DNA of 64,000 nt from Sulfuritalea sp. Its GTDB lineage: Bacteria; Pseudomonadota; Gammaproteobacteria; Burkholderiales; Rhodocyclaceae. Of this stretch, positions 1 to 64,000 are shown piece by piece (within the stretch, counting starts at the first letter, position 1; each line of letters starts with the position of its first letter). The notes beneath the pieces are model-generated. The model had not been told where the DNA came from. It saw only the letters and a list, made by a program, of their open reading frames with translations, and did not search any database. Both the position numbers and the translations under genes were made by a program. The stretch covers positions 1 through 64,000 of the forward strand of contig JAIPCF010000004.1 of the NCBI GenBank assembly GCA_021738385.1, given 5' to 3'.

Positions 1-1
1 G

Positions 2-952
2 CTCCCGGCCATTGCTTGGCCGGAGCTCGCGGGTGGCGGGTGGACTCGGCTCAGTTGGGAGGGCAGTTGGTTCGGGCAGCCAGTAACAGGCAGCCTTCGT
101 ACAGAAAGCCCGGACCGGAAGTCCGACAAAGTTGAGCCACTCGAATTCAATCTCGCAAGCGGTGACGAAGTCGAGCTTCGACTCTCCCTGACACACGGCC
201 AGCCTTGGGGTGAAGAACGCCTGTTCGCTGAGCACCTGGCACGTGTTTTCGTTCTCCTGCTTGAGACACGTCTACATGCCCGTACCGAGGCTCTTTCGGC
301 TGCCCTGGCCGAGCGTGCCAGGCTATCGCTGTATTTGCAGCACGACATGCGCAATCTGGCTCAATGGGCGCTTTGGGTCAGCGATGACTTTGCCTCCTGC
401 GAAACCCCCGAGAAAATGCTTGCAGCGGGCCGGCGCTTACGCGACAACGCGCCATTGGCGAAAGATCGCGCCGAAAGGCTGATTGGCGCGCTGGGGAAAA
501 CCCCGGCGGTGGAGCTTCCGGCCAAAACTGATTTGCGCGAGGCTATTTTTCATGCGGCGCGATTGGCCGGAGCCGAAGCGAAAATTGACGGTGAAGCCGT
601 CGCCTGGATAGCCCCTGGTTTGCTGGCAAGGGCGCTGGCCAATCTGTTTGGCAACCTGGCTGCGGCGTGGCGCGACAAAGTCGACGCCAGTCCCAGCTTA
701 TTGCTGCGCACCCGGACGGACTCGAAGCCTGCGATGGCGGAGCTTGAGTTTTTTTGTCCCTGGCCGCCGGATGTCGTTCCGCTCGCGCCGGAAAAGATAT
801 TCGAACCATTTGCCAGCGGTCGTCCACGCGGCCTTGGCCTGGGTCTCTATCAGGCCCGCAAGAGCTTGCGCGAGGCGGGTGGCGATCTTAAGGCCGAGGC
901 TTCGCCGGAAGGTTTGCGCTTTCTATTGAGCCTGCGGGCGCAGGCACCGTAA
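2..952 (+). CDS. Sensor histidine kinase, C-terminal part (5' truncated by window edge)
   Basis: Frame 2 is open from the window start to TAA at 952. DHp-like H-box 'LQHDMRNLAQWAL' and a terminal HATPase G-box-like 'FASGRPRGLGLGLYQARKSLREAGGDL'. Confidence 0.7.
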   Translation, partial: LPAIAWPELAGGGWTRLSWEGSWFGQPVTGSLRTESPDRKSDKVEPLEFNLASGDEVELRLSLTHGQPWGEERLFAEHLARVFVLLLETRLHARTEALSAALAERARLSLYLQHDMRNLAQWALWVSDDFASCETPEKMLAAGRRLRDNAPLAKDRAERLIGALGKTPAVELPAKTDLREAIFHAARLAGAEAKIDGEAVAWIAPGLLARALANLFGNLAAAWRDKVDASPSLLLRTRTDSKPAMAELEFFCPWPPDVVPLAPEKIFEPFASGRPRGLGLGLYQARKSLREAGGDLKAEASPEGLRFLLSLRAQAP

Positions 953-1039
953 AACAATCTGACTCCCCATGTGCCTTATTCATTGCTAAAGTACTAGTCG
1001 TCAGTCATGAGTCCGATGCGAATTCAAAGGGAAACTATT

Positions 1040-1741
1040 ATGAGAAACAAAATCAGAGCCCACCAAGCAGGTTTCACCCTGGTGGAAATTGCCATTGTTC
1101 TGGTCATCATCGGCCTGCTGCTGGTCGGGGTCCTGCAAGGCCAGGAAATGATCGAAAACACCAAGACCAAATCCATCGTCAGCGACATGAGGTCGATACA
1201 GGCCGCTTACAACGGTTACATAGATCGCTACAAGACGCCGCCTGGAGATGAAAACCTGGCGACGATGCAAGCCCGTGGCTGGAACACAGTGACGTCTAAC
1301 AATGGAAGCGGCAACGGTGTTCTGCTCATGCCGGTTGCGAACACCTTTACCAATGCTGCGGGTGAGAGCGTGAGTTTCTGGCAAGCCTTGCGCGCCTCCG
1401 GGTTTCTTTCCGGGTCAGCGGCAGCGGTGGGTGCCGCCGCATTGCCGAGGCATTCAGCCAACGGTATGCTTGGCGTTGCCAGCGGAACTGTTTATGGTCT
1501 TTCCGGAGTTTTCGTCTGTGCGTCGGGTCTGGGCACCAAGCAAGCCGCGGCTGTCGATACCATCATCGATGGCCCATTGCCGGCCTCAAATATCGGTAAT
1601 AACGTTGGCAATCTGCGCGCCAACACAGGTGGGGCCAATCCGCTGGCTCCAGCGGCGGCCCTGCCGGGGGGGGCTGCCGGTACTGCCTACAACGAAACTA
1701 CCGTTCTCAACCCCTGGACGGTATGCATGAGGATAGGCTGA
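1040..1741 (+). CDS. Type IV prepilin / pseudopilin
   Basis: Class III signal 'HQAGFTLVEIAIVLVIIGLLLVG'. ATG at 1040 follows an AAAGGGAA ribosome-binding site; the ORF track start at 1007 is probably too early. Confidence 0.85.
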   Translation: MRNKIRAHQAGFTLVEIAIVLVIIGLLLVGVLQGQEMIENTKTKSIVSDMRSIQAAYNGYIDRYKTPPGDENLATMQARGWNTVTSNNGSGNGVLLMPVANTFTNAAGESVSFWQALRASGFLSGSAAAVGAAALPRHSANGMLGVASGTVYGLSGVFVCASGLGTKQAAAVDTIIDGPLPASNIGNNVGNLRANTGGANPLAPAAALPGGAAGTAYNETTVLNPWTVCMRIG

Positions 1742-1789
1742 TGCGTACATCGGCGGAGGCTGTAGTGGCCCCCGCCGGCTGATTGTCAG

Positions 1790-1833
1790 AACGGCAGGGG
1801 GTGTGGTTTGCACCGCCTGCCGTTTTGTTTTGG
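1790..1833 (+). terminator. Rho-independent terminator after the prepilin gene
   Basis: AACGGCAGG ... CCTGCCGTT stem followed by TTTGTTTT. Confidence 0.7.
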
Positions 1834-1863
1834 TGCTTCGGTCCTCCGCAAGCAGGTATCGTC

Positions 1864-1887
1864 GCCGTATCACCAGCGCCGAGTTTT
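1864..1887 (-). repeat. Dispersed 24-nt motif, copy 1 (reference copy)
   Basis: GCCGTATCACCAGCGCCGAGTTTT; intergenic. Confidence 0.8.
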
Positions 1888-1951
1888 GAAGCGGACGCTT
1901 TCATTCAGGAATACTCTGTCAGAATAGACGCATGACGGAGCGCCTTACAAA

Positions 1952-2506
1952 TTGACTGATACCGTTCGTTCTCATCTGTCGAGAAACTCGAAGAAAAAAA
2001 TCTACTCGGCGATGATCATGGCGATCATCCTGGTGCTGACGCTGGGACAGCGGCATGCCGGTTTTCTGGCCTTCGCGCTGATATTGCCGTTTGTGGTTTG
2101 GCTGACCTACAGCGCCTACGTAATCGTCAAGAAGCCCTATGCCCGAACGACGCAGCTCATTTGCATTTTTGTCTGGGTGGTAGCGGTGGAGTTCATCGGC
2201 GGTGCGCATTACATTTGGCACGCCACGGCAAGGCGCGACGCAAATTATGTGGTTATTGCAATCGCAACATTCTCGAAAGTGGCCGGCAATTGCCCGCGTA
2301 CGCTGGATTGGCTTGGCCTGAAGCGAGAGCAGCTGGAAGACAAGCTTGGCGAAAATTACCGCTATACCTGCGTTGGAGGAAAGCCGACCTTCTCATATGT
2401 GGCGACCTACACCGTCTTTGATACTTATGCCTATGACTTTGAGAAGGGTGTCTGGGTTTATCAAAAATGGTCGGAGAAGAAAAGGTTTCTGGACACCGCA
2501 CCGTAA
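1952..2506 (+). CDS. Hypothetical membrane protein
   Basis: 184-aa ORF with TM segments near the N-terminus, TTG start; no family recognised. Confidence 0.5.
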   Translation: MTDTVRSHLSRNSKKKIYSAMIMAIILVLTLGQRHAGFLAFALILPFVVWLTYSAYVIVKKPYARTTQLICIFVWVVAVEFIGGAHYIWHATARRDANYVVIAIATFSKVAGNCPRTLDWLGLKREQLEDKLGENYRYTCVGGKPTFSYVATYTVFDTYAYDFEKGVWVYQKWSEKKRFLDTAP

Positions 2507-2584
2507 GCTGTGAAACAAATGTTGGCTTGATGTTCCATTTCTGGGTGCAGCGTGCTTAAGACGTATGTATCTTCAGCCCGGCTG

Positions 2585-2608
2585 AAAACTCGGCGATGGT
2601 GATACGGT
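2585..2608 (+). repeat. Dispersed 24-nt motif, copy 2
   Basis: AAAACTCGGCGATGGTGATACGGT; 22/24 to the inverse of copy 1; intergenic. Confidence 0.8.
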
Positions 2609-2807
2609 ACCTTGATCGGTGCGAATGCGAGTGAGGCTCGATCTGACGCTCGTGCTAGTAATCGACCGACGCCCGGCAAGGCTCCAGATGCTGGCGTAAG
2701 CCGGGTTCGTGCAACCGATTCCAAAAAACGACTGATGATTGGATGAGTTTCGTGCAAAATCAAAGCTGTGATGGTCCGAAACTCAGGGCCACTTTGGAGA
2801 TTGCCTG

Positions 2808-4514
2808 ATGGCACGTCCTGAAAAAATTCGTCTTGGTGACATGCTGGTACAACAGGACCTCATTACCGGGGAGCAACTCAAACTCGCGCTGGATGAACAA
2901 AAACGCTCGGGTCGCAAGCTCGGCCGTGTATTGGTGGAAAGCGGCTACGTCACCGAAGAGGGTATTTCGACCGGACTGGCCCGCCAGTTGGGAGCGGAGT
3001 TTGTCGACCTCAAGACGTTTCGGCTTCAGCTGGATCTGATCAAACTGTTGCCGGAAGCTCAGGCGCGTCGTCATCGCGCGATGGTGTTGAAGGAGCGCGA
3101 CGGAATACTCATCGTCGGCATGGCCGATCCCACTGATCTGACGGCGTTTGATGAACTGGCGCGCATCATGAAGCGCGAAATTGATCTTGCCGTAGTGACT
3201 GAAAGCCAGCTATTGGCCGCGATCGATCGCGTCTATAGTCGCGCGGCCGAGATCAGTGGTTTGGCGAAGGAACTTACGGCCGACATGGGCGATGTATCGA
3301 TCGAATTTGGCAACATTCTTGGGCTCACTGCGGGCGCCGAAGATGCACCGGTCGTCAAACTGCTCAACACGGTGTTTGAAGAAGCGCTGAAAATGCGCGC
3401 GTCAGACATCCATATCGAACCGCAGGAAAAGTCGCTGCTGATCCGATTCCGTATTGACGGCGTGCTGCATGTGCAAACCGAAGCCGATTCGAAAATTTCC
3501 ACGGCCCTGGTGCTGCGTCTGAAGCTGATGTCCGGGCTGGATATTTCGGAAAAGCGCCTGCCGCAGGACGGCCGTTTTAACATCCAGCTACGCAACACCG
3601 CGATCGATATCCGGATTTCGTCGATGCCAACGCAGCATGGCGAATCGGTCGTCATGCGTTTGCTGGCGCAGAACACGGGCTTGCTGCAACTCGAAAAGCT
3701 GTACATGCCGCCGCGCATTCTCGAGCGCTTTCGCAACTCCATTTCGCGACCTTCCGGCATTGTGCTGGTGACCGGCCCGACTGGCTCGGGCAAGACCACC
3801 ACCTTGTATGCGGCGCTCAACGAACTGAACACGCCCGAAAAGAAAATCATCACCGTCGAAGACCCGGTCGAGTACCGCCTGCCCGGGCTCAATCAGGTGC
3901 AGGTGCACGAGAAGATCGATCTCTCATTCAGTCGCGTGCTGCGCACCGCCTTGCGGCAAGACCCGGACATCATCCTGCTGGGCGAAATGCGTGACCAGGA
4001 AACGGCGGAGATCGGCATGCGCGCCGCGATGACCGGCCACCTTGTGCTATCGACCCTGCACACCAACGATGCGCTGTCGACACCGATCCGATTGCTCGAT
4101 ATGGGCGTGCCGCGCTACATGGTCGCGCTGTCGATCCAGATGGTGCTGGCGCAACGCCTGCTTCGCGTCACCTGCCAAAACTGCTCCGCGCCCTACACGC
4201 CAACACCACACGAGCATTTGTGGCTTGAGGCAGAGCTTGGCGATGGAGTTGACGGGGTCGAATACAAGAAAGGTCAGGGCTGCAGTCACTGCGCCAATAC
4301 CGGTTACCAGGGCCGTCAGGCGGTGTATGAAATTCTCGATATGAACAATGCACTGGTCGAAGCGGTAAACCGCGGCGATCCCAACGAGTTCATGCAGATC
4401 GGCCGCGAGCAAATGGCCGGCAACACCCTGCGCCGCGATGCCGTGCGACTGGTCGTCAGCGGGCGCACCACCATCGAGGAAGCGATGCGGATTAGTACTC
4501 AATTGGACGAGTGA
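2808..4514 (+). CDS. mshE: MSHA biogenesis / GspE-PulE family ATPase MshE
   Basis: Walker A 'GPTGSGKTTTLYAAL', 'GEMRDQETAEIGMRAAMTGHLVLSTLHTND', CxxC zinc motifs, N-terminal MshEN-like repeats. Followed by mshG and mshI-N. Confidence 0.9.
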   Translation: MARPEKIRLGDMLVQQDLITGEQLKLALDEQKRSGRKLGRVLVESGYVTEEGISTGLARQLGAEFVDLKTFRLQLDLIKLLPEAQARRHRAMVLKERDGILIVGMADPTDLTAFDELARIMKREIDLAVVTESQLLAAIDRVYSRAAEISGLAKELTADMGDVSIEFGNILGLTAGAEDAPVVKLLNTVFEEALKMRASDIHIEPQEKSLLIRFRIDGVLHVQTEADSKISTALVLRLKLMSGLDISEKRLPQDGRFNIQLRNTAIDIRISSMPTQHGESVVMRLLAQNTGLLQLEKLYMPPRILERFRNSISRPSGIVLVTGPTGSGKTTTLYAALNELNTPEKKIITVEDPVEYRLPGLNQVQVHEKIDLSFSRVLRTALRQDPDIILLGEMRDQETAEIGMRAAMTGHLVLSTLHTNDALSTPIRLLDMGVPRYMVALSIQMVLAQRLLRVTCQNCSAPYTPTPHEHLWLEAELGDGVDGVEYKKGQGCSHCANTGYQGRQAVYEILDMNNALVEAVNRGDPNEFMQIGREQMAGNTLRRDAVRLVVSGRTTIEEAMRISTQLDE

Positions 4515-4522
4515 ATAGATGA

Positions 4523-4953
4523 TCACCACGGCGACACGGTGAAATGCTTGATTGTGCGGATGAGCTTGCGACGAGTGTGCTGGATGCAGCATTTGATGTG
4601 CATCGTGAACTTGGGCCTGGATTGCTGGAATCCGTCTATGAGGCCGCTTTGGTATTTGCGCTGACTGATCGTGGCTTGAGCGCCAGGCGTCAAGTGGATA
4701 TCAACGCCACATACCGTGGGCATGACCTTGGAGTCGCGTTCCGTGCCGATCTTGTTGTCAATTCCTGCCTGTTGCTCGAATTGAAAGTCGTTGAACAATT
4801 GCAACCGATACATATTGCCCAGATAATGACTTACTTGAAGCTGTCGAATATCAGGCGCGGCTATCTGCTCAACTTCAACGTCAAGTTGCTAAAGGAAGGC
4901 ATTAAGCGTGTTTCACTCTGATTTTTCGCCGTGTCGCCGTGTCGCCGTGGTGA
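4523..4953. repeat. Cassette bounded by a 17-bp perfect inverted repeat (TCACCACGGCGACACGG / CCGTGTCGCCGTGGTGA) enclosing a GxxExxY ORF
   Basis: Left arm 4523-4539, right arm 4937-4953 are exact reverse complements. The right side carries an extra GTGTCGCC unit (4929-4936). Confidence 0.85.
4544..4921 (+). CDS. GxxExxY family protein (PD-(D/E)XK nuclease-like)
   Basis: 'HRELGPGLLESVYEAAL' contains GLLESVY. 'FRADLVVNSCLLLELKVVEQL' gives a D...ExK arrangement. Confidence 0.85.
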   Translation: MLDCADELATSVLDAAFDVHRELGPGLLESVYEAALVFALTDRGLSARRQVDINATYRGHDLGVAFRADLVVNSCLLLELKVVEQLQPIHIAQIMTYLKLSNIRRGYLLNFNVKLLKEGIKRVSL

Positions 4954-4959
4954 AATAAA

Positions 4960-6195
4960 ATGCCCAATTTTGCCTATCGCGGACGCAATAGCGCCGGGGA
5001 GATTGAGCAAGGCGTGCTGGAAGGTGCGACAGCCGGTGCGGTGGCTGATCTACTGTTCGGTCGCGGCGTGACTCCAATGGAGATAAAACCTACAACAGCC
5101 TCCATTGGGGGAACTGAGGGTGGCTCCGGTATAAATTTCAAGCTATTCAAGCAAAAAGTCGAGCACATGGATGTTCTGCTGTTCTCACGGCAGATTTACA
5201 CGTTGTTGCGTGCCGGCGTGCCGATCATGCGCGCGCTGGCCGGCCTGCAGGAATCGAGCACCAATTCGGCGATGAAGGACGTGCTGCAGGATGTGCGCGA
5301 AAGCCTGGATTCCGGTCGCGAGTTGTCACTTTCACTGGCGCGCCATCCCAAGGTATTCACACCCTTTTATCTGTCCATGGTGCGCGTTGGCGAAATGACC
5401 GGACGGTTGGAGGAAGTGTTTCTGCGCATGTTCGATCATCTGGCGTTCGAGCGTTTCATGCAGGACCAGGTCAAGTCGGCGCTGCGCTATCCCTCGTTTG
5501 TCGTCGCTGCCATGGGCATCGCCATCGTCATCGTTAACATTTTCGTAATTCCGGCCTTTGCCAAGGTGTTCAAGGGGTTTGGTGCCGAACTGCCACTGAT
5601 GACGCGCATCCTGATCGGGTTTTCGGATTTCATGCTGAACTGGTGGCATGTCTTGTTGCTTGGAATCGTTGGCGGGATTTTTGCATTCAATACCTGGCGC
5701 AAGACAACCAAGGGTCGCTACACCTGGGATCGCTTCAAGTTGAATATTCCGATCGCCGGAAAGATTGTCCGCAAGGCCACGCTGGCGCGTTTTGCGGCAA
5801 GTTTTGCCTTGGCCTCGCGTAGCGGAGTGCCGATCATTCAGGCCCTGACCAACGTCGCGGAAACGGTCGACAATGCCTACATCTCTGACAAAGTCGAAAA
5901 AATGCGTGACGGCGTAGAGCGCGGCGAAAGCATATTGCGTACCTCAATCGCCGCGGGTGTGTTCACGCCTGTTGTATTGCAGATGATCGCCGTCGGCGAA
6001 GAGTCCGGGGCGCTCGACGACATGATGAAAGAAGTCGCCGACATGTATCAGAGCGAAGTCGAGTATGAGTTGAAGACGCTGGCGCAGCAGATCGAGCCAA
6101 TACTGATTATTTCGCTGGGCATCATGGTTCTGATTCTCGCGCTTGGCATCTTCCTGCCCTTGTGGGATCTGGGCAAAGTGACCATGAAGAAGTGA
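4960..6195 (+). CDS. mshG: MSHA biogenesis inner membrane protein MshG (GspF/PilC family)
   Basis: Duplicated T2SSF domains: 'LFSRQIYTLLRAGVPIMRAL', 'FAASFALASRSGVPIIQAL', C-terminal 'EPILIISLGIMVLILALGIFLPLWDL'. Confidence 0.9.
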   Translation: MPNFAYRGRNSAGEIEQGVLEGATAGAVADLLFGRGVTPMEIKPTTASIGGTEGGSGINFKLFKQKVEHMDVLLFSRQIYTLLRAGVPIMRALAGLQESSTNSAMKDVLQDVRESLDSGRELSLSLARHPKVFTPFYLSMVRVGEMTGRLEEVFLRMFDHLAFERFMQDQVKSALRYPSFVVAAMGIAIVIVNIFVIPAFAKVFKGFGAELPLMTRILIGFSDFMLNWWHVLLLGIVGGIFAFNTWRKTTKGRYTWDRFKLNIPIAGKIVRKATLARFAASFALASRSGVPIIQALTNVAETVDNAYISDKVEKMRDGVERGESILRTSIAAGVFTPVVLQMIAVGEESGALDDMMKEVADMYQSEVEYELKTLAQQIEPILIISLGIMVLILALGIFLPLWDLGKVTMKK

Positions 6196-6196
6196 C

Positions 6197-6643
6197 ATGA
6201 AACATCAGCGCGGCGTCAGCAAGCTTGAGTTCGCTGTCGTGGTGGCTATTCTCGGCATCCTCGCCGCGATGCTGCTGACCCGCTTGAACGCCATTGAAGC
6301 CGATCTGGAGAGAATTGAAGTCGATCTCACCGTGCGTCATATCAGGGCGGGTATTCAAGCCGCCATCGGTGAGCACATCATGCGCGGCGAAGAGTATCGA
6401 ATTGCGGAAATTGCGCAAGCCAGCCCAATCGACTTTCTTGGCGAGCAGCCGCGCCGCTTCAACGAAGGCTTGACGGCGGACGTCGCCGGGCAGTGGGCTT
6501 ACAACCCCAATCGTCGCGAGCTGAGTTACCTGCCGCGCATTCCGTCGGCCTTTGGCGGTGCCGATGAGTTACGCTGGCGCTATGAATCTCAGCTCGACCG
6601 GCTCGGAAAAACTGTCGGCATCCGTCTGGTAAAGCTGAACTAG
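6197..6643 (+). CDS. Pseudopilin-like protein (possible MshF)
   Basis: 'RGVSKLEFAVVVAILGILAAMLLTRL' class III-like N-terminus with E5; positioned directly after mshG. Confidence 0.7.
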   Translation: MKHQRGVSKLEFAVVVAILGILAAMLLTRLNAIEADLERIEVDLTVRHIRAGIQAAIGEHIMRGEEYRIAEIAQASPIDFLGEQPRRFNEGLTADVAGQWAYNPNRRELSYLPRIPSAFGGADELRWRYESQLDRLGKTVGIRLVKLN

Positions 6644-6723
6644 GCGCTACTTATGGTGGTAATCGACAGTATGACAATTCTCATCCCTGTTACTTTTTGG
6701 GTATCTTTGCTCGGGATATTTGC

Positions 6724-7242
6724 ATGCCCATGAAAAACAGCCGTGCATTTGGCAACGCGCGCGGTTTTACGTTGATTGAATTGGTGATCGTGATTACCAT
6801 TATCGGCATACTTGCTGCCGTCGCTTTGCCGCGTCTGATCGACGCCCAGCGCGACGCGCGGGTGGCCAAGGCCAATGCGATTTATGGATCGATCCGCTCG
6901 GCGGTGGCGCTGGCCCGGTCACGCTGCGAACTGGATGTCGCCGGAACGGCGCCCAGCGCCACGACTACGAATTGTGCTTCAGTTCCACCCAAGGTGAATA
7001 TGGACGGTTTGATGATAGATATTGTCAATCGACATCCAGCGGCGACAGCAACCGGTATTGAATCCGCGGCGGCGATTGACCTTACTGCAGACGGGCTGAC
7101 AGCAGGCGGCACAGGGAACACCCGCACTTATGATGTGGCCGGCGGCACGATCCCCAACTGTCGAATCACGTACAAGGAAGCAACACTGAGCGGGACAGCA
7201 ATCGTCGCGCCGGTAATTTCAGTGGTAACTTCGGGATGTTAG
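6724..7242 (+). CDS. MSHA-type prepilin
   Basis: '[40 protein letters not shown]'. Confidence 0.85.
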   Translation: MPMKNSRAFGNARGFTLIELVIVITIIGILAAVALPRLIDAQRDARVAKANAIYGSIRSAVALARSRCELDVAGTAPSATTTNCASVPPKVNMDGLMIDIVNRHPAATATGIESAAAIDLTADGLTAGGTGNTRTYDVAGGTIPNCRITYKEATLSGTAIVAPVISVVTSGC

Positions 7243-7297
7243 CGCTACTCTATTACTAGAGCAGTAGAAGAATTTGGATGTTTGAAAGGAGAATGCT

Positions 7298-7633
7298 ATG
7301 AAACTACAAAAGGGTTTTACCCTCATTGAGCTGGTTGTCGTAATTGTGATTCTGGGAATTCTGGCCGCTACTGCCGTGCCCAAGTTCATCAATATCAGCG
7401 ACGAGGCTAAACAAGCCAAGGCTGACGGAGTCGCAGGGGCAATAGCGAGTGCCGCCGCAATTCGGTATGCTGGATCGCTGATTAACTCGACAACTTATTC
7501 GTATAGCTCCTCATCAGCGTGCGGGTCAACATATTTGGAGTCGGCGCTTCCAACTGGCTGCTCTGCATCGGGAAGCCCCTGTGCTGTTGTTTGCGATGGC
7601 AAGTCAGCTGCAACCTTTACAGTTCCCGGCTGA
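7298..7633 (+). CDS. mshA: MSHA major pilin-like prepilin
   Basis: '[55 protein letters not shown]', short Cys-containing C-terminal region. Confidence 0.8.
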
Positions 7634-7735
7634 TAGAGGGTTTTATTGCTGGCCGCTTCGTTTCAGGCTTTGAGCATGCAGCTGTTGTTCGTATGCAGTC
7701 ACGGATTGTCCGTGCAATAGAAAACTGAGACCAGC

Positions 7736-9484
7736 CTGCGTTTTTTTCAAGTTTCAGTACTAGCAATTAGTCTTGGCCTGCTCGCCCTGATGGTGAGCGG
7801 GCCATTTCTTTTGCCGATCCATACACCGCCGATTACCACGTTTTGGAGTGAATGGTGGGCCGGCGCGTTGGGCTTGGCGGCGGTGATCACCGGCTTATTG
7901 GCGATTCGAGGCCGCACTCTGAATCTGCCTTGGGTACTTGGAATACCTGCGGTTTTGCTTCTGGCTCTGGTGCTTCAGTTCGCGACGGGTCGTGTGACAT
8001 TCCCGCAGGTCGGATTGCTCTATGCGTCCTATCTGCTGTGGTCCGGGATGCTGATTATCCTCGGCCGGTATCTGGTCGAGACAATCGGTTTTGCCCGCTT
8101 CGCCGGTGTTGTTGCGAGCGCTTTTGTCGCAGGCGCCTTGATCGGTTCAGGGATTGCCTTAATGCAATGGCTGGGCCTTTCGCAGGGAATTGAGTGGGTA
8201 ATTCCAAGGTCGGGAACTACTGCATTCGCTAATCTTGGACAGGCCAATCACCATGCGCATTACTCTTGGCTCGGAATTACATCAGCGTTTTACCTTCGCG
8301 GACGGGGCGCCTTGTCCAGACCGGCACTCTGGTTGCTGATCTTGCCGATGGCTTCCGGAAGCGTTCTTTCCGGTTCGCGCAGCGTGTTTCTCTATTCCGT
8401 GATTCTTTTGGCGGCGGCAGCCTATTTTCAACGGCGACATGCCGAGGGACATGCGGTTTCCTTTTTCAGAGACGCCTTCCTTTTATTGCCGGTTGTCGTA
8501 GCGCTGAGCTTCTTTGCCGCGTGGGCTGCACAATTCATTCCCGAAGCGTCAGGCGATAGTACTGCCGGAGCCCGAATTTTTGCGGCAGTTGCGGGACCGA
8601 GCGCACGGATCGAGCTTGCTCGTTCAGCGTGGGCAGCGTTTCTTGAGTACCCATGGCTGGGGCAGGGTGCCGGCAGTTATCCATGGGGAGCGTTTGTCGC
8701 TGCTTCAAATCACGTTGGCGACCCTCCCTATGCGGTCTCCGAAAATGCGCACAACCTGATTTTGCAGCTCATGAGCGAGTTGGGTGGACCTGCAACAGTA
8801 CTTTCGTTTGCATTACTCGGCCTTTGGGCGAAACGTTTCTTTAGCGCAGCTTGGGGGCTTGAGCAGTTCTGGTGTGGTGCGCTCCTGAGTATTGGCGCCG
8901 CGCATGCACTATTTGAGTATCCGCTTTGGCACGCCTATTTTTTGGGGCCAGCGGCGCTATTGCTGGGGGCTACTGATAGCGGGAAAGCCATGACGCTGCC
9001 AGCAAGGCGGGCCACTGTTTATGTGGCGCTCATCTCCTTGCTGGGTGTATCGATACTCGCCAGTTTGCGTTCGGACTACAGAATAATTGAAGACATATCC
9101 ATCAGACCCTTGGCGGCACACTCGGACCGCGAGCGTGCCTGGAGAATTTCCATGGATCGCTTGCTGGTGTTGTACAAAGACTCCTTGTTATCTCCTTGGG
9201 CCTTGAGAGCTTTTACCAACGTGGTTGAGCCGAACAGGCTGCAAGCGCAGGATCGGGCTGATTTGTGCCAGCGTGGTATCCGCTTCTCTCCCTATCGCCA
9301 ACTGGTGGCGCGCTGTGCGATGCAACTGGCTATTGCGGGGCGCGATGCCGAGGCGGAAAAGCTCGCGCTGATGGCTTTGCGCGCGTATCCGGCGCAAAGC
9401 CAGCTGACGATGGATGAATTCGCCAAAGAAGCAAAGCAATATCCTGAAATCAAACCGCTTTTGCGACTCGGTTCGCAGAAATAG
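7736..9484 (+). CDS. O-antigen ligase / PglL-type pilin O-oligosaccharyltransferase (Wzy family)
   Basis: Polytopic membrane protein with 'FANLGQANHHAHYSWLGI' and 'ENAHNLILQLMSELGG' typical of Wzy/PglL ligases. ORF track starts at ATG 7790, but the frame is open back to a stop at 7718. Confidence 0.75.
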   Translation: MRFFQVSVLAISLGLLALMVSGPFLLPIHTPPITTFWSEWWAGALGLAAVITGLLAIRGRTLNLPWVLGIPAVLLLALVLQFATGRVTFPQVGLLYASYLLWSGMLIILGRYLVETIGFARFAGVVASAFVAGALIGSGIALMQWLGLSQGIEWVIPRSGTTAFANLGQANHHAHYSWLGITSAFYLRGRGALSRPALWLLILPMASGSVLSGSRSVFLYSVILLAAAAYFQRRHAEGHAVSFFRDAFLLLPVVVALSFFAAWAAQFIPEASGDSTAGARIFAAVAGPSARIELARSAWAAFLEYPWLGQGAGSYPWGAFVAASNHVGDPPYAVSENAHNLILQLMSELGGPATVLSFALLGLWAKRFFSAAWGLEQFWCGALLSIGAAHALFEYPLWHAYFLGPAALLLGATDSGKAMTLPARRATVYVALISLLGVSILASLRSDYRIIEDISIRPLAAHSDRERAWRISMDRLLVLYKDSLLSPWALRAFTNVVEPNRLQAQDRADLCQRGIRFSPYRQLVARCAMQLAIAGRDAEAEKLALMALRAYPAQSQLTMDEFAKEAKQYPEIKPLLRLGSQK

Positions 9485-9645
9485 CGCAGTCACGATTTGT
9501 TTTTGATGCTATGTCGGCGCCACAAGGCGCGCCATCGCGGACGCGGTACCCTGAAGATTCGCGCCAAATGGCGAGATCTACATGCGCTTTCCCCTTGAAA
9601 TCGACCATTGCCGCGTTGCTTCCGGTGGGTATAGTCGAAAGAAAA

Positions 9646-10596
9646 ATGGGTAAAGAGCGTCCAGTGCCGATATTTCTTAAACACAAGACCGAGTCAGGCT
9701 GGTTGTCCGTCGCGATGCGGGAGGGACGCGTCGACTTCGTCAATCTACGTCGCGAGACCGGAAGCAAGCCCGCGGTTCTGTTGGCGGACTCGGTCGAGAA
9801 GGCTGCGGACGATACTTCGACCTTGACGGCTTTGCGCAAACCGATGCGGCTTGACCACTATCGATGCTCGGCGTTGCTAACTCATGGCAAATATCAGCTG
9901 ATTCAAACGGATGCGGTGGAAGGTGCTGCCGATGATGCGCGCGAAACCGTGCGTTGGAAGCTCAAGGATCAGGTCGAGTTTCCGGTGGACAATGCTTCGA
10001 TCGATTTGCTGCCGATTCCGGCCGATGGACGCAACGCACAAGTGTTTGCCGCCATCTCGCCCGAATCGGTAATTGCGCCACTGGTACAGGCATTTCAGTC
10101 GGCCAAAATCCCGCTCGCGGCAATTGATCTGCCAGAGCTTTCACAGCGCAACCTGGCGGCCTTGTACGAGGAAGAAGGGCGCGCACTCGCAACGCTGATT
10201 TTTGATGACGATGAAGGCTTGCTGACCTTCACGCTGAATGGCGAGCTGCTTGTCGTGCGTCATGTCGAAATTACGGCGCGGCAGTTGATCTCGGCCGATG
10301 CGGAGCGCCGTGAATCGATGTTTGAGCGCATTGCGCTGGACGTGCAGCGATCACTGGACAATTTTGATCGCAGCTTCAGTTCGGTTTCCCTGGCCAGGCT
10401 GCTGGTGGCGCCGATTCCCGGCGTCGACGGTTTTGTGGCCTACCTGACGGCAAATTTGACGGTTGCCGTCATCGCACTGGATGTGTCGGAGGTGCTGAAT
10501 ATCGACGCAGTGCCCGCGCTGCTTGACCCCTTGCGCCAATTCCAAAGCTTGCGCGCGCTTGGCGCGGCCTTGCGCGACGAGCCGGTGGCCGCATGA
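9646..10596 (+). CDS. mshI: MSHA biogenesis protein MshI (PilM-like)
   Basis: Position in the msh cluster; actin-like PilM-type region. Likely ATG at 9646 inside ORF 9511..10596. Confidence 0.7.
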   Translation: MGKERPVPIFLKHKTESGWLSVAMREGRVDFVNLRRETGSKPAVLLADSVEKAADDTSTLTALRKPMRLDHYRCSALLTHGKYQLIQTDAVEGAADDARETVRWKLKDQVEFPVDNASIDLLPIPADGRNAQVFAAISPESVIAPLVQAFQSAKIPLAAIDLPELSQRNLAALYEEEGRALATLIFDDDEGLLTFTLNGELLVVRHVEITARQLISADAERRESMFERIALDVQRSLDNFDRSFSSVSLARLLVAPIPGVDGFVAYLTANLTVAVIALDVSEVLNIDAVPALLDPLRQFQSLRALGAALRDEPVAA

Positions 10597-11267
10597 GCGC
10601 CCAGATCAATCTTTACCATCCACGATTTCTCAAAGAGCGCGATCTGCTGACTCTGGGCAACGTGGTGTTTCCCGCGTTGGCGCTGTACCTGTTGCTGGCG
10701 GTGGCGGGTGGCTGGGCCTCGCGAGATGCCGAAACGCGCCGTGTCAAGGCGGCGGCGGCTGAGACGCAACTGACAACGATAAAGGCGCAGATCACGGCCG
10801 CGACCCAGGCCGCCAAAAACCGCAAACCCAGTCCGCAGTTGATTGCCGAACTGGAGCGTGCCGAGGGGCAGCTACGCCGCCGTGCCGAGATCGCGCATCT
10901 GCTTGAAAGTGGTGAAATTGGCAGCACCGGCGGTTTTGCTGAATTCTTTCGTGGCCTTGCCCGGCAGGTACCACAGGGGCTCTGGCTGACAGGTTTCACC
11001 ATTGGTTCCGGCGGTACCGACATGGAAATCCGCGGACGCATGCTGGACGCGGCTACCTTGCCCGAATACATCCGCCGGCTGGGTGAAGAAAAAGCCTTCC
11101 AGGGCCGCAGTTTTGCCGCCTTGACCATGGATCGCTCCGCGCCAACCCCGGCAGTCAGACCGGTTGGGGCTGCGGGTGCCGTCTCGCCGGAACCGAGTTT
11201 TGTTGCGCAGGCCATTGATTTTGTCCTGATGCCGAAAACGGTTGACGCAAAGGAGGCGGCGAAGTGA
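10593..11267 (+). CDS. PilN-domain protein (MSHA biogenesis, MshI2-like)
   Basis: 'MSAQINLYHPRFLKERDLL', single TM then coiled coil, 'VPQGLWLTGFTIG' PilN signature. Overlaps the mshI stop. Confidence 0.75.
   Translation: MSAQINLYHPRFLKERDLLTLGNVVFPALALYLLLAVAGGWASRDAETRRVKAAAAETQLTTIKAQITAATQAAKNRKPSPQLIAELERAEGQLRRRAEIAHLLESGEIGSTGGFAEFFRGLARQVPQGLWLTGFTIGSGGTDMEIRGRMLDAATLPEYIRRLGEEKAFQGRSFAALTMDRSAPTPAVRPVGAAGAVSPEPSFVAQAIDFVLMPKTVDAKEAAK
11178..11201 (-). repeat. Dispersed 24-nt motif, diverged copy 3
   Basis: GCCGTCTCGCCGGAACCGAGTTTT; in-frame in the PilN-like gene, reads AVSPEPSF. Confidence 0.5.
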
Positions 11268-11950
11268 ATACCTTGCTCGCCAAGTGGACGCAGTGGGCGG
11301 AAAGATTCGCCGCTTTGAGCCGCCGCGAGCGTTCAATCGTAGCCGGTGCGGCAATATTCGGCGGCGGCTTTCTGATCTTCAGTCTGGCTGTCGACCCATC
11401 TTTGGCCAAGGCGCGTACCGCCAACCGTGCCGACTTGGCCGCGCGTACCGAAATTACACAACTGCAGACCCAGTTGGCCATGCTGAAGCTGCAGAACGCG
11501 GACCCCGATGCCGGCAATCGGGCACGTTTGGGCCAGGTCAAGCAGCAACTGAAGGATGTCAGCGGACGCCTTGTTCAGTTTGAAGAGGGCATGGTGCCGC
11601 CGGCCCGGATGCAGTCGTTTCTGGAGGGCTTGTTGGCAAGAAATCGCGCCATCGAACTACTGGGCCTCAAAACCTTGCCGGTGACTCGGGTAGGTGCTGC
11701 GCTAGCAGCAGTCGCTGCGGCTCAGGCTGGCGCGACATCCGCTCCCGAAGAAGGCATCTATCAGCACGGCATCGAGATCAGGCTGGCGGGAACTTACAAC
11801 GAGCTGTTGAATTATCTGGCGGAACTCGAACGCATGCCGCAGCGCGTGATGTGGAACAGCGTCAATTTTGCGGTAGACACGTATCCCCGTAACATCATGG
11901 TGTTGCGCGTCTACACCCTGAGTCTGGACAGAAACTGGCTGGTCGTATGA
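11264..11950 (+). CDS. mshJ: MSHA biogenesis protein MshJ
   Basis: PilO/GspM-like bitopic protein in syntenic position. Confidence 0.7.
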   Translation: MNTLLAKWTQWAERFAALSRRERSIVAGAAIFGGGFLIFSLAVDPSLAKARTANRADLAARTEITQLQTQLAMLKLQNADPDAGNRARLGQVKQQLKDVSGRLVQFEEGMVPPARMQSFLEGLLARNRAIELLGLKTLPVTRVGAALAAVAAAQAGATSAPEEGIYQHGIEIRLAGTYNELLNYLAELERMPQRVMWNSVNFAVDTYPRNIMVLRVYTLSLDRNWLVV

Positions 11951-12333
11951 TGACCTACGCTCAACTCAGCCCGGTATTGCTGGTACTTGCAGGTGCGGGA
12001 TCCGCGCTGGCCCAGGTGCCGGATCCGACCCGTCCCCCCGATGCATTGCTGGCGCCGGGGCCGGAGGGGGGAGCGCCTGTATCTGTGGACAGCGGAGTGC
12101 AGACCGTCATCTTGCGGCCGGGAGGCAAGTCGGCAGCGGTGATCAATGGTCAGTACATTGCCGTCGGAGAGATGTTCGGCGACAAACGCGTGATCAAGAT
12201 CACCGAAAGTGAAGTTGTGCTGAAGAGCGAGTCAGGGCGCGAGAGCATCAAGGTAATGCCTGCGATAGAAAAAATATCGACAAACAAGAAGCCTGAAGGA
12301 AAACGGGTCGATACGGGAATCACAAAAAGATGA
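11947..12333 (+). CDS. mshK: MSHA biogenesis protein MshK
   Basis: 'DPTRPPDALL', 'VILRPGGKSAAVINGQYIAVGEMFGDKRVIKI'; position before the secretin. Confidence 0.75.
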   Translation: MMTYAQLSPVLLVLAGAGSALAQVPDPTRPPDALLAPGPEGGAPVSVDSGVQTVILRPGGKSAAVINGQYIAVGEMFGDKRVIKITESEVVLKSESGRESIKVMPAIEKISTNKKPEGKRVDTGITKR

Positions 12334-14066
12334 ATTACACAATCCATGCACGATGGATACTACTGCTGCTCACGCTGGGTGTAACCGGTTGCGCCGTGAA
12401 GCCGCGCACTGGCGGCGAAGTAATGGACCAGATCAATGATGTATTGCTGAAGTCTGCAACCGAGCGCAAGGTGTCCGACGCGGCTGTCACCGATGAGTCG
12501 CTAATGCCGCCGCTGTCGGCACGGGCGGTGATAGAAACTCCCGCAGCCGAGCCGCGTTTCGATCTCTCGGTGGTCAATGCGCCAGCCACTCAGGTATTCA
12601 TGGCCCTTGTTTCCGGCACGCGCTACAGCATGCTGCTGCCGCCCGATGTCAGTGGCAGCCTGACGGTGAATCTCAAGGATGTCACCCTGATGGAAGCGCT
12701 GGAAACCATCCGCGAGCTGTATGGCTACGAATATCGCCTGCAGGGCAAGCGCATTTTCATTGAGCCCAACACAGTCAAGTCCCGCGTTTTCCGCATCAAC
12801 TACCTGTCGAGTCGACGGCAGGGCAGCAGCCAGCTGCGGGTCACCGGCAGCTCCCTGACATCGGGTGGTAGCGCTGCCAGCAGTGGTTCGACGACGACAT
12901 CGGCCACCGGGACAACCGTTCCGTCCGGGGCAGGTTCGGCCACACCGTCCGCTGGAAGCGACACCAGTAGCGTCAGCATGACTACGCAGAACGATTTCTG
13001 GGGTGATTTGAGTCGCGCGCTGGCATCCATTGTCGGCAACGCCGAGGGCCGCAGTGTAGTCGTCAATCCTTCGTCGGGTGTGGTGCTGGTTCGTGCCTTG
13101 CCCAACGAGTTGCGTAATGTCGAAAAATATCTCAAGGCAACCCAGCTGATTGCCGAACGGCAAGTGATGCTGGAGGCCAAGATCATCGATGTGACTCTGT
13201 CGGAGGGGTATCAGTCGGGTGTCAATTGGGGCGCTTTCAACAGCAGTTCGTTCGGTCGATCCGGAATCGGCGTGGCACAGCCAGGGGCGACCCTTAGGGG
13301 AGGCTCGGGTAGCGCGCAGATAATCGGCACCGCGGCGACGCCTACGCTTTCGGTAACGCCGGGGCAGGCGGGTTCGATCGCTGCTTCGGTGCTGGGCAAA
13401 GGCTTCATCGGACTGGCTTTCCAGACTTCCAACTTTGCCGCGCTGCTGAACTTCCTCGAAACCCAGGGCTCTGTTTCGGTGTTGTCTTCGCCCCGCATCG
13501 CCACGCTCAACAATCAAAAGGCGGTCCTGAAAGTTGGAACCGACGAATTGTTCGTGACCAATGTGACCTCGTCGACCACGACAACGACGACTGGCTCGGT
13601 GTCGTCACCGAGTGTGACGCTGCAACCCTATTTTTCGGGTATTTCGCTCGACGTCACGCCTCAGATAGACGACGATGGCAATGTCATTCTGCATGTGCAT
13701 CCGGCCGTTAGCACCGTGGTGGAAAAGGAAAAGACCATCAATCTCGGTGCGCTCGGCAGTTACATACTGCCGTTGGCCGCCAGCAGCATCAATGAAACCG
13801 ACAGCATCGTCCGCGTCCAGGACGGTAACATCGTGGCCATCGGCGGCCTGATGCGACAGGAGCAATCCTCCGACAAATCGCAACTGCCGGGCGCTACCGG
13901 ATTTTTTGCGAACGCGTTTGGCCAGCGAGGTTCATCCACGAGCAAGAGGGAACTGGTGATCCTGATCAAGCCCACGCTGATCGAAAACGACAGCACCTGG
14001 GTGGATGACATCAAGGGTGTTCAGGAGCGAGTGCGAGATCTTCAACCGACTCGTATGTCGAAGTAG
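12330..14066 (+). CDS. mshL: Pilus (MSHA type) secretin MshL
   Basis: Lipobox 'GVTGCAVK', secretin domain 'LSSPRIATLNNQKAVLKVG' and 'VPRVQDGNIVAIGGLMRQ'-type C-terminus. Confidence 0.9.
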   Translation: MNYTIHARWILLLLTLGVTGCAVKPRTGGEVMDQINDVLLKSATERKVSDAAVTDESLMPPLSARAVIETPAAEPRFDLSVVNAPATQVFMALVSGTRYSMLLPPDVSGSLTVNLKDVTLMEALETIRELYGYEYRLQGKRIFIEPNTVKSRVFRINYLSSRRQGSSQLRVTGSSLTSGGSAASSGSTTTSATGTTVPSGAGSATPSAGSDTSSVSMTTQNDFWGDLSRALASIVGNAEGRSVVVNPSSGVVLVRALPNELRNVEKYLKATQLIAERQVMLEAKIIDVTLSEGYQSGVNWGAFNSSSFGRSGIGVAQPGATLRGGSGSAQIIGTAATPTLSVTPGQAGSIAASVLGKGFIGLAFQTSNFAALLNFLETQGSVSVLSSPRIATLNNQKAVLKVGTDELFVTNVTSSTTTTTTGSVSSPSVTLQPYFSGISLDVTPQIDDDGNVILHVHPAVSTVVEKEKTINLGALGSYILPLAASSINETDSIVRVQDGNIVAIGGLMRQEQSSDKSQLPGATGFFANAFGQRGSSTSKRELVILIKPTLIENDSTWVDDIKGVQERVRDLQPTRMSK

Positions 14067-14082
14067 AGCGGCATAGCGCAGG

Positions 14083-14919
14083 ATGTATCTAAAACACTTC
14101 GGGCTCCGGGAACTTCCTTTCGGCATTACGCCGGACACGAGTTTCATCTATTCCGCCGACGCACACCAGGAAGCGCTCAACACTTTGCTGGTCGGGCTGA
14201 ATACCGGCGAAGGTTTCATCAAAATCACAGGCGAAGTCGGCACCGGCAAGACGCTGCTGTGCCGCCGGTTTCTGGCGACTCTGGCAGACGATCAGATTGT
14301 CGCCTATTTGCCCAACCCGATGCTGGAGCCGAGTGTATTGCTCATGGCGATTGCCGAGGAGCTGGGGTTGCAGCTTAAGGAACTGGATCATCAGTTTCAC
14401 TTGCTGAAGGAATTCAACCAACGCCTGCTCGACATGGCAGCGCAGGGCAAGCGGGTGGTGATCTGTATCGACGAGGCTCAATCGATGCCGCTGGAAAGCC
14501 TGGAAGCCCTGAGATTGCTGTCCAATCTGGAAACCGAAAAGCGCAAACTGTTGCAAGTCGTGATGTTCGGACAGCCCGAGCTTGATGTGAAACTGGCCGA
14601 TCCGGCGGTGCGTCAGTTGCGTCAGCGCATCATGTTTCATTACCGCATGCCCGGGTTGAGGCGCGAGGAAGCCGGGCACTATCTGGCACACCGACTGCGC
14701 GTGGCAGGCCATCAGGATGGCAACCTGTTTCCGGCATCGAGTACGCGATTGCTGTTCCAATTGTCGTCCGGTACGCCGCGCCTGGTCAATATTCTTGCCC
14801 ACAAGGCTTTGTTGCTGGCTTATGGCGAAGGCAAGACTCGAGTGAGTCGCTCTCACGTGATCTTGGCAGGCCGCGATACCGAAGGTTTGCCGTCCGTGCA
14901 CTGGTGGCAGCGATGGTGA
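14083..14919 (+). CDS. mshM: MshM, ExeA-like AAA ATPase
   Basis: 'MYLKHFGLRELPFGITPDTSFIY', 'GEVGTGKTLLCRRFL', 'CIDEAQSMPLESLEALRLLSNLETEKRKLLQVVMFGQPEL'. Confidence 0.9.
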   Translation: MYLKHFGLRELPFGITPDTSFIYSADAHQEALNTLLVGLNTGEGFIKITGEVGTGKTLLCRRFLATLADDQIVAYLPNPMLEPSVLLMAIAEELGLQLKELDHQFHLLKEFNQRLLDMAAQGKRVVICIDEAQSMPLESLEALRLLSNLETEKRKLLQVVMFGQPELDVKLADPAVRQLRQRIMFHYRMPGLRREEAGHYLAHRLRVAGHQDGNLFPASSTRLLFQLSSGTPRLVNILAHKALLLAYGEGKTRVSRSHVILAGRDTEGLPSVHWWQRW

Positions 14920-15031
14920 CCATCCTGCCGTCGGACACCCCCAAGAAGGTAGGGCGATTTCATGGGGCCGAGCAGCGGCAAGCTACTGCCACATTCCGCT
15001 TTGGGGTGGGGAATGGCTTGAGGTTAGCCCA

Positions 15032-16354
15032 ATGAGTCTGGTCAATAAAATGCTGCGGGATCTGGATGCACGCCGCGCCGGCGAAGGTGAGCGAGCGGTA
15101 CTGCCTGCGGCGGTAACACCGCTGGCGGCCCGACAGGAACCCTTCCGGATTTCACCCTTGATATGGCTTGCCGTGGTTCTGGCGATTGTTGTCCTGGGAG
15201 TTTTGGCTTTTCTTGCATTTCAAGGTGATGTACCAGATGCGACCGCGCCTGTCATTGTTGCTGCGGCACCCACGCCTGCGCCTGCGCCGATGGCGGCAAC
15301 TGCACCCTTGACTACAGCACCCGTTGCGGCACCGGAAGCAGGCGTCGGAAGTGAGCCTCTCGATCCGTCTGCTCCTGCCACTGAACCCCATTCCAATTTC
15401 GCAACATTGCAAATGGCCGATCAGTTGACCGGCTTGCAGGCACCAGTACCGGCACCAGCATCGGCACCAGTACCTGCAGCTGAGCCCCCTGCCAAGGTGA
15501 CACCCAGAGCGTCGGCGCCACCTGCGGCAAAAGCATTGCCCATCGTCGCGCCAAAGCCGGTCGAACGCTCCGCTGCCAGTGAAGTGGTGCCGCAGCCCGT
15601 GGCGGTGTCGGCTGCGCCGAAAGTCGCAGCGGTCGCGCCGGCCCCGACTTCAAAAACGCCCAAAACATCCAAAGAAACCAAGCCATCCAAAGAGCCCAAG
15701 ATTGTCGAGCAAAAGCCGGTTTCAGTCCCCAAACCGCCTGTTGTGAAAGCACCCGCCAAGACCAGCATCGACAAGACACCGCGTTTGTCGACTCCCATGG
15801 AGCGCGCAGAACAGAAGTACCGTCAAGGTGTTCAGGTCCAGCGTCAGGGCGATCTGGAGAGCGCGAGCACGAGCTACCGAGCCGCGTTGGAAGATTACCC
15901 CGAGCATGCCGCTGCCCGCCAAGCCTTGTCGGCACTGCTGATCGATTCAAGGCGTTTTGACGAAGCGGAGGATTTGCTGCGCATGGGCGTGGAACTACCC
16001 TCGGTGCGTCTGCCATCCACATTAGCCTGGGCGCGATTGAAAGTTGAACGGAAACAGGCGCCAGCGGCACTGGAGTTATTGCAAAAGTACGCCGCATCCG
16101 GTGAGCGCAGCGCCGACTACCAAGGGTTCTTCGGCGCTTTGCTCAATCGGGCTGGCCGTGCGGCGGAGGCGGTAGAGCACTATAAGGCGGCAACACAGCT
16201 GGCGCCCGATGAGGGTCGCTGGTGGGCGGGTCTGGGAATTGCGCTCGATTCCGCGGGGCGGGGACAGGAAGCACGCGAGGCATATCGCAAAGCGCGCACT
16301 ATGCCCGGCTTGCCGGCCGATCTGGCTCAGCACATCGACCGGCGCTTGCACTAG
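15032..16354 (+). CDS. mshN: MshN-like TPR protein
   Basis: 'MSLVNKMLRDLDARR', TM helix, Pro/Ala-rich linker, C-terminal TPR repeats. Confidence 0.8.
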   Translation: MSLVNKMLRDLDARRAGEGERAVLPAAVTPLAARQEPFRISPLIWLAVVLAIVVLGVLAFLAFQGDVPDATAPVIVAAAPTPAPAPMAATAPLTTAPVAAPEAGVGSEPLDPSAPATEPHSNFATLQMADQLTGLQAPVPAPASAPVPAAEPPAKVTPRASAPPAAKALPIVAPKPVERSAASEVVPQPVAVSAAPKVAAVAPAPTSKTPKTSKETKPSKEPKIVEQKPVSVPKPPVVKAPAKTSIDKTPRLSTPMERAEQKYRQGVQVQRQGDLESASTSYRAALEDYPEHAAARQALSALLIDSRRFDEAEDLLRMGVELPSVRLPSTLAWARLKVERKQAPAALELLQKYAASGERSADYQGFFGALLNRAGRAAEAVEHYKAATQLAPDEGRWWAGLGIALDSAGRGQEAREAYRKARTMPGLPADLAQHIDRRLH

Positions 16355-16378
16355 AAGCCAGTTAACGTCAAAGGCTTT

Positions 16379-16457
16379 ACCACGGAGGACACGGAGGGCA
16401 CAGAGAAACACGTAGTGGCCAAAGATTTTTCTCCGTGCTATCCGTGTCTTCCGTGGT
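16379..16457. repeat. 9-nt-periodic inverted-repeat element (hairpin, no ORF)
   Basis: Left ACCACGGAGGACACGGAGGGCACAGAG (16379-16405), right CTCCGTGCTATCCGTGTCTTCCGTGGT (16431-16457); 23/27 complementary. Confidence 0.85.
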
Positions 16458-16535
16458 GATCATTACGTTATTTGCGTCACTGCAAGCACTATCTGTCGCT
16501 TGCCGGCCTGCTGATGCGTTTCGATGGGCGCGCGT

Positions 16536-16925
16536 CTATCCGGTCTGCTGTCCCGCTGCGTTGAGCTTGTTCTGCGCCCATGTGCGCAAATGCCCAAGCG
16601 GGCCGGTGAGGTTGGTCCATGCATCTATCATTGCGCGCTTTTGCTTTTCCCGCTGGTTTTCCTCGGCGCGCAAAAAATTCTGGATCTGTTCCTGAATCAG
16701 CTCTCGTGCCCGATCCTCAGCGCGCATTCGCATCACGCGCAAGGCGTCGCGTGCGGTATCTTCCTCGGCGATCGAATACGGCAGATTGATCAAGGTCGCC
16801 AGGCGTGAAACTTCACGCAGGGTATCGGCGCGCTCTATCAGGGAAACCTGCGCGTCGCAGCGTCCGGCAAATCGCCGTGCTTCCATGCGCAGCAGAACTT
16901 TGTCTGAAGGATCGCGAAGCGCCAT
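16536..16925 (-). CDS. Conserved hypothetical protein
   Basis: 129-aa charged helical ORF with plausible codon structure, downstream of comF on the same strand. Confidence 0.6.
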   Translation of the reverse strand: MALRDPSDKVLLRMEARRFAGRCDAQVSLIERADTLREVSRLATLINLPYSIAEEDTARDALRVMRMRAEDRARELIQEQIQNFLRAEENQREKQKRAMIDAWTNLTGPLGHLRTWAQNKLNAAGQQTG

Positions 16926-16969
16926 TGGTATTTGTTCGGGATAGGAAAATTTTGATTGTACCGCCGCGC

Positions 16970-17677
16970 TCAGTCCTTCAGCGCTCTGGCCAGCACCCGG
17001 TTTTCCACTCGCGCGGCGCCGTGCGCCTTGAGCGTTTGTGCCAGCTCGTCGAGAGTCGCGCCGGTGGTCATGACGTCATCAATGACCAGCACCGTTTTGC
17101 CGCTGAGGTCGACTTTGCATTCAAAGGCATGGCGGATATTTTTCTTCCGGTCTTTCCAGGCCAGTTGGGATTGGGGCGGTGTGTCTCGATTGCGATGTAC
17201 GTGACCAACGCTCAGGGTCATACCCAAGGCGCGGGTCAGCGGCCTCGCAATTTCCAGTGCCTGATTGAAGCCGCGTTGTACCAGTCGTTCTGCGGAAAGA
17301 GGAACCGGCAGGATCAGATCAGGACGGCCTGAAAGTGGCATTTGCGCCAGGGCCCTGCCGAAAAACTCGGCGCTGGTGAGACGGTGCGTGTATTTGAGCG
17401 ACTGGATCAGGCGGTCAATCGGGAACTCGTAGCGGTAAACCGCCTGTGTCGCATCAAAGTGGGGCGGCTGTTTCAGACAGGCGCCGCAGAGTGTCGAGCC
17501 AGGCGTCGGCAGCGCACAGACCGGACAGCGCTCGCTGCCCAATGTGGGAAGATTGGTGCTGCAGTGTGGGCACAGAATATCGTCGTTGCCGGGTGCCGCG
17601 CACAGCAGGCAATCCTGCGCCAACGCTCTGGCAGCAAGGCTCTTCGCAAGCTCTGTGACCTTCCTCGTAATTGACAA
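16970..17677 (-). CDS. comF: ComF family phosphoribosyltransferase
   Basis: Zn-ribbon '[17 protein letters not shown]...CPVCALP..CGAC' plus PRTase motif '[26 protein letters not shown]'. Confidence 0.9.
17362..17385 (+). repeat. Dispersed 24-nt motif, copy 4 (in comF)
   Basis: AAAACTCGGCGCTGGTGAGACGGT, 22/24; read in comF as RLTSAEFF. Confidence 0.75.
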
Positions 17678-17733
17678 GCCCGATTCCTTCCACCAAGATG
17701 CGCACCTTTCCCCATTCTATCGAGTCCTTTGTA

Positions 17734-18711
17734 ATGGAAGCCACAAGCACACTTCAAGCCGTCTCCGCCACAAGCGTTCCGGCTCAGCGCTGGACTATTC
17801 AGGCTTTGCTTGGGCTGTTCGAACTGCCCTTCAACGACTTGATGTATCGCGCTCAGCAAGTGCATCGCGAACATCATGAAGCCAACGCCGTCCAACGCTC
17901 GACCCTGCTCTCGATCAAGACCGGAGGTTGCTCCGAGGATTGTGGCTATTGCTCGCAGTCGGCGCATCACGGCGAGGCGGCAAAGGAAGCGCTGCTGGAA
18001 ACTGAAGACGTGATCGCCGCGGCGCGCGCCGCAAAAGACAAAGGCGCGTCACGCTTCTGTATGGGTGCTGCCTGGCGCGGACCCAAAGATAAGGATCTCG
18101 ATCGCGTTGCCGACATGATCGCTGCGGTCAAGTCGCTTGGACTGGAAACCTGCGTCACGCTCGGCATGCTCAAGGACGGTCAGGCTGAGCGGCTGAAGCA
18201 GGCCGGACTCGACTACTACAACCACAATCTGGACACCGCGCCGGAGTTCTATGGCCAGGTGATCAAGACTCATGCCCAAAGCGAACGTTTCGATACGCTC
18301 GACAAGGTGCGCGAGGCCGGCATCAAGGTGTGCTGTGGCGGCATCGTCGGCATGGGTGAAACAAGGCGCCAGCGCGCCTCGTTGCTGGTTGAACTGGCCA
18401 ACATGAATCCGGCGCCCGATTCGGTGCCAATCAACGAATTGGTGCCCATGCCCGGCACGCCTCTGGAAAACGCGCCGCCGCTTGATCCTTTCGAGTTCGT
18501 GCGCACTATCGCCGTAGCGCGCATCATCATGCCCGAGTCGATGGTTCGGCTTTCTGCCGGACGACAGGAAATGAGCGACGAGTTGCAGGCCTTGTGCTTT
18601 CTCGCCGGCGCCAATTCAATTTTCTACGGGGACAAATTGCTGACAGCGGGCAATCCGGAAGCCGATCGCGACGAAGCGCTGTTCGCCCGGCTTGGCTTCT
18701 CAGCCATCTAG
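17734..18711 (+). CDS. bioB: Biotin synthase BioB
   Basis: Radical SAM '[16 protein letters not shown]', '[12 protein letters not shown]'. Probable ATG at 17734 within ORF 17671..18711. Confidence 0.95.
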
Positions 18712-19573
18712 TCTGATCGTGCGCAGCAGCTTTTCCGGCGCTGCACAAACCTACGACACGGCCGCCGTCCTTGCCCGTGAAGTGGGTGCTCGCATGGCTG
18801 CGCGCCTGGATCTGGTAAAGATCACTCCACAACGCGTTGCGGATATCGGTTGTGCCACAGGGGACGGAATCCGCAAGTTGCAGCAGCGCTATCCCAAGGC
18901 ACTACCGCTAGCGCTCGACTATGCTTTACCCATGTTGCAGGCCGTGCGCCGGGCGTCCCCGCGCTTGCAGCGTCTGGCCAGGAGAGAGCCGCGCCTTGTC
19001 AACGCGGACGTTCGCCAGTTGCCGCTGGCTTCCAATTCGCTCGGGCTGGTCTGGTCGAATCTGATGTTGCATTGGCTGGAAGATCCGCTGCCGGCACTGC
19101 GCGAACTGCACCGCGTACTGGAAGTGAATGGTCTGCTCAGCTTCGCCACGCTTGGCCCGGACACGGTGAAAGAACTGCGCGAGGCGGCGCAGAAAGTTGG
19201 CGTTGGCGAGATTTGCATGCCGGGGAAAGCGCTTCGCGCGCCGGCAGCGGCGCGGCGATTTCTCGACATGCACGATCTGGGCGACATGCTGGTGGCCGCC
19301 GGCTTTGGCGACCCGGTGATGGATATGGAACGCATTACGCTCACCTATTCGACGCCGCGCGCTTTCCTTGCCGACCAGCGCCACCTTGGCGTGCGTGACG
19401 CCTTGCTCGGTCAGTTGCCCTGGCGTGACTGGCGACGTTTGCTCAACGCGTGGCCGCAGGATGTCGACGGCCGTTTTCCGACCACGTTTGAAATCGTTTA
19501 TGCCCACGCCTGGAAGCCGGAGCCGCGGCAGATAGCCGATGGCCGAGCCGTGGTGCAGTTTCGTTCCCGATAA
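18692..19573 (+). CDS. bioC: Malonyl-[ACP] O-methyltransferase BioC
   Basis: SAM-methyltransferase '[11 protein letters not shown]', '[25 protein letters not shown]'; overlaps the bioB 3' end. Confidence 0.85.
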
Positions 19574-19865
19574 CGCGCAGCGAAGGGCTGCTCTTGCCGC
19601 CGCTTGCCTGAATCAATAGCATGCGACGCCTCCGCGCTGACTAAAAGCAGCTGCATACATCGAGACGGAAGGTCGTATGGCTCAATCGAGCCAGGTGCGC
19701 AGCCTTGCGGATCCGCGTCCCCTCACTTAAAAAACCCGGCTGACCCAAATCAATCAACCGCGTGTCTGCGTTCGCCGAAAAAAGCCGGGCAGATGGATTA
19801 GCGTCGAATAAACAACCGCCTGAAACATTTTGCCAATCGCAGCCATGATTGTGGAAATCCGCATA

Positions 19866-19900
19866 TTGCACAATGTGGAGTATTATTTTACAATGCGCAA
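19866..19900. promoter_or_regulatory. Candidate operator in the aceE leader (imperfect inverted repeat)
   Basis: TTGCACAATGT-(13 nt)-ACAATGCGCAA; 9/11 complementary. Confidence 0.4.
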
Positions 19901-19960
19901 CATCCAAAGTATGCCGAGTCTTCAACTCGGTCTATGCTGCGGAAAAGCGAAGCAAGGCGG

Positions 19961-20018
19961 AGCTTCAGTGCAGGCTAATGCCAGCTTGATCGGCGTTGAG
20001 CGGAGCGGCCGCTACTAG
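19961..20018 (+). repeat. Two-copy intergenic hairpin repeat, copy A
   Basis: AGCTTCAGTGCAGGCTAATGCCAGCTTGATCGGCGTTGAGCGGAGCGGCCGCTACTAG; about 49/58 identity to 34375-34432. Confidence 0.7.
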
Positions 20019-20140
20019 AACAGCGCGTGGCGACGCTTCGGCACCGGCAGTTTGGTGGCTGGCGTAACGTCGCAATAGAACAGGTCCGTCGGGATCACAT
20101 CCAGCGGACACAAGTACAACTCTCACAAGGAGGAGGTTTC

Positions 20141-22822
20141 ATGTCTGTTGCCAATAGTTCCCAGCTCGTTGCATCCGATGCCGATCCGCAGGAAACCCGT
20201 GAATGGCTCGATGCACTCGAAGCCGTCATCGCCAATGAAGGCGCCGAGCGTGCCCATTTTCTTCTCGAGCAACTGATCGCGCTGGGCCACCAGACGGGCA
20301 TCAACATGCCCTACAGCGCCAATACCGAATACATCAACAGCATTCCTGCCGATCAGCAGCCGGTGACGCCGGGCGACTATGAGATGGAACAGAAAATTCG
20401 CGACTATGCACGCTGGAACGCGATGGTAATGGTGCTGCGGGCCAACAAGGACGACTCGGGACTCGGCGGCCACATTGCCAGTTATGCGTCGGCAGCGACG
20501 CTCTATGACATCGGCTTCAATCATTTCTGGCATGCGCCGTCAGAGAATCATGGCGGCGATCTGGTGTTGTCTCAGGGCCATTCGGCGACGGGCACTTATG
20601 CGCGTGCCTTCATGCTGGGCCGATTGACCGTAGAACAGATGGACAATTTCCGTCGCGAGGTTGATGGCAAGGGCCTGTCCAGCTATCCACATCCCTGGTT
20701 GATGCCGGATTTCTGGCAGTTTCCGACCGTATCGATGGGTCTTGGCCCCTTGCAGGCGATCTACCAGGCTCGTTTCATGAAATACATGCAGCATCGGTCG
20801 ATGATCCCCACCGACAACCGCAAGGTCTGGGCGTTCATGGGCGACGGCGAAATGGACGAGCCGGAATCCATGGGTGCCATCGGCATGGCCGGGCGCGAGC
20901 GACTGGACAATCTGATTTTCGTCATCAACTGCAATCTTCAGCGGCTCGACGGACCGGTGCGCGGCAACGGCAAGATCATCCAGGAACTTGAATCCGATTT
21001 TCGTGGTGCCGGCTGGAACGTGATCAAGGTGATCTGGGGCAGCTACTGGGATCCGTTGCTGGCACAGGACAAGACCGGGCTCCTGCAAAAACGCATGATG
21101 GAATGTGTCGACGGCGACTATCAGACCTTCAAGGCTCGCGACGGTGCGTATGTGCGCGAGCACTTCTTCGGCAAGTATCCGGAGTTGCTGAAGATGGTCT
21201 CGACCTGGTCCGACGACGACATCTGGCGTCTGAATCGCGGCGGACACGATCCGCACAAGGTCTATGCTGCATATGCAGCTGCCGTGGCGCATACCGGTCA
21301 GCCGACGGTGATCCTGGCCAAGACAATCAAGGGCTATGGCATGGGCGAGGCCGGCGAGGCACAGAACATCACCCACCAGCAGAAGAAAATGGGCACCACC
21401 TCGATCAAGGCATTCCGCGACCGCTTCAAGCTGCCGGTGAAGGATGAGGATCTGGAAAAGCTGCCCTACCTGACCTTCCCTGAAGGTTCAAAGGAGCTTA
21501 TCTACATGCGCGAGCGGCGCATGGCGCTGGGTGGCTACTCGCCGGCACGCAGACGCACCGCCGAGGCGCTGCCGGTACCTCCCTTGTCAGCGTTCGAGGC
21601 CTTGCTAAAGGCGGGCGGCGAGGGGCGCGAATTTTCCACCACCATGTCTTTCGTGCGTGGCCTCAACGTCATGCTCAAAGACAAGATCATCGGCAAGCGT
21701 GTCGTGCCCATCGTCGTCGATGAGTCACGCACTTTCGGTATGGAAGGCCTGTTCCGCCAGATCGGCATCTGGAATCAGGACGGTCAGAACTATGTGCCGC
21801 AGGATGCCGATCAGATGATGTTCTACAAGGAAACCAAGACCGGGCAGATTCTGCAGGAAGGCATCAATGAAGCTGGTGCCATGGCCGACTGGATCGCTGC
21901 GGCCACCAGCTACTCGACCCATGGTGTGCAGATGATTCCGGTCTATGTCTGCTATTCCATGTTCGGCATGCAGCGCACCATGGACCTGGTCTGGGCTGCG
22001 GGCGACCAGCGCGCACGAGGTTTCCTGATCGGTGGCACGGCCGGGCGCACCACACTCAACGGCGAAGGACTGCAACATGAGGACGGCCACTCGCAGGTGC
22101 TGGCGGCCACGGTACCGAATTGCATTTCCTACGACCCAACCTTCGCCTATGAAGTTGCAGTGATCGTGCAGGATGGTTTGCGCCGCATGGTCTCCGAGCA
22201 GGAAGACGTGTTCTATTACCTGACGGTGATGAACGAGAACTACGAACATCCGGCGATTCCGGAAGACGCCGCACCCGGCATCCTCAAGGGCATGTACCAG
22301 TTCAGGAAGGGCGCTGCATCCAACGGCCCGCGTGTGCAGTTGCTGGGCTCCGGCACTATCTTCATGGAGTCCGTTGCCGCCGCCGAGTTGCTGAAGAAAG
22401 ACTGGGGTGTCGAGGCCGACCTTTGGTCCTGCCCCAGTTTCAACGAACTTGCGCGCGAGGGTCAGGATGTTGCGCGCTGGAATCTTTTGCATCCAACCGG
22501 AAAACAGCGTGTCTCGCACGTCGGCGCCTGCCTGGCAGAAACGCGCGGCCCGGTGATCGCGGCGACGGATTACATCCGCAGCTTTGCTGAACAGATCCGG
22601 GCTTTCGTGCCGCGTTCATACACGGTATTGGGCACCGATGGTTTCGGCCGTTCGGATACGCGCGAAAAGCTGCGTCATTTCTTCGAGGTGGATCGCCACT
22701 GGATCACTGTCGCGGCACTCACCGCGCTGGCTGACGAGGGCTCCGTGAAGCGTGAGAAAGTCGCCGAGGCGATCAAGAAGTACGCTCTCGATCCGAACAA
22801 GCCTAACCCGGTAAAGGTGTAG
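20141..22822 (+). CDS. aceE: Pyruvate dehydrogenase E1 component (homodimeric)
   Basis: 'DLVLSQGHSATGTYARAFMLGRL', 'FMGDGEMDEPESMGAIGMAGRERLDNLIFVINCNLQRLDGPVRGN'. ATG 20141 follows AAGGAGGAGG. Confidence 0.97.
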   Translation: MSVANSSQLVASDADPQETREWLDALEAVIANEGAERAHFLLEQLIALGHQTGINMPYSANTEYINSIPADQQPVTPGDYEMEQKIRDYARWNAMVMVLRANKDDSGLGGHIASYASAATLYDIGFNHFWHAPSENHGGDLVLSQGHSATGTYARAFMLGRLTVEQMDNFRREVDGKGLSSYPHPWLMPDFWQFPTVSMGLGPLQAIYQARFMKYMQHRSMIPTDNRKVWAFMGDGEMDEPESMGAIGMAGRERLDNLIFVINCNLQRLDGPVRGNGKIIQELESDFRGAGWNVIKVIWGSYWDPLLAQDKTGLLQKRMMECVDGDYQTFKARDGAYVREHFFGKYPELLKMVSTWSDDDIWRLNRGGHDPHKVYAAYAAAVAHTGQPTVILAKTIKGYGMGEAGEAQNITHQQKKMGTTSIKAFRDRFKLPVKDEDLEKLPYLTFPEGSKELIYMRERRMALGGYSPARRRTAEALPVPPLSAFEALLKAGGEGREFSTTMSFVRGLNVMLKDKIIGKRVVPIVVDESRTFGMEGLFRQIGIWNQDGQNYVPQDADQMMFYKETKTGQILQEGINEAGAMADWIAAATSYSTHGVQMIPVYVCYSMFGMQRTMDLVWAAGDQRARGFLIGGTAGRTTLNGEGLQHEDGHSQVLAATVPNCISYDPTFAYEVAVIVQDGLRRMVSEQEDVFYYLTVMNENYEHPAIPEDAAPGILKGMYQFRKGAASNGPRVQLLGSGTIFMESVAAAELLKKDWGVEADLWSCPSFNELAREGQDVARWNLLHPTGKQRVSHVGACLAETRGPVIAATDYIRSFAEQIRAFVPRSYTVLGTDGFGRSDTREKLRHFFEVDRHWITVAALTALADEGSVKREKVAEAIKKYALDPNKPNPVKV

Positions 22823-22846
22823 TTATGGCTCCCCACCCCTCGGTAC

Positions 22847-22925
22847 CCGCCCCAAAGGCGGAGATGACAATGATTCGCGGGTTTTACCCGCTCCCGATAA
22901 ATGACTCGCTGCCCGCTTGGGGCGG
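22847..22925. other. Nested inverted repeats in the aceE-aceF spacer
   Basis: Outer CCGCCCCAA (22847-22855)/TTGGGGCGG (22917-22925); inner GCGGG-TTTTA-CCCGC (22877-22891). Confidence 0.6.
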
Positions 22926-22940
22926 CCCTGCGGAGGCAGC

Positions 22941-24686
22941 ATGGCCCAGATAATTGAAGTGAAGGTTCCAGATATCGGCGACTTCAAGGATGTGCCGATC
23001 ATAGAGTTGCTGGTCAAGGTCGGCGATCAGGTTAGCGCGGAAGACTCGCTGATCACGCTGGAGTCGGACAAGGCGACCATGGATGTGCCGTCTCCGGTCT
23101 CTGGTGTGGTGACTGAACTCAAGCTGAAAGTCGGCGACGCGGTATCGGAAGGTACGCTGGTCGCGCTGGTTGAAGTTGCCGACCAGGCAAAACTTATGCG
23201 AAGCGGTATCCACGCGGACGGCGCTGGTGATACGGTGGCCCCGGGTTCCGCTGCGACTCCTGAAGCTGCCGCGACGCTTGCGGCTCCGGTTGCAGCCGCC
23301 GCAGCAACAGCCTCGGTGGTCGAAGTCAGGGTTCCCGACATTGGTGATTTCAAGGACGTTCCCATCATTGAACTGCTGGTCAAGGTCGGCGACGAGGTCA
23401 AAGCAGAAGATTCATTGATGACGCTTGAGTCAGACAAGGCCACCATGGATATCCCGTCTCCGGTTTCCGGTGTCGTGACCGAACTCAAAGTGAAAGTCGG
23501 CGACAAAGTGGCCGAGGGCGTGGTGCTGGCGCTGGTAAAACTCGGCGATGGCGGTACGGCGATGCCGGGTGCGACCACATCGCAGACGCCGGTTTCGGCA
23601 CCTGCGACAGCTCCCGCCACATCTCGTCCTGTCGTTGCGTCCGTGACGGTCGACAGCGGTGCCTCGGATTACCGTCCGGGCGACGCCGAATTGATTTCTG
23701 CGCAGCCTCGGGTATCCATGCCGACGCCGGCAGACCGTCTGCACGGACCGGTGGCCCATGCCAGCCCGTCGGTACGCGCCTTTGCGCGAGAGCTCGGTGT
23801 CGATGTGGCAAAAGTGGCCGGCACGGGCCCCAAAGGACGCATTCTGCAGGCGGACGTTCAGGCCTACGTCAAGGGTGTGATCAGGGGTGCAGCGGCACCG
23901 ATCGCAGCAGCGGCCAGTGCGGGTGGCGCGAGTTTGGGGGGGCTGGACCTGTTGCCCTGGCCAAAGATCGACTTCGCCAAATTCGGCGAAATCGAGGTCA
24001 AACCACTGTCGCGAATCCAGAAAATTTCTGGAGCCAATCTTTCGCGCAATTGGGTCATGATTCCGGCCGTCACTTATCACGAAGACGCCGACATCACCGA
24101 GCTCGAAGCCTTCCGGGTACAAATCAACAAGGAAAACGAGAAGGGTGGCGACAAGAGCGCGGCCAAGCTGACCATGCTCGCCTTCCTGATCAAGGCGTGC
24201 GTCAAGGCACTGCAAAAATACCCTGCGTTCAATGCTTCGATCGATGGCGACAACCTGGTGCTGAAAAAGTATTTCAACATTGGCTTTGCCGCGGATACAC
24301 CCAACGGTTTGATGGTGCCTGTAATCAAGAACGCCGACAGCAAAGGCGTCTTCGAGCTGGCCCGCGAATCCGGAGAGCTGGCGCGGCAGGCGCGAGAAGG
24401 CAAACTCAAGCCGGGCGACATGCAGGGTGCCTGCTTTACGATTTCCAGCCTGGGCGGGATCGGCGGCACCTACTTCGCACCGATCGTCAATGCGCCGGAG
24501 GTAGCGATTCTCGGCGTGAACAAGTCGGCGATGAAACCGGTTTGGGACGGCAAGGCTTTTGTTCCGAGGCTGACCTTGCCCCTGTCGCTAACCGCCGATC
24601 ACCGTGTGATTGATGGCGCATTGGCGACCCGTTTCAACGTCTATCTGGCGCAGCTGCTTTCCGATATGCGGAGAAGCATGTTGTGA
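22941..24686 (+). CDS. aceF: Dihydrolipoyllysine acetyltransferase (PDH E2), two lipoyl domains
   Basis: Two 'ESDKATMD' lipoyl motifs, E3-binding 'ASPSVRAFARELGVDVAKVAGTGPKGRIL', catalytic 'SLTADHRVIDGA'. Confidence 0.97.
   Translation: MAQIIEVKVPDIGDFKDVPIIELLVKVGDQVSAEDSLITLESDKATMDVPSPVSGVVTELKLKVGDAVSEGTLVALVEVADQAKLMRSGIHADGAGDTVAPGSAATPEAAATLAAPVAAAAATASVVEVRVPDIGDFKDVPIIELLVKVGDEVKAEDSLMTLESDKATMDIPSPVSGVVTELKVKVGDKVAEGVVLALVKLGDGGTAMPGATTSQTPVSAPATAPATSRPVVASVTVDSGASDYRPGDAELISAQPRVSMPTPADRLHGPVAHASPSVRAFARELGVDVAKVAGTGPKGRILQADVQAYVKGVIRGAAAPIAAAASAGGASLGGLDLLPWPKIDFAKFGEIEVKPLSRIQKISGANLSRNWVMIPAVTYHEDADITELEAFRVQINKENEKGGDKSAAKLTMLAFLIKACVKALQKYPAFNASIDGDNLVLKKYFNIGFAADTPNGLMVPVIKNADSKGVFELARESGELARQAREGKLKPGDMQGACFTISSLGGIGGTYFAPIVNAPEVAILGVNKSAMKPVWDGKAFVPRLTLPLSLTADHRVIDGALATRFNVYLAQLLSDMRRSML
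23213..23236 (+). repeat. Dispersed 24-nt motif, copy 5 (in aceF linker 1)
   Basis: Exact 17-nt core CGGCGCTGGTGATACGG; encodes DGAGDTV. Confidence 0.7.
23537..23560 (+). repeat. Dispersed 24-nt motif, copy 6 (in aceF linker 2)
   Basis: AAAACTCGGCGATGGCGGTACGGC, 21/24; encodes KLGDGGTA. Confidence 0.7.
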
Positions 24687-25264
24687 CCACGATCACCGTG
24701 GTCAAGAAGGGAAATGAGGTCGCCATTGCTGCCGACGGCCTCACCACTTTCGGTGACACCCGTTTGGCACGCAGCTACAAAGGCGAGCATGACAAGATTC
24801 TGAGAATCGCCGGGTCGTGGATCGGGATATGCGGTTCGTCGGCGCACCATCTGGTACTGCTCAGCGCTTTTTCGAAACTCGAAGATATCAAGCTGGGATC
24901 GCGCATGGAAGTTTATGAGACCTTTCGACGTTTGCATCCAGTCCTCAAGGAGCACGCCTTCCTCAATACCAAGGAAGATGAGGACGACCCTTACGAGAGC
25001 TCGCAGATCACAGCGCTGATCGCCAACAGTTCCGGCATTTACGGCGTGTATTCCTATCGCGAAGTGTTCGAGTTCGACCGCGTCTGGGCCGCTGGCTCGG
25101 GTCGCAATTTTGCGCTGGGGGCGATGCATGCGCTCTACGACAGTGATCTGTCGGCGGCGAGCATTGCCGAAGCCGGAGTGGACGCCGGCATTGAATTCGA
25201 TACCTCATCAGGACCGCCGATCGTGGTTCATGAAATCAAACTGGAAGGAAAGTCGCATGAGTGA
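24683..25264 (+). CDS. Proteasome-like Ntn-hydrolase (betaproteobacterial proteasome homologue BPH / HslV-like)
   Basis: N-terminal 'M-TTITVVKKGNEVAIAADGLTTFGDTRLARSYKGEHDKI' parallels HslV '[25 protein letters not shown]' (Thr1, Asp17-Gly18, Gly23, Thr25). GTG start overlaps the aceF stop. Confidence 0.8.
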   Translation: MTTITVVKKGNEVAIAADGLTTFGDTRLARSYKGEHDKILRIAGSWIGICGSSAHHLVLLSAFSKLEDIKLGSRMEVYETFRRLHPVLKEHAFLNTKEDEDDPYESSQITALIANSSGIYGVYSYREVFEFDRVWAAGSGRNFALGAMHALYDSDLSAASIAEAGVDAGIEFDTSSGPPIVVHEIKLEGKSHE

Positions 25265-27059
25265 CATCGTTGAAGTGAAGGTACCGGACATCGGCGATTT
25301 CAAGGATGTGCCGATCATCGAAATCCTGATCAAGGTGGGCGACACCGTCAGCGCCGAGGATTCATTGATCACGCTGGAATCCGACAAGGCGACCATGGAT
25401 GTGCCTTCACCCGTGTCAGGTGTGGTCACGGAGATCAGGGTGAAGGTTGGCGACAAGGTGGCGGAAGGTACGCTGGTGGCGCTGGTGAAAGCCGCTTCGG
25501 CCGCTGTCGCCGTCGAGAATGCCGGGAAACCCGCCGCAACACCGGCGCCCGCCGTATCACCAGCGCCGACTTTTGAGGCGCCTGCCGCTGTGGCAAGCGC
25601 TATTGGCAAATTCGCCGGCAAGGTCGACCTTGAATGCGACATGCTGGTGCTCGGCGCCGGGCCCGGCGGCTACTCTGCCGCTTTCCGCGCGGCGGATCTG
25701 GGCATGAAGACGGTAATCGTCGAACGCTACGCCACCTTGGGCGGCGTCTGTCTTAACGTTGGCTGCATTCCGTCGAAAGCGCTGCTGCATGTTGCTGCGG
25801 TGATCGAAGAAGCGGAGCATGCCAGTGATCTCGGTGTCAGCTTCACCGCACCCAAGGTGGATATTGACAAGCTGCGCACGCACAAGGAAAAAGTTGTCGG
25901 CAAGCTGACCGGTGGCCTGGCTGGCATGGCCAAGGCGCGCAAGATCGAAACTGTGCGCGGCTATGGCCACTTTCTCGACGCCAATCACCTTGAAGTCGAG
26001 GCAACGACGGGCAACGCTCAGGACAAGACCGGCGAGAAGACGGTGATCCGCTTCGCCAAATGCATCATCGCTGCTGGCAGCGCAGCCTTCCATCTGCCTT
26101 TCATTCCGAAAGACCCGCGTATTGTCGACTCAACGGGGGCGCTGGAATTGCGCTTCGTGCCGAAGCGGATGCTGGTGATCGGCGGCGGGATTATCGGTCT
26201 CGAAATGGCAACGGTGTATTCGACGCTGGGCTCGAAAGTTGATGTGGTCGAAATGCTCGATGGATTGATGCAAGGGCCGGATCGCGATCTGGTCAAGGTC
26301 TGGGAAAAGCAGAATGCCAAGCGCTTCGACAAGGTGATGCTAAAGACAAAAACCGTCGCCGTGGATGCCAAACCCGACGGCCTCTGGGTCAAGTTCGAAG
26401 GCGCGCAGGCGCCGGCAGAGGCGCAGTGCTACGACATGATTCTGCAATCGGCTGGGCGCTCGCCGAACGGTAACAAGATCGGCGCCGACAAGGCTGGCGT
26501 TGCGGTGAGCGAGCGCGGCTTCATCAGCGTCGACAGCCAGATGCGGACCAACGTGCCGCATATTTTCGCCATCGGCGATATCGTCGGCCAGCCCATGCTG
26601 GCGCACAAGGCGGTGCATGAAGCCCACGTTGCGGCCGAAGTCGCTGCCGGGCAGAAGAGTCATTTCGATGCTTCGGTGATTCCCGGTGTGGCCTACACGC
26701 ATCCCGAAGTGGCCTGGGTTGGAGTCGGCGAGGACGAGGCGAAGAAGGCGGGCCGCAAAGTGAGCAGTGCAAAGTTTCCCTGGGCGGCGTCGGGCCGGGC
26801 AATTGCCAACGGAGCCGAATACGGCTTTACCAAACTGGTGTTCGACGAAGAAACGCATCGCGTGATCGGCGGCAGCATTGTCGGCCCCAATGCCGGCGAC
26901 ATGATTGGCGAAGTTGCATTGGCCATTGAAATGGGTGCCGACGCGGTGGATATCGGCAAGACCATCCACCCGCATCCGACGCTGGGCGAAACCATCGGCA
27001 TGGCCGCCGAAGTGGCGCATGGTTCATGTACTGACCTGCCGCCGATGCGCAGAAAATGA
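25257..27059 (+). CDS. lpd: Dihydrolipoyl dehydrogenase (E3) with N-terminal lipoyl domain
   Basis: Lipoyl 'ESDKATMDVPSPVSG', disulfide 'GGVCLNVGCIPSKALLH', C-terminal 'HPHPTLGETIGMAAEV'. ATG 25257 overlaps the preceding gene. Confidence 0.95.
   Translation: MSDIVEVKVPDIGDFKDVPIIEILIKVGDTVSAEDSLITLESDKATMDVPSPVSGVVTEIRVKVGDKVAEGTLVALVKAASAAVAVENAGKPAATPAPAVSPAPTFEAPAAVASAIGKFAGKVDLECDMLVLGAGPGGYSAAFRAADLGMKTVIVERYATLGGVCLNVGCIPSKALLHVAAVIEEAEHASDLGVSFTAPKVDIDKLRTHKEKVVGKLTGGLAGMAKARKIETVRGYGHFLDANHLEVEATTGNAQDKTGEKTVIRFAKCIIAAGSAAFHLPFIPKDPRIVDSTGALELRFVPKRMLVIGGGIIGLEMATVYSTLGSKVDVVEMLDGLMQGPDRDLVKVWEKQNAKRFDKVMLKTKTVAVDAKPDGLWVKFEGAQAPAEAQCYDMILQSAGRSPNGNKIGADKAGVAVSERGFISVDSQMRTNVPHIFAIGDIVGQPMLAHKAVHEAHVAAEVAAGQKSHFDASVIPGVAYTHPEVAWVGVGEDEAKKAGRKVSSAKFPWAASGRAIANGAEYGFTKLVFDEETHRVIGGSIVGPNAGDMIGEVALAIEMGADAVDIGKTIHPHPTLGETIGMAAEVAHGSCTDLPPMRRK
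25551..25574 (-). repeat. Dispersed 24-nt motif, copy 7 (in lpd linker)
   Basis: GCCGTATCACCAGCGCCGACTTTT, 23/24; encodes AVSPAPTF. Confidence 0.8.
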
Positions 27060-27088
27060 GCTGATCATCAGGTACACTTCTTGGTACT

Positions 27089-28786
27089 GTGTTTGAAAAA
27101 CTGATCTCACGGTTTCAAGAAAAGAAGAAGTCCGACCATCCGCTGGCCTCGGACGAGGGTTTGAGCGCGTTGATGGCTGACATCCCGCAGACTGACCCTC
27201 GAAGCCTGTTGTTTGATGTCGATCAGTGGCTCGCCGATCTGGAGAACTGCGTTTCCGAGATTGGACCTACGCTAGCCCTGCGTGCACTGGCACGGTTGGA
27301 TCAGTTTGCCCGCGCCAGTTCCCAGGAATTGTTGACACGTTACCTGACGGTTGGCAAGCGAGAATACATGACGGATTCAGCATGGTCGGCGCTGGATACC
27401 CATGCCGACCATCAGTTCCGTTGCTACCGACTTTTTTTGAACGCATCAATCACGTTCGGCTCCGACGATGACAAGGTTCGCACAGCCCGTTGCGCGGCGC
27501 GCGCGCTGATGGCCTGGTCTTTGCGCAAGAAACTGCAACGTTTTCGCTACCGCAGACCGGACGAGAAACTTTGGCGAGAAGCCCACGACCTGCTTCAGGT
27601 ACTGAACCGTCTCGGCTTGCTGAAGACACGCGTAGCACCCTATCGAAACGAAGGGGACTCGTCGCCACTCGGCGAATACCTCATTGGGCTTTATCTCGAG
27701 TTCGTGCCGGTTGGCAACGTGGTGCCACAGCAACTCGAATTTGCTGAGTCGTTCCTGCGGTCCTTTGAAAGCCTCGATCTCAACTCGCAACCCGACAAGT
27801 TGAGTACCCACCTGATTGATCTCGGTGCAGCGGTGGGGCCGTTGCGACTGAAAAATGAAGAAGTCAAAGGAAAAAGCATTCGCTTCTGCTCGGTGCTCAA
27901 ACTGCGTGGCGCCCTGACGAAAGTAGCCGCTCAGGTGAAGAAACCGATTGATGATTCTGACTGGTTGGCGCACGTGCCAGCCAGCAGGGATCAGATTGAG
28001 AACGCCGTCATGATACTCATGACCTATTGGGCGCAGACACCGCCGAAACGCGGCAGTGATCGTGTCAATCAGAAAATCGAATTGCGGGTCGTTCTTGGTT
28101 TTGGTCTGGCCCGAAGGATGATTGCGGCCTCACATTTCGCCCGCATGGGACGTTCTGTGGAATATGAAGGCACCGATGCAACGCTACGATTTGACGAAGG
28201 ACGTTTTGGTACGGTGGCGCCAACGGAGGTAAAGGCAGACCCAGAAAGTGCAAGCGGCGAAGAAGACCAAACGAATGCAAGAACGCCGATCGAGATCCTG
28301 AACAGACTCGAAACGGGTGGCGATCTGGCGCAAATGGAAAACTGGACCCAGGTGGATGGCAGTGACACCGGATTCGGCGTTGTAGTGCCTGCTATTCTGC
28401 CGCGTCATCGAATCGGGCTGCTGATCTGCCTGCGCTATATCGAAGATCTTGACTGGCGTTTGGGTATTATCCGGCGCATCGGAAGAGATAGCGCGAATCG
28501 TCCCAGCATTGGCATTGAAACACTGGGCTGGCCATCAATTTGCGCATTGGCAAAACCGGTTGGCGAGGAAAGCGCATGGACCAAGGTGGCGGATGGTGGC
28601 CATGGCTGGTTTGACGCTATCGTGGTTAGCGAAAAAGGCACCGAGCTTATTCTGCCGGCGGGCACGTTTGAAGCGGGGGGGGAGGTTGATGTGCGCAGTG
28701 AAACCGGGCTCTGGCGAACCAGGATGGAGTCCTTGCTGGATCGCGGTCCCGATTATGACCGGATAAAATTTCGTCGAAATTCATGA
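27089..28786 (+). CDS. Conserved hypothetical protein, possible PilZ-like C-terminal barrel
   Basis: 565-aa ORF, GTG start. C-terminal '[43 protein letters not shown]' resembles PilZ-like segments (weak). Confidence 0.6.
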
Positions 28787-29466
28787 AAGATCTTATGACC
28801 CAGGATGATTTGAAGCAGGCTGTCGCGAGCGCGGCGCGTGACTACGTGATTGAGCACTTGCCGCCCGGCGCAATTCTTGGCGTGGGTACTGGCTCCACGG
28901 CGAATTTTTTTATTGACGAGATCGCCGGCATCAAAGATCGCATCGGCGGTACGGTCGCCAGTTCAGAAGCGACCGCCAGACGACTCGCTGGTCATGGCTT
29001 GCGCGTGCTTGATCTCAACGAGATCGACGCCATGGGCATTTACGTCGATGGCGCGGATGAGATCGATGCCAGCATGGCCATGATAAAAGGCGGCGGCGGC
29101 GCGCTGACCCGCGAAAAAATAGTTGCCGCGGTGGCGGACACCTTTGTCTGCATCTGCGATGCGTCGAAGCGGGTGGAGACCATGGGCAAGTTTCCGCTGC
29201 CGGTGGAAGTCATACCGATGGCCAGTGCCTTCGTCAGCCGGGAGCTGGTCAAACTGGGCGGCGTGCCGAAGCTGCGCGAAGGTATGGTGACCGACAATGG
29301 CAACGTGATTCTCGACGTGCATGGCTTTTCGATTACCGATCCGGTCGGCCTCGAGGCACAGATCAACCAGATCGTGGGTGTCGTCACCAATGGTTTGTTC
29401 GCGCGGCGCGGCGCTGATGTGTTGTTGCTATCCAGCGCCAACGGAGTACAAAGCTTTTTACGTTGA
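28783..29466 (+). CDS. rpiA: Ribose-5-phosphate isomerase A
   Basis: '[16 protein letters not shown]', '[28 protein letters not shown]'. Confidence 0.97.
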
Positions 29467-29523
29467 AATAAATCCTTCACATCCCATTGCTATAGTGTCG
29501 GGATTGCAGAAAAAGGTGGTCGC

Positions 29524-30231
29524 ATGAACCAGGAACACATCAGCCGGCAATTCGATGCCGATCTCGAAGGCTTGCGCACAGGCGTTCTGGCAATGGGTGG
29601 CCTGGTCGAGCAGCAATTGATTCGCGCCATGGATGGTCTCGAATCGGGCGACATGGCACTCATCGATCAGGTTATTTCTACCGATCGACAGGTCAATCGG
29701 CATGAAGTCGAACTCGATGAGGCGTGCAACAACGTCATTGCCCGACGCCAGCCGGCAGCGGTTGATTTGCGCATGATCATGACCGTGGTGAAAACCATTA
29801 CTGATCTGGAGCGCATCGGCGACGAAGCCAAGAAGATTGCCAAGATGGCGCGTGACATTCATAGCGGCGACATTCGCGTTGTGCCTCGTGTTGATTTGCG
29901 CGCCTCGGCGGATATCGCGGTAGCCATGCTGCGCCGCTCGCTCGATGCATTCGCCCGTCTCGACGTCAATGCCTCAGCCGAGGTGGTGCGTCAGGACAAG
30001 GAGGTCGATGCCGGCTTCAAGGCGGCAATGCGCCAGCTCATCACTTTCATGATGGAAGATCCGCGCACCATTTCAAGTTCGCTCGATCTGCTGTTCGTCG
30101 CTCGATCAATAGAACGTATCGGGGACCACGCGAAGAACATTTCCGAGTATGTGGTCTATCTGGTCAAGGGGCGTGACGTGCGTCACATCGGCCTCGAAGC
30201 CATGGAAAAGGAAGTGGCGGGCCAGCCCTGA
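29524..30231 (+). CDS. phoU: Phosphate signalling protein PhoU
   Basis: 'HISRQFDADLEGLRTGVLAMGGLVEQQL', 'DLERIGDEAKKIAKMA', 'RSIERIGDHAKNISEYVVYLVKGRDVRH'. Confidence 0.95.
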   Translation: MNQEHISRQFDADLEGLRTGVLAMGGLVEQQLIRAMDGLESGDMALIDQVISTDRQVNRHEVELDEACNNVIARRQPAAVDLRMIMTVVKTITDLERIGDEAKKIAKMARDIHSGDIRVVPRVDLRASADIAVAMLRRSLDAFARLDVNASAEVVRQDKEVDAGFKAAMRQLITFMMEDPRTISSSLDLLFVARSIERIGDHAKNISEYVVYLVKGRDVRHIGLEAMEKEVAGQP

Positions 30232-30256
30232 CCTACTATCCCGCCTGGAGCGTCAA

Positions 30257-30529
30257 TTAGCTGGCTGGAGGTACGTAGCCGCCGACCTGATCTGCCCCGT
30301 CGCCGAAGAAGTGTTTTTGCACCTGCTCGGCAAGATACTTTCGATGCTGGGCATCGGCCAGGCTCAAGCGATTTTCGTTGATGATCATTGTTTGCAGCTT
30401 GATCCATTGCTGCCAGGCTTCCTTCGAGACATTTTCGTAAATCCTCTTGCCCATTTCGCCCGGCATGGGAGGTAGATCGAGACCTTCGGCCTCATGTCCG
30501 AGTTTGATGCAATTGACCATGCGTGCCAC
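30257..30529 (-). CDS. yggX: Probable Fe(2+)-trafficking protein YggX
   Basis: '[66 protein letters not shown]'. Confidence 0.95.
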
Positions 30530-30568
30530 GGTGTTTCCTTTCGCTGTGTTGGTAAAGACCTGCTCAGT

Positions 30569-31912
30569 TTACATCGACTTCACCAGGACTTTCGACCGGC
30601 GCTGCAAGTTGTAGAGGTCGCGCCGGGCCGTCGGCAGGGCATCAACGCCAGCGGCAACATAGCCACGCTCAATAAACCAGTGCGCGGTGCGGGTGGTCAG
30701 GACAAACAGCCGCTGCAGCTTCAGCTTTTTCGCTCGCGCTTCGATGTGGCAGCGCAACTGCTCGCCGTAACCGCTGCGACGGAAATCCGGCATGACGGCA
30801 AGGCATGCCAGTTCCGCTGATTTTTCTGTAGAAAATGGATATAGCGCCGCGCAACCGACAATCACTCCGTCATGCTCCACCACCGAAAAGCGGGTGATTT
30901 CCATTTCGAGCCGTTCGCGACCCCGTTTGACCAGGGTACCATCGGCTTCCAGCGGCTCGATCAGACCGAGAATGGCGCCCACATCGTCGATGCTCGCATC
31001 GCGCAATCTTGCCAACGGCACGCTGGTCATGACGGTGCCGACGCCATCGCGGGTAAAAAACTCCATCAACATCGCACCGTCGGCCTTGCGGTCGAGGAAA
31101 TGCACGCGACCGACGCCGGCCCGGCAGGCTCGTATTGCGCTGGGCAAGACGCGCACAATTTCCGGCCCTTGTTTAGGCAAATGTCGCGCCACGAGTTTCT
31201 GCGCTTCGTCAGCGGTGAGCGCGTCAATCGGTTCCTTTTTGCCACTTATCAGTCCGGGCGCGTCGCACAGATAGATCAACTTGTTCGCCTTGACGGCGAC
31301 AGCAACCGCCTCGGCCACTTCTTCCCAAGCCAGGTTGAATATCTCACCGGTCGGCGAAGCGCCGATAGGAGTAATCAGCACCAGGTTTTCCTGGATCAGG
31401 TCTGCTTCAATTTCATCTGCAATTACTTTTCGCACAGCGCCCGTGTATTGAAAGTCGACACCGTTGACCACGCCAACCGGGCGCGCGGTGATGAAGTTGC
31501 CGCCGGTAACCCGCAGGAAGGCGCCGGCCATTGGCGTGTTGGGCAATCCCTGTGAGAGCATGGCCTCAATTTCGATGCGGGTGACGCCCATGGCACGCTT
31601 GACACATTCCAGAGCGGCAGCATCGGTGACGCGCAGGCCTTTGTGAAACCTCGGTTTAAGACCGCGTGCGTGCATCTCGGCATCGATCTGCGGGCGCGCT
31701 CCGTGCACCAGCACCAAGCGAATGCCCATGCTGTCGAGCAGGGCAATGTCATGAATCAGCGCTTGCGCAGCGCCTGCTTCAAGCACTTCGCCGCCGAACG
31801 CGATCACAAAAGTCTGACCGCGAAAGGCATGAATGTAAGGTGCCGCCTGGCGTACCCAAGCGACCAGACGAGCGTCGGTTTCGGGCTGGTTGCTACGGGT
31901 TTCCAGAGTCAC
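30569..31912 (-). CDS. argA: Amino-acid N-acetyltransferase
   Basis: N-terminal kinase-like fold plus C-terminal GNAT 'LACLAVMPDFRRSGYGEQL'. Confidence 0.95.
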   Translation of the reverse strand: MTLETRSNQPETDARLVAWVRQAAPYIHAFRGQTFVIAFGGEVLEAGAAQALIHDIALLDSMGIRLVLVHGARPQIDAEMHARGLKPRFHKGLRVTDAAALECVKRAMGVTRIEIEAMLSQGLPNTPMAGAFLRVTGGNFITARPVGVVNGVDFQYTGAVRKVIADEIEADLIQENLVLITPIGASPTGEIFNLAWEEVAEAVAVAVKANKLIYLCDAPGLISGKKEPIDALTADEAQKLVARHLPKQGPEIVRVLPSAIRACRAGVGRVHFLDRKADGAMLMEFFTRDGVGTVMTSVPLARLRDASIDDVGAILGLIEPLEADGTLVKRGRERLEMEITRFSVVEHDGVIVGCAALYPFSTEKSAELACLAVMPDFRRSGYGEQLRCHIEARAKKLKLQRLFVLTTRTAHWFIERGYVAAGVDALPTARRDLYNLQRRSKVLVKSM

Positions 31913-33624
31913 GGAACAGGTTTTCCTTTCTTTGGTTTGGTCTTCACCGCGTTACGAGATGCTCGCGGCGGAGTTGCCTTGGTAGCGGCTCTTTTTACTG
32001 GAGCTGTCTTCGGTCTTGGAGGCTGCGACTTTACGGCAGCTTGCGGTTTGACTTCTGCAAGATTCGGTTCCGGAGTTTTTGTGCTCCGCTTTTTCTTCAT
32101 GTCGGACTTGGAAGGTTTTTCAGGTTTTGCGACCGGTATCGGTTTGCCTTCAAGCGCCGCCTGTAGCCTTTCGCATATGGTTCGAATGACTTTGACGCGA
32201 GCATAGGTTTTGTCATTCGCCTCAACCAGCGTCCATGGCGCGGAACCGGTGCTGGTGCGATCCACCATGTCACAGACAGCTTCGTGATAGGCATCCCATT
32301 TTTCGCGGTTGCGCCAGTCCTCTTCGGTGAGTTTGAAGCGTTTGAACTCGATCTTCTCGCGCTCCTTGAAGCGACGCAACTGCTCCTCCTTGCCGACCTG
32401 CAGCCAGAACTTGATGACTATTGCGCCGGATTGGGATAACTCGTGCTCGAAGTCGTTGATCTCGGTGTAGGCGCGCAGCCAGTCGGCTTCGGAGCAGAAG
32501 CCTTCAACGCGTTCGACCAGTACGCGCCCGTACCAGGACCGGTCGAATATCGTCACGCGGCCGACACGCGGCACATGCCGCCAGAAGCGCCACATATAAG
32601 GCTGGGCGCGTTCTTCCTCGGTCGGCGCCGCGATCGGTACGATTTGATAGTCTCGCGCATCCATCGATGCCGTGACTCGGCGGATGGCGCCTCCTTTGCC
32701 GGCGGCATCGGAACCCTCGAATACACAGATCACCGACTTTTGTTTGAAGCGGGGATCGCGCACCAGCTCCGAGAGTCGCCCCTGCCATTTGGCGAGCTGA
32801 TCTCCGTATTGCTGCTTCGTGAGAGTGTGCGAAAGGTTGAGTTCCGAAATCACATCGCGGCCGTCGATATTCGGCTTCACCGGAGGTGCCACCGGTGTCG
32901 CCTGCTTGTCCGAGCCGGCCAGGCGTTGGCGAATGGTGTCGAGAATGATCTTGCCAGTGGTCAGCGAACGAAAACGATCATCTTCGCCTTCGACAATGAT
33001 CCACGGTGCCCAGGGCGTGTTAGTCATGCGCAATACGTGGCCGACCACATCCTGCAACTTGTTATACGTCTTGAGCCGATCCCAGTTCCATTTGGTGACA
33101 CGCCACGCCGTGCGCGGGTCTTTTTCCAGGGCCTTCAGGCGTCGCTTCTGGCCGTCCTTGGTCAGATGGAACCAGAACTTGAGCACGACCGCACCTTCAT
33201 TGACCAGCATCGCCTCGAATCGGTTGATCTGGTCGATACGCTGATCCATCGCTGCCTGGGTCATGCCGCCGTCAATGCGATCGTGAATCGGGCTCGAGTA
33301 CCACGAGCCCGCAAAAATACCGATGCGTCCTTTGGGTGGCAGTGCCCGCCAATAACGCCACATGAATGGGCGTTGGCGTTCTTCGTCGGTGGGTGCGGAG
33401 AAGGCGAGCGTGGAAATGAAGCGAGGATCCATCCACTCGTACAGTACGTTGATTGTCTCGCCCTTGCCGGCGCCATCCTGGCCGCTGATAAGGACGATAA
33501 CCGGAATTTTTCCGTTTTCCCGCAAGTCAAATTGCGCATCAAGCAAAGCGGCGCGCAGTTGCGGTACGGCCTTCTTGTAGGTTGCCTTGTCGATCTTGTG
33601 ACCGATTTCTGCGGATTCGAACAT
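31909..33624 (-). CDS. pap: PPK2-family polyphosphate:AMP phosphotransferase (tandem domains) with Lys/Pro-rich tail
   Basis: Two PPK2 modules ('VLISGQDGAGKGETIN', 'CVFEGSDAAGKGGAIRRV', 'FDRSWYGRVLVERVEGF'). Start MFESAEIG at 33624 overlaps the rsmE stop. Confidence 0.85.
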   Translation of the reverse strand: MFESAEIGHKIDKATYKKAVPQLRAALLDAQFDLRENGKIPVIVLISGQDGAGKGETINVLYEWMDPRFISTLAFSAPTDEERQRPFMWRYWRALPPKGRIGIFAGSWYSSPIHDRIDGGMTQAAMDQRIDQINRFEAMLVNEGAVVLKFWFHLTKDGQKRRLKALEKDPRTAWRVTKWNWDRLKTYNKLQDVVGHVLRMTNTPWAPWIIVEGEDDRFRSLTTGKIILDTIRQRLAGSDKQATPVAPPVKPNIDGRDVISELNLSHTLTKQQYGDQLAKWQGRLSELVRDPRFKQKSVICVFEGSDAAGKGGAIRRVTASMDARDYQIVPIAAPTEEERAQPYMWRFWRHVPRVGRVTIFDRSWYGRVLVERVEGFCSEADWLRAYTEINDFEHELSQSGAIVIKFWLQVGKEEQLRRFKEREKIEFKRFKLTEEDWRNREKWDAYHEAVCDMVDRTSTGSAPWTLVEANDKTYARVKVIRTICERLQAALEGKPIPVAKPEKPSKSDMKKKRSTKTPEPNLAEVKPQAAVKSQPPRPKTAPVKRAATKATPPRASRNAVKTKPKKGKPVP

Positions 33625-34352
33625 CACCAGTCTCCCCAAAGTGCCATCATTGCCGCCACAGCGCCAAGTCCGGCGGTTTCGGTGCGCAAAACGCGCGGCC
33701 CCAGTCCGATTGGCTGGAAACCTGCAGCACGCGCGGCCAGCAGTTCGCCTTCTTCAAACCCCCCTTCCGGACCCACCAGCAAATAGACAGGTGCGGTAGG
33801 TAAAGCCATGTCACGCAGGGATTCGGTAGCTCCCGGCGCACAGACGAACCGTAGCCCATTCTCCTGCGCTGCCATGCCAAGATATTGCGGTAGATCAAGA
33901 ATTGGGGTTATCAGCGGCACGCGATTGCGCCCGGACTGCTCGCAAGCGGATATCGCGATTTTGCGCCAGTGTTCCACGCGGCGTTGCGCGCGTTCACCGG
34001 AGAGCCGGATCACGCTGCGTTTCGCCGTTACCGGCTGGATACTGCCGACGCCCAGCTCGACGGCTTTTTGCACCACCAGATCCATCTTGTCGCTGGAGGG
34101 CAGGGCTTGCACCAGCGTAATCGCCAATGGCGGCTCACGATCCGCATCGTCGAATTCGATGAGCGAGGCACGTAGATGTTTGCCTGCCGGATTGAGCTTT
34201 GCGCGCCATTGACCACCGCGCCCGTCGAACAGAATCGCCGTGTCACCAGCGCCGAGTCTCAGGACTTTCAAGGCGTGGTGGCTTGCCTCAGTGGCGAGCT
34301 CCACCGTGGCGCCAGGATTGAGTGGAATTGGCGAATAGAACCTCGGTATCAT
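33624..34352 (-). CDS. rsmE: 16S rRNA m3U1498 methyltransferase
   Basis: 'SHHALKVLRL', 'LVGPEGGFEEGELLAARAAGFQPIGLGPRVLRTETA'. Confidence 0.95.
   Translation of the reverse strand: MIPRFYSPIPLNPGATVELATEASHHALKVLRLGAGDTAILFDGRGGQWRAKLNPAGKHLRASLIEFDDADREPPLAITLVQALPSSDKMDLVVQKAVELGVGSIQPVTAKRSVIRLSGERAQRRVEHWRKIAISACEQSGRNRVPLITPILDLPQYLGMAAQENGLRFVCAPGATESLRDMALPTAPVYLLVGPEGGFEEGELLAARAAGFQPIGLGPRVLRTETAGLGAVAAMMALWGDW
34237..34260 (-). repeat. Dispersed 24-nt motif, copy 8 (in rsmE)
   Basis: GCCGTGTCACCAGCGCCGAGTCTC, 21/24; overlaps a segment that partly fits RsmE conservation, so may be partly coincidental. Confidence 0.5.
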
Positions 34353-34374
34353 GTTGTGATTATCGTCAAAACAA

Positions 34375-34432
34375 AGTTTCAGTGCAGGCTAACGCCAGAA
34401 TTATCGGCGTTAAGCGAAGCGGCCGAAACTAA
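34375..34432 (+). repeat. Two-copy intergenic hairpin repeat, copy B
   Basis: AGTTTCAGTGCAGGCTAACGCCAGAATTATCGGCGTTAAGCGAAGCGGCCGAAACTAA; inner stem TAACGCC/GGCGTTA, outer AGTTTC/GAAACT. Confidence 0.7.
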
Positions 34433-34448
34433 TATCGGGAGTTAGCGT

Positions 34449-35000
34449 ATGGCCAGTCTTTCATCACCCGTCTGCGACTTTGGCCGTCCGGCCCTGGATT
34501 TCGACCTGCCAGGAGTCGATGGAAAACGTCATACGCTGGCTAGCGCACGTGGTCCCAAAGGTTTGCTTGTAATGTTCATCTGCAATCACTGCCCCTATGT
34601 CAAAGCGGTGCTTGATCGCATCCTGCGGGACACGCGGGACCTAGCTGTGCTTGGGATCGGCAGTATCGCCATCATGAGCAACGACCCCAGCGACTACCCG
34701 GAGGACTCCTGGCCGAACATGGAAAAAATTGCGCGCGAGCGAGCGTTTCCTTTTCCGTATGTGCTGGACGAATCGCAGGCGGTGGCCAAAGCCTATGGCG
34801 CCGTGTGTACGCCGGACTTTTTCGGCTATAACGCCAAGCTGGAACTGCAATACCGCGGCAGACTTGACGAATCGCGCAGGGAGGCGGCAGCTGAGAGCGC
34901 GCGCCGGGAATTGTTCGAGGCGATGCAACAGGTGGCGTTGAGCGGAAAGGGTCCGGAGCAGCAGATTCCCAGTATTGGTTGCTCGATCAAGTGGCATTGA
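34449..35000 (+). CDS. Thioredoxin-fold (AhpC/TSA-like) family protein
   Basis: 'GKRHTLASARGPKGLLVMFICNHCPYVKAVLDRI', 'YGAVCTPDFFGYNAKLELQYRGRLDESR'. Confidence 0.85.
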   Translation: MASLSSPVCDFGRPALDFDLPGVDGKRHTLASARGPKGLLVMFICNHCPYVKAVLDRILRDTRDLAVLGIGSIAIMSNDPSDYPEDSWPNMEKIARERAFPFPYVLDESQAVAKAYGAVCTPDFFGYNAKLELQYRGRLDESRREAAAESARRELFEAMQQVALSGKGPEQQIPSIGCSIKWH

Positions 35001-35521
35001 CCACGGGGACGGAGGAGGGTAAGCCGAGTCCGGGGAGACTTGCCAGGCTGCGCAGGGTTGTGTGGCGCGCACTGCTGAGCTTGGCAATTGTGCTGGCAGG
35101 AATTGTTGCGGGAGGACAAATGGGTTTATTCGCGGGCAGTCGCCCGATCGGATTGGGTGTTCATGAAGGCCGCCTCAAACCTGCGCCGCCGACGCTGAAT
35201 TGCGTTAACAGCCAGAGTGCAGAAGGTTATTCGGTGATTGCGCCCCTCGCCTATAAGGGTGATGGCAAGACAGCCCTGGCGCGGCTCAATGCACTCATAT
35301 CAAGCAAGGCGGCGGCCAGGGTGGTGGAGACCCGGCCCGACTATCTTTACGCCGAGTTCTCTTCAAAATGGCTGGGTTTCGTGGACGACGTTGAGTTTTA
35401 TCTCGATGAAACGGCCGGGCTTATCCACGTTCGCTCGGCCTCACGCCTCGGCGGTAGGGATTTCGGGGTAAATCGAAAGCGGATTGAGGCGATCCGTTCC
35501 GCCTTTGGTCGGCAGACCTAG
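34979..35521 (+). CDS. DUF1499 family protein
   Basis: 'NCVNSQS', 'RPDYLYAEFSSKWLGFVDDVEFYLDETAGLIHVRSASRLGGRDFGVNRKRIEAIR'. Confidence 0.85.
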   Translation: MLDQVALTTGTEEGKPSPGRLARLRRVVWRALLSLAIVLAGIVAGGQMGLFAGSRPIGLGVHEGRLKPAPPTLNCVNSQSAEGYSVIAPLAYKGDGKTALARLNALISSKAAARVVETRPDYLYAEFSSKWLGFVDDVEFYLDETAGLIHVRSASRLGGRDFGVNRKRIEAIRSAFGRQT

Positions 35522-35530
35522 GCCGGAGAT

Positions 35531-35581
35531 CTGCAACCACCGCGAGAAGCTAGGCTTTCGATCGTTTCGCGGTGGTTGCAG
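35531..35581. terminator. 15-bp perfect inverted repeat at a convergent gene junction (possible bidirectional terminator)
   Basis: CTGCAACCACCGCGA (35531-35545)/TCGCGGTGGTTGCAG (35567-35581). Confidence 0.5.
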
Positions 35582-36509
35582 CGATCGACTCCTGCTTGCC
35601 GACCTGTGCTTCTATCAGTCGCGAACCCTCGCTGTCCATGAACAGCACGAAGGCGGATGCAGCAGGCATCAGCCGCTTGTCGGTACGATAGACCAGTCGC
35701 CAGTGTCGTATGACAGGTGATCCGGTGATATTCAGTTTTACCAGCCTCCCGACCGAGCGTTCGAGTCCGATGGAGTGCTCTGAAATGAATGACAGACCAA
35801 GGCCCGCCATCGCCGCCTGTTTGATGGTCTCGTTGCTGCCCAGTTCCATGATCGAACCGGCAGTCACTCGGTGCTCCTCCAAAAAGCGCTCCAGAGCGCC
35901 ACGAGTGCCTGAGCCCGGCTCTCGGATCAGCAGTGTTTCCTCGGCCAATCGCTGAGGGTCGACGCGTCTTTTGCCTGCCAGCGGGTGGTCGGGTGCGGCA
36001 ATGAACACCAACGGATGTTCGGCAAATATTTTCGCCACGGTCTCGAATTCACTTGGCGGAGTGCCCATGATGGCCAGGTCGATGTCGTTGTCCGCAAGAT
36101 GGCGCACGATGGAACCACGATTATTGACTGTCAGCTGCAACTCGACACCCGGATGCCGGCGTCTGAATTCAGCCAGCAGCGAAGGCGCAAAATACTTGGC
36201 AGTGCTGACCACTCCGATCTTCAGGCGGCCGGCTTCAACGCCTTTGAGCGCGGCCAGCGCTTCACCGGCTTCGCGCAACTGCTCGGCGATACGCCGCGCC
36301 TGACGTGCCAGTTCTTCACCCGCGGCGGTGAGCCGTACCTTCTTGCCCGTTTGTTCGGTCAGCGGCAGTTCGGCTTGATCTTCCAGTGCCTGTACTTGCA
36401 TCGAAACGGCCGGTTGGGTCAAATGCAGTTCTTCAGCGGCACGTGAAAATGATAGATGGCGGGCAACCGCCTCGAAGATCTTGAGTTGGCGCAGGGTGAC
36501 GTTTTTCAT
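35550..36509 (-). CDS. cbbR: LysR-type regulator, CbbR-like
   Basis: 'TLRQLKIFEAVARHLSFSRAAEELHLTQPAVSMQVQALED', 'GVVSTAKYFAPSLLAEFRRRHPGVEL'; located near cbbM. Confidence 0.85.
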   Translation of the reverse strand: MKNVTLRQLKIFEAVARHLSFSRAAEELHLTQPAVSMQVQALEDQAELPLTEQTGKKVRLTAAGEELARQARRIAEQLREAGEALAALKGVEAGRLKIGVVSTAKYFAPSLLAEFRRRHPGVELQLTVNNRGSIVRHLADNDIDLAIMGTPPSEFETVAKIFAEHPLVFIAAPDHPLAGKRRVDPQRLAEETLLIREPGSGTRGALERFLEEHRVTAGSIMELGSNETIKQAAMAGLGLSFISEHSIGLERSVGRLVKLNITGSPVIRHWRLVYRTDKRLMPAASAFVLFMDSEGSRLIEAQVGKQESIAATTAKRSKA

Positions 36510-39500
36510 GTTGTACTCGCGTTGGAGGAATTGCTTTCCAGAAAGGGTTCAAGCTCGTCAAGCGGTAAGGGGCGCGACAAATAGAATCCCTGAAATTCGT
36601 CACAGCCAACGCTTTTGAGCAAGGTGTGTTGTTCCAGTGTCTCAACACCTTCTGCTACTACACTGAGCCCCAGGCTGTGTGCCAGCGCAATCGTCCCCCT
36701 GACGATGGCGAAGTCGCTCAAATCATGCGCGATTCCGGCGACAAATGAGCGATCGATTTTCAGGTAGTCGAATGGCAGGGTCTTCAAGTAGGACAAGGAT
36801 GAATGCCCGGTGCCGAAATCATCAATGGCGAGCCGGCTTCCCATGCCGCGTAGTTCTCCGAGAAGCTTGGCAGCTCTTTCAGGATTTTCCATGGCCATGC
36901 TTTCGGTAAGCTCAAATTCCAGAAGATGGTTGGGAAGCGCCGCAGAATCTACTACTCGCGCAATTTGTTCCGGTAGGTCGGTCAGGCGCAATTGCCGTAC
37001 CGAAAGGTTGACCGCTACCGGCGGTGCCGAACGGCCCGCATCCAGCCATGTGCGTAACTGACGGGTAACGGTTGCTAGCACCCAATCACCAAGACGAATA
37101 ATCAAATCGCTTTCTTCGGCAATCGCGATGAAATCGCCCGGAAACTGAAGTCCGTGACCCGGCCTGTTCCATCGGATGAGCGCCTCTAAGCCGGTGACTC
37201 CGCCATCCCGGTCAAATCGTGGCTGGTAGTGCAGCTCTAACTGGTCTGACTTCAATGCGTTGCGTAACTGTTGCTCTACTTCCAGCCGCTTCATCGCTGT
37301 CTGATTCATTTCCGCCGAGAAAAACTGGAAGCTGTTGCGCCCTTGTTCCTTGGCGTGATACATCGCTGTGTCGGCGTATTTCATTACAGTTTCGACGTCA
37401 CGCCCGTCCTGCGGATAGATGCTGACGCCAATAGATGGCGTGCAATGTACCGTATGGCCTCCCATCTGATAAGGCTGGCTCAATGCCTCCAGAATGCTTC
37501 CGGCCACCGTGGCCGCCAATCCAGCCACTTCCAGCGCCGGCAGCACAACGACAAATTCGTCGCCACCCAGGCGAGCGACCGTGTCCGACGACCTTACCGT
37601 CTGGCGCAAGCGGCGCGCCACTTCGATCAGAAGCAGATCGCCAACTTGATGTCCGAGCGTGTCGTTGATGGTTTTGAAACGATCAAGATCGAGAAACATG
37701 ACGGCAACGCTGCGCTGGTTGCGGTTTGCCTCGGCGAGCGACTGCTCCAGCCTTGCCACCAGGGTCATGCGATTTGGTAGCGACGTCAAGGGATCATGGT
37801 GAGCGAGATGGTGGATGTGTTCCTCCGCCTGCTTTCTTTCGGTGATATCAGAAAATATTGCCACGTAATGAATTCTGGCAGGGTCCTCACGGTCATGCAC
37901 GACGTTGACCGTCATCCATTTCGGATAAATCTCGCCGGTTTTGCGCCGATCCCAGATCTCACCTTCCCAAAAATCAGAGGCTTCAAGCGACGCCCACATC
38001 CGGCTGAAAAATGCCGCGTCATGCAACTCCGAGCTGAGCAGTTTCGGATCACGCCCCAGTACTTCACGTTCCGAGTAGCCGGTGATTCGGGTAAATGACC
38101 GGTTCACCGAAATGATCCGGTTGTCACTATCGCTGATCATGATCGCGACCGGACTGTTGTCGAAGACCTTCTCAGTCAACAGCAGACGTTCTTCGGTTTC
38201 CCTGCGCTCGGTAACATCGAAGTCGGCGCCGATCAAACGTAGCACCCAGCCGCTTTCGTCCCGGACCAAATGATTGTGGACTTCCAGATAGCGAACCTTG
38301 CCGTCAGGCCGGACAATTCTGTAGGCCAGTTTGACGTCGGTTGCCTTGTTGCGCAGTGATGCGATGGTCTCGTTGACGGTCCGCTCCCGGTCCTCCGGAT
38401 GAACATAGTCAATCCAATCCGAGAATCGGCCGTCCCGCCCTTCGGAGGACACGCCAAATATTTCGAATACGCGTTCATCCGCCAGCACCGTTTTGCTTTT
38501 GGCGTCCCAATCAAAGATTCCCAGCCCCACGGTTTCCAGCGCCAGCGAAAACCGTTCATGCAAATACATCAACTCTCTTTCTGATTGTCGGCGAGCCGTG
38601 ATGTCCGCATAGATTGTGACGAAGCCTCCGCCCGGCAGTGGCGCTCCGTGAATTTCGAGCACAGCGCCGTTCGGCCGTTCGCGTTCAAATGTGTGCGCTA
38701 CCGGGTGTCGAGCACGCTCAAGAATATCCAAGACTTTTGCTTCGACGTTCTCGTTGCCATACTCTCCGCGTGATGCGTTGTATCGGACAAAACTCTCAAA
38801 TGCCGGCTGTGGATCCTTGACCAGAGATTCCGGCATGTCCAATAGTTGCATTGCCATTCGATTCCACGCAATCATTCTAAGATTGCCATCGACCACACTG
38901 ACTCCCACCGGAATGTTGTCGAGAATGCTCTGCAGAACTTCATTGCTGCGCTGAATCTCCTGCTCGATTCTTCTGCGTTCGGTGATGTCGGTATAGGTAG
39001 TGATGAAACCGGCAACTTTTTCATCAACGTGGAACGGTTTTCCAACCACAAGGTGGGTACGACCGCTTGAGCGTTCGCGTTCGAAGGTATGTGACTGAAA
39101 CTGAAGAGCCAGATTGCGTCGTTTCTGTACGTGTTCCTCCGGATCTCCTGGGCCATAGTCGCCACGACGGGCCGGTACTCGAATCAGATCTTCAAACGAG
39201 ACACCTTTTGCGACGATTTCTTGTGGTAGTTCGAGCACCTCTACCATTCCCTCATTCCAGACCACCAGCTTGAGTTGATCGTCAAACACACTAATGCCCT
39301 GGGGCAGGCTACTCAGAATGTTCTCGAGCAACGCGGATTGGCGGCGCAGTTCCGCTTCCACAGCAGTTCTAGCCTCGATTTCCTTTTCCAGCCGGGCATT
39401 GGTCTTCGACATTTCCTTCATGCGAACGTGTTGTTCGCTGAGCAGCGACTCCAGCTTGTGATACATCAGACCGATCTGCGTCAATACCAGTGCGACCATC

Positions 39501-40066
39501 GCCGCGAAGGTGGTCAGAGCCGCAATCCAGCTGAAAGGATTGGTAACGAACTCTTGTACGTCGTAGGAAAAAGTCAACAGCCCGGTGAGAACCAAACCCG
39601 AAACCGTCAGCATTACCAATCCGGAAGCAAAAGCTGCGATAAGGCCACCGCGTGGTCCATAGAAGGAGGCAGCGACAATGCACAGCGCCAAATACACCGG
39701 TACCGAGTTGCCGATAAATCCATAAATGAAATAGCCGAATGATCCGGCCAGGAACAGCGCACCCAATAGAATCTGCGCCAGCCATTGGGCACCGATACGG
39801 TGGCGCAACAAGAAGATGGCCAGAAATGCTGTGTAAAGGGCGCTATGCGGGATGCTGAGTGGATTACCGAGGCTCAGGTTGCGCGACATGTTGCCCACCA
39901 TCAGAATCGTGGCGGCAATCATCGCGGTGGTATAGGTGGCCATGACCACCTCTTGCCGAACCAACTGCACCGCTTTCGATACGTCGCTGGAAACCGCTGC
40001 CATGCTCCCCCCAATTTCGGCGATGCCTTGCGACTCGTCGTTTTTTGACAATGTTATCACTGCCAT
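36506..40066 (-). CDS. Membrane-anchored multi-PAS GGDEF/EAL protein
   Basis: N-terminal TM region, several PAS domains, GGDEF 'RLGGDEFVVVLP', EAL 'GLEALIRWNRPG', 'DDFGTGHSSLSYLKTLPFDYLKIDRSFV'. Start may be 40003 instead. Confidence 0.9.
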   Translation of the reverse strand: MAVITLSKNDESQGIAEIGGSMAAVSSDVSKAVQLVRQEVVMATYTTAMIAATILMVGNMSRNLSLGNPLSIPHSALYTAFLAIFLLRHRIGAQWLAQILLGALFLAGSFGYFIYGFIGNSVPVYLALCIVAASFYGPRGGLIAAFASGLVMLTVSGLVLTGLLTFSYDVQEFVTNPFSWIAALTTFAAMVALVLTQIGLMYHKLESLLSEQHVRMKEMSKTNARLEKEIEARTAVEAELRRQSALLENILSSLPQGISVFDDQLKLVVWNEGMVEVLELPQEIVAKGVSFEDLIRVPARRGDYGPGDPEEHVQKRRNLALQFQSHTFERERSSGRTHLVVGKPFHVDEKVAGFITTYTDITERRRIEQEIQRSNEVLQSILDNIPVGVSVVDGNLRMIAWNRMAMQLLDMPESLVKDPQPAFESFVRYNASRGEYGNENVEAKVLDILERARHPVAHTFERERPNGAVLEIHGAPLPGGGFVTIYADITARRQSERELMYLHERFSLALETVGLGIFDWDAKSKTVLADERVFEIFGVSSEGRDGRFSDWIDYVHPEDRERTVNETIASLRNKATDVKLAYRIVRPDGKVRYLEVHNHLVRDESGWVLRLIGADFDVTERRETEERLLLTEKVFDNSPVAIMISDSDNRIISVNRSFTRITGYSEREVLGRDPKLLSSELHDAAFFSRMWASLEASDFWEGEIWDRRKTGEIYPKWMTVNVVHDREDPARIHYVAIFSDITERKQAEEHIHHLAHHDPLTSLPNRMTLVARLEQSLAEANRNQRSVAVMFLDLDRFKTINDTLGHQVGDLLLIEVARRLRQTVRSSDTVARLGGDEFVVVLPALEVAGLAATVAGSILEALSQPYQMGGHTVHCTPSIGVSIYPQDGRDVETVMKYADTAMYHAKEQGRNSFQFFSAEMNQTAMKRLEVEQQLRNALKSDQLELHYQPRFDRDGGVTGLEALIRWNRPGHGLQFPGDFIAIAEESDLIIRLGDWVLATVTRQLRTWLDAGRSAPPVAVNLSVRQLRLTDLPEQIARVVDSAALPNHLLEFELTESMAMENPERAAKLLGELRGMGSRLAIDDFGTGHSSLSYLKTLPFDYLKIDRSFVAGIAHDLSDFAIVRGTIALAHSLGLSVVAEGVETLEQHTLLKSVGCDEFQGFYLSRPLPLDELEPFLESNSSNASTT

Positions 40067-40116
40067 AAGAAACCATGACTGTTACTTATGGGTGTTTGGA
40101 GGCTATGCTGACGGCC

Positions 40117-40887
40117 ATGCTTGAAGCCCTGATATTTGATGTCGACGGCACGCTGGCGGATACCGAGCGAGATGGTCATCGTCTTGCGTTTAACGCAGCT
40201 TTTGCCGAAAACGGCTTGCCGTGGTCATGGGACGAGTCGCTTTACGGCGAGCTCCTTGCCGTCACCGGCGGCAAGGAACGGATACGCTTCTTTGCCGAGC
40301 AACACGATCCTGGCTTTCTGTTGCAAACAGAAGTCGATTCGGCAATCAAGAGTCTGCACGCGGCGAAGACCCGGCACTACCTTGCGTTGCTTGAGGCGGG
40401 CGGTATTCCCATGTTGCCAGGTGTGGTTCGTCTGATAAACGAAGCGCGCGTCGCCGGAATCCGACTGGCAATCGCCACCACCACGACACCGGAAAACGTG
40501 ACCACTTTGCTCAGGGCCAGCCTGGCTCCGGAGGCTTTATCCTGGTTCGAAGTAATCGGCGCTGGCGATGTAGTGCCGGCCAAGAAACCTGCTCCGGATA
40601 TTTATCTTTGGGTGTTGGATCAGCTCGGCCTGCCGGCAAACGTCTGCCTTGCGCTGGAGGATTCTGCAAACGGGCTCAAAGCCAGCCTTGGTGCCGGGTT
40701 GCCGACACTGATCACCGAAAGCGAGTACACGCACGGGCATGATTTTTCGGGTGCACTTGCCGTGCTTTCAGATCTCGGCGAGCCTGGTGCGCCCAGCGTC
40801 GTTCATGCCGGAAGTATGCATGGCAAGGCTCTGGTTGATCTTGAGTTGCTGAGAATCTGGCATCAGCGTGCTTTCGATAAGAACTGA
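40117..40887 (+). CDS. cbbY: CbbY-like HAD hydrolase
   Basis: 'MLEALIFDVDGTLADTERDGHRLAFNAAFAE', 'KKPAPDIYLWVLDQLGL'. Confidence 0.92.
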   Translation: MLEALIFDVDGTLADTERDGHRLAFNAAFAENGLPWSWDESLYGELLAVTGGKERIRFFAEQHDPGFLLQTEVDSAIKSLHAAKTRHYLALLEAGGIPMLPGVVRLINEARVAGIRLAIATTTTPENVTTLLRASLAPEALSWFEVIGAGDVVPAKKPAPDIYLWVLDQLGLPANVCLALEDSANGLKASLGAGLPTLITESEYTHGHDFSGALAVLSDLGEPGAPSVVHAGSMHGKALVDLELLRIWHQRAFDKN

Positions 40888-40917
40888 TGCTAATAATAAA
40901 AAATCGTGACTTGTCCT

Positions 40918-40950
40918 TATGGATTCTGCTGACTATCATCCGTATCCATA
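40918..40950. promoter_or_regulatory. Candidate LysR-type (CbbR) operator upstream of cbbM
   Basis: TATGGAT (40918-40924) / ATCCATA (40944-40950) inverted repeat, about 50 bp before the cbbM ATG. Confidence 0.4.
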
Positions 40951-40998
40951 GTGTCACCGAATGTCATACTTAACCAAGCCCTGAAAGAGGAGATTTAG

Positions 40999-42378
40999 AT
41001 GGACCAATCGAACCGCTATGCCGCGCTTCACCTGAAGGAAGAAGACCTGATCAAGGGCGGTGGTCACATTCTGGTTGCCTACAAGATGAAGCCCAAGGCC
41101 GGTTACGGCTACCTGGAGGCTGCGGCTCACTTTGCCGCCGAATCCTCGACCGGCACTAACGTCGAAGTCAGCACCACGGACGATTTCACCAAGGGTGTTG
41201 ATGCGCTGGTGTATTACATCGACGAAGCCACCGAAGACATGCGAATTGCCTACCCGCTCGACTTGTTCGATCGCAATATGACCGACGGACGGATGATGAT
41301 TGTGTCCTTCCTGACGCTGGCGATTGGCAACAATCAGGGAATGGGCGACATCGAACACGGCAAGATCCATGATATCTATTTCCCCGAGCGCGCAATCCAG
41401 TTGTTCGACGGCCCCTCCAAGGACATCTCGGACATGTGGCGCATTCTTGGTCGTCCTATCAAGGACGGAGGCTATATCGCCGGCACCATCATCAAGCCCA
41501 AACTTGGTTTGCGCCCCGAGCCGTTTGCGGCTGCTGCCTACCAGTTCTGGTTGGGCGGAGATTTCATCAAGAACGACGAGCCGCAGGGAAATCAGGTGTT
41601 TTGTCCCGCAAAAAAGGTGTATCCGTTGGTGTATGACGCGATGAAGCGCGCCATGGATGAGACCGGTCAGGCCAAGATTTTTTCGGCCAACATCACTGCC
41701 GACGATCACTACGAAATGTTGCATCGCGCCGATTTCATTCTTGAAACTTTTGGCCCGGATGCAGACAAGGTGGCCTTCCTGGTCGATGGATTCGTCGGCG
41801 GCCCCGGGATGATCACGACTGCGCGTCGGCAGTATCCGAACCAGTATCTGCATTACCACCGTGCCGGCCACGGCATGATCACCTCACCGTCAGCCAAGCG
41901 CGGCTACACTGCTTTTGTGCTGGCTAAAATTGCCCGTTTGCAAGGCGCTTCCGGCATCCACGTTGGCACCATGGGCTATGGCAAGATGGAAGGCGACCAA
42001 TCGGACAAGCTGATCGCCTACATGATCGAGCGCGACGAGTGTCAGGGTCCGGTGTATTTCCAGAAGTGGTACGGCATGAAGCCGACCACCCCGATCATTT
42101 CCGGCGGCATGAATGCGCTGCGTTTGCCCGGCTTCTTCGAGAATCTGGGCCACGGCAACGTGATCAACACTTCGGGGGGCGGCTCTTACGGCCACATTGA
42201 CAGCCCGGCGGCTGGGGCAATTTCCTTGCGCCAGTCCTACGAGTGCTGGAAGTCGGGAGCCGATCCCATCGAGTTCGCCAAGAGCCACAAGGAATTCGCC
42301 CGAGCGTTCGAATCCTTTCCGGGCGATGCCGACAAGATATTCCCTGGCTGGCGCGAAAAACTCGGCGTGCATAAGTAA
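40999..42378 (+). CDS. cbbM: Form II RuBisCO
   Basis: '[75 protein letters not shown]', '[15 protein letters not shown]'. Confidence 0.99.
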
Positions 42379-42421
42379 GCGGGGCTCTGGTTGAAACAGC
42401 CCCGCTGCGGCGGGGTTTTTT
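42378..42421 (+). terminator. Rho-independent terminator/attenuator after cbbM
   Basis: AGCGGGGCT...AGCCCCGCT stem, overlapping CCCCGC/GCGGGG then TTTTTT. Confidence 0.8.
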
Positions 42422-42458
42422 GGATGCGCATACTTGACTGAATCGATCGGATAAAGCC

Positions 42459-43262
42459 ATGTCGAACAAGGATCAATATCTTGTCAGGGCAGAACCCTTC
42501 TATCGGGCCCAGGGTCGGGAAGTGGAGCTGTATGAGGCGGCCTACGCCGCCCGTTTGCCGGTGATGCTCAAGGGCCCCACCGGTTGCGGCAAGTCGCGCT
42601 TCGTCGAATACATGGCCTGGAAGTTGAACAAGCCGCTGATTACCGTGGCCTGCAATGAGGACATGACGGCCTCCGATCTGGTTGGCCGCTATCTGCTTGA
42701 CGCCAACGGTACGCGCTGGCTCGATGGTCCGCTGACCATCGCGGCGCGTCTGGGTGCTATCTGCTATCTCGACGAAATCGTGGAAGCACGCCAGGACACG
42801 ACCGTGGTGATTCACCCACTGACCGATCACCGTCGAGTGTTGCCGCTGGACAAAAAGGGTGAATTGATCGAGGCGCATCCCGATTTCCAGCTGGTGATTT
42901 CCTACAACCCCGGCTATCAGTCCTTGATGAAGGATCTCAAGCAATCGACCAAGCAGCGCTTCACCGCCTTCGATTTCGATTACCCGGAAGCCGCGCTGGA
43001 AACGCAGATCGTGGTGACGGAATCCGGCGTCGATGCCGAATTGGCAGCAACACTGGTGAAAATAGCCCAGACCGCGCGCAACCTGAAGGGCCACGGTCTT
43101 GATGAGGGCATATCGACCCGTCTGGTGGTCTATGCGGCAACCCTGATCGGGCGCGGCGTCGCGCCACAGGATGCCTGTCGCATGGCCATGGTGCGGCCGA
43201 TCACGGACGATGCCGACATCCGGGCGACGCTCGATCATGCTGTCGATGCGAGTTTTCCGTGA
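42459..43262 (+). CDS. cbbQ: CbbQ, MoxR-type AAA+ RuBisCO activase subunit
   Basis: '[19 protein letters not shown]', '[29 protein letters not shown]'. Confidence 0.95.
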
Positions 43263-43284
43263 AAGTCGGCGATGGCGATACGGC
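43261..43284 (+). repeat. Dispersed 24-nt motif, copy 9 (at cbbQ stop)
   Basis: GAAAGTCGGCGATGGCGATACGGC, 20/24. Confidence 0.65.
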
Positions 43285-43323
43285 GCTAATTGGCCGTAAG
43301 CGACCTTAGCGGGCGATCAGGCG

Positions 43324-45669
43324 ATGGTCACGGGTGTGCGACAAGTGCAGGATGCACGCAGTCGCAGTTACGCGCATCCGCAGGTGCAGACTGCGTGGCT
43401 GGAGTTGGACTGTGGTTTTCCCGCTGTTGCCGATGTTTTTGAAGAATGCATCGACACCGCACTCGCCAGTTTCGACGCGGCGCAACTCGATGCCTATCTA
43501 GAGGCGGCCCGCTTCATCGGCAAGCTTGGCCGCGGTCCCGAACCGCTGCTGGCATTCCTTGAGGAGTGGCCGGCGGTGGTTGCTGCGGCCAGTGGCGATC
43601 AGGAACCCCTGTTGCCGCAGGTGATGGGTGCCATTCGCGCCATGCAGAAGTCGCCCAACAGCAAGGCCATTACACCCTTCCTGCAAACCCTGGCCGCCAT
43701 CGCGCGGCGGCTGCAATCGGCCGAGCAGATCGAGCTCTACATCGACATTGCCCTGAATCTGATGCAGCGCACTTCAGGATCGATCCATGGGCATCACACC
43801 ACCTTTCCCAGCCCGGGTCTGCCGCATTTTTTTGATCAGGCACCGCGCTTGCTGGATCTGTTGTCCACGGCCGGCCTGAGAAACTGGACGGACTACGGCA
43901 TTCGCAATTACGCCAGCCATCCGGAACGGCAGGAGGACTATTTTCGCCTTGATTCCGCGGACAGTCGCGCGGTGGTGCAGCGTGAACGTCATGGCACGCT
44001 TTTCGTCGACGTTGAACGCCCGCTCGATCTTTACCTGAGGGCGCTTTGGCGCGACAGCGAACAATTGGTGCCGTACTCGACCGCCTTCGACGAATTGCGC
44101 AAGCCGATTCCCTACTACGACAGGCTCGGCATGCGTGTGCCGGACGTGTATGACGATGCACACGGTCCCGCCGGATTGGTCAGCGGCCTGGATCGCTACC
44201 GCGCGGTGCTTGCGCACATGGTCGGGCATCGCCGCTGGAGCGGTCAGATCATCGCCGACAACTACAGTCCCTTCCAGCGCATGGCGGTAGAGTTCTTCGA
44301 GGACTGCCGCATCGAGACCCTGCTGATGCGTGAATATCCCGGGTTGCGGCGTGTTTTTTTGGCACTGCACCCTTTACCCGGCGAGACCGAGTGCGATCCG
44401 GAAACCACCTCCTGCCTGCGCCACCGCCTGGCCATGTTGTCCTACGCCTTGCTCGACCCAAAGCACCCCTACACGAACCCGCAGCTGCTTGAATTCGTCG
44501 CGCGTTTTCACGAGGCGCTGGGGGACGGCGTCTCAAGTACGCGCGAGATGGCAGATCTGGCACTCTCCTACGTGGCCCGCACACGGCGCCAGAGCGACCA
44601 GTTCGCCAAGGTTCATTTCGACAACACGGTCATCGACTACCGCGACGACAACCGCCACCTGTGGCAGTACATCGAGGACAGCGACGATGAAGAGTTTTTC
44701 GATGATCCCGACAAGCAAAACAGGAAGCCGGCCGAATCCCAATCCCTGCCACCGCGCCGCTATCCGGAGTGGGACGCAGCCAGCCAGACCTATCGTCCCG
44801 ACTGGGCCAGCGTCTACGAGGCCCTGCATCCCTCGGGCAATGCTGCGGACATCGACCGTCTGCTGGATAAGCATGCGGTACTTGCCAAACGGCTCAAACG
44901 TCTGCTCGATCTGCTCAAACCGCAGGACAAAGTGCGCATCCGCTATCAGGAAGAGGGCAGCGATCTCGACCTTGATGTCGCGATCAGTTCCCTGATCGAC
45001 TACAAAAGCGGCGTTGCGCCGGACCCGCGCATCAACATGAGCCATCGCACTGATGGCCGCAACATCGACGTCCTGCTGTTGCTCGACTTGTCGGAATCGC
45101 TGAACCAGAAAGTTCCCGAAGGGACGCATCGCGCTGGCGATGGCGGTACGGCGGGGCAGACCGTATTGGAACTCAGCCAGGAAGCCGTGTCCTTGCTGGC
45201 CTGGGCCATTGATTGCCTCGGCGACCCGTTTGCCATCGCCGGCTTCCATTCCAACACCCGCCACGAAGTGCGCTACCAGCATATCAAGGGCTTTTCCGAG
45301 CGGTGGGACGACGGGGTCAAAGCACGTCTGGCAGCCATGCAAGCCGGTTGGTCAACCCGCATGGGCGCCGCCCTGCGCCACGCCGGCCATTATTTGTCCG
45401 CGCGCAAGGCCGACAAGAAAATCCTGCTGCTGCTGACCGATGGCGAACCCGCCGATGTTGATGTCACCGACCCGGGCCATTTGCGGGAAGACGCCAGGAA
45501 GGCCGTTGAGGAACTGGCTGCAAAAGGTGTCACGGCCTTCTGCCTGAGCCTCGATCCCAAAGCCGATGATTACGTGCGCGACATTTTTGGCAAGCGTTGG
45601 CGCGTTCTCGATCGCATTGAGCGTTTGCCCGAGACACTACCAACCTTGTATATGGAATTGACCCGATAG
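43324..45669 (+). CDS. cbbO: CbbO, vWA-domain RuBisCO activase partner
   Basis: Large protein after cbbQ with a C-terminal vWA domain ('IDVLLLLDLSESLNQ', 'TRMGAALRHAGHYL', 'LLLLTDGEPADVD'). Confidence 0.93.
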   Translation: MVTGVRQVQDARSRSYAHPQVQTAWLELDCGFPAVADVFEECIDTALASFDAAQLDAYLEAARFIGKLGRGPEPLLAFLEEWPAVVAAASGDQEPLLPQVMGAIRAMQKSPNSKAITPFLQTLAAIARRLQSAEQIELYIDIALNLMQRTSGSIHGHHTTFPSPGLPHFFDQAPRLLDLLSTAGLRNWTDYGIRNYASHPERQEDYFRLDSADSRAVVQRERHGTLFVDVERPLDLYLRALWRDSEQLVPYSTAFDELRKPIPYYDRLGMRVPDVYDDAHGPAGLVSGLDRYRAVLAHMVGHRRWSGQIIADNYSPFQRMAVEFFEDCRIETLLMREYPGLRRVFLALHPLPGETECDPETTSCLRHRLAMLSYALLDPKHPYTNPQLLEFVARFHEALGDGVSSTREMADLALSYVARTRRQSDQFAKVHFDNTVIDYRDDNRHLWQYIEDSDDEEFFDDPDKQNRKPAESQSLPPRRYPEWDAASQTYRPDWASVYEALHPSGNAADIDRLLDKHAVLAKRLKRLLDLLKPQDKVRIRYQEEGSDLDLDVAISSLIDYKSGVAPDPRINMSHRTDGRNIDVLLLLDLSESLNQKVPEGTHRAGDGGTAGQTVLELSQEAVSLLAWAIDCLGDPFAIAGFHSNTRHEVRYQHIKGFSERWDDGVKARLAAMQAGWSTRMGAALRHAGHYLSARKADKKILLLLTDGEPADVDVTDPGHLREDARKAVEELAAKGVTAFCLSLDPKADDYVRDIFGKRWRVLDRIERLPETLPTLYMELTR
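45129..45152 (+). repeat. Dispersed 24-nt motif, weak copy 10 (in cbbO)
   Basis: TCGCGCTGGCGATGGCGGTACGGC; 3' part only. Confidence 0.35.
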
Positions 45670-45933
45670 GCTCTTGCTGCCGACATCGGGGGTTCTTGTT
45701 CGGCAGCCCAAATCCGGCAACAGGAACCTTCAAACAGTGAGCTTATTTGATGGATAAGAAAAAGTGAATGGTGCTTATAGGTCGATCCGTTTACATTGGC
45801 CGTAAACAAGCATGACTTACCGTACTTCCGCTGTACGGCGGATTGGTTAAGTGCAAAATTTATCGGGACTTGCGCCAGCCGAATCACGTTCAGGGCAGCG
45901 ACCACAAAGACAACATTCCAGGGGGTGGGACAC

Positions 45934-47025
45934 ATGCAACACGGACGCATCACGCTGACGCGCTATACCATTGAGGAAGAACACAAACATCCGGGTGCCT
46001 CTGGCGAGTTCTCCGGCCTGCTCAATTCGCTGGCTACGGCAATCAAAATCATTTCCAACCAGGTGAACAAAGGGGCGTTGGCTGGCGCATTGGGCAATGC
46101 TGGCGGTGACGATGTCACAGTCAATGTTCAGGGCGAGGTGCAGAAGACCCTGGATGTACTGAGCAACGAGGTCATGCTCCAGGAGAATCAGTGGAATGGA
46201 CATCTGGCCGGGATGGCTTCCGAGGAAATGGAAGGCGTCTACACCATTCCAGAATCTTGCCGGCGAGGCAAGTATCTGCTGGTCTTTGATCCCCTGGACG
46301 GCAGCTCGAATATCGACGTTAACCTGACGGTGGGGACGGTATTTTCCATCCTGCGTGCTCCGAATCCGGGCAACAACGCCAGCCTCGAGGATTTCCTGCA
46401 ACCGGGTACCGAACAGGTCTGCGCTGGCCTGGCACTGTATGGACCTTCGACCATGCTGGTGTTGACCACTGGCGACGGGGTTGACGGCTTTACGCTGGAT
46501 CGGGATATCGGAGCTTTTATCCTGACGCATCCACACATGCGAATTCCCGAGGACGCCCGGGAATTTGCCATCAATGCGTCCAACGAGCGCTTCTGGGAAC
46601 CCCCGGTGAAGCGCTACGTGGCTGAATGCCTGGCAGGCAAGACCGGCCCCAGAGCAAAGGATTTCAACATGCGCTGGGTCGCATCTTTGGTGGCGGAAAC
46701 GTTCCGTATCCTGACGCGCGGTGGTATTTTCATGTACCCGAAAGATAACAAGGATCCGACCAGACCCGGCCGTTTGCGGCTGATGTATGAAGCCAATCCC
46801 ATTGCTTTCCTGATCGAACAGGCGGGCGGAGTTGCGACCACCGGTCGTGAGCGGGTTATGGAAGTACTTCCGACGGATTTGCATCAGCGCGTGCCGCTTA
46901 TCTTCGGTTCCAAAAACGAAGTCGACCGCGTCTCCGGATATCACGAGGAATATGTCAGCGGCAAGGAGCCGGATAACTTCGATTCGCCCTTGTTCTCAAC
47001 CCGTTCCCTATTCAGGACTCAATAA
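45934..47025 (+). CDS. fbp: Fructose-1,6-bisphosphatase class I
   Basis: '[25 protein letters not shown]'. ATG 45934 within the longer ORF. Confidence 0.95.
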
Positions 47026-47040
47026 TCCCAGGAGATTCGA

Positions 47041-47913
47041 ATGTCGGTCAAGCACCCAATTGTTGCCATTACCGGTTCTTCCGGCGCCGGTACATCCACC
47101 GTCACCAAGTCATTCGACCTGGTGTTTCGCCGCGAAAAGCTCAAAGCTGCCGTTGTCGAGGGCGATTCCTTTCATCGCTTTGACCGCAAGTCAATGAAGG
47201 TTGCTGCGGAAGAGGCAAGATTGCAGGGCAACAACCACTTCAGCCACTTCGGTCCTGAAGCCAATCTGCTTGAGGAATTGGCCGATCTGTTCAAGACCTA
47301 TGGCGAAACCGGAACTGGCAAGCTGCGCAAGTACCTGCACAATGCTGACGAAGCAGCACCCTACGGTCAGGAGTCGGGGGAATTCACGCCTTGGGAGGAT
47401 ATTGCCGGCGATACCGACCTGATGTTCTACGAAGGCTTGCATGGGGCTGCGGTGACCGATACGATCAACGTTGCACAACATGCCGACCTGCTGGTGGGCG
47501 TGGTGCCAACGGTGAATCTGGAGTGGATCCAGAAACTGCATCGCGACAAGAGCCAGCGCGGCTATTCCACCGAGGCCGTGGTGGATACCATCCTGCGCCG
47601 TATGCCGGATTACATTAATTACATCACGCCTCAGTTCTCGCGCACCCACGTGAATTTCCAGCGGGTGCCGACAGTCGATACGTCCAACCCTTTTATTGCC
47701 CGTGATATTCCGACTGCGGACGAGAGCTTTGTCGTGATCCGCTTTGCCAATCCCAAAGGCATCGATTTTCCCTACTTGCTGTCGATGGTCCAGGGGTCGT
47801 TCATGTCGCGACCCAACATCATCGTGGTGCCGGGCGGAAAGATGGAACTGGCGATGCAACTGATTTTCACACCTCTTATTTTGCGCATGATGGAGAACCG
47901 CAAGCGAGTCTGA
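47041..47913 (+). CDS. cbbP: Phosphoribulokinase
   Basis: 'VAITGSSGAGTSTVTKSFDLVFRREKLKAAVVEGDSFHRFDR', 'YEGLHGAAVTDTINVAQHADLLVGVVPTVNLEWIQKLHRDK'. Confidence 0.97.
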   Translation: MSVKHPIVAITGSSGAGTSTVTKSFDLVFRREKLKAAVVEGDSFHRFDRKSMKVAAEEARLQGNNHFSHFGPEANLLEELADLFKTYGETGTGKLRKYLHNADEAAPYGQESGEFTPWEDIAGDTDLMFYEGLHGAAVTDTINVAQHADLLVGVVPTVNLEWIQKLHRDKSQRGYSTEAVVDTILRRMPDYINYITPQFSRTHVNFQRVPTVDTSNPFIARDIPTADESFVVIRFANPKGIDFPYLLSMVQGSFMSRPNIIVVPGGKMELAMQLIFTPLILRMMENRKRV

Positions 47914-48026
47914 CCATCAGGAAATCAAGTACCTAGCTGTCAACCTAGCGCGATCCACCCGGTTTCGCCGATAATACCGGGCTACCCAGACGGAACCCAC
48001 CCCGTCATTAGACTATTGATGCCGCC

Positions 48027-51081
<3,055 letters not shown>

Positions 51082-51089
51082 TTGCATTC

Positions 51090-51163
51090 ACCACGGCGGG
51101 CACGGCGACACGGCGGAAAGCCATGTCTTTCAATTTTTACCGTGTCGCCGTGCCCGCCGTGGT
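51090..51163. repeat. 9-nt-periodic perfect 24-bp inverted repeat (hairpin, no ORF) between gap and pgk
   Basis: ACCACGGCGGGCACGGCGACACGG (51090-51113) / CCGTGTCGCCGTGCCCGCCGTGGT (51140-51163), exact reverse complements. Confidence 0.9.
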
Positions 51164-51178
51164 TAAAGGATTTTTCCG

Positions 51179-52369
51179 ATGACATTCAAACGAATTTCCG
51201 ATTTCGAGCTTAAAGGCAAGCGCGTCTTCATTCGTGCCGACTTGAACGTGCCAGTCAAGGATGGCAAGGTGACCTCCGATGCCCGTATCACGGCCTCCAT
51301 GCCGACCATCGAGCACTGCCTGAAAGCCGGGGCTCGCGTAATGGTGACTTCGCACCTTGGCCGTCCGGAAGAGGGCTTGTACGCCGAGGAAAACTCGCTC
51401 AAACCGGTGGCTGATGTCATGGCCAGGCAGCTTGGAAAACCGGTACGCGTGATCCGAGACTGGGTCGACGGTGGCTCATGGGTCAATGAGGTTGCCGACG
51501 GCGAGGTGGTGCTGCTTGAAAATTGCCGCTTCAACAAAGGCGAGAAGAAAAATCTTGAAGCGACAGCCCGCAAATACGCTGCTCTTTGTGACATTTTCGT
51601 GATGGATGCTTTCGGCACCGCGCATCGCGCCGAGGCCTCGACCTACGGAATTGCGCAGTTCGCTCCCGCGGCCTGTGCCGGTCTGCTGGTCGCCGGAGAG
51701 CTTGAAGCACTGACAAAAGCCCTTGGCAATCCTGCGCGGCCCATGGTGGCCATTGTCGGCGGCTCAAAGGTTTCGACCAAGCTGACCGTGCTTGAGTCGC
51801 TTTCCGAGAAAGTCGATCAGATGGTAGTTGGAGGCGGCATTGCCAACACCTTCCTTAAAGCTACAGGCAATAACGTCGGCAAGTCGCTGTGTGAGGACGA
51901 CCTGGTACCGACTGCCCAGGCGCTAATAAAAAAAATGACGGCGCGCGGCGCCACCATTCCTATCGCCATCGATGTGGTCTGCGGCAAGAAGTTCGACGCA
52001 GCGGAACCTGCAGTGGCAAAGGATGCCAGTGCGGTAGCGGACGACGACATGATTTTCGACATCGGCCCGAAGTCGGCGCAGGAGTTGGTCGACATCATCA
52101 TGAAGGCTGGCACGGTGGTCTGGAATGGCCCGGTCGGTGTGTTCGAGTTCGACCAGTTCGGCGAAGGCACCAAGGCCATAGCCATGGCCATCGCCAATAC
52201 CAAGGCCTTTACACTGGCAGGCGGTGGCGACACCATCGCTGCGATCCAGAAGTACGACATCTACGACAAGGTTTCCTACATTTCCACCGCAGGGGGTGCC
52301 TTTCTTGAATTCCTGGAGGGTAAGAAACTGCCCGCCGTGGATATCCTGGAGCAGCGCGCCAAGGGCTGA
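51179..52369 (+). CDS. pgk: Phosphoglycerate kinase
   Basis: '[34 protein letters not shown]', '[13 protein letters not shown]'. Confidence 0.98.
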
Positions 52370-52383
52370 TACCGGATGAAACC

Positions 52384-53838
52384 ATGACCGCCAAGCGTTC
52401 GACAAAGATAGTGGCTACCCTGGGGCCTTCCTCCAGCAGCCCGGAACAATTGGCTGCGCTGGTCGCCGCAGGGATTGACGTGGTCCGACTGAATTTTTCG
52501 CATGGCACTGCGGAAGACCACCAAAAGCGCATCGACGTTCTTCGCGATGCCGCACACAAGGCAGGCCGCACGGTAGGCGTGATGGCCGACCTGCAGGGGC
52601 CAAAGATCCGGATTGGAAAATTCGCGGCCGGACCCGTTGAACTCAAGGCGGGGCAGAAATTCATCCTTGATGCGAAGTGCAAGCTCGGCGATGAAGAGCG
52701 TGTCGGCCTCGACTACCCCGAACTGGTTGAAGATGTTGTTGCCGGTGATGTGCTGCTGCTGGATGATGGGCGCACGGTATTTGATGTCGAGCGCATCGAG
52801 GGTAGTGAAATTCACTGTCGCAACCGGCATGATGGCGAGCTGTCCAATAACAAGGGCATTAACAAGCAAGGCGGTGGACTTTCCGCGCCGGCACTGACAC
52901 CCAAAGACATGGTGGATATCAAGACTGCCGCTTTGCTCAATGTCGATTACGTGGCGGTATCCTTTCCCAAGTCGGGTTCGGACATGCGCCAGGCACGCCA
53001 GTTGCTGCGTGATGCCGGATCGGACGCCCTGGTGATCGCCAAGATCGAGCGCGTCGAGGCAGTGGAAAACCTTGAAGAGATTCTGCACGCCACCGATGGC
53101 ATCATGGTGGCGCGCGGCGATCTTGCCGTTGAAGTCGGTGATGCGGCAGTTCCGGCGCTGCAAAAACGCATGATTCGCATGGCCCGCGAGCACAACCGAT
53201 TTGTCATTACGGCCACGCAAATGATGGAGTCGATGATCACCAGCCCGGTGCCGACTCGTGCCGAAGTTTCGGACGTTGCCAACGCCGTTCTCGACGGTAC
53301 CGACGCCGTAATGCTGTCGGCCGAGACTGCCGCAGGCGCCTATCCGGTAAAGTCGGTGGAAGCCATGGTGAGGGTCTGCGTGGCGGCTGAGAACTCACAA
53401 ACTGTCTCGCTCGATTCGCATTTTCTCGATCAGGTGTTCACCCGTATCGACCAGTCGATATCGATGGCTGCCATATTCACTGCCTTCCACCTGAAAGTGA
53501 AGGCCATTGCCACCTTGACCGAATCCGGTTCGACGACGCTCTGGATGAGTCGGGTCAATTGCGGTGTGCCAATTTATGCGCTGACACCGCGTATCCGTAC
53601 TCGATACCGGGTCAGTATTTATCGCGATGTTTATCCGCTGTTGACCGAATATGTCGCCACGGATCGCGATGAGTTGCTGTGGCAAGCCGAGGAAATTCTG
53701 ATTGCCGCCGGAGCGGTGGAGCCAGGCGATTTGATCGTGCTGACGATTGGCGAGCCGATCGGCCAGGCTGGCGGCACCAATACCATGAAGCTTGTGAAGG
53801 TAGGCGAACACCGCCCGCCAAAGTTTGCGCCAAGATAA
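52384..53838 (+). CDS. pyk: Pyruvate kinase
   Basis: 'STKIVATLGPSSSSPEQL', 'GIMVARGDLAVEVGDAAVPALQKRMI'. Confidence 0.97.
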   Translation: MTAKRSTKIVATLGPSSSSPEQLAALVAAGIDVVRLNFSHGTAEDHQKRIDVLRDAAHKAGRTVGVMADLQGPKIRIGKFAAGPVELKAGQKFILDAKCKLGDEERVGLDYPELVEDVVAGDVLLLDDGRTVFDVERIEGSEIHCRNRHDGELSNNKGINKQGGGLSAPALTPKDMVDIKTAALLNVDYVAVSFPKSGSDMRQARQLLRDAGSDALVIAKIERVEAVENLEEILHATDGIMVARGDLAVEVGDAAVPALQKRMIRMAREHNRFVITATQMMESMITSPVPTRAEVSDVANAVLDGTDAVMLSAETAAGAYPVKSVEAMVRVCVAAENSQTVSLDSHFLDQVFTRIDQSISMAAIFTAFHLKVKAIATLTESGSTTLWMSRVNCGVPIYALTPRIRTRYRVSIYRDVYPLLTEYVATDRDELLWQAEEILIAAGAVEPGDLIVLTIGEPIGQAGGTNTMKLVKVGEHRPPKFAPR

Positions 53839-53853
53839 CCCAAGGAGATAGCC

Positions 53854-54918
53854 ATGCCTCTAGTATCCATGCGTCAATTGCTCGACCACGCTGCCGAAAA
53901 CGGTTACGGCCTGCCGGCCTTCAACGTAAATAACCTGGAGCAGATCCAAGCCATCATGGAAGCGGCTCAGGAGACCAATAGTCCGGTCATCATGCAAGGC
54001 TCGGCCGGCGCCCGCAAATATGCCGGCGAACCTTATCTGCGCCATTTGATCGAAGCTGCGATCGAGACTCATCCCGAGATCCCGATCGTCATGCACCAGG
54101 ACCACGGTGCCAGCCCGTCGATCTGCATCCAGTCGATGCGCTCGGGTTTTTCCAGCGTGATGATGGACGGCTCACTGGAGGAAGACGCGAAGACACCGGC
54201 CAGTTTTGAATACAACGCCCGGGTCAGCAAGCATGTGGTCGATATCGCCCACGCCATCGGCGTTTCGGTTGAGGGCGAATTGGGTTGTCTTGGTTCGCTG
54301 GAAACCGGCATGGGCGAAAAGGAAGACGGCCATGGTGCGGAAGGCGCCTTGTCGGAAGATCAGTTGCTCACCGATCCGAACGAAGCAGCCGAATTCGTCA
54401 AGGCCACCGGAGTCGATGCGCTGGCAATCGCCATCGGCACGTCGCATGGCGCCTACAAATTCACCCGGCCGCCCACCGGAGCCGTGTTGCGTATCGACCG
54501 CATCAAGGAAATACATGCTCGTATTCCCAATACCCACCTGGTGATGCACGGTTCCTCATCGGTGCCGCAGGATTGGCTCAAGATCATCAATCAGTATGGC
54601 GGCACCATGGGCGAAACCTACGGAGTACCGGTTGAAGAGATTGTCGAGGGCATCAAGCACGGCGTGCGCAAAATCAACATCGATACCGATCTGCGCATGG
54701 CATCGACCGGAGCGATCCGTAAATACCTGGCGGAGAACACCAAGGATTTTGATCCGCGCAAGTATCTGGCTGCTGCGCGCAAGGCCATGAAGGAGATCTG
54801 CGTGGCGCGCTACCAGGCCTTCGGCTGTGCCGGCCAGGCCAGCAAGATCAAGCCGGTTTCAATGGAAACCATGGCCCAGCGCTACAAAAAGGGTGAGCTG
54901 ACTGCGATCGTGAAGTAA
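53854..54918 (+). CDS. fba: Fructose-bisphosphate aldolase class II
   Basis: '[30 protein letters not shown]', '[30 protein letters not shown]'. Confidence 0.97.
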
Positions 54919-54942
54919 GCGGCAAATTGCGGTAAAGTTCTC

Positions 54943-54973
54943 GGCCGTTGGAGCGTTCCAGCGGCCTTTTTTT
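54943..54973 (+). terminator. Rho-independent terminator after fba
   Basis: GGCCGTTGGA-GCGT-TCCAGCGGCC followed by TTTTTTT. Confidence 0.85.
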
Positions 54974-54982
54974 GGGCTTTCG

Positions 54983-55429
54983 ATGAACATTCAGTCCCAC
55001 ACTTTTGATCGGCTGAGAAAGTTTTTCAGCAACGGCCTCGACATTGTCGAGTATGCCGGACTGCTGGTGATTGCCTGCGCCACAGCAGTCGCGATATACC
55101 AGGAGGCGATGGTGATGATTGCCTCGCACCGGGTGGCGCTCGCCGATCTGCTATTGATGTTTCTTTACCTTGAAGTGCTGGCAATGATTGGACAGTATTT
55201 CAAGTCTGGGCAACTTCCAGTGCGTTTTCCGCTCTACATCGGTATGGTCGCACTGGCCCGCTACCTGATACTGGATCTCAAGGACATGAGTGAGTGGCGC
55301 GTACTGGCGGTCGCCAGCGCAATACTGCTGTTGACTGTTGCCGTACTGATCATCCGTTACGGTCACGTACGTTTTCCCTATCGCGAGGACGCCGAAAAAA
55401 ATCCCGGCAAAGCCTACGTTCGCGAATGA
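54983..55429 (+). CDS. PsiE-like phosphate-starvation-inducible membrane protein
   Basis: Four-TM protein 'LLMFLYLEVLAMIGQYFKSGQLPVRFPLYIGMVALARYLILDLK'. Confidence 0.85.
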   Translation: MNIQSHTFDRLRKFFSNGLDIVEYAGLLVIACATAVAIYQEAMVMIASHRVALADLLLMFLYLEVLAMIGQYFKSGQLPVRFPLYIGMVALARYLILDLKDMSEWRVLAVASAILLLTVAVLIIRYGHVRFPYREDAEKNPGKAYVRE

Positions 55430-55452
55430 ATCTTTAGCTTAGAGTCATATCC

Positions 55453-56358
55453 ATGCCCATTTCCACACCTTTGTTGTTTGAATCCTCCATCAAGAGCCTT
55501 CCGTTGTTGGGTCGTGGCAAGGTACGAGACATCTATGCGGTGGGCGAGGACAAGCTGCTGATCGTCACCACCGACCGGCTTTCTGCTTTTGATGTGATAC
55601 TGCCCGATCCGATACCGGGCAAGGGGGCCGTTCTCACGGCGGTGGCCAACTTCTGGTTTGGCAAGCTCTCTTATGTAGTCCCCAATCAGCTGACAGGTAT
55701 TGATCCGGAGAGCGTCGTCACCGGGACCGAGGAAAAGGCCCAGGTGCGGGGGCGCTCGCTGGTGGTCAAGCGTCTGAAACCACTGCCGATCGAGGCCGTT
55801 GCGCGTGGCTATCTGATTGGTTCGGGCTGGAAGGACTATCAGGCGACGGGTGCTGTATGCGGCATCGCGCTGCCAGCAGGACTGCAAATGGCGCAGCAAC
55901 TGCCGGAACCGATATTTACCCCGGCGACCAAGGCTGAGATGGGCGACCACGATGAAAACATCGACTACGCCACGGTAGAGAAAATGATTGGTGCCGATCT
56001 GGCAAAAACAGTCAGGGAAACCACTTTGCGTCTGTATCGTGATGCCGCTGCATTTGCCCGCGTGGCTGGCATCATCATTGCCGATACCAAGTTCGAATTC
56101 GGCCAGGACGAGACCGGCCGCCTGTATTTGATTGACGAGGTACTTACGCCGGATTCTTCACGCTTTTGGCCTGCAGACAAGTATCAGGTAGGAGTCAGCC
56201 CACCCAGCTTCGATAAACAGTTTGTTCGTGATTATCTGGAAACCCTGGACTGGAACAAACAGGCGCCGGGACCGAAGCTGCCACAAGACATCATCGACAA
56301 AACCGCAGCGAACTATCTTGAGGCGCTGACTCGTCTGGCAGGTCCGCACGAGCTGTGA
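55453..56358 (+). CDS. purC: SAICAR synthase
   Basis: '[43 protein letters not shown]'. Confidence 0.97.
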
Positions 56359-56380
56359 TGTTGCCGGCGATTTCCGTCCT

Positions 56381-57151
56381 ATGAGCGATTCGACCGCCGT
56401 ATCACCAGAGCCGACTTTGCCTGATGTACGCAAGGTTGGCTTTGGAGCACCCATCAAGTGGTTGAAACTGGGCTGGGCGGATCTTTGGCGGCAGCCGATG
56501 GCCAGCCTGTTCTACGGAGTTGCGATCGCAGTGACCGGGGCGGTGATTCTGACAGTAACAGCAAGCCTGCCTTTCTTGTTCGCGGCGGCCATCACCGGCT
56601 TTATGCTTGTCGCGCCGATACTCACGGCGGGTGTCTATGAGCTTTCACGCCGCTACCTGGCCAATGAGCCGGTAAGCCTGGTCGATTCCATGCTGGCCTG
56701 GAATCGCAATCTCTCGGGTCTGGTGGGCTGCGGATTTCTGTCAATAATGGCCGGTACCGTCTGGCAGGTGATATCCGCAGTGATAATCAGCCTGTTTTAC
56801 ACGGGCCGTCCGCTGGGTCCGCTGAAAATGATGATTGAGGTATTGATCAACCCCCAGCATTATCTGATGTTCTTCATCTATATGGGTGCGGGTGGGCTTT
56901 TGGCGGCACTGGTCTTTATTTTCAGCGTGGTTTCGATCCCAATGTTGGTCGACCGTCCTTGCGGAGTGCGCTGCGCCCTGATCACCAGTCTCAATGCCGT
57001 TGGCGAGAACCCGCTGCCCTTGGCGTTGTGGGCGGTCATTATCATGTTGCTCACCAGTTTGGGTTTGGGCACAGCGCTATTGGGCCTGATAATTGTCATG
57101 CCCTGGCTCGGCCACGCCAGTTTTCACGCCTATAAAGACCTCGTCGCCTAG
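56381..57151 (+). CDS. DUF2189 family membrane protein
   Basis: 'WLKLGWADLWRQPMASLFYGVAIAVTGAVIL', 'FSVVSIPMLVDRPCGVRCALITSLNAVGENPLPLALWAVIIMLLT'. Confidence 0.85.
   Translation: MSDSTAVSPEPTLPDVRKVGFGAPIKWLKLGWADLWRQPMASLFYGVAIAVTGAVILTVTASLPFLFAAAITGFMLVAPILTAGVYELSRRYLANEPVSLVDSMLAWNRNLSGLVGCGFLSIMAGTVWQVISAVIISLFYTGRPLGPLKMMIEVLINPQHYLMFFIYMGAGGLLAALVFIFSVVSIPMLVDRPCGVRCALITSLNAVGENPLPLALWAVIIMLLTSLGLGTALLGLIIVMPWLGHASFHAYKDLVA
56396..56419 (-). repeat. Dispersed 24-nt motif, copy 11 (5' end of DUF2189 gene)
   Basis: GCCGTATCACCAGAGCCGACTTTG, 21/24; encodes AVSPEPTL. Confidence 0.7.
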
Positions 57152-57234
57152 ACGGTGAGGTGTTGCTCCGGAATAACGTCCCTACTTACAGGGTGGGAAA
57201 TTGAAGTCTCCCATTTCATCCCCAACTCCAGAAT

Positions 57235-59292
57235 ATGAATCCACTGCTTGATTTCAGCGGCCTGCCCCGCTTTGATGTTGTTCAGCCTGAACACGTCGCA
57301 CCTGCCATTCGCCAACTGCTCGTTGAACATCGTGAGTTGATTGATCGCCTGATCGCGTCGGACACTGCAGCGACATGGGATGACTTTGTGCAGCCCATGC
57401 TCGACGCGGGCGAACGGTTGTCGCGGGCCTGGGGAATTGTCGGGCATCTGCATTCCGTTAATGATGTCCCTCCCTGGCGCGAGGCCTATAACGCGTTACT
57501 GCCCGAGGTGTCCAGTTTCTACGCTGAGCTTGGGCAGAACCTCGCATTGTTCGCCAAGTATCAGGCCTTGGCCGCAGGTGCCGAATTCTCGCGCCTGTCG
57601 CCGACCCGTCGTCGGATCGTCGAGAACGAGTTGCGTGATTTCCGCTTGTCCGGAGCGGAACTCGCGGAAGACCTCAAGCCACGCTTCAAGGAGATTCAGG
57701 AAGAGCTTTCCACGCTCGGCGCGAAGTTTGCAGAGAATGTGCTGGATGCGACCAATGCTCACAGCGAATGGATAACGGATGAAGCCGGGTTGGCCGGTCT
57801 GCCCGATGACGCGAAAGCTGCCGCAAAAGCAGCCGCTGCCAAGGATGGAAGGGAAGCTTGGAAATTTACCCTTCAAGCACCGTCTTACATTCCGGTGCTG
57901 CAGTACAGCGACAACCGCGACCTGCGCGAGCGAATGTATCGCGCCTCTGCCACACGGGCTTCGGAGTTCGGCCCGGAAGAACTGAACAACGGCCCGCTGA
58001 TCGACCGTCTGCTCGCCTTGCGCAATGAAGAAGCAACAATGCTCGGCTATGCCAATTTTGCCGAGGTATCGCTGGCCACCAAGATGGCCGACGCGCCGGC
58101 ACAGGTTGCGGCGTTCCAGCGAGACATGGCTGCCAAAGCACGTCCTTTTGCAGAAAAAGATATTGCCGAACTGCGCGAGTTCGCTGCTTCCGAACTTGGC
58201 ATGAACCAACTGGAAAGCTGGGATCTTGCATGGGCCTCGGAGAAGCTCAAGCAGCAGCGCTACAGCTTTTCCGACGATGAGGTAAAGCAGTACTTTCCTC
58301 AGCCCAGGGTACTTGCAGGGCTGTTCCATGTCATTGAGACATTGTTTGCCGTGACGCTTACGCCCGATAGTGCGCCGGTGTGGCATCCAGCGGTACGTTT
58401 CTACCGGATTGAGCGCGAGGGTAAGCTCATCGGACAGTTCTATCTTGATTTGCATGCGCGCGAAACCAAGCGCGGAGGCGCCTGGATGGACGAAGCAATT
58501 ACCCGTCGCCGAGTCGCGAGCGGTGTTCAGACGCCAGTGGCCTACCTCAATTGCAACTTTCCGGCGCCCATCGGTGAGGGCAGTCAAAAGCGAGCCGCCA
58601 CCTTCAGTCACGATGATGTAATTACTCTGTTTCACGAATGCGGCCACGGACTGCACCACTTGTTGACGCAAGTCGACGAACTGCCGGTGTCGGGAATTCA
58701 CGGTGTCGAATGGGATGCGGTGGAGCTACCCAGTCAGTTCATGGAAAATTTTTGCTGGGAATGGGATGTGCTTAGCGGCATGACCGCCCATGCTGAAACC
58801 GGGGTGCCGCTGCCTCGCACACTCTACGACAAGATGATCGCGGCGAAGAACTTCCAGAGCGGCTTGCAGACCTTGCGCCAGATCGAATTCGGTTTGTTCG
58901 ATCTGCTGCTGCACAGTGAGTTTGTGCCCGGCGCAGGCAGCAGCGTCATGGATTTGCTGGCCGATGTGCGCCGTGAGGTGGCGGTGCTGGTGCCGCCGGA
59001 TTGGAATCGTTTTCCAAACAGCTTTTCGCACATATTCGGCGGCGGTTACGCGGCCGGGTACTACAGCTACAAATGGGCCGAGGTGCTTTCCGCCGATGCC
59101 TACGAAGCCTTCGAGGAGGCGGCCAAGTCAAGCGGCAGCACGCTTGATGCGGCGACCGGCGAGCGTTTCTGGCGCGAAATCCTGTCGGTCGGCGGCTCGC
59201 GTCCGGCGCTGGAATCCTTCAAGGCATTTCGCGGACGCGAACCCCAGCCGGATGCTCTGTTACGCCATAACGGGATGGCCCTGACGGCCTGA
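57235..59292 (+). CDS. prlC: Oligopeptidase A (M3 family)
   Basis: HExxH 'FHECGHGLHHLLTQVDELPVSGIHGVEWDAVELPSQFMENF'. Confidence 0.95.
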   Translation: MNPLLDFSGLPRFDVVQPEHVAPAIRQLLVEHRELIDRLIASDTAATWDDFVQPMLDAGERLSRAWGIVGHLHSVNDVPPWREAYNALLPEVSSFYAELGQNLALFAKYQALAAGAEFSRLSPTRRRIVENELRDFRLSGAELAEDLKPRFKEIQEELSTLGAKFAENVLDATNAHSEWITDEAGLAGLPDDAKAAAKAAAAKDGREAWKFTLQAPSYIPVLQYSDNRDLRERMYRASATRASEFGPEELNNGPLIDRLLALRNEEATMLGYANFAEVSLATKMADAPAQVAAFQRDMAAKARPFAEKDIAELREFAASELGMNQLESWDLAWASEKLKQQRYSFSDDEVKQYFPQPRVLAGLFHVIETLFAVTLTPDSAPVWHPAVRFYRIEREGKLIGQFYLDLHARETKRGGAWMDEAITRRRVASGVQTPVAYLNCNFPAPIGEGSQKRAATFSHDDVITLFHECGHGLHHLLTQVDELPVSGIHGVEWDAVELPSQFMENFCWEWDVLSGMTAHAETGVPLPRTLYDKMIAAKNFQSGLQTLRQIEFGLFDLLLHSEFVPGAGSSVMDLLADVRREVAVLVPPDWNRFPNSFSHIFGGGYAAGYYSYKWAEVLSADAYEAFEEAAKSSGSTLDAATGERFWREILSVGGSRPALESFKAFRGREPQPDALLRHNGMALTA

Positions 59293-59295
59293 GTC

Positions 59296-59319
59296 ACCGT
59301 CTCACCAGCGCCGACTTTC
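59296..59319 (-). repeat. Dispersed 24-nt motif, copy 12 (just after prlC stop)
   Basis: ACCGTCTCACCAGCGCCGACTTTC, 20/24; close to the comF copy. Confidence 0.7.
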
Positions 59320-59333
59320 GGCGCTCATCAATT

Positions 59334-59702
59334 TCAGGCGTCGCGCACCAGACTGGATAACTCCCGGTCGAGTATCGCCGGGTCACCGCTGTTGAGCTCC
59401 ACCAGTCGGCGCAGATGGGTGATGCTGTCGAGATCAATGCTTTCACAGCGCAGCCCGATGTGAGAGCCTTCCACGTGGGTGACTTTGGTCCACATGGTAA
59501 TGATCGCATCCGGTGCGAGTTCAAGCGACAAGCGGCACTCCTCGCCGGTTTTCCCGTGCCAGACTTCGGCGGCTTCGAGTAAGGCACCCTTCAGCGAAAT
59601 ATCCAGTAACTGGGCAAACGCCTCCCCATCATGGGTGGTCAACCGTACCGGAGAATGAAACACGGCACGCCAGAAATTGCGGCGCTCAGTGGATTTGTTC
59701 AT
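59334..59702 (-). CDS. PilZ-domain protein
   Basis: 'ERRNFWRAVFHSPVRLTTHDGEAFAQLLDISLKGALLE' (RxxxR...D-x-S-x-x-G). Confidence 0.8.
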   Translation of the reverse strand: MNKSTERRNFWRAVFHSPVRLTTHDGEAFAQLLDISLKGALLEAAEVWHGKTGEECRLSLELAPDAIITMWTKVTHVEGSHIGLRCESIDLDSITHLRRLVELNSGDPAILDRELSSLVRDA

Positions 59703-59874
59703 AAAGCGCTTTATTCGACAGGGCAACGCTGATATCGATACTTGTGAAGCTGGACTCGAGCGGGCATGAAGTATTTTTGCTGCAGTGATGCTCACGCTGG
59801 CACTCGACACGGGTCTGATCAAGCACCACCATTTGCTTGCAGACGGGGCAATGGTCAATCGGCGAATCGAACAT
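59686..59874 (-). CDS. Small CxxC zinc-ribbon-like protein (62 aa)
   Basis: 'MFDSPIDHCPVCKQMVVLDQTRVECQREHHCSKNTSCPLESSF'. C-terminal part of ORF 59686..60690, overlapping the PilZ start. Confidence 0.55.
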   Translation of the reverse strand: MFDSPIDHCPVCKQMVVLDQTRVECQREHHCSKNTSCPLESSFTSIDISVALSNKALYEQIH

Positions 59875-59952
59875 GATGAACCTCCGTGTTTCTGTCTGGG
59901 CCATGTTGCTACTTTGATTATAGACGGTGCCTCGCTCGGGTATCATCCAGAC

Positions 59953-60741
59953 ATGAAAATTGCCAGCTGGAACGTGAATTCGCTCAAGGTGCGTCTGCCG
60001 CATGTCATCGACTGGCTGGCGGAGACTCAGGCGGATGTTCTCTGTTTGCAGGAAACCAAGATGGAGGATAAGGTTTTTCCCTACGCTGAATTGGAAGCTG
60101 CCGGTTATCGCGCCACCCATAATGGGCAGAAGACTTATAACGGCGTTGCCATTCTCGCTCGCGGCGAACTGGAAGATGTTAGCTTCAACATCCCCGCATT
60201 TGTCGACGAGCAAAAACGGGTGCTGGCGGCGACAGTCAACGGTGTGCGGATCATCTGTGCCTACATGCCCAATGGTCAGGCGGTCGGTTCCGATAAGTAC
60301 GAGTACAAATTGCGCTGGCTGCACGCCCTGACGGATTATGTGCGAGACGAATTGCAGCGCTGGCCGCAACTGTCCTTGTTGGGTGACTACAACATTGCCC
60401 CGGACGATCGTGATGTGCATGACCCTGTGGCCTGGAAGGATCAGATTCTGTGCAGTGAACCCGAGCGCACTGCGTTCAGACAGTTTCTCGATCTGGGTTT
60501 GGCTGATGCGTTTCGTCTTTTCGATCAGCCGGAGCGAATTTTTTCCTGGTGGGATTACCGCCAGATGGGATTTCGACGCAACCACGGCATGCGCATCGAC
60601 CATATTCTTTTGTCGGCGCCGTTGGCCGGGGTTTGCCGGGCCTGTTTGGTGGACAAGACACCACGGAAACTTGAAAGGCCTTCCGATCATGCGCCGGTGT
60701 TGGCGACGCTGGATATCGCGGCGGACTCCGGGCCGAGATGA
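59953..60741 (+). CDS. xth: Exodeoxyribonuclease III
   Basis: 'MKIASWNVNSLKVRLPHVIDWLAETQADVLCLQETKMED', 'HGMRIDHILLSAPL'. Confidence 0.95.
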   Translation: MKIASWNVNSLKVRLPHVIDWLAETQADVLCLQETKMEDKVFPYAELEAAGYRATHNGQKTYNGVAILARGELEDVSFNIPAFVDEQKRVLAATVNGVRIICAYMPNGQAVGSDKYEYKLRWLHALTDYVRDELQRWPQLSLLGDYNIAPDDRDVHDPVAWKDQILCSEPERTAFRQFLDLGLADAFRLFDQPERIFSWWDYRQMGFRRNHGMRIDHILLSAPLAGVCRACLVDKTPRKLERPSDHAPVLATLDIAADSGPR

Positions 60742-61391
60742 ACATTGAGAGCCTGGTTGCGCTCTATCCGGTCCTGGCCCGGTTGCCGGCCGAACTGCTG
60801 CAGCGGATCGTCGATACCCTGAGGGTTCAGTCTGTGCCTTCCGGCGTTACGGTATTTGACGAGCGGCAGCCCTGTAGTGGATTTCCTTTTGTTCTGCAAG
60901 GCGCGATCCGGGTCGTCAAACTCAGCGCCAATGGCCGTGAGTTGCCTCTGTATCGCGTGGTGGCGGGCGAGAGCTGCATTATCACTTCGAGCTGCCTGCT
61001 CGGCCACGCAGACTACAACGCGCGCGGGGTAAGTGAGGGCGCAACGACTTTGGCCCTGCTGCCACGGGATCTGTTTGATGAAATGCTGGCTGAACCCGCG
61101 TTTCGCGATTTCATTTTTGCCTTGTTTTCCGAGCGCGTGGCTGAGTTAATGCAGTTGGTGGAAGAAGTTGCCTTTCGTAAGCTGGATCAGCGCCTGGCAG
61201 CGCTGCTGTTGGGCAAGGGACGCCTGGTGCATACCACTCACCAGCAACTGGCGGACGAACTGGGAAGCGTGCGCGAGATGGTCAGCCGACTATTGAAAGG
61301 CTTTGCCGAACAGGGACTGGTCAAACTCGGGCGCGAACAGGTGGAGGTGCTTGATCCCGGCGGTTTGCGCCAGGTTGCCTCTGTGACTTAG
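60738..61391 (+). CDS. Crp/Fnr family transcriptional regulator
   Basis: cNMP-like domain 'VLQGAIRVVKLSANGRELPLYRVVAGESCIITSSCLLG', HTH 'TTHQQLADELGSVREMVSRLLKGFAEQGLV'. Confidence 0.9.
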   Translation: MNIESLVALYPVLARLPAELLQRIVDTLRVQSVPSGVTVFDERQPCSGFPFVLQGAIRVVKLSANGRELPLYRVVAGESCIITSSCLLGHADYNARGVSEGATTLALLPRDLFDEMLAEPAFRDFIFALFSERVAELMQLVEEVAFRKLDQRLAALLLGKGRLVHTTHQQLADELGSVREMVSRLLKGFAEQGLVKLGREQVEVLDPGGLRQVASVT

Positions 61392-61459
61392 GTTACAGTC
61401 AGGCTCGGGTGCTGGTGGTGTAATGACGCCACTAATAATTTACCCACAAGGAGTACATC

Positions 61460-61663
61460 ATGAAATTGAATGTCGGCGGCGTAGACCGCATCCTGCGCAT
61501 TGCTGTTGGTCTCGGACTGGTTGGCTGGGCTGCCATGGGCGGTCCGGTATGGGCGTGGATTGGGGTTGTGCCCTTGGCAACTGGGGCGATTGGCTGGTGC
61601 CCACCCTATGCAATGTTTGGATTCAGCACCTGTGCGATGAAAAAACCGCCTGAAAAGGCCTGA
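61460..61663 (+). CDS. DUF2892 (YgaP-like) membrane protein
   Basis: 'MKLNVGGVDRILRIAVGLGLVGWAAMGGPVWAWIGVVPLATGAIGWCPPYAMFGFSTC'. Confidence 0.9.
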   Translation: MKLNVGGVDRILRIAVGLGLVGWAAMGGPVWAWIGVVPLATGAIGWCPPYAMFGFSTCAMKKPPEKA

Positions 61664-61743
61664 GGCTAACCGGGTGCCGGCCGTTACGGCACCCCGTTGA
61701 CGGACCTCGCCGGGGAGCAGATGCCTCGGCCGATTTGTCCGTT

Positions 61744-62748
61744 CTAAAACTCGATACCGAGGTTGATCGAATCGAAAGTCTGGCGGCCGCCGGTGCTCCC
61801 GGAAGAAAAGAATTCTTCGCTGCGCTGGACGCGCGTTACGGATAGACGCACGGGGTCGATGCGCAGGCTGAAGCCGAGCGTGAGGTCGTACACATGCGGC
61901 CGATGTCTTACGCCGGGGCTGTTGCTAAAAACCGTGCCGTCGAGAAAGATGTTGTGAGCGACGAGCCGGTGGTCGAGGCCGGCGAAGACATACCATTCAA
62001 GCTCGTGTGAGCGCCCCGGCTCGATATCGTGGCGCATGTTCTGCAGCATGGCGCCACCGGGTTCGATGGTATCCGGGCCGAAGCCTGTCATGTGGCGGCC
62101 GAGGCGCAGGATGCCGCCGGCGCGGGCCAGTGTCATCACCGTGCCCAAAGTCACCCCGCCGTGCGGAATCACTTCCAGATCGATTCCTGACGGACTGTCG
62201 AGCGAGTATTTGCTCTTGGCCAGATAGGAAACCAGAAATGCTGGCTCGTTGGGAATCTGGTTGTGCCAGCCTAGAGGTTCGGGCGAGCCGATCAGCTTGT
62301 GCCACTCGGACTGGATTTCCCGGCCCAGGGCGGACGGCCCGACGATGCCGACATCAAGCTCGACGGTATCCAGACGGTTCTCTTTTGCGCGCTGGGCAAC
62401 TCCACCTAGATAGAGCCAGGCTGCCCAGGGGCGATCGAGCGGCTGCGGCGCGCTGATCTGAATCGACTTCGGTGTGTATAGGTTCTGGCCGACAAAAAGC
62501 CCGAGATGAATTTTGCTTCCGCCTTCCGGCGCCAGTTGCTTGAGCAGCTCCGTGGCGGGTAACTGGAGCAGGTCAAAAGGCGCACCACCGCCAAACTTGA
62601 TGCCGTTGGTGTAGTAGCGATCAGTGCGCGACAGCATGTCGTTCTCGACAAACAACTGAAGCTCGCTGCCCTCGGGCGGCCGCAGTGGAGCACTGATGGA
62701 CGGTGCCGAGGCAAACAGCAGTGCGAGCAGGGCAATCAGAAGACGCAT
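61744..62748 (-). CDS. LpxR-like outer-membrane lipid A deacylase (DUF2219)
   Basis: Signal peptide, 'LQLFVENDMLSRTDRYYTNGIKFG', terminal 'SINLGIEF' beta-strand. Confidence 0.8.
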   Translation of the reverse strand: MRLLIALLALLFASAPSISAPLRPPEGSELQLFVENDMLSRTDRYYTNGIKFGGGAPFDLLQLPATELLKQLAPEGGSKIHLGLFVGQNLYTPKSIQISAPQPLDRPWAAWLYLGGVAQRAKENRLDTVELDVGIVGPSALGREIQSEWHKLIGSPEPLGWHNQIPNEPAFLVSYLAKSKYSLDSPSGIDLEVIPHGGVTLGTVMTLARAGGILRLGRHMTGFGPDTIEPGGAMLQNMRHDIEPGRSHELEWYVFAGLDHRLVAHNIFLDGTVFSNSPGVRHRPHVYDLTLGFSLRIDPVRLSVTRVQRSEEFFSSGSTGGRQTFDSINLGIEF

Positions 62749-62784
62749 GAGAAACCGGCGATAAGAGGCAGCTTGAAGAACGCG

Positions 62785-64000
62785 CTATTCTACGTTGACG
62801 GTGGATTTCAATCCGCCAAGCCAGTTAAGTACGCCTAGCCCTGCGGCGCGACCACTGGCAAAACTGGCCGTGAGCAGGTAACCACCGGTCGGCGCTTCCC
62901 AGTCCAGCATTTCTCCGGCGCAGAAGATTCCCGGCATTGCTCTTAGCATCAGATGATCGTCGAGCGCGGCGAAGGCAACTCCACCTGCGCTGCTGATGGC
63001 TTCATCCAAAGGTCTTGGTGACAGCAGCTTCAGCGGCAGTGATTTGATGCGCGTCGCCAGCTTGTCCGTCGTGGCGAGATCGGCTGCGTCGGCGTATTCG
63101 TGCAGCAGCGCCGCTTTGACGCTGTTGATGCCGGCGTGACGACGCAGATGGCTGGCGAGTGAATCACGGCCCCGCGGTCGGGCCAGATCACCGGCCAGGC
63201 GTTGTTGTTCGCGCCCTGGAGCGAGGTCGAGATGCAGCGTGGCGCTGCCGGTGGCCTCAATGCAATCACGCAACAACCCGGACAGTGCGTAGATCAGGCT
63301 GCCTTCGACGCCATGCTTGGTAATCAGAAATTCCCCATCGCGCCGGATCAGGTTTCCGTCGGGAGTCAGGAAAGAGGCTCGGATGGCTTTGACCGGCGTT
63401 CCGGCGAAGCGATGACTCAGGTGTTCGCTCCAAGCCACGTTGAAACCGCAATTGGCCGGTCGCAGGGCTTGCACTTCAATGCCGCGCGCAATAAGCAACT
63501 GCGTCCAGGCACCATCCGAGCCCAGGCGTGCCCAACTGCCACCACCGAGGGCTAGTACCACGGCGTCGGGCTCGACCGTCACTTCACCTGCCGGCGAAGC
63601 AAAGCGCAAGCCGCGCCTGTCAGCGATCCAGCCTAGCCAGCGATGGCGGGGATGAAAGACCACGCCGGCACCGCGCAGTCGATGCAGCCAGGCGCGCAAC
63701 AGCGGTGCCGCTTTCATTTCCCGCGGAAAAACGCGACCGGAACTGCCGACGAAGGTTTCAACGCCTAGTCCCCGCGCCCATTCACGCAACTGTTGCGGGC
63801 CGAAGACGTCAAGCCAGGAGCCGACTTCTTTGTGCCGAGCACCGTAGCGGGAAACAAACAACTTCGGTGCTTCGGAATGGGTGAGATTCAGTCCGCCGCG
63901 CCCGGCGAGCAGAAACTTGCGACCGACCGAGGGCATGGCATCGAATACCTCGACGCGCTGGCCGCCGGCACTCAATATTTCGGCCGCCATCAGTCCGGCC
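62785..64000 (-). CDS. NAD(P)/FAD-dependent oxidoreductase (YhiN/HI0933 family), 5' end outside the window
   Basis: 'AGLMAAEILSAGGQRVEVFDAMPSVGRKFLLAGRGGLNLTHSE', 'GIFCAGEMLDWEAPTGGYLLTASFASGRAAG'. Confidence 0.9.
   Translation of the reverse strand, partial: AGLMAAEILSAGGQRVEVFDAMPSVGRKFLLAGRGGLNLTHSEAPKLFVSRYGARHKEVGSWLDVFGPQQLREWARGLGVETFVGSSGRVFPREMKAAPLLRAWLHRLRGAGVVFHPRHRWLGWIADRRGLRFASPAGEVTVEPDAVVLALGGGSWARLGSDGAWTQLLIARGIEVQALRPANCGFNVAWSEHLSHRFAGTPVKAIRASFLTPDGNLIRRDGEFLITKHGVEGSLIYALSGLLRDCIEATGSATLHLDLAPGREQQRLAGDLARPRGRDSLASHLRRHAGINSVKAALLHEYADAADLATTDKLATRIKSLPLKLLSPRPLDEAISSAGGVAFAALDDHLMLRAMPGIFCAGEMLDWEAPTGGYLLTASFASGRAAGLGVLNWLGGLKSTVNVE

Follow-up and report, generated by a model that had tools for sequence, protein, structure and literature searches.

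A GxxExxY nuclease-like gene flanked by inverted 7-nt word arrays is probably the gene-bearing member of a small mobile DNA family

Introduction

In REPIN/RAYT systems, REPtrons and TIRtrons, a single-gene unit lies within repeats and is accompanied by many gene-less palindromic doublets (PMC3116915, PMC2817692, PMC8266576, PMC3733652), an arrangement that GxxExxY elements share. The repeat family of a REPIN/RAYT system is specific to its gene, and the same holds for GxxExxY elements. In contrast, RAYT and TIRYT belong to the IS200/IS605 group of HUH tyrosine transposases, whereas GxxExxY is an unrelated protein with a predicted PD-(D/E)XK fold, and REP arms consist of one hairpin with a GTAG tag, whereas GxxExxY arms are built from iterated 7-nt words. 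MITEs are likewise short, gene-less and dispersed, with inverted ends in common with a gene-bearing element. Unlike MITEs, the GxxExxY family has a gene-bearing form without an insertion-sequence transposase, its interiors are often unrelated within a genome, and no target duplication was seen around its elements, the flanks of filled and empty sites being too diverged between species for one to be read.

A further design is that of the Coxiella intervening sequence, which has heptamer repeats and terminal inverted repeats, and whose published protein belongs to the S23 family, unrelated to GxxExxY (PMC4990558). Heptamer repeats such as TAACTGA have been reported with no mechanism seen by which they might be transferred (PMC4679880). 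GxxExxY proteins occur widely among environmental bacteria, annotated by family name only in the records examined; in PMC8934634 the family is mentioned only in passing. In open-access PMC text, we found no relevant paper for the exact arm strings, and none joining the S23 and GxxExxY array observations.

Results

The cassette at the mshE–mshG junction

The window is a stretch of 64,000 nucleotides at the start of a contig of a Sulfuritalea sp. assembly, and the features discussed here are listed in Table 1. The original prediction described a precise inverted-repeat cassette around one open reading frame. A perfect 17-bp inverted repeat is indeed present (4523-4539 and 4937-4953), the 20-nt arms (4523-4542 and 4934-4953) match at 95%, the ATG lies four bases past the 17-bp left arm, and the right side carries the one extra unit that had been noted, with three minus-strand units against two plus-strand units on the left. 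The unit had been put at about 9 nt, which needs correcting, as the period here is 8 nt (a 7-nt core plus a 1-nt linker) and 8–10 nt family-wide. The cassette had also been said to split mshE and mshG; it does sit between the two genes, but neither is broken. That these genes are normally neighbours agrees with 17 congeners in which they are directly adjacent. The gene-bearing form that we found carries GxxExxY only.

Table 1. Positions of the cassette, its host genes and two gene-less palindromes in the window
Feature	Position	Strand	Remarks
mshE, host gene upstream	2808..4514	+	T2SSE + MshEN, E 6e-130; 8 bases between its end and left arm
Left inverted array: TCAC + CACGGCG (4527-4533) + CACGGTG (4535-4541)	4523..4542	+	
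GxxExxY protein gene, 125 aa	4544..4921	+	PF13366 E 8e-40, TIGR04256 E 5e-40
Conserved codon E29	4628-4630		
Conserved codon D69	4748-4750		
Conserved codon E79	4778-4780		
Conserved codon K81	4784-4786		
Conserved codon Q93	4820-4822		
Right inverted array: three CACGGCG units (4943-4949, 4935-4941, 4927-4933) + TCAC	4927..4953	-	
mshG-type host gene, downstream	4960..6195	+	T2SSF, E 3e-55
Short gene-less palindrome, CRCRGAG subfamily	16378..16459		matches arms of second GxxExxY gene
Short gene-less palindrome, CACGGCG subfamily	51088..51165		site empty in 19 same-genus genomes

A minimal nuclease fold

The reading frame was proposed to encode a GxxExxY protein with a D...ExK pattern, and this is what the profiles return: PF13366 and TIGR04256 both score about 136 bits (curated cut-offs 22 and 35) and cover positions 2-117 and 2-115, respectively, with E29, D69, E79 and K81 in place. 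All four are invariant among 33 aligned sequences drawn from many phyla, and Q93 is conserved in 90% or more of these. The AlphaFold2 model (pLDDT 96) matched SSO0001, which we take to be a Cas4 protein, with a Foldseek probability of 1.0 and lambda exonuclease with 0.99, all matches being distant (best E 1.5e-3), and a Holliday-junction resolvase appeared lower in the list. The alpha/beta core of the model, with D and ExK in the predicted active site, places the protein in the PD-(D/E)XK superfamily and supports the view that GxxExxY is by fold a minimal RecB/Cas4-like nuclease. It shares the predicted fold and the D...ExK...Q layout with RecB, Cas4 and lambda-exonuclease types; unlike these, it has only 125 residues and stands alone in its cassette. 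No solved structure was recovered as a relative by sequence search. A defence system was considered and rejected, the PADLOC matches being weak (E 0.006 and 0.013).

Arrays of a 7-nt word flank GxxExxY genes in many phyla

Each arm repeats a 7-nt core, CACGGCG in the window cassette and CRCNRAK in general, with linkers of 1–3 nt between the units, and judged by eye the arms start with TTnACC or similar. Between the two arms of an element, mismatches occur at 29% of core positions 4 and 35% of linker positions compared with 0–6% at the other core positions, positions 1 and 3 having been fixed by the search pattern. This degeneracy fits the pattern expected if a protein recognises each unit. Linker lengths are the same in both arms of one element and variable among elements; for linkers of 2–3 nt, agreement was 0.66–0.68 within elements and 0.32–0.39 between them.

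Of the 89 GxxExxY genes sampled in relatives and in other phyla, 76 have inverted arrays on their flanks. The enrichment that had been called for as a check was found: the alignment threshold was reached by 83% of 48 GxxExxY genes but by only 1.4% of 483 shifted windows, which had equal geometry and lay elsewhere in the same loci, and by 13% of mispaired flanks. In the phylum sample, units of the CRCNRAK kind were present at all 27 testable GxxExxY genes, 22 of which reached the threshold. Of 83 cassettes, 54 point the same way as both neighbours and four the opposite way to both; since the gene mostly follows the direction of both neighbours, its expression probably depends on host operon transcription. 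One cassette lies between fabD and fabG on a Sphingomonas replicon, and seven plasmid records contained a match. A phage origin was rejected, as no phage record matched. In the phylum sample, genomes of family f72 hold several GxxExxY copies each and many truncated fragments, as expected for decaying mobile genes.

Dispersed palindromes without a gene

The arm motif CACGGCGACACGG occurs exactly 53 times in the 3.34-Mb assembly, compared with 0 for the reversed control, and the copies are mostly facing pairs, some tens to about 150 bases apart, with no gene between them. A second GxxExxY gene of this assembly, at the edge of contig C142, starts inside a ACCACAGAGACACAGAGACACAGAG arm, which accounts for the second dispersed family, CRCAGAG, with 89 matches. 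In this assembly, at L049 (G000:C82), palindromes of one word are nested in the loop of a palindrome of another word, and by coordinates palindromes of different words are also nested in G006:C35:4042-4282. At a relaxed threshold, the Rfam matches of the short elements were mostly to eukaryotic microRNA models, all below the gathering score, and these were set aside as hairpin artefacts.

Empty sites and recurrence at unrelated loci

Empty mshE–mshG junctions, which the original prediction suggested looking for in relatives, were found in 17 congeners, where the gap is 1–9 bases. At this junction, the window genome and its sister G014 carry the cassette, and G016 has a degenerate form. In G004, G003, G030 and G031, the junction holds a different GC-rich hairpin repeat of the CCCC...GGGGCGGCC type (loci L153, L155, L161 and L169). 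The 51-kb site of Table 1 is filled in G004 and G016 by different subfamilies. Comparison with relatives' loci (L265, L266, L267, L286 and L291) presents it as a repeated landing site, with different subfamilies or unrelated hairpins in G000, G004, G016, G006, G017 and G074.

In G002, a complete genome, elements with a constant geometry and homologous 84-nt interiors lie at unrelated loci, while the similarity of their flanks is at or near background. These CRCAGAT elements (L294-L313) have three units per side with linkers mostly of 2,3 and 3,2; the 84-nt interiors of six elements are homologous to one another, as are the 73-nt interiors of one pair, and others have interiors of 13–27 nt. Empty sites together with homologous elements at unrelated loci indicate movement, and the mobility of the element family is thus well supported. 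The interiors in G000 and G082 differ widely and look unrelated by eye, and we therefore rejected the idea that all short elements arose from the gene cassette by simple internal deletion.

The word diversifies with the protein

Mapped onto a 75-protein tree, the word class changes six times compared with 22.5 times with shuffled labels, and none of 200 shuffles did as well. The classes track protein clades that mix phyla: the CRCNGAT class unites Burkholderiales, Acidobacteriota, Calditrichota and Cloacimonadota, and the CACGGCG protein of the window clusters with an Acidobacteria protein whose word is CACGGGG. Three tree contrasts were searched for specificity residues, and some columns stood out, but without parallel residues.

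Gene and dispersed copies also go together. Across 101 genomes of the order, in which four words were counted, high dispersed-arm counts were found in 19 of 25 gene-positive and 10 of 76 gene-negative genomes (Fisher 1e-8), and within the genus in 11 of 13 and 6 of 18, respectively (p = 0.009). Furthermore, the dispersed word matches the arms of the genome's own gene, with 0 of 20,000 permutations as good. For CRCAGAT, five carriers were predicted before counting (G002, G004, G029, G047 and G095), and the outcome agreed in part: the top three counts were all predicted (G002, 179; G029, 65; G004, 64), counts were low in G047 (12) and G095 (4), and the counts in G001 (41), G081 (35), G027 (34) and G006 (32) had not been predicted. 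The main unexplained observation is the ten gene-negative genomes with many copies, several of which are incomplete assemblies, so either copies outlive the gene, or incomplete assembly hid the gene, or a different factor is at work. Gene decay after spread would also give copy-rich genomes that lack the gene.

A parallel in S23 genes

Inverted arrays were also present at all 13 S23/PF05635 genes above the cut-off in relatives, with a period of 7 in 11 of them, compared with 0 of 76 control windows. Their words include GGGGCTA, GTTGAGG, GTGAAAC, GGCAAGA and GGATGAA, among others (23S_rRNA_IVP; L177-L185, L190-L193). Like GxxExxY elements, S23 elements have a single small gene with inverted short-word arrays on both sides; unlike GxxExxY elements, they have an unrelated protein family, different words and a 7-nt period without a linker. 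S23 elements with 7-nt arrays may represent a second, independent solution of the same design.

Discussion

The cassette is probably the gene-bearing member of a small mobile DNA family, mobilised by a GxxExxY nuclease that recognises and cuts the arrays. That the reading frame and the palindrome form one mobile element, as originally proposed, is upheld by the arms across phyla, the empty sites, the gene-less copies and the co-diversification of word and protein. In the mechanism that we propose, inverted arrays of a 7-nt word would form the ends of the element, the GxxExxY protein, probably expressed through host operon transcription, would recognise its word, and the nuclease would cut at or near the arrays; the cassette and the gene-less palindromes with matching arms would then insert, mostly in intergenic gaps. 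The protein had been suggested to act on the palindrome, and the sequence patterns argue for its recognition of the repeat units; action beyond recognition, that is, cutting and its chemistry, we infer. The substrate may be duplex, single strand or cruciform, and the element may move by copying or by cut-and-paste. By analogy, the best reading is that the element would work like REPIN/RAYT systems, with which it has in common a repeat-bracketed gene unit and dispersed doublets of the same repeat. It falls outside the REPIN/RAYT class because the partner gene is PF13366 and not an HUH tyrosine transposase.

Co-diversification and own-word matching need recognition and not cutting, and the arms are placed right at the start codon, the expected binding site of an autoregulator; GxxExxY might therefore be a regulator or chromosome organiser that only binds its word, the palindromes being its sites and spread by another enzyme or by recombination. 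We regard this as unlikely, as D69, E79 and K81 are invariant across many phyla, the gene itself is bracketed on both sides, and the family has moved. It is more doubtful still that a REP-type tyrosine (Y1/HUH) or other transposase moves the palindromes, with the GxxExxY gene as a passenger between two of them, even though the architecture resembles REPtrons and TIRtrons (PMC3733652) and Y1 genes occur in many of these genomes, that of the window included. Y1 genes (PF01797) do not correlate with copy number (21/29 versus 45/72, p = 0.37), and on this ground RAYT was rejected as the mobiliser; the genome richest in copies, G016, has no Y1 gene, and across phyla the word of a passenger gene would not stay in step with the phylogeny of that gene.

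The original prediction also allowed for self-processing and linked some GxxExxY proteins to rRNA intervening sequences. In an RNA-level element, the arms would pair in the transcript, the stem would be processed, and the protein or RNase III would act on RNA, a reading to which the identical linker-length pattern of both arms, the closer agreement of 2–3 nt linkers within elements than between them, the usual operon orientation of the gene and the shared form of S23 intervening sequences (PMC4990558) all lend something. Sense-strand arm mismatches, however, show no excess of G-U over A-C (114 versus 115) and gather at core position 4 and in the linkers. S23 elements are best known inside 23S rRNA genes, whereas the window copy lies between protein genes and no rRNA match (Rfam) was found in 20 relatives' loci, so that the link was not reproduced, self-processing of RNA finds no support, and an RNA-level element appears improbable. 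Finally, palindromes are abundant in these genomes and could bracket GxxExxY genes by chance, with no functional tie; the low rate in shifted windows, the coupling of word and protein, and the own-word matching leave coincidence a negligible chance. GxxExxY stands as the most likely factor to recognise and cut the arrays.

A nuclease-like gene with cognate palindromes, whose word varies with the protein across many phyla, suggests a type of small mobile DNA element not previously recognised. On balance, we lean slightly towards a transposable-element class spanning multiple phyla, whose sole encoded protein, a 125-residue Cas4/RecB-like nuclease, would mobilise its own cassette as well as gene-less palindromes; if this is true, a PD-(D/E)XK nuclease would join the few enzymes capable of driving an entire mobile element. 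The S23 arrays may be relevant to heptamer repeats such as TAACTGA, which lack an explanation (PMC4679880). The word–protein coupling gives GxxExxY proteins a concrete, testable role and names the likely source of the abundant CRCNRAK palindromes in many genomes, and the word–protein pairs offer a ready set of specificity variants of a very small protein that recognises DNA.
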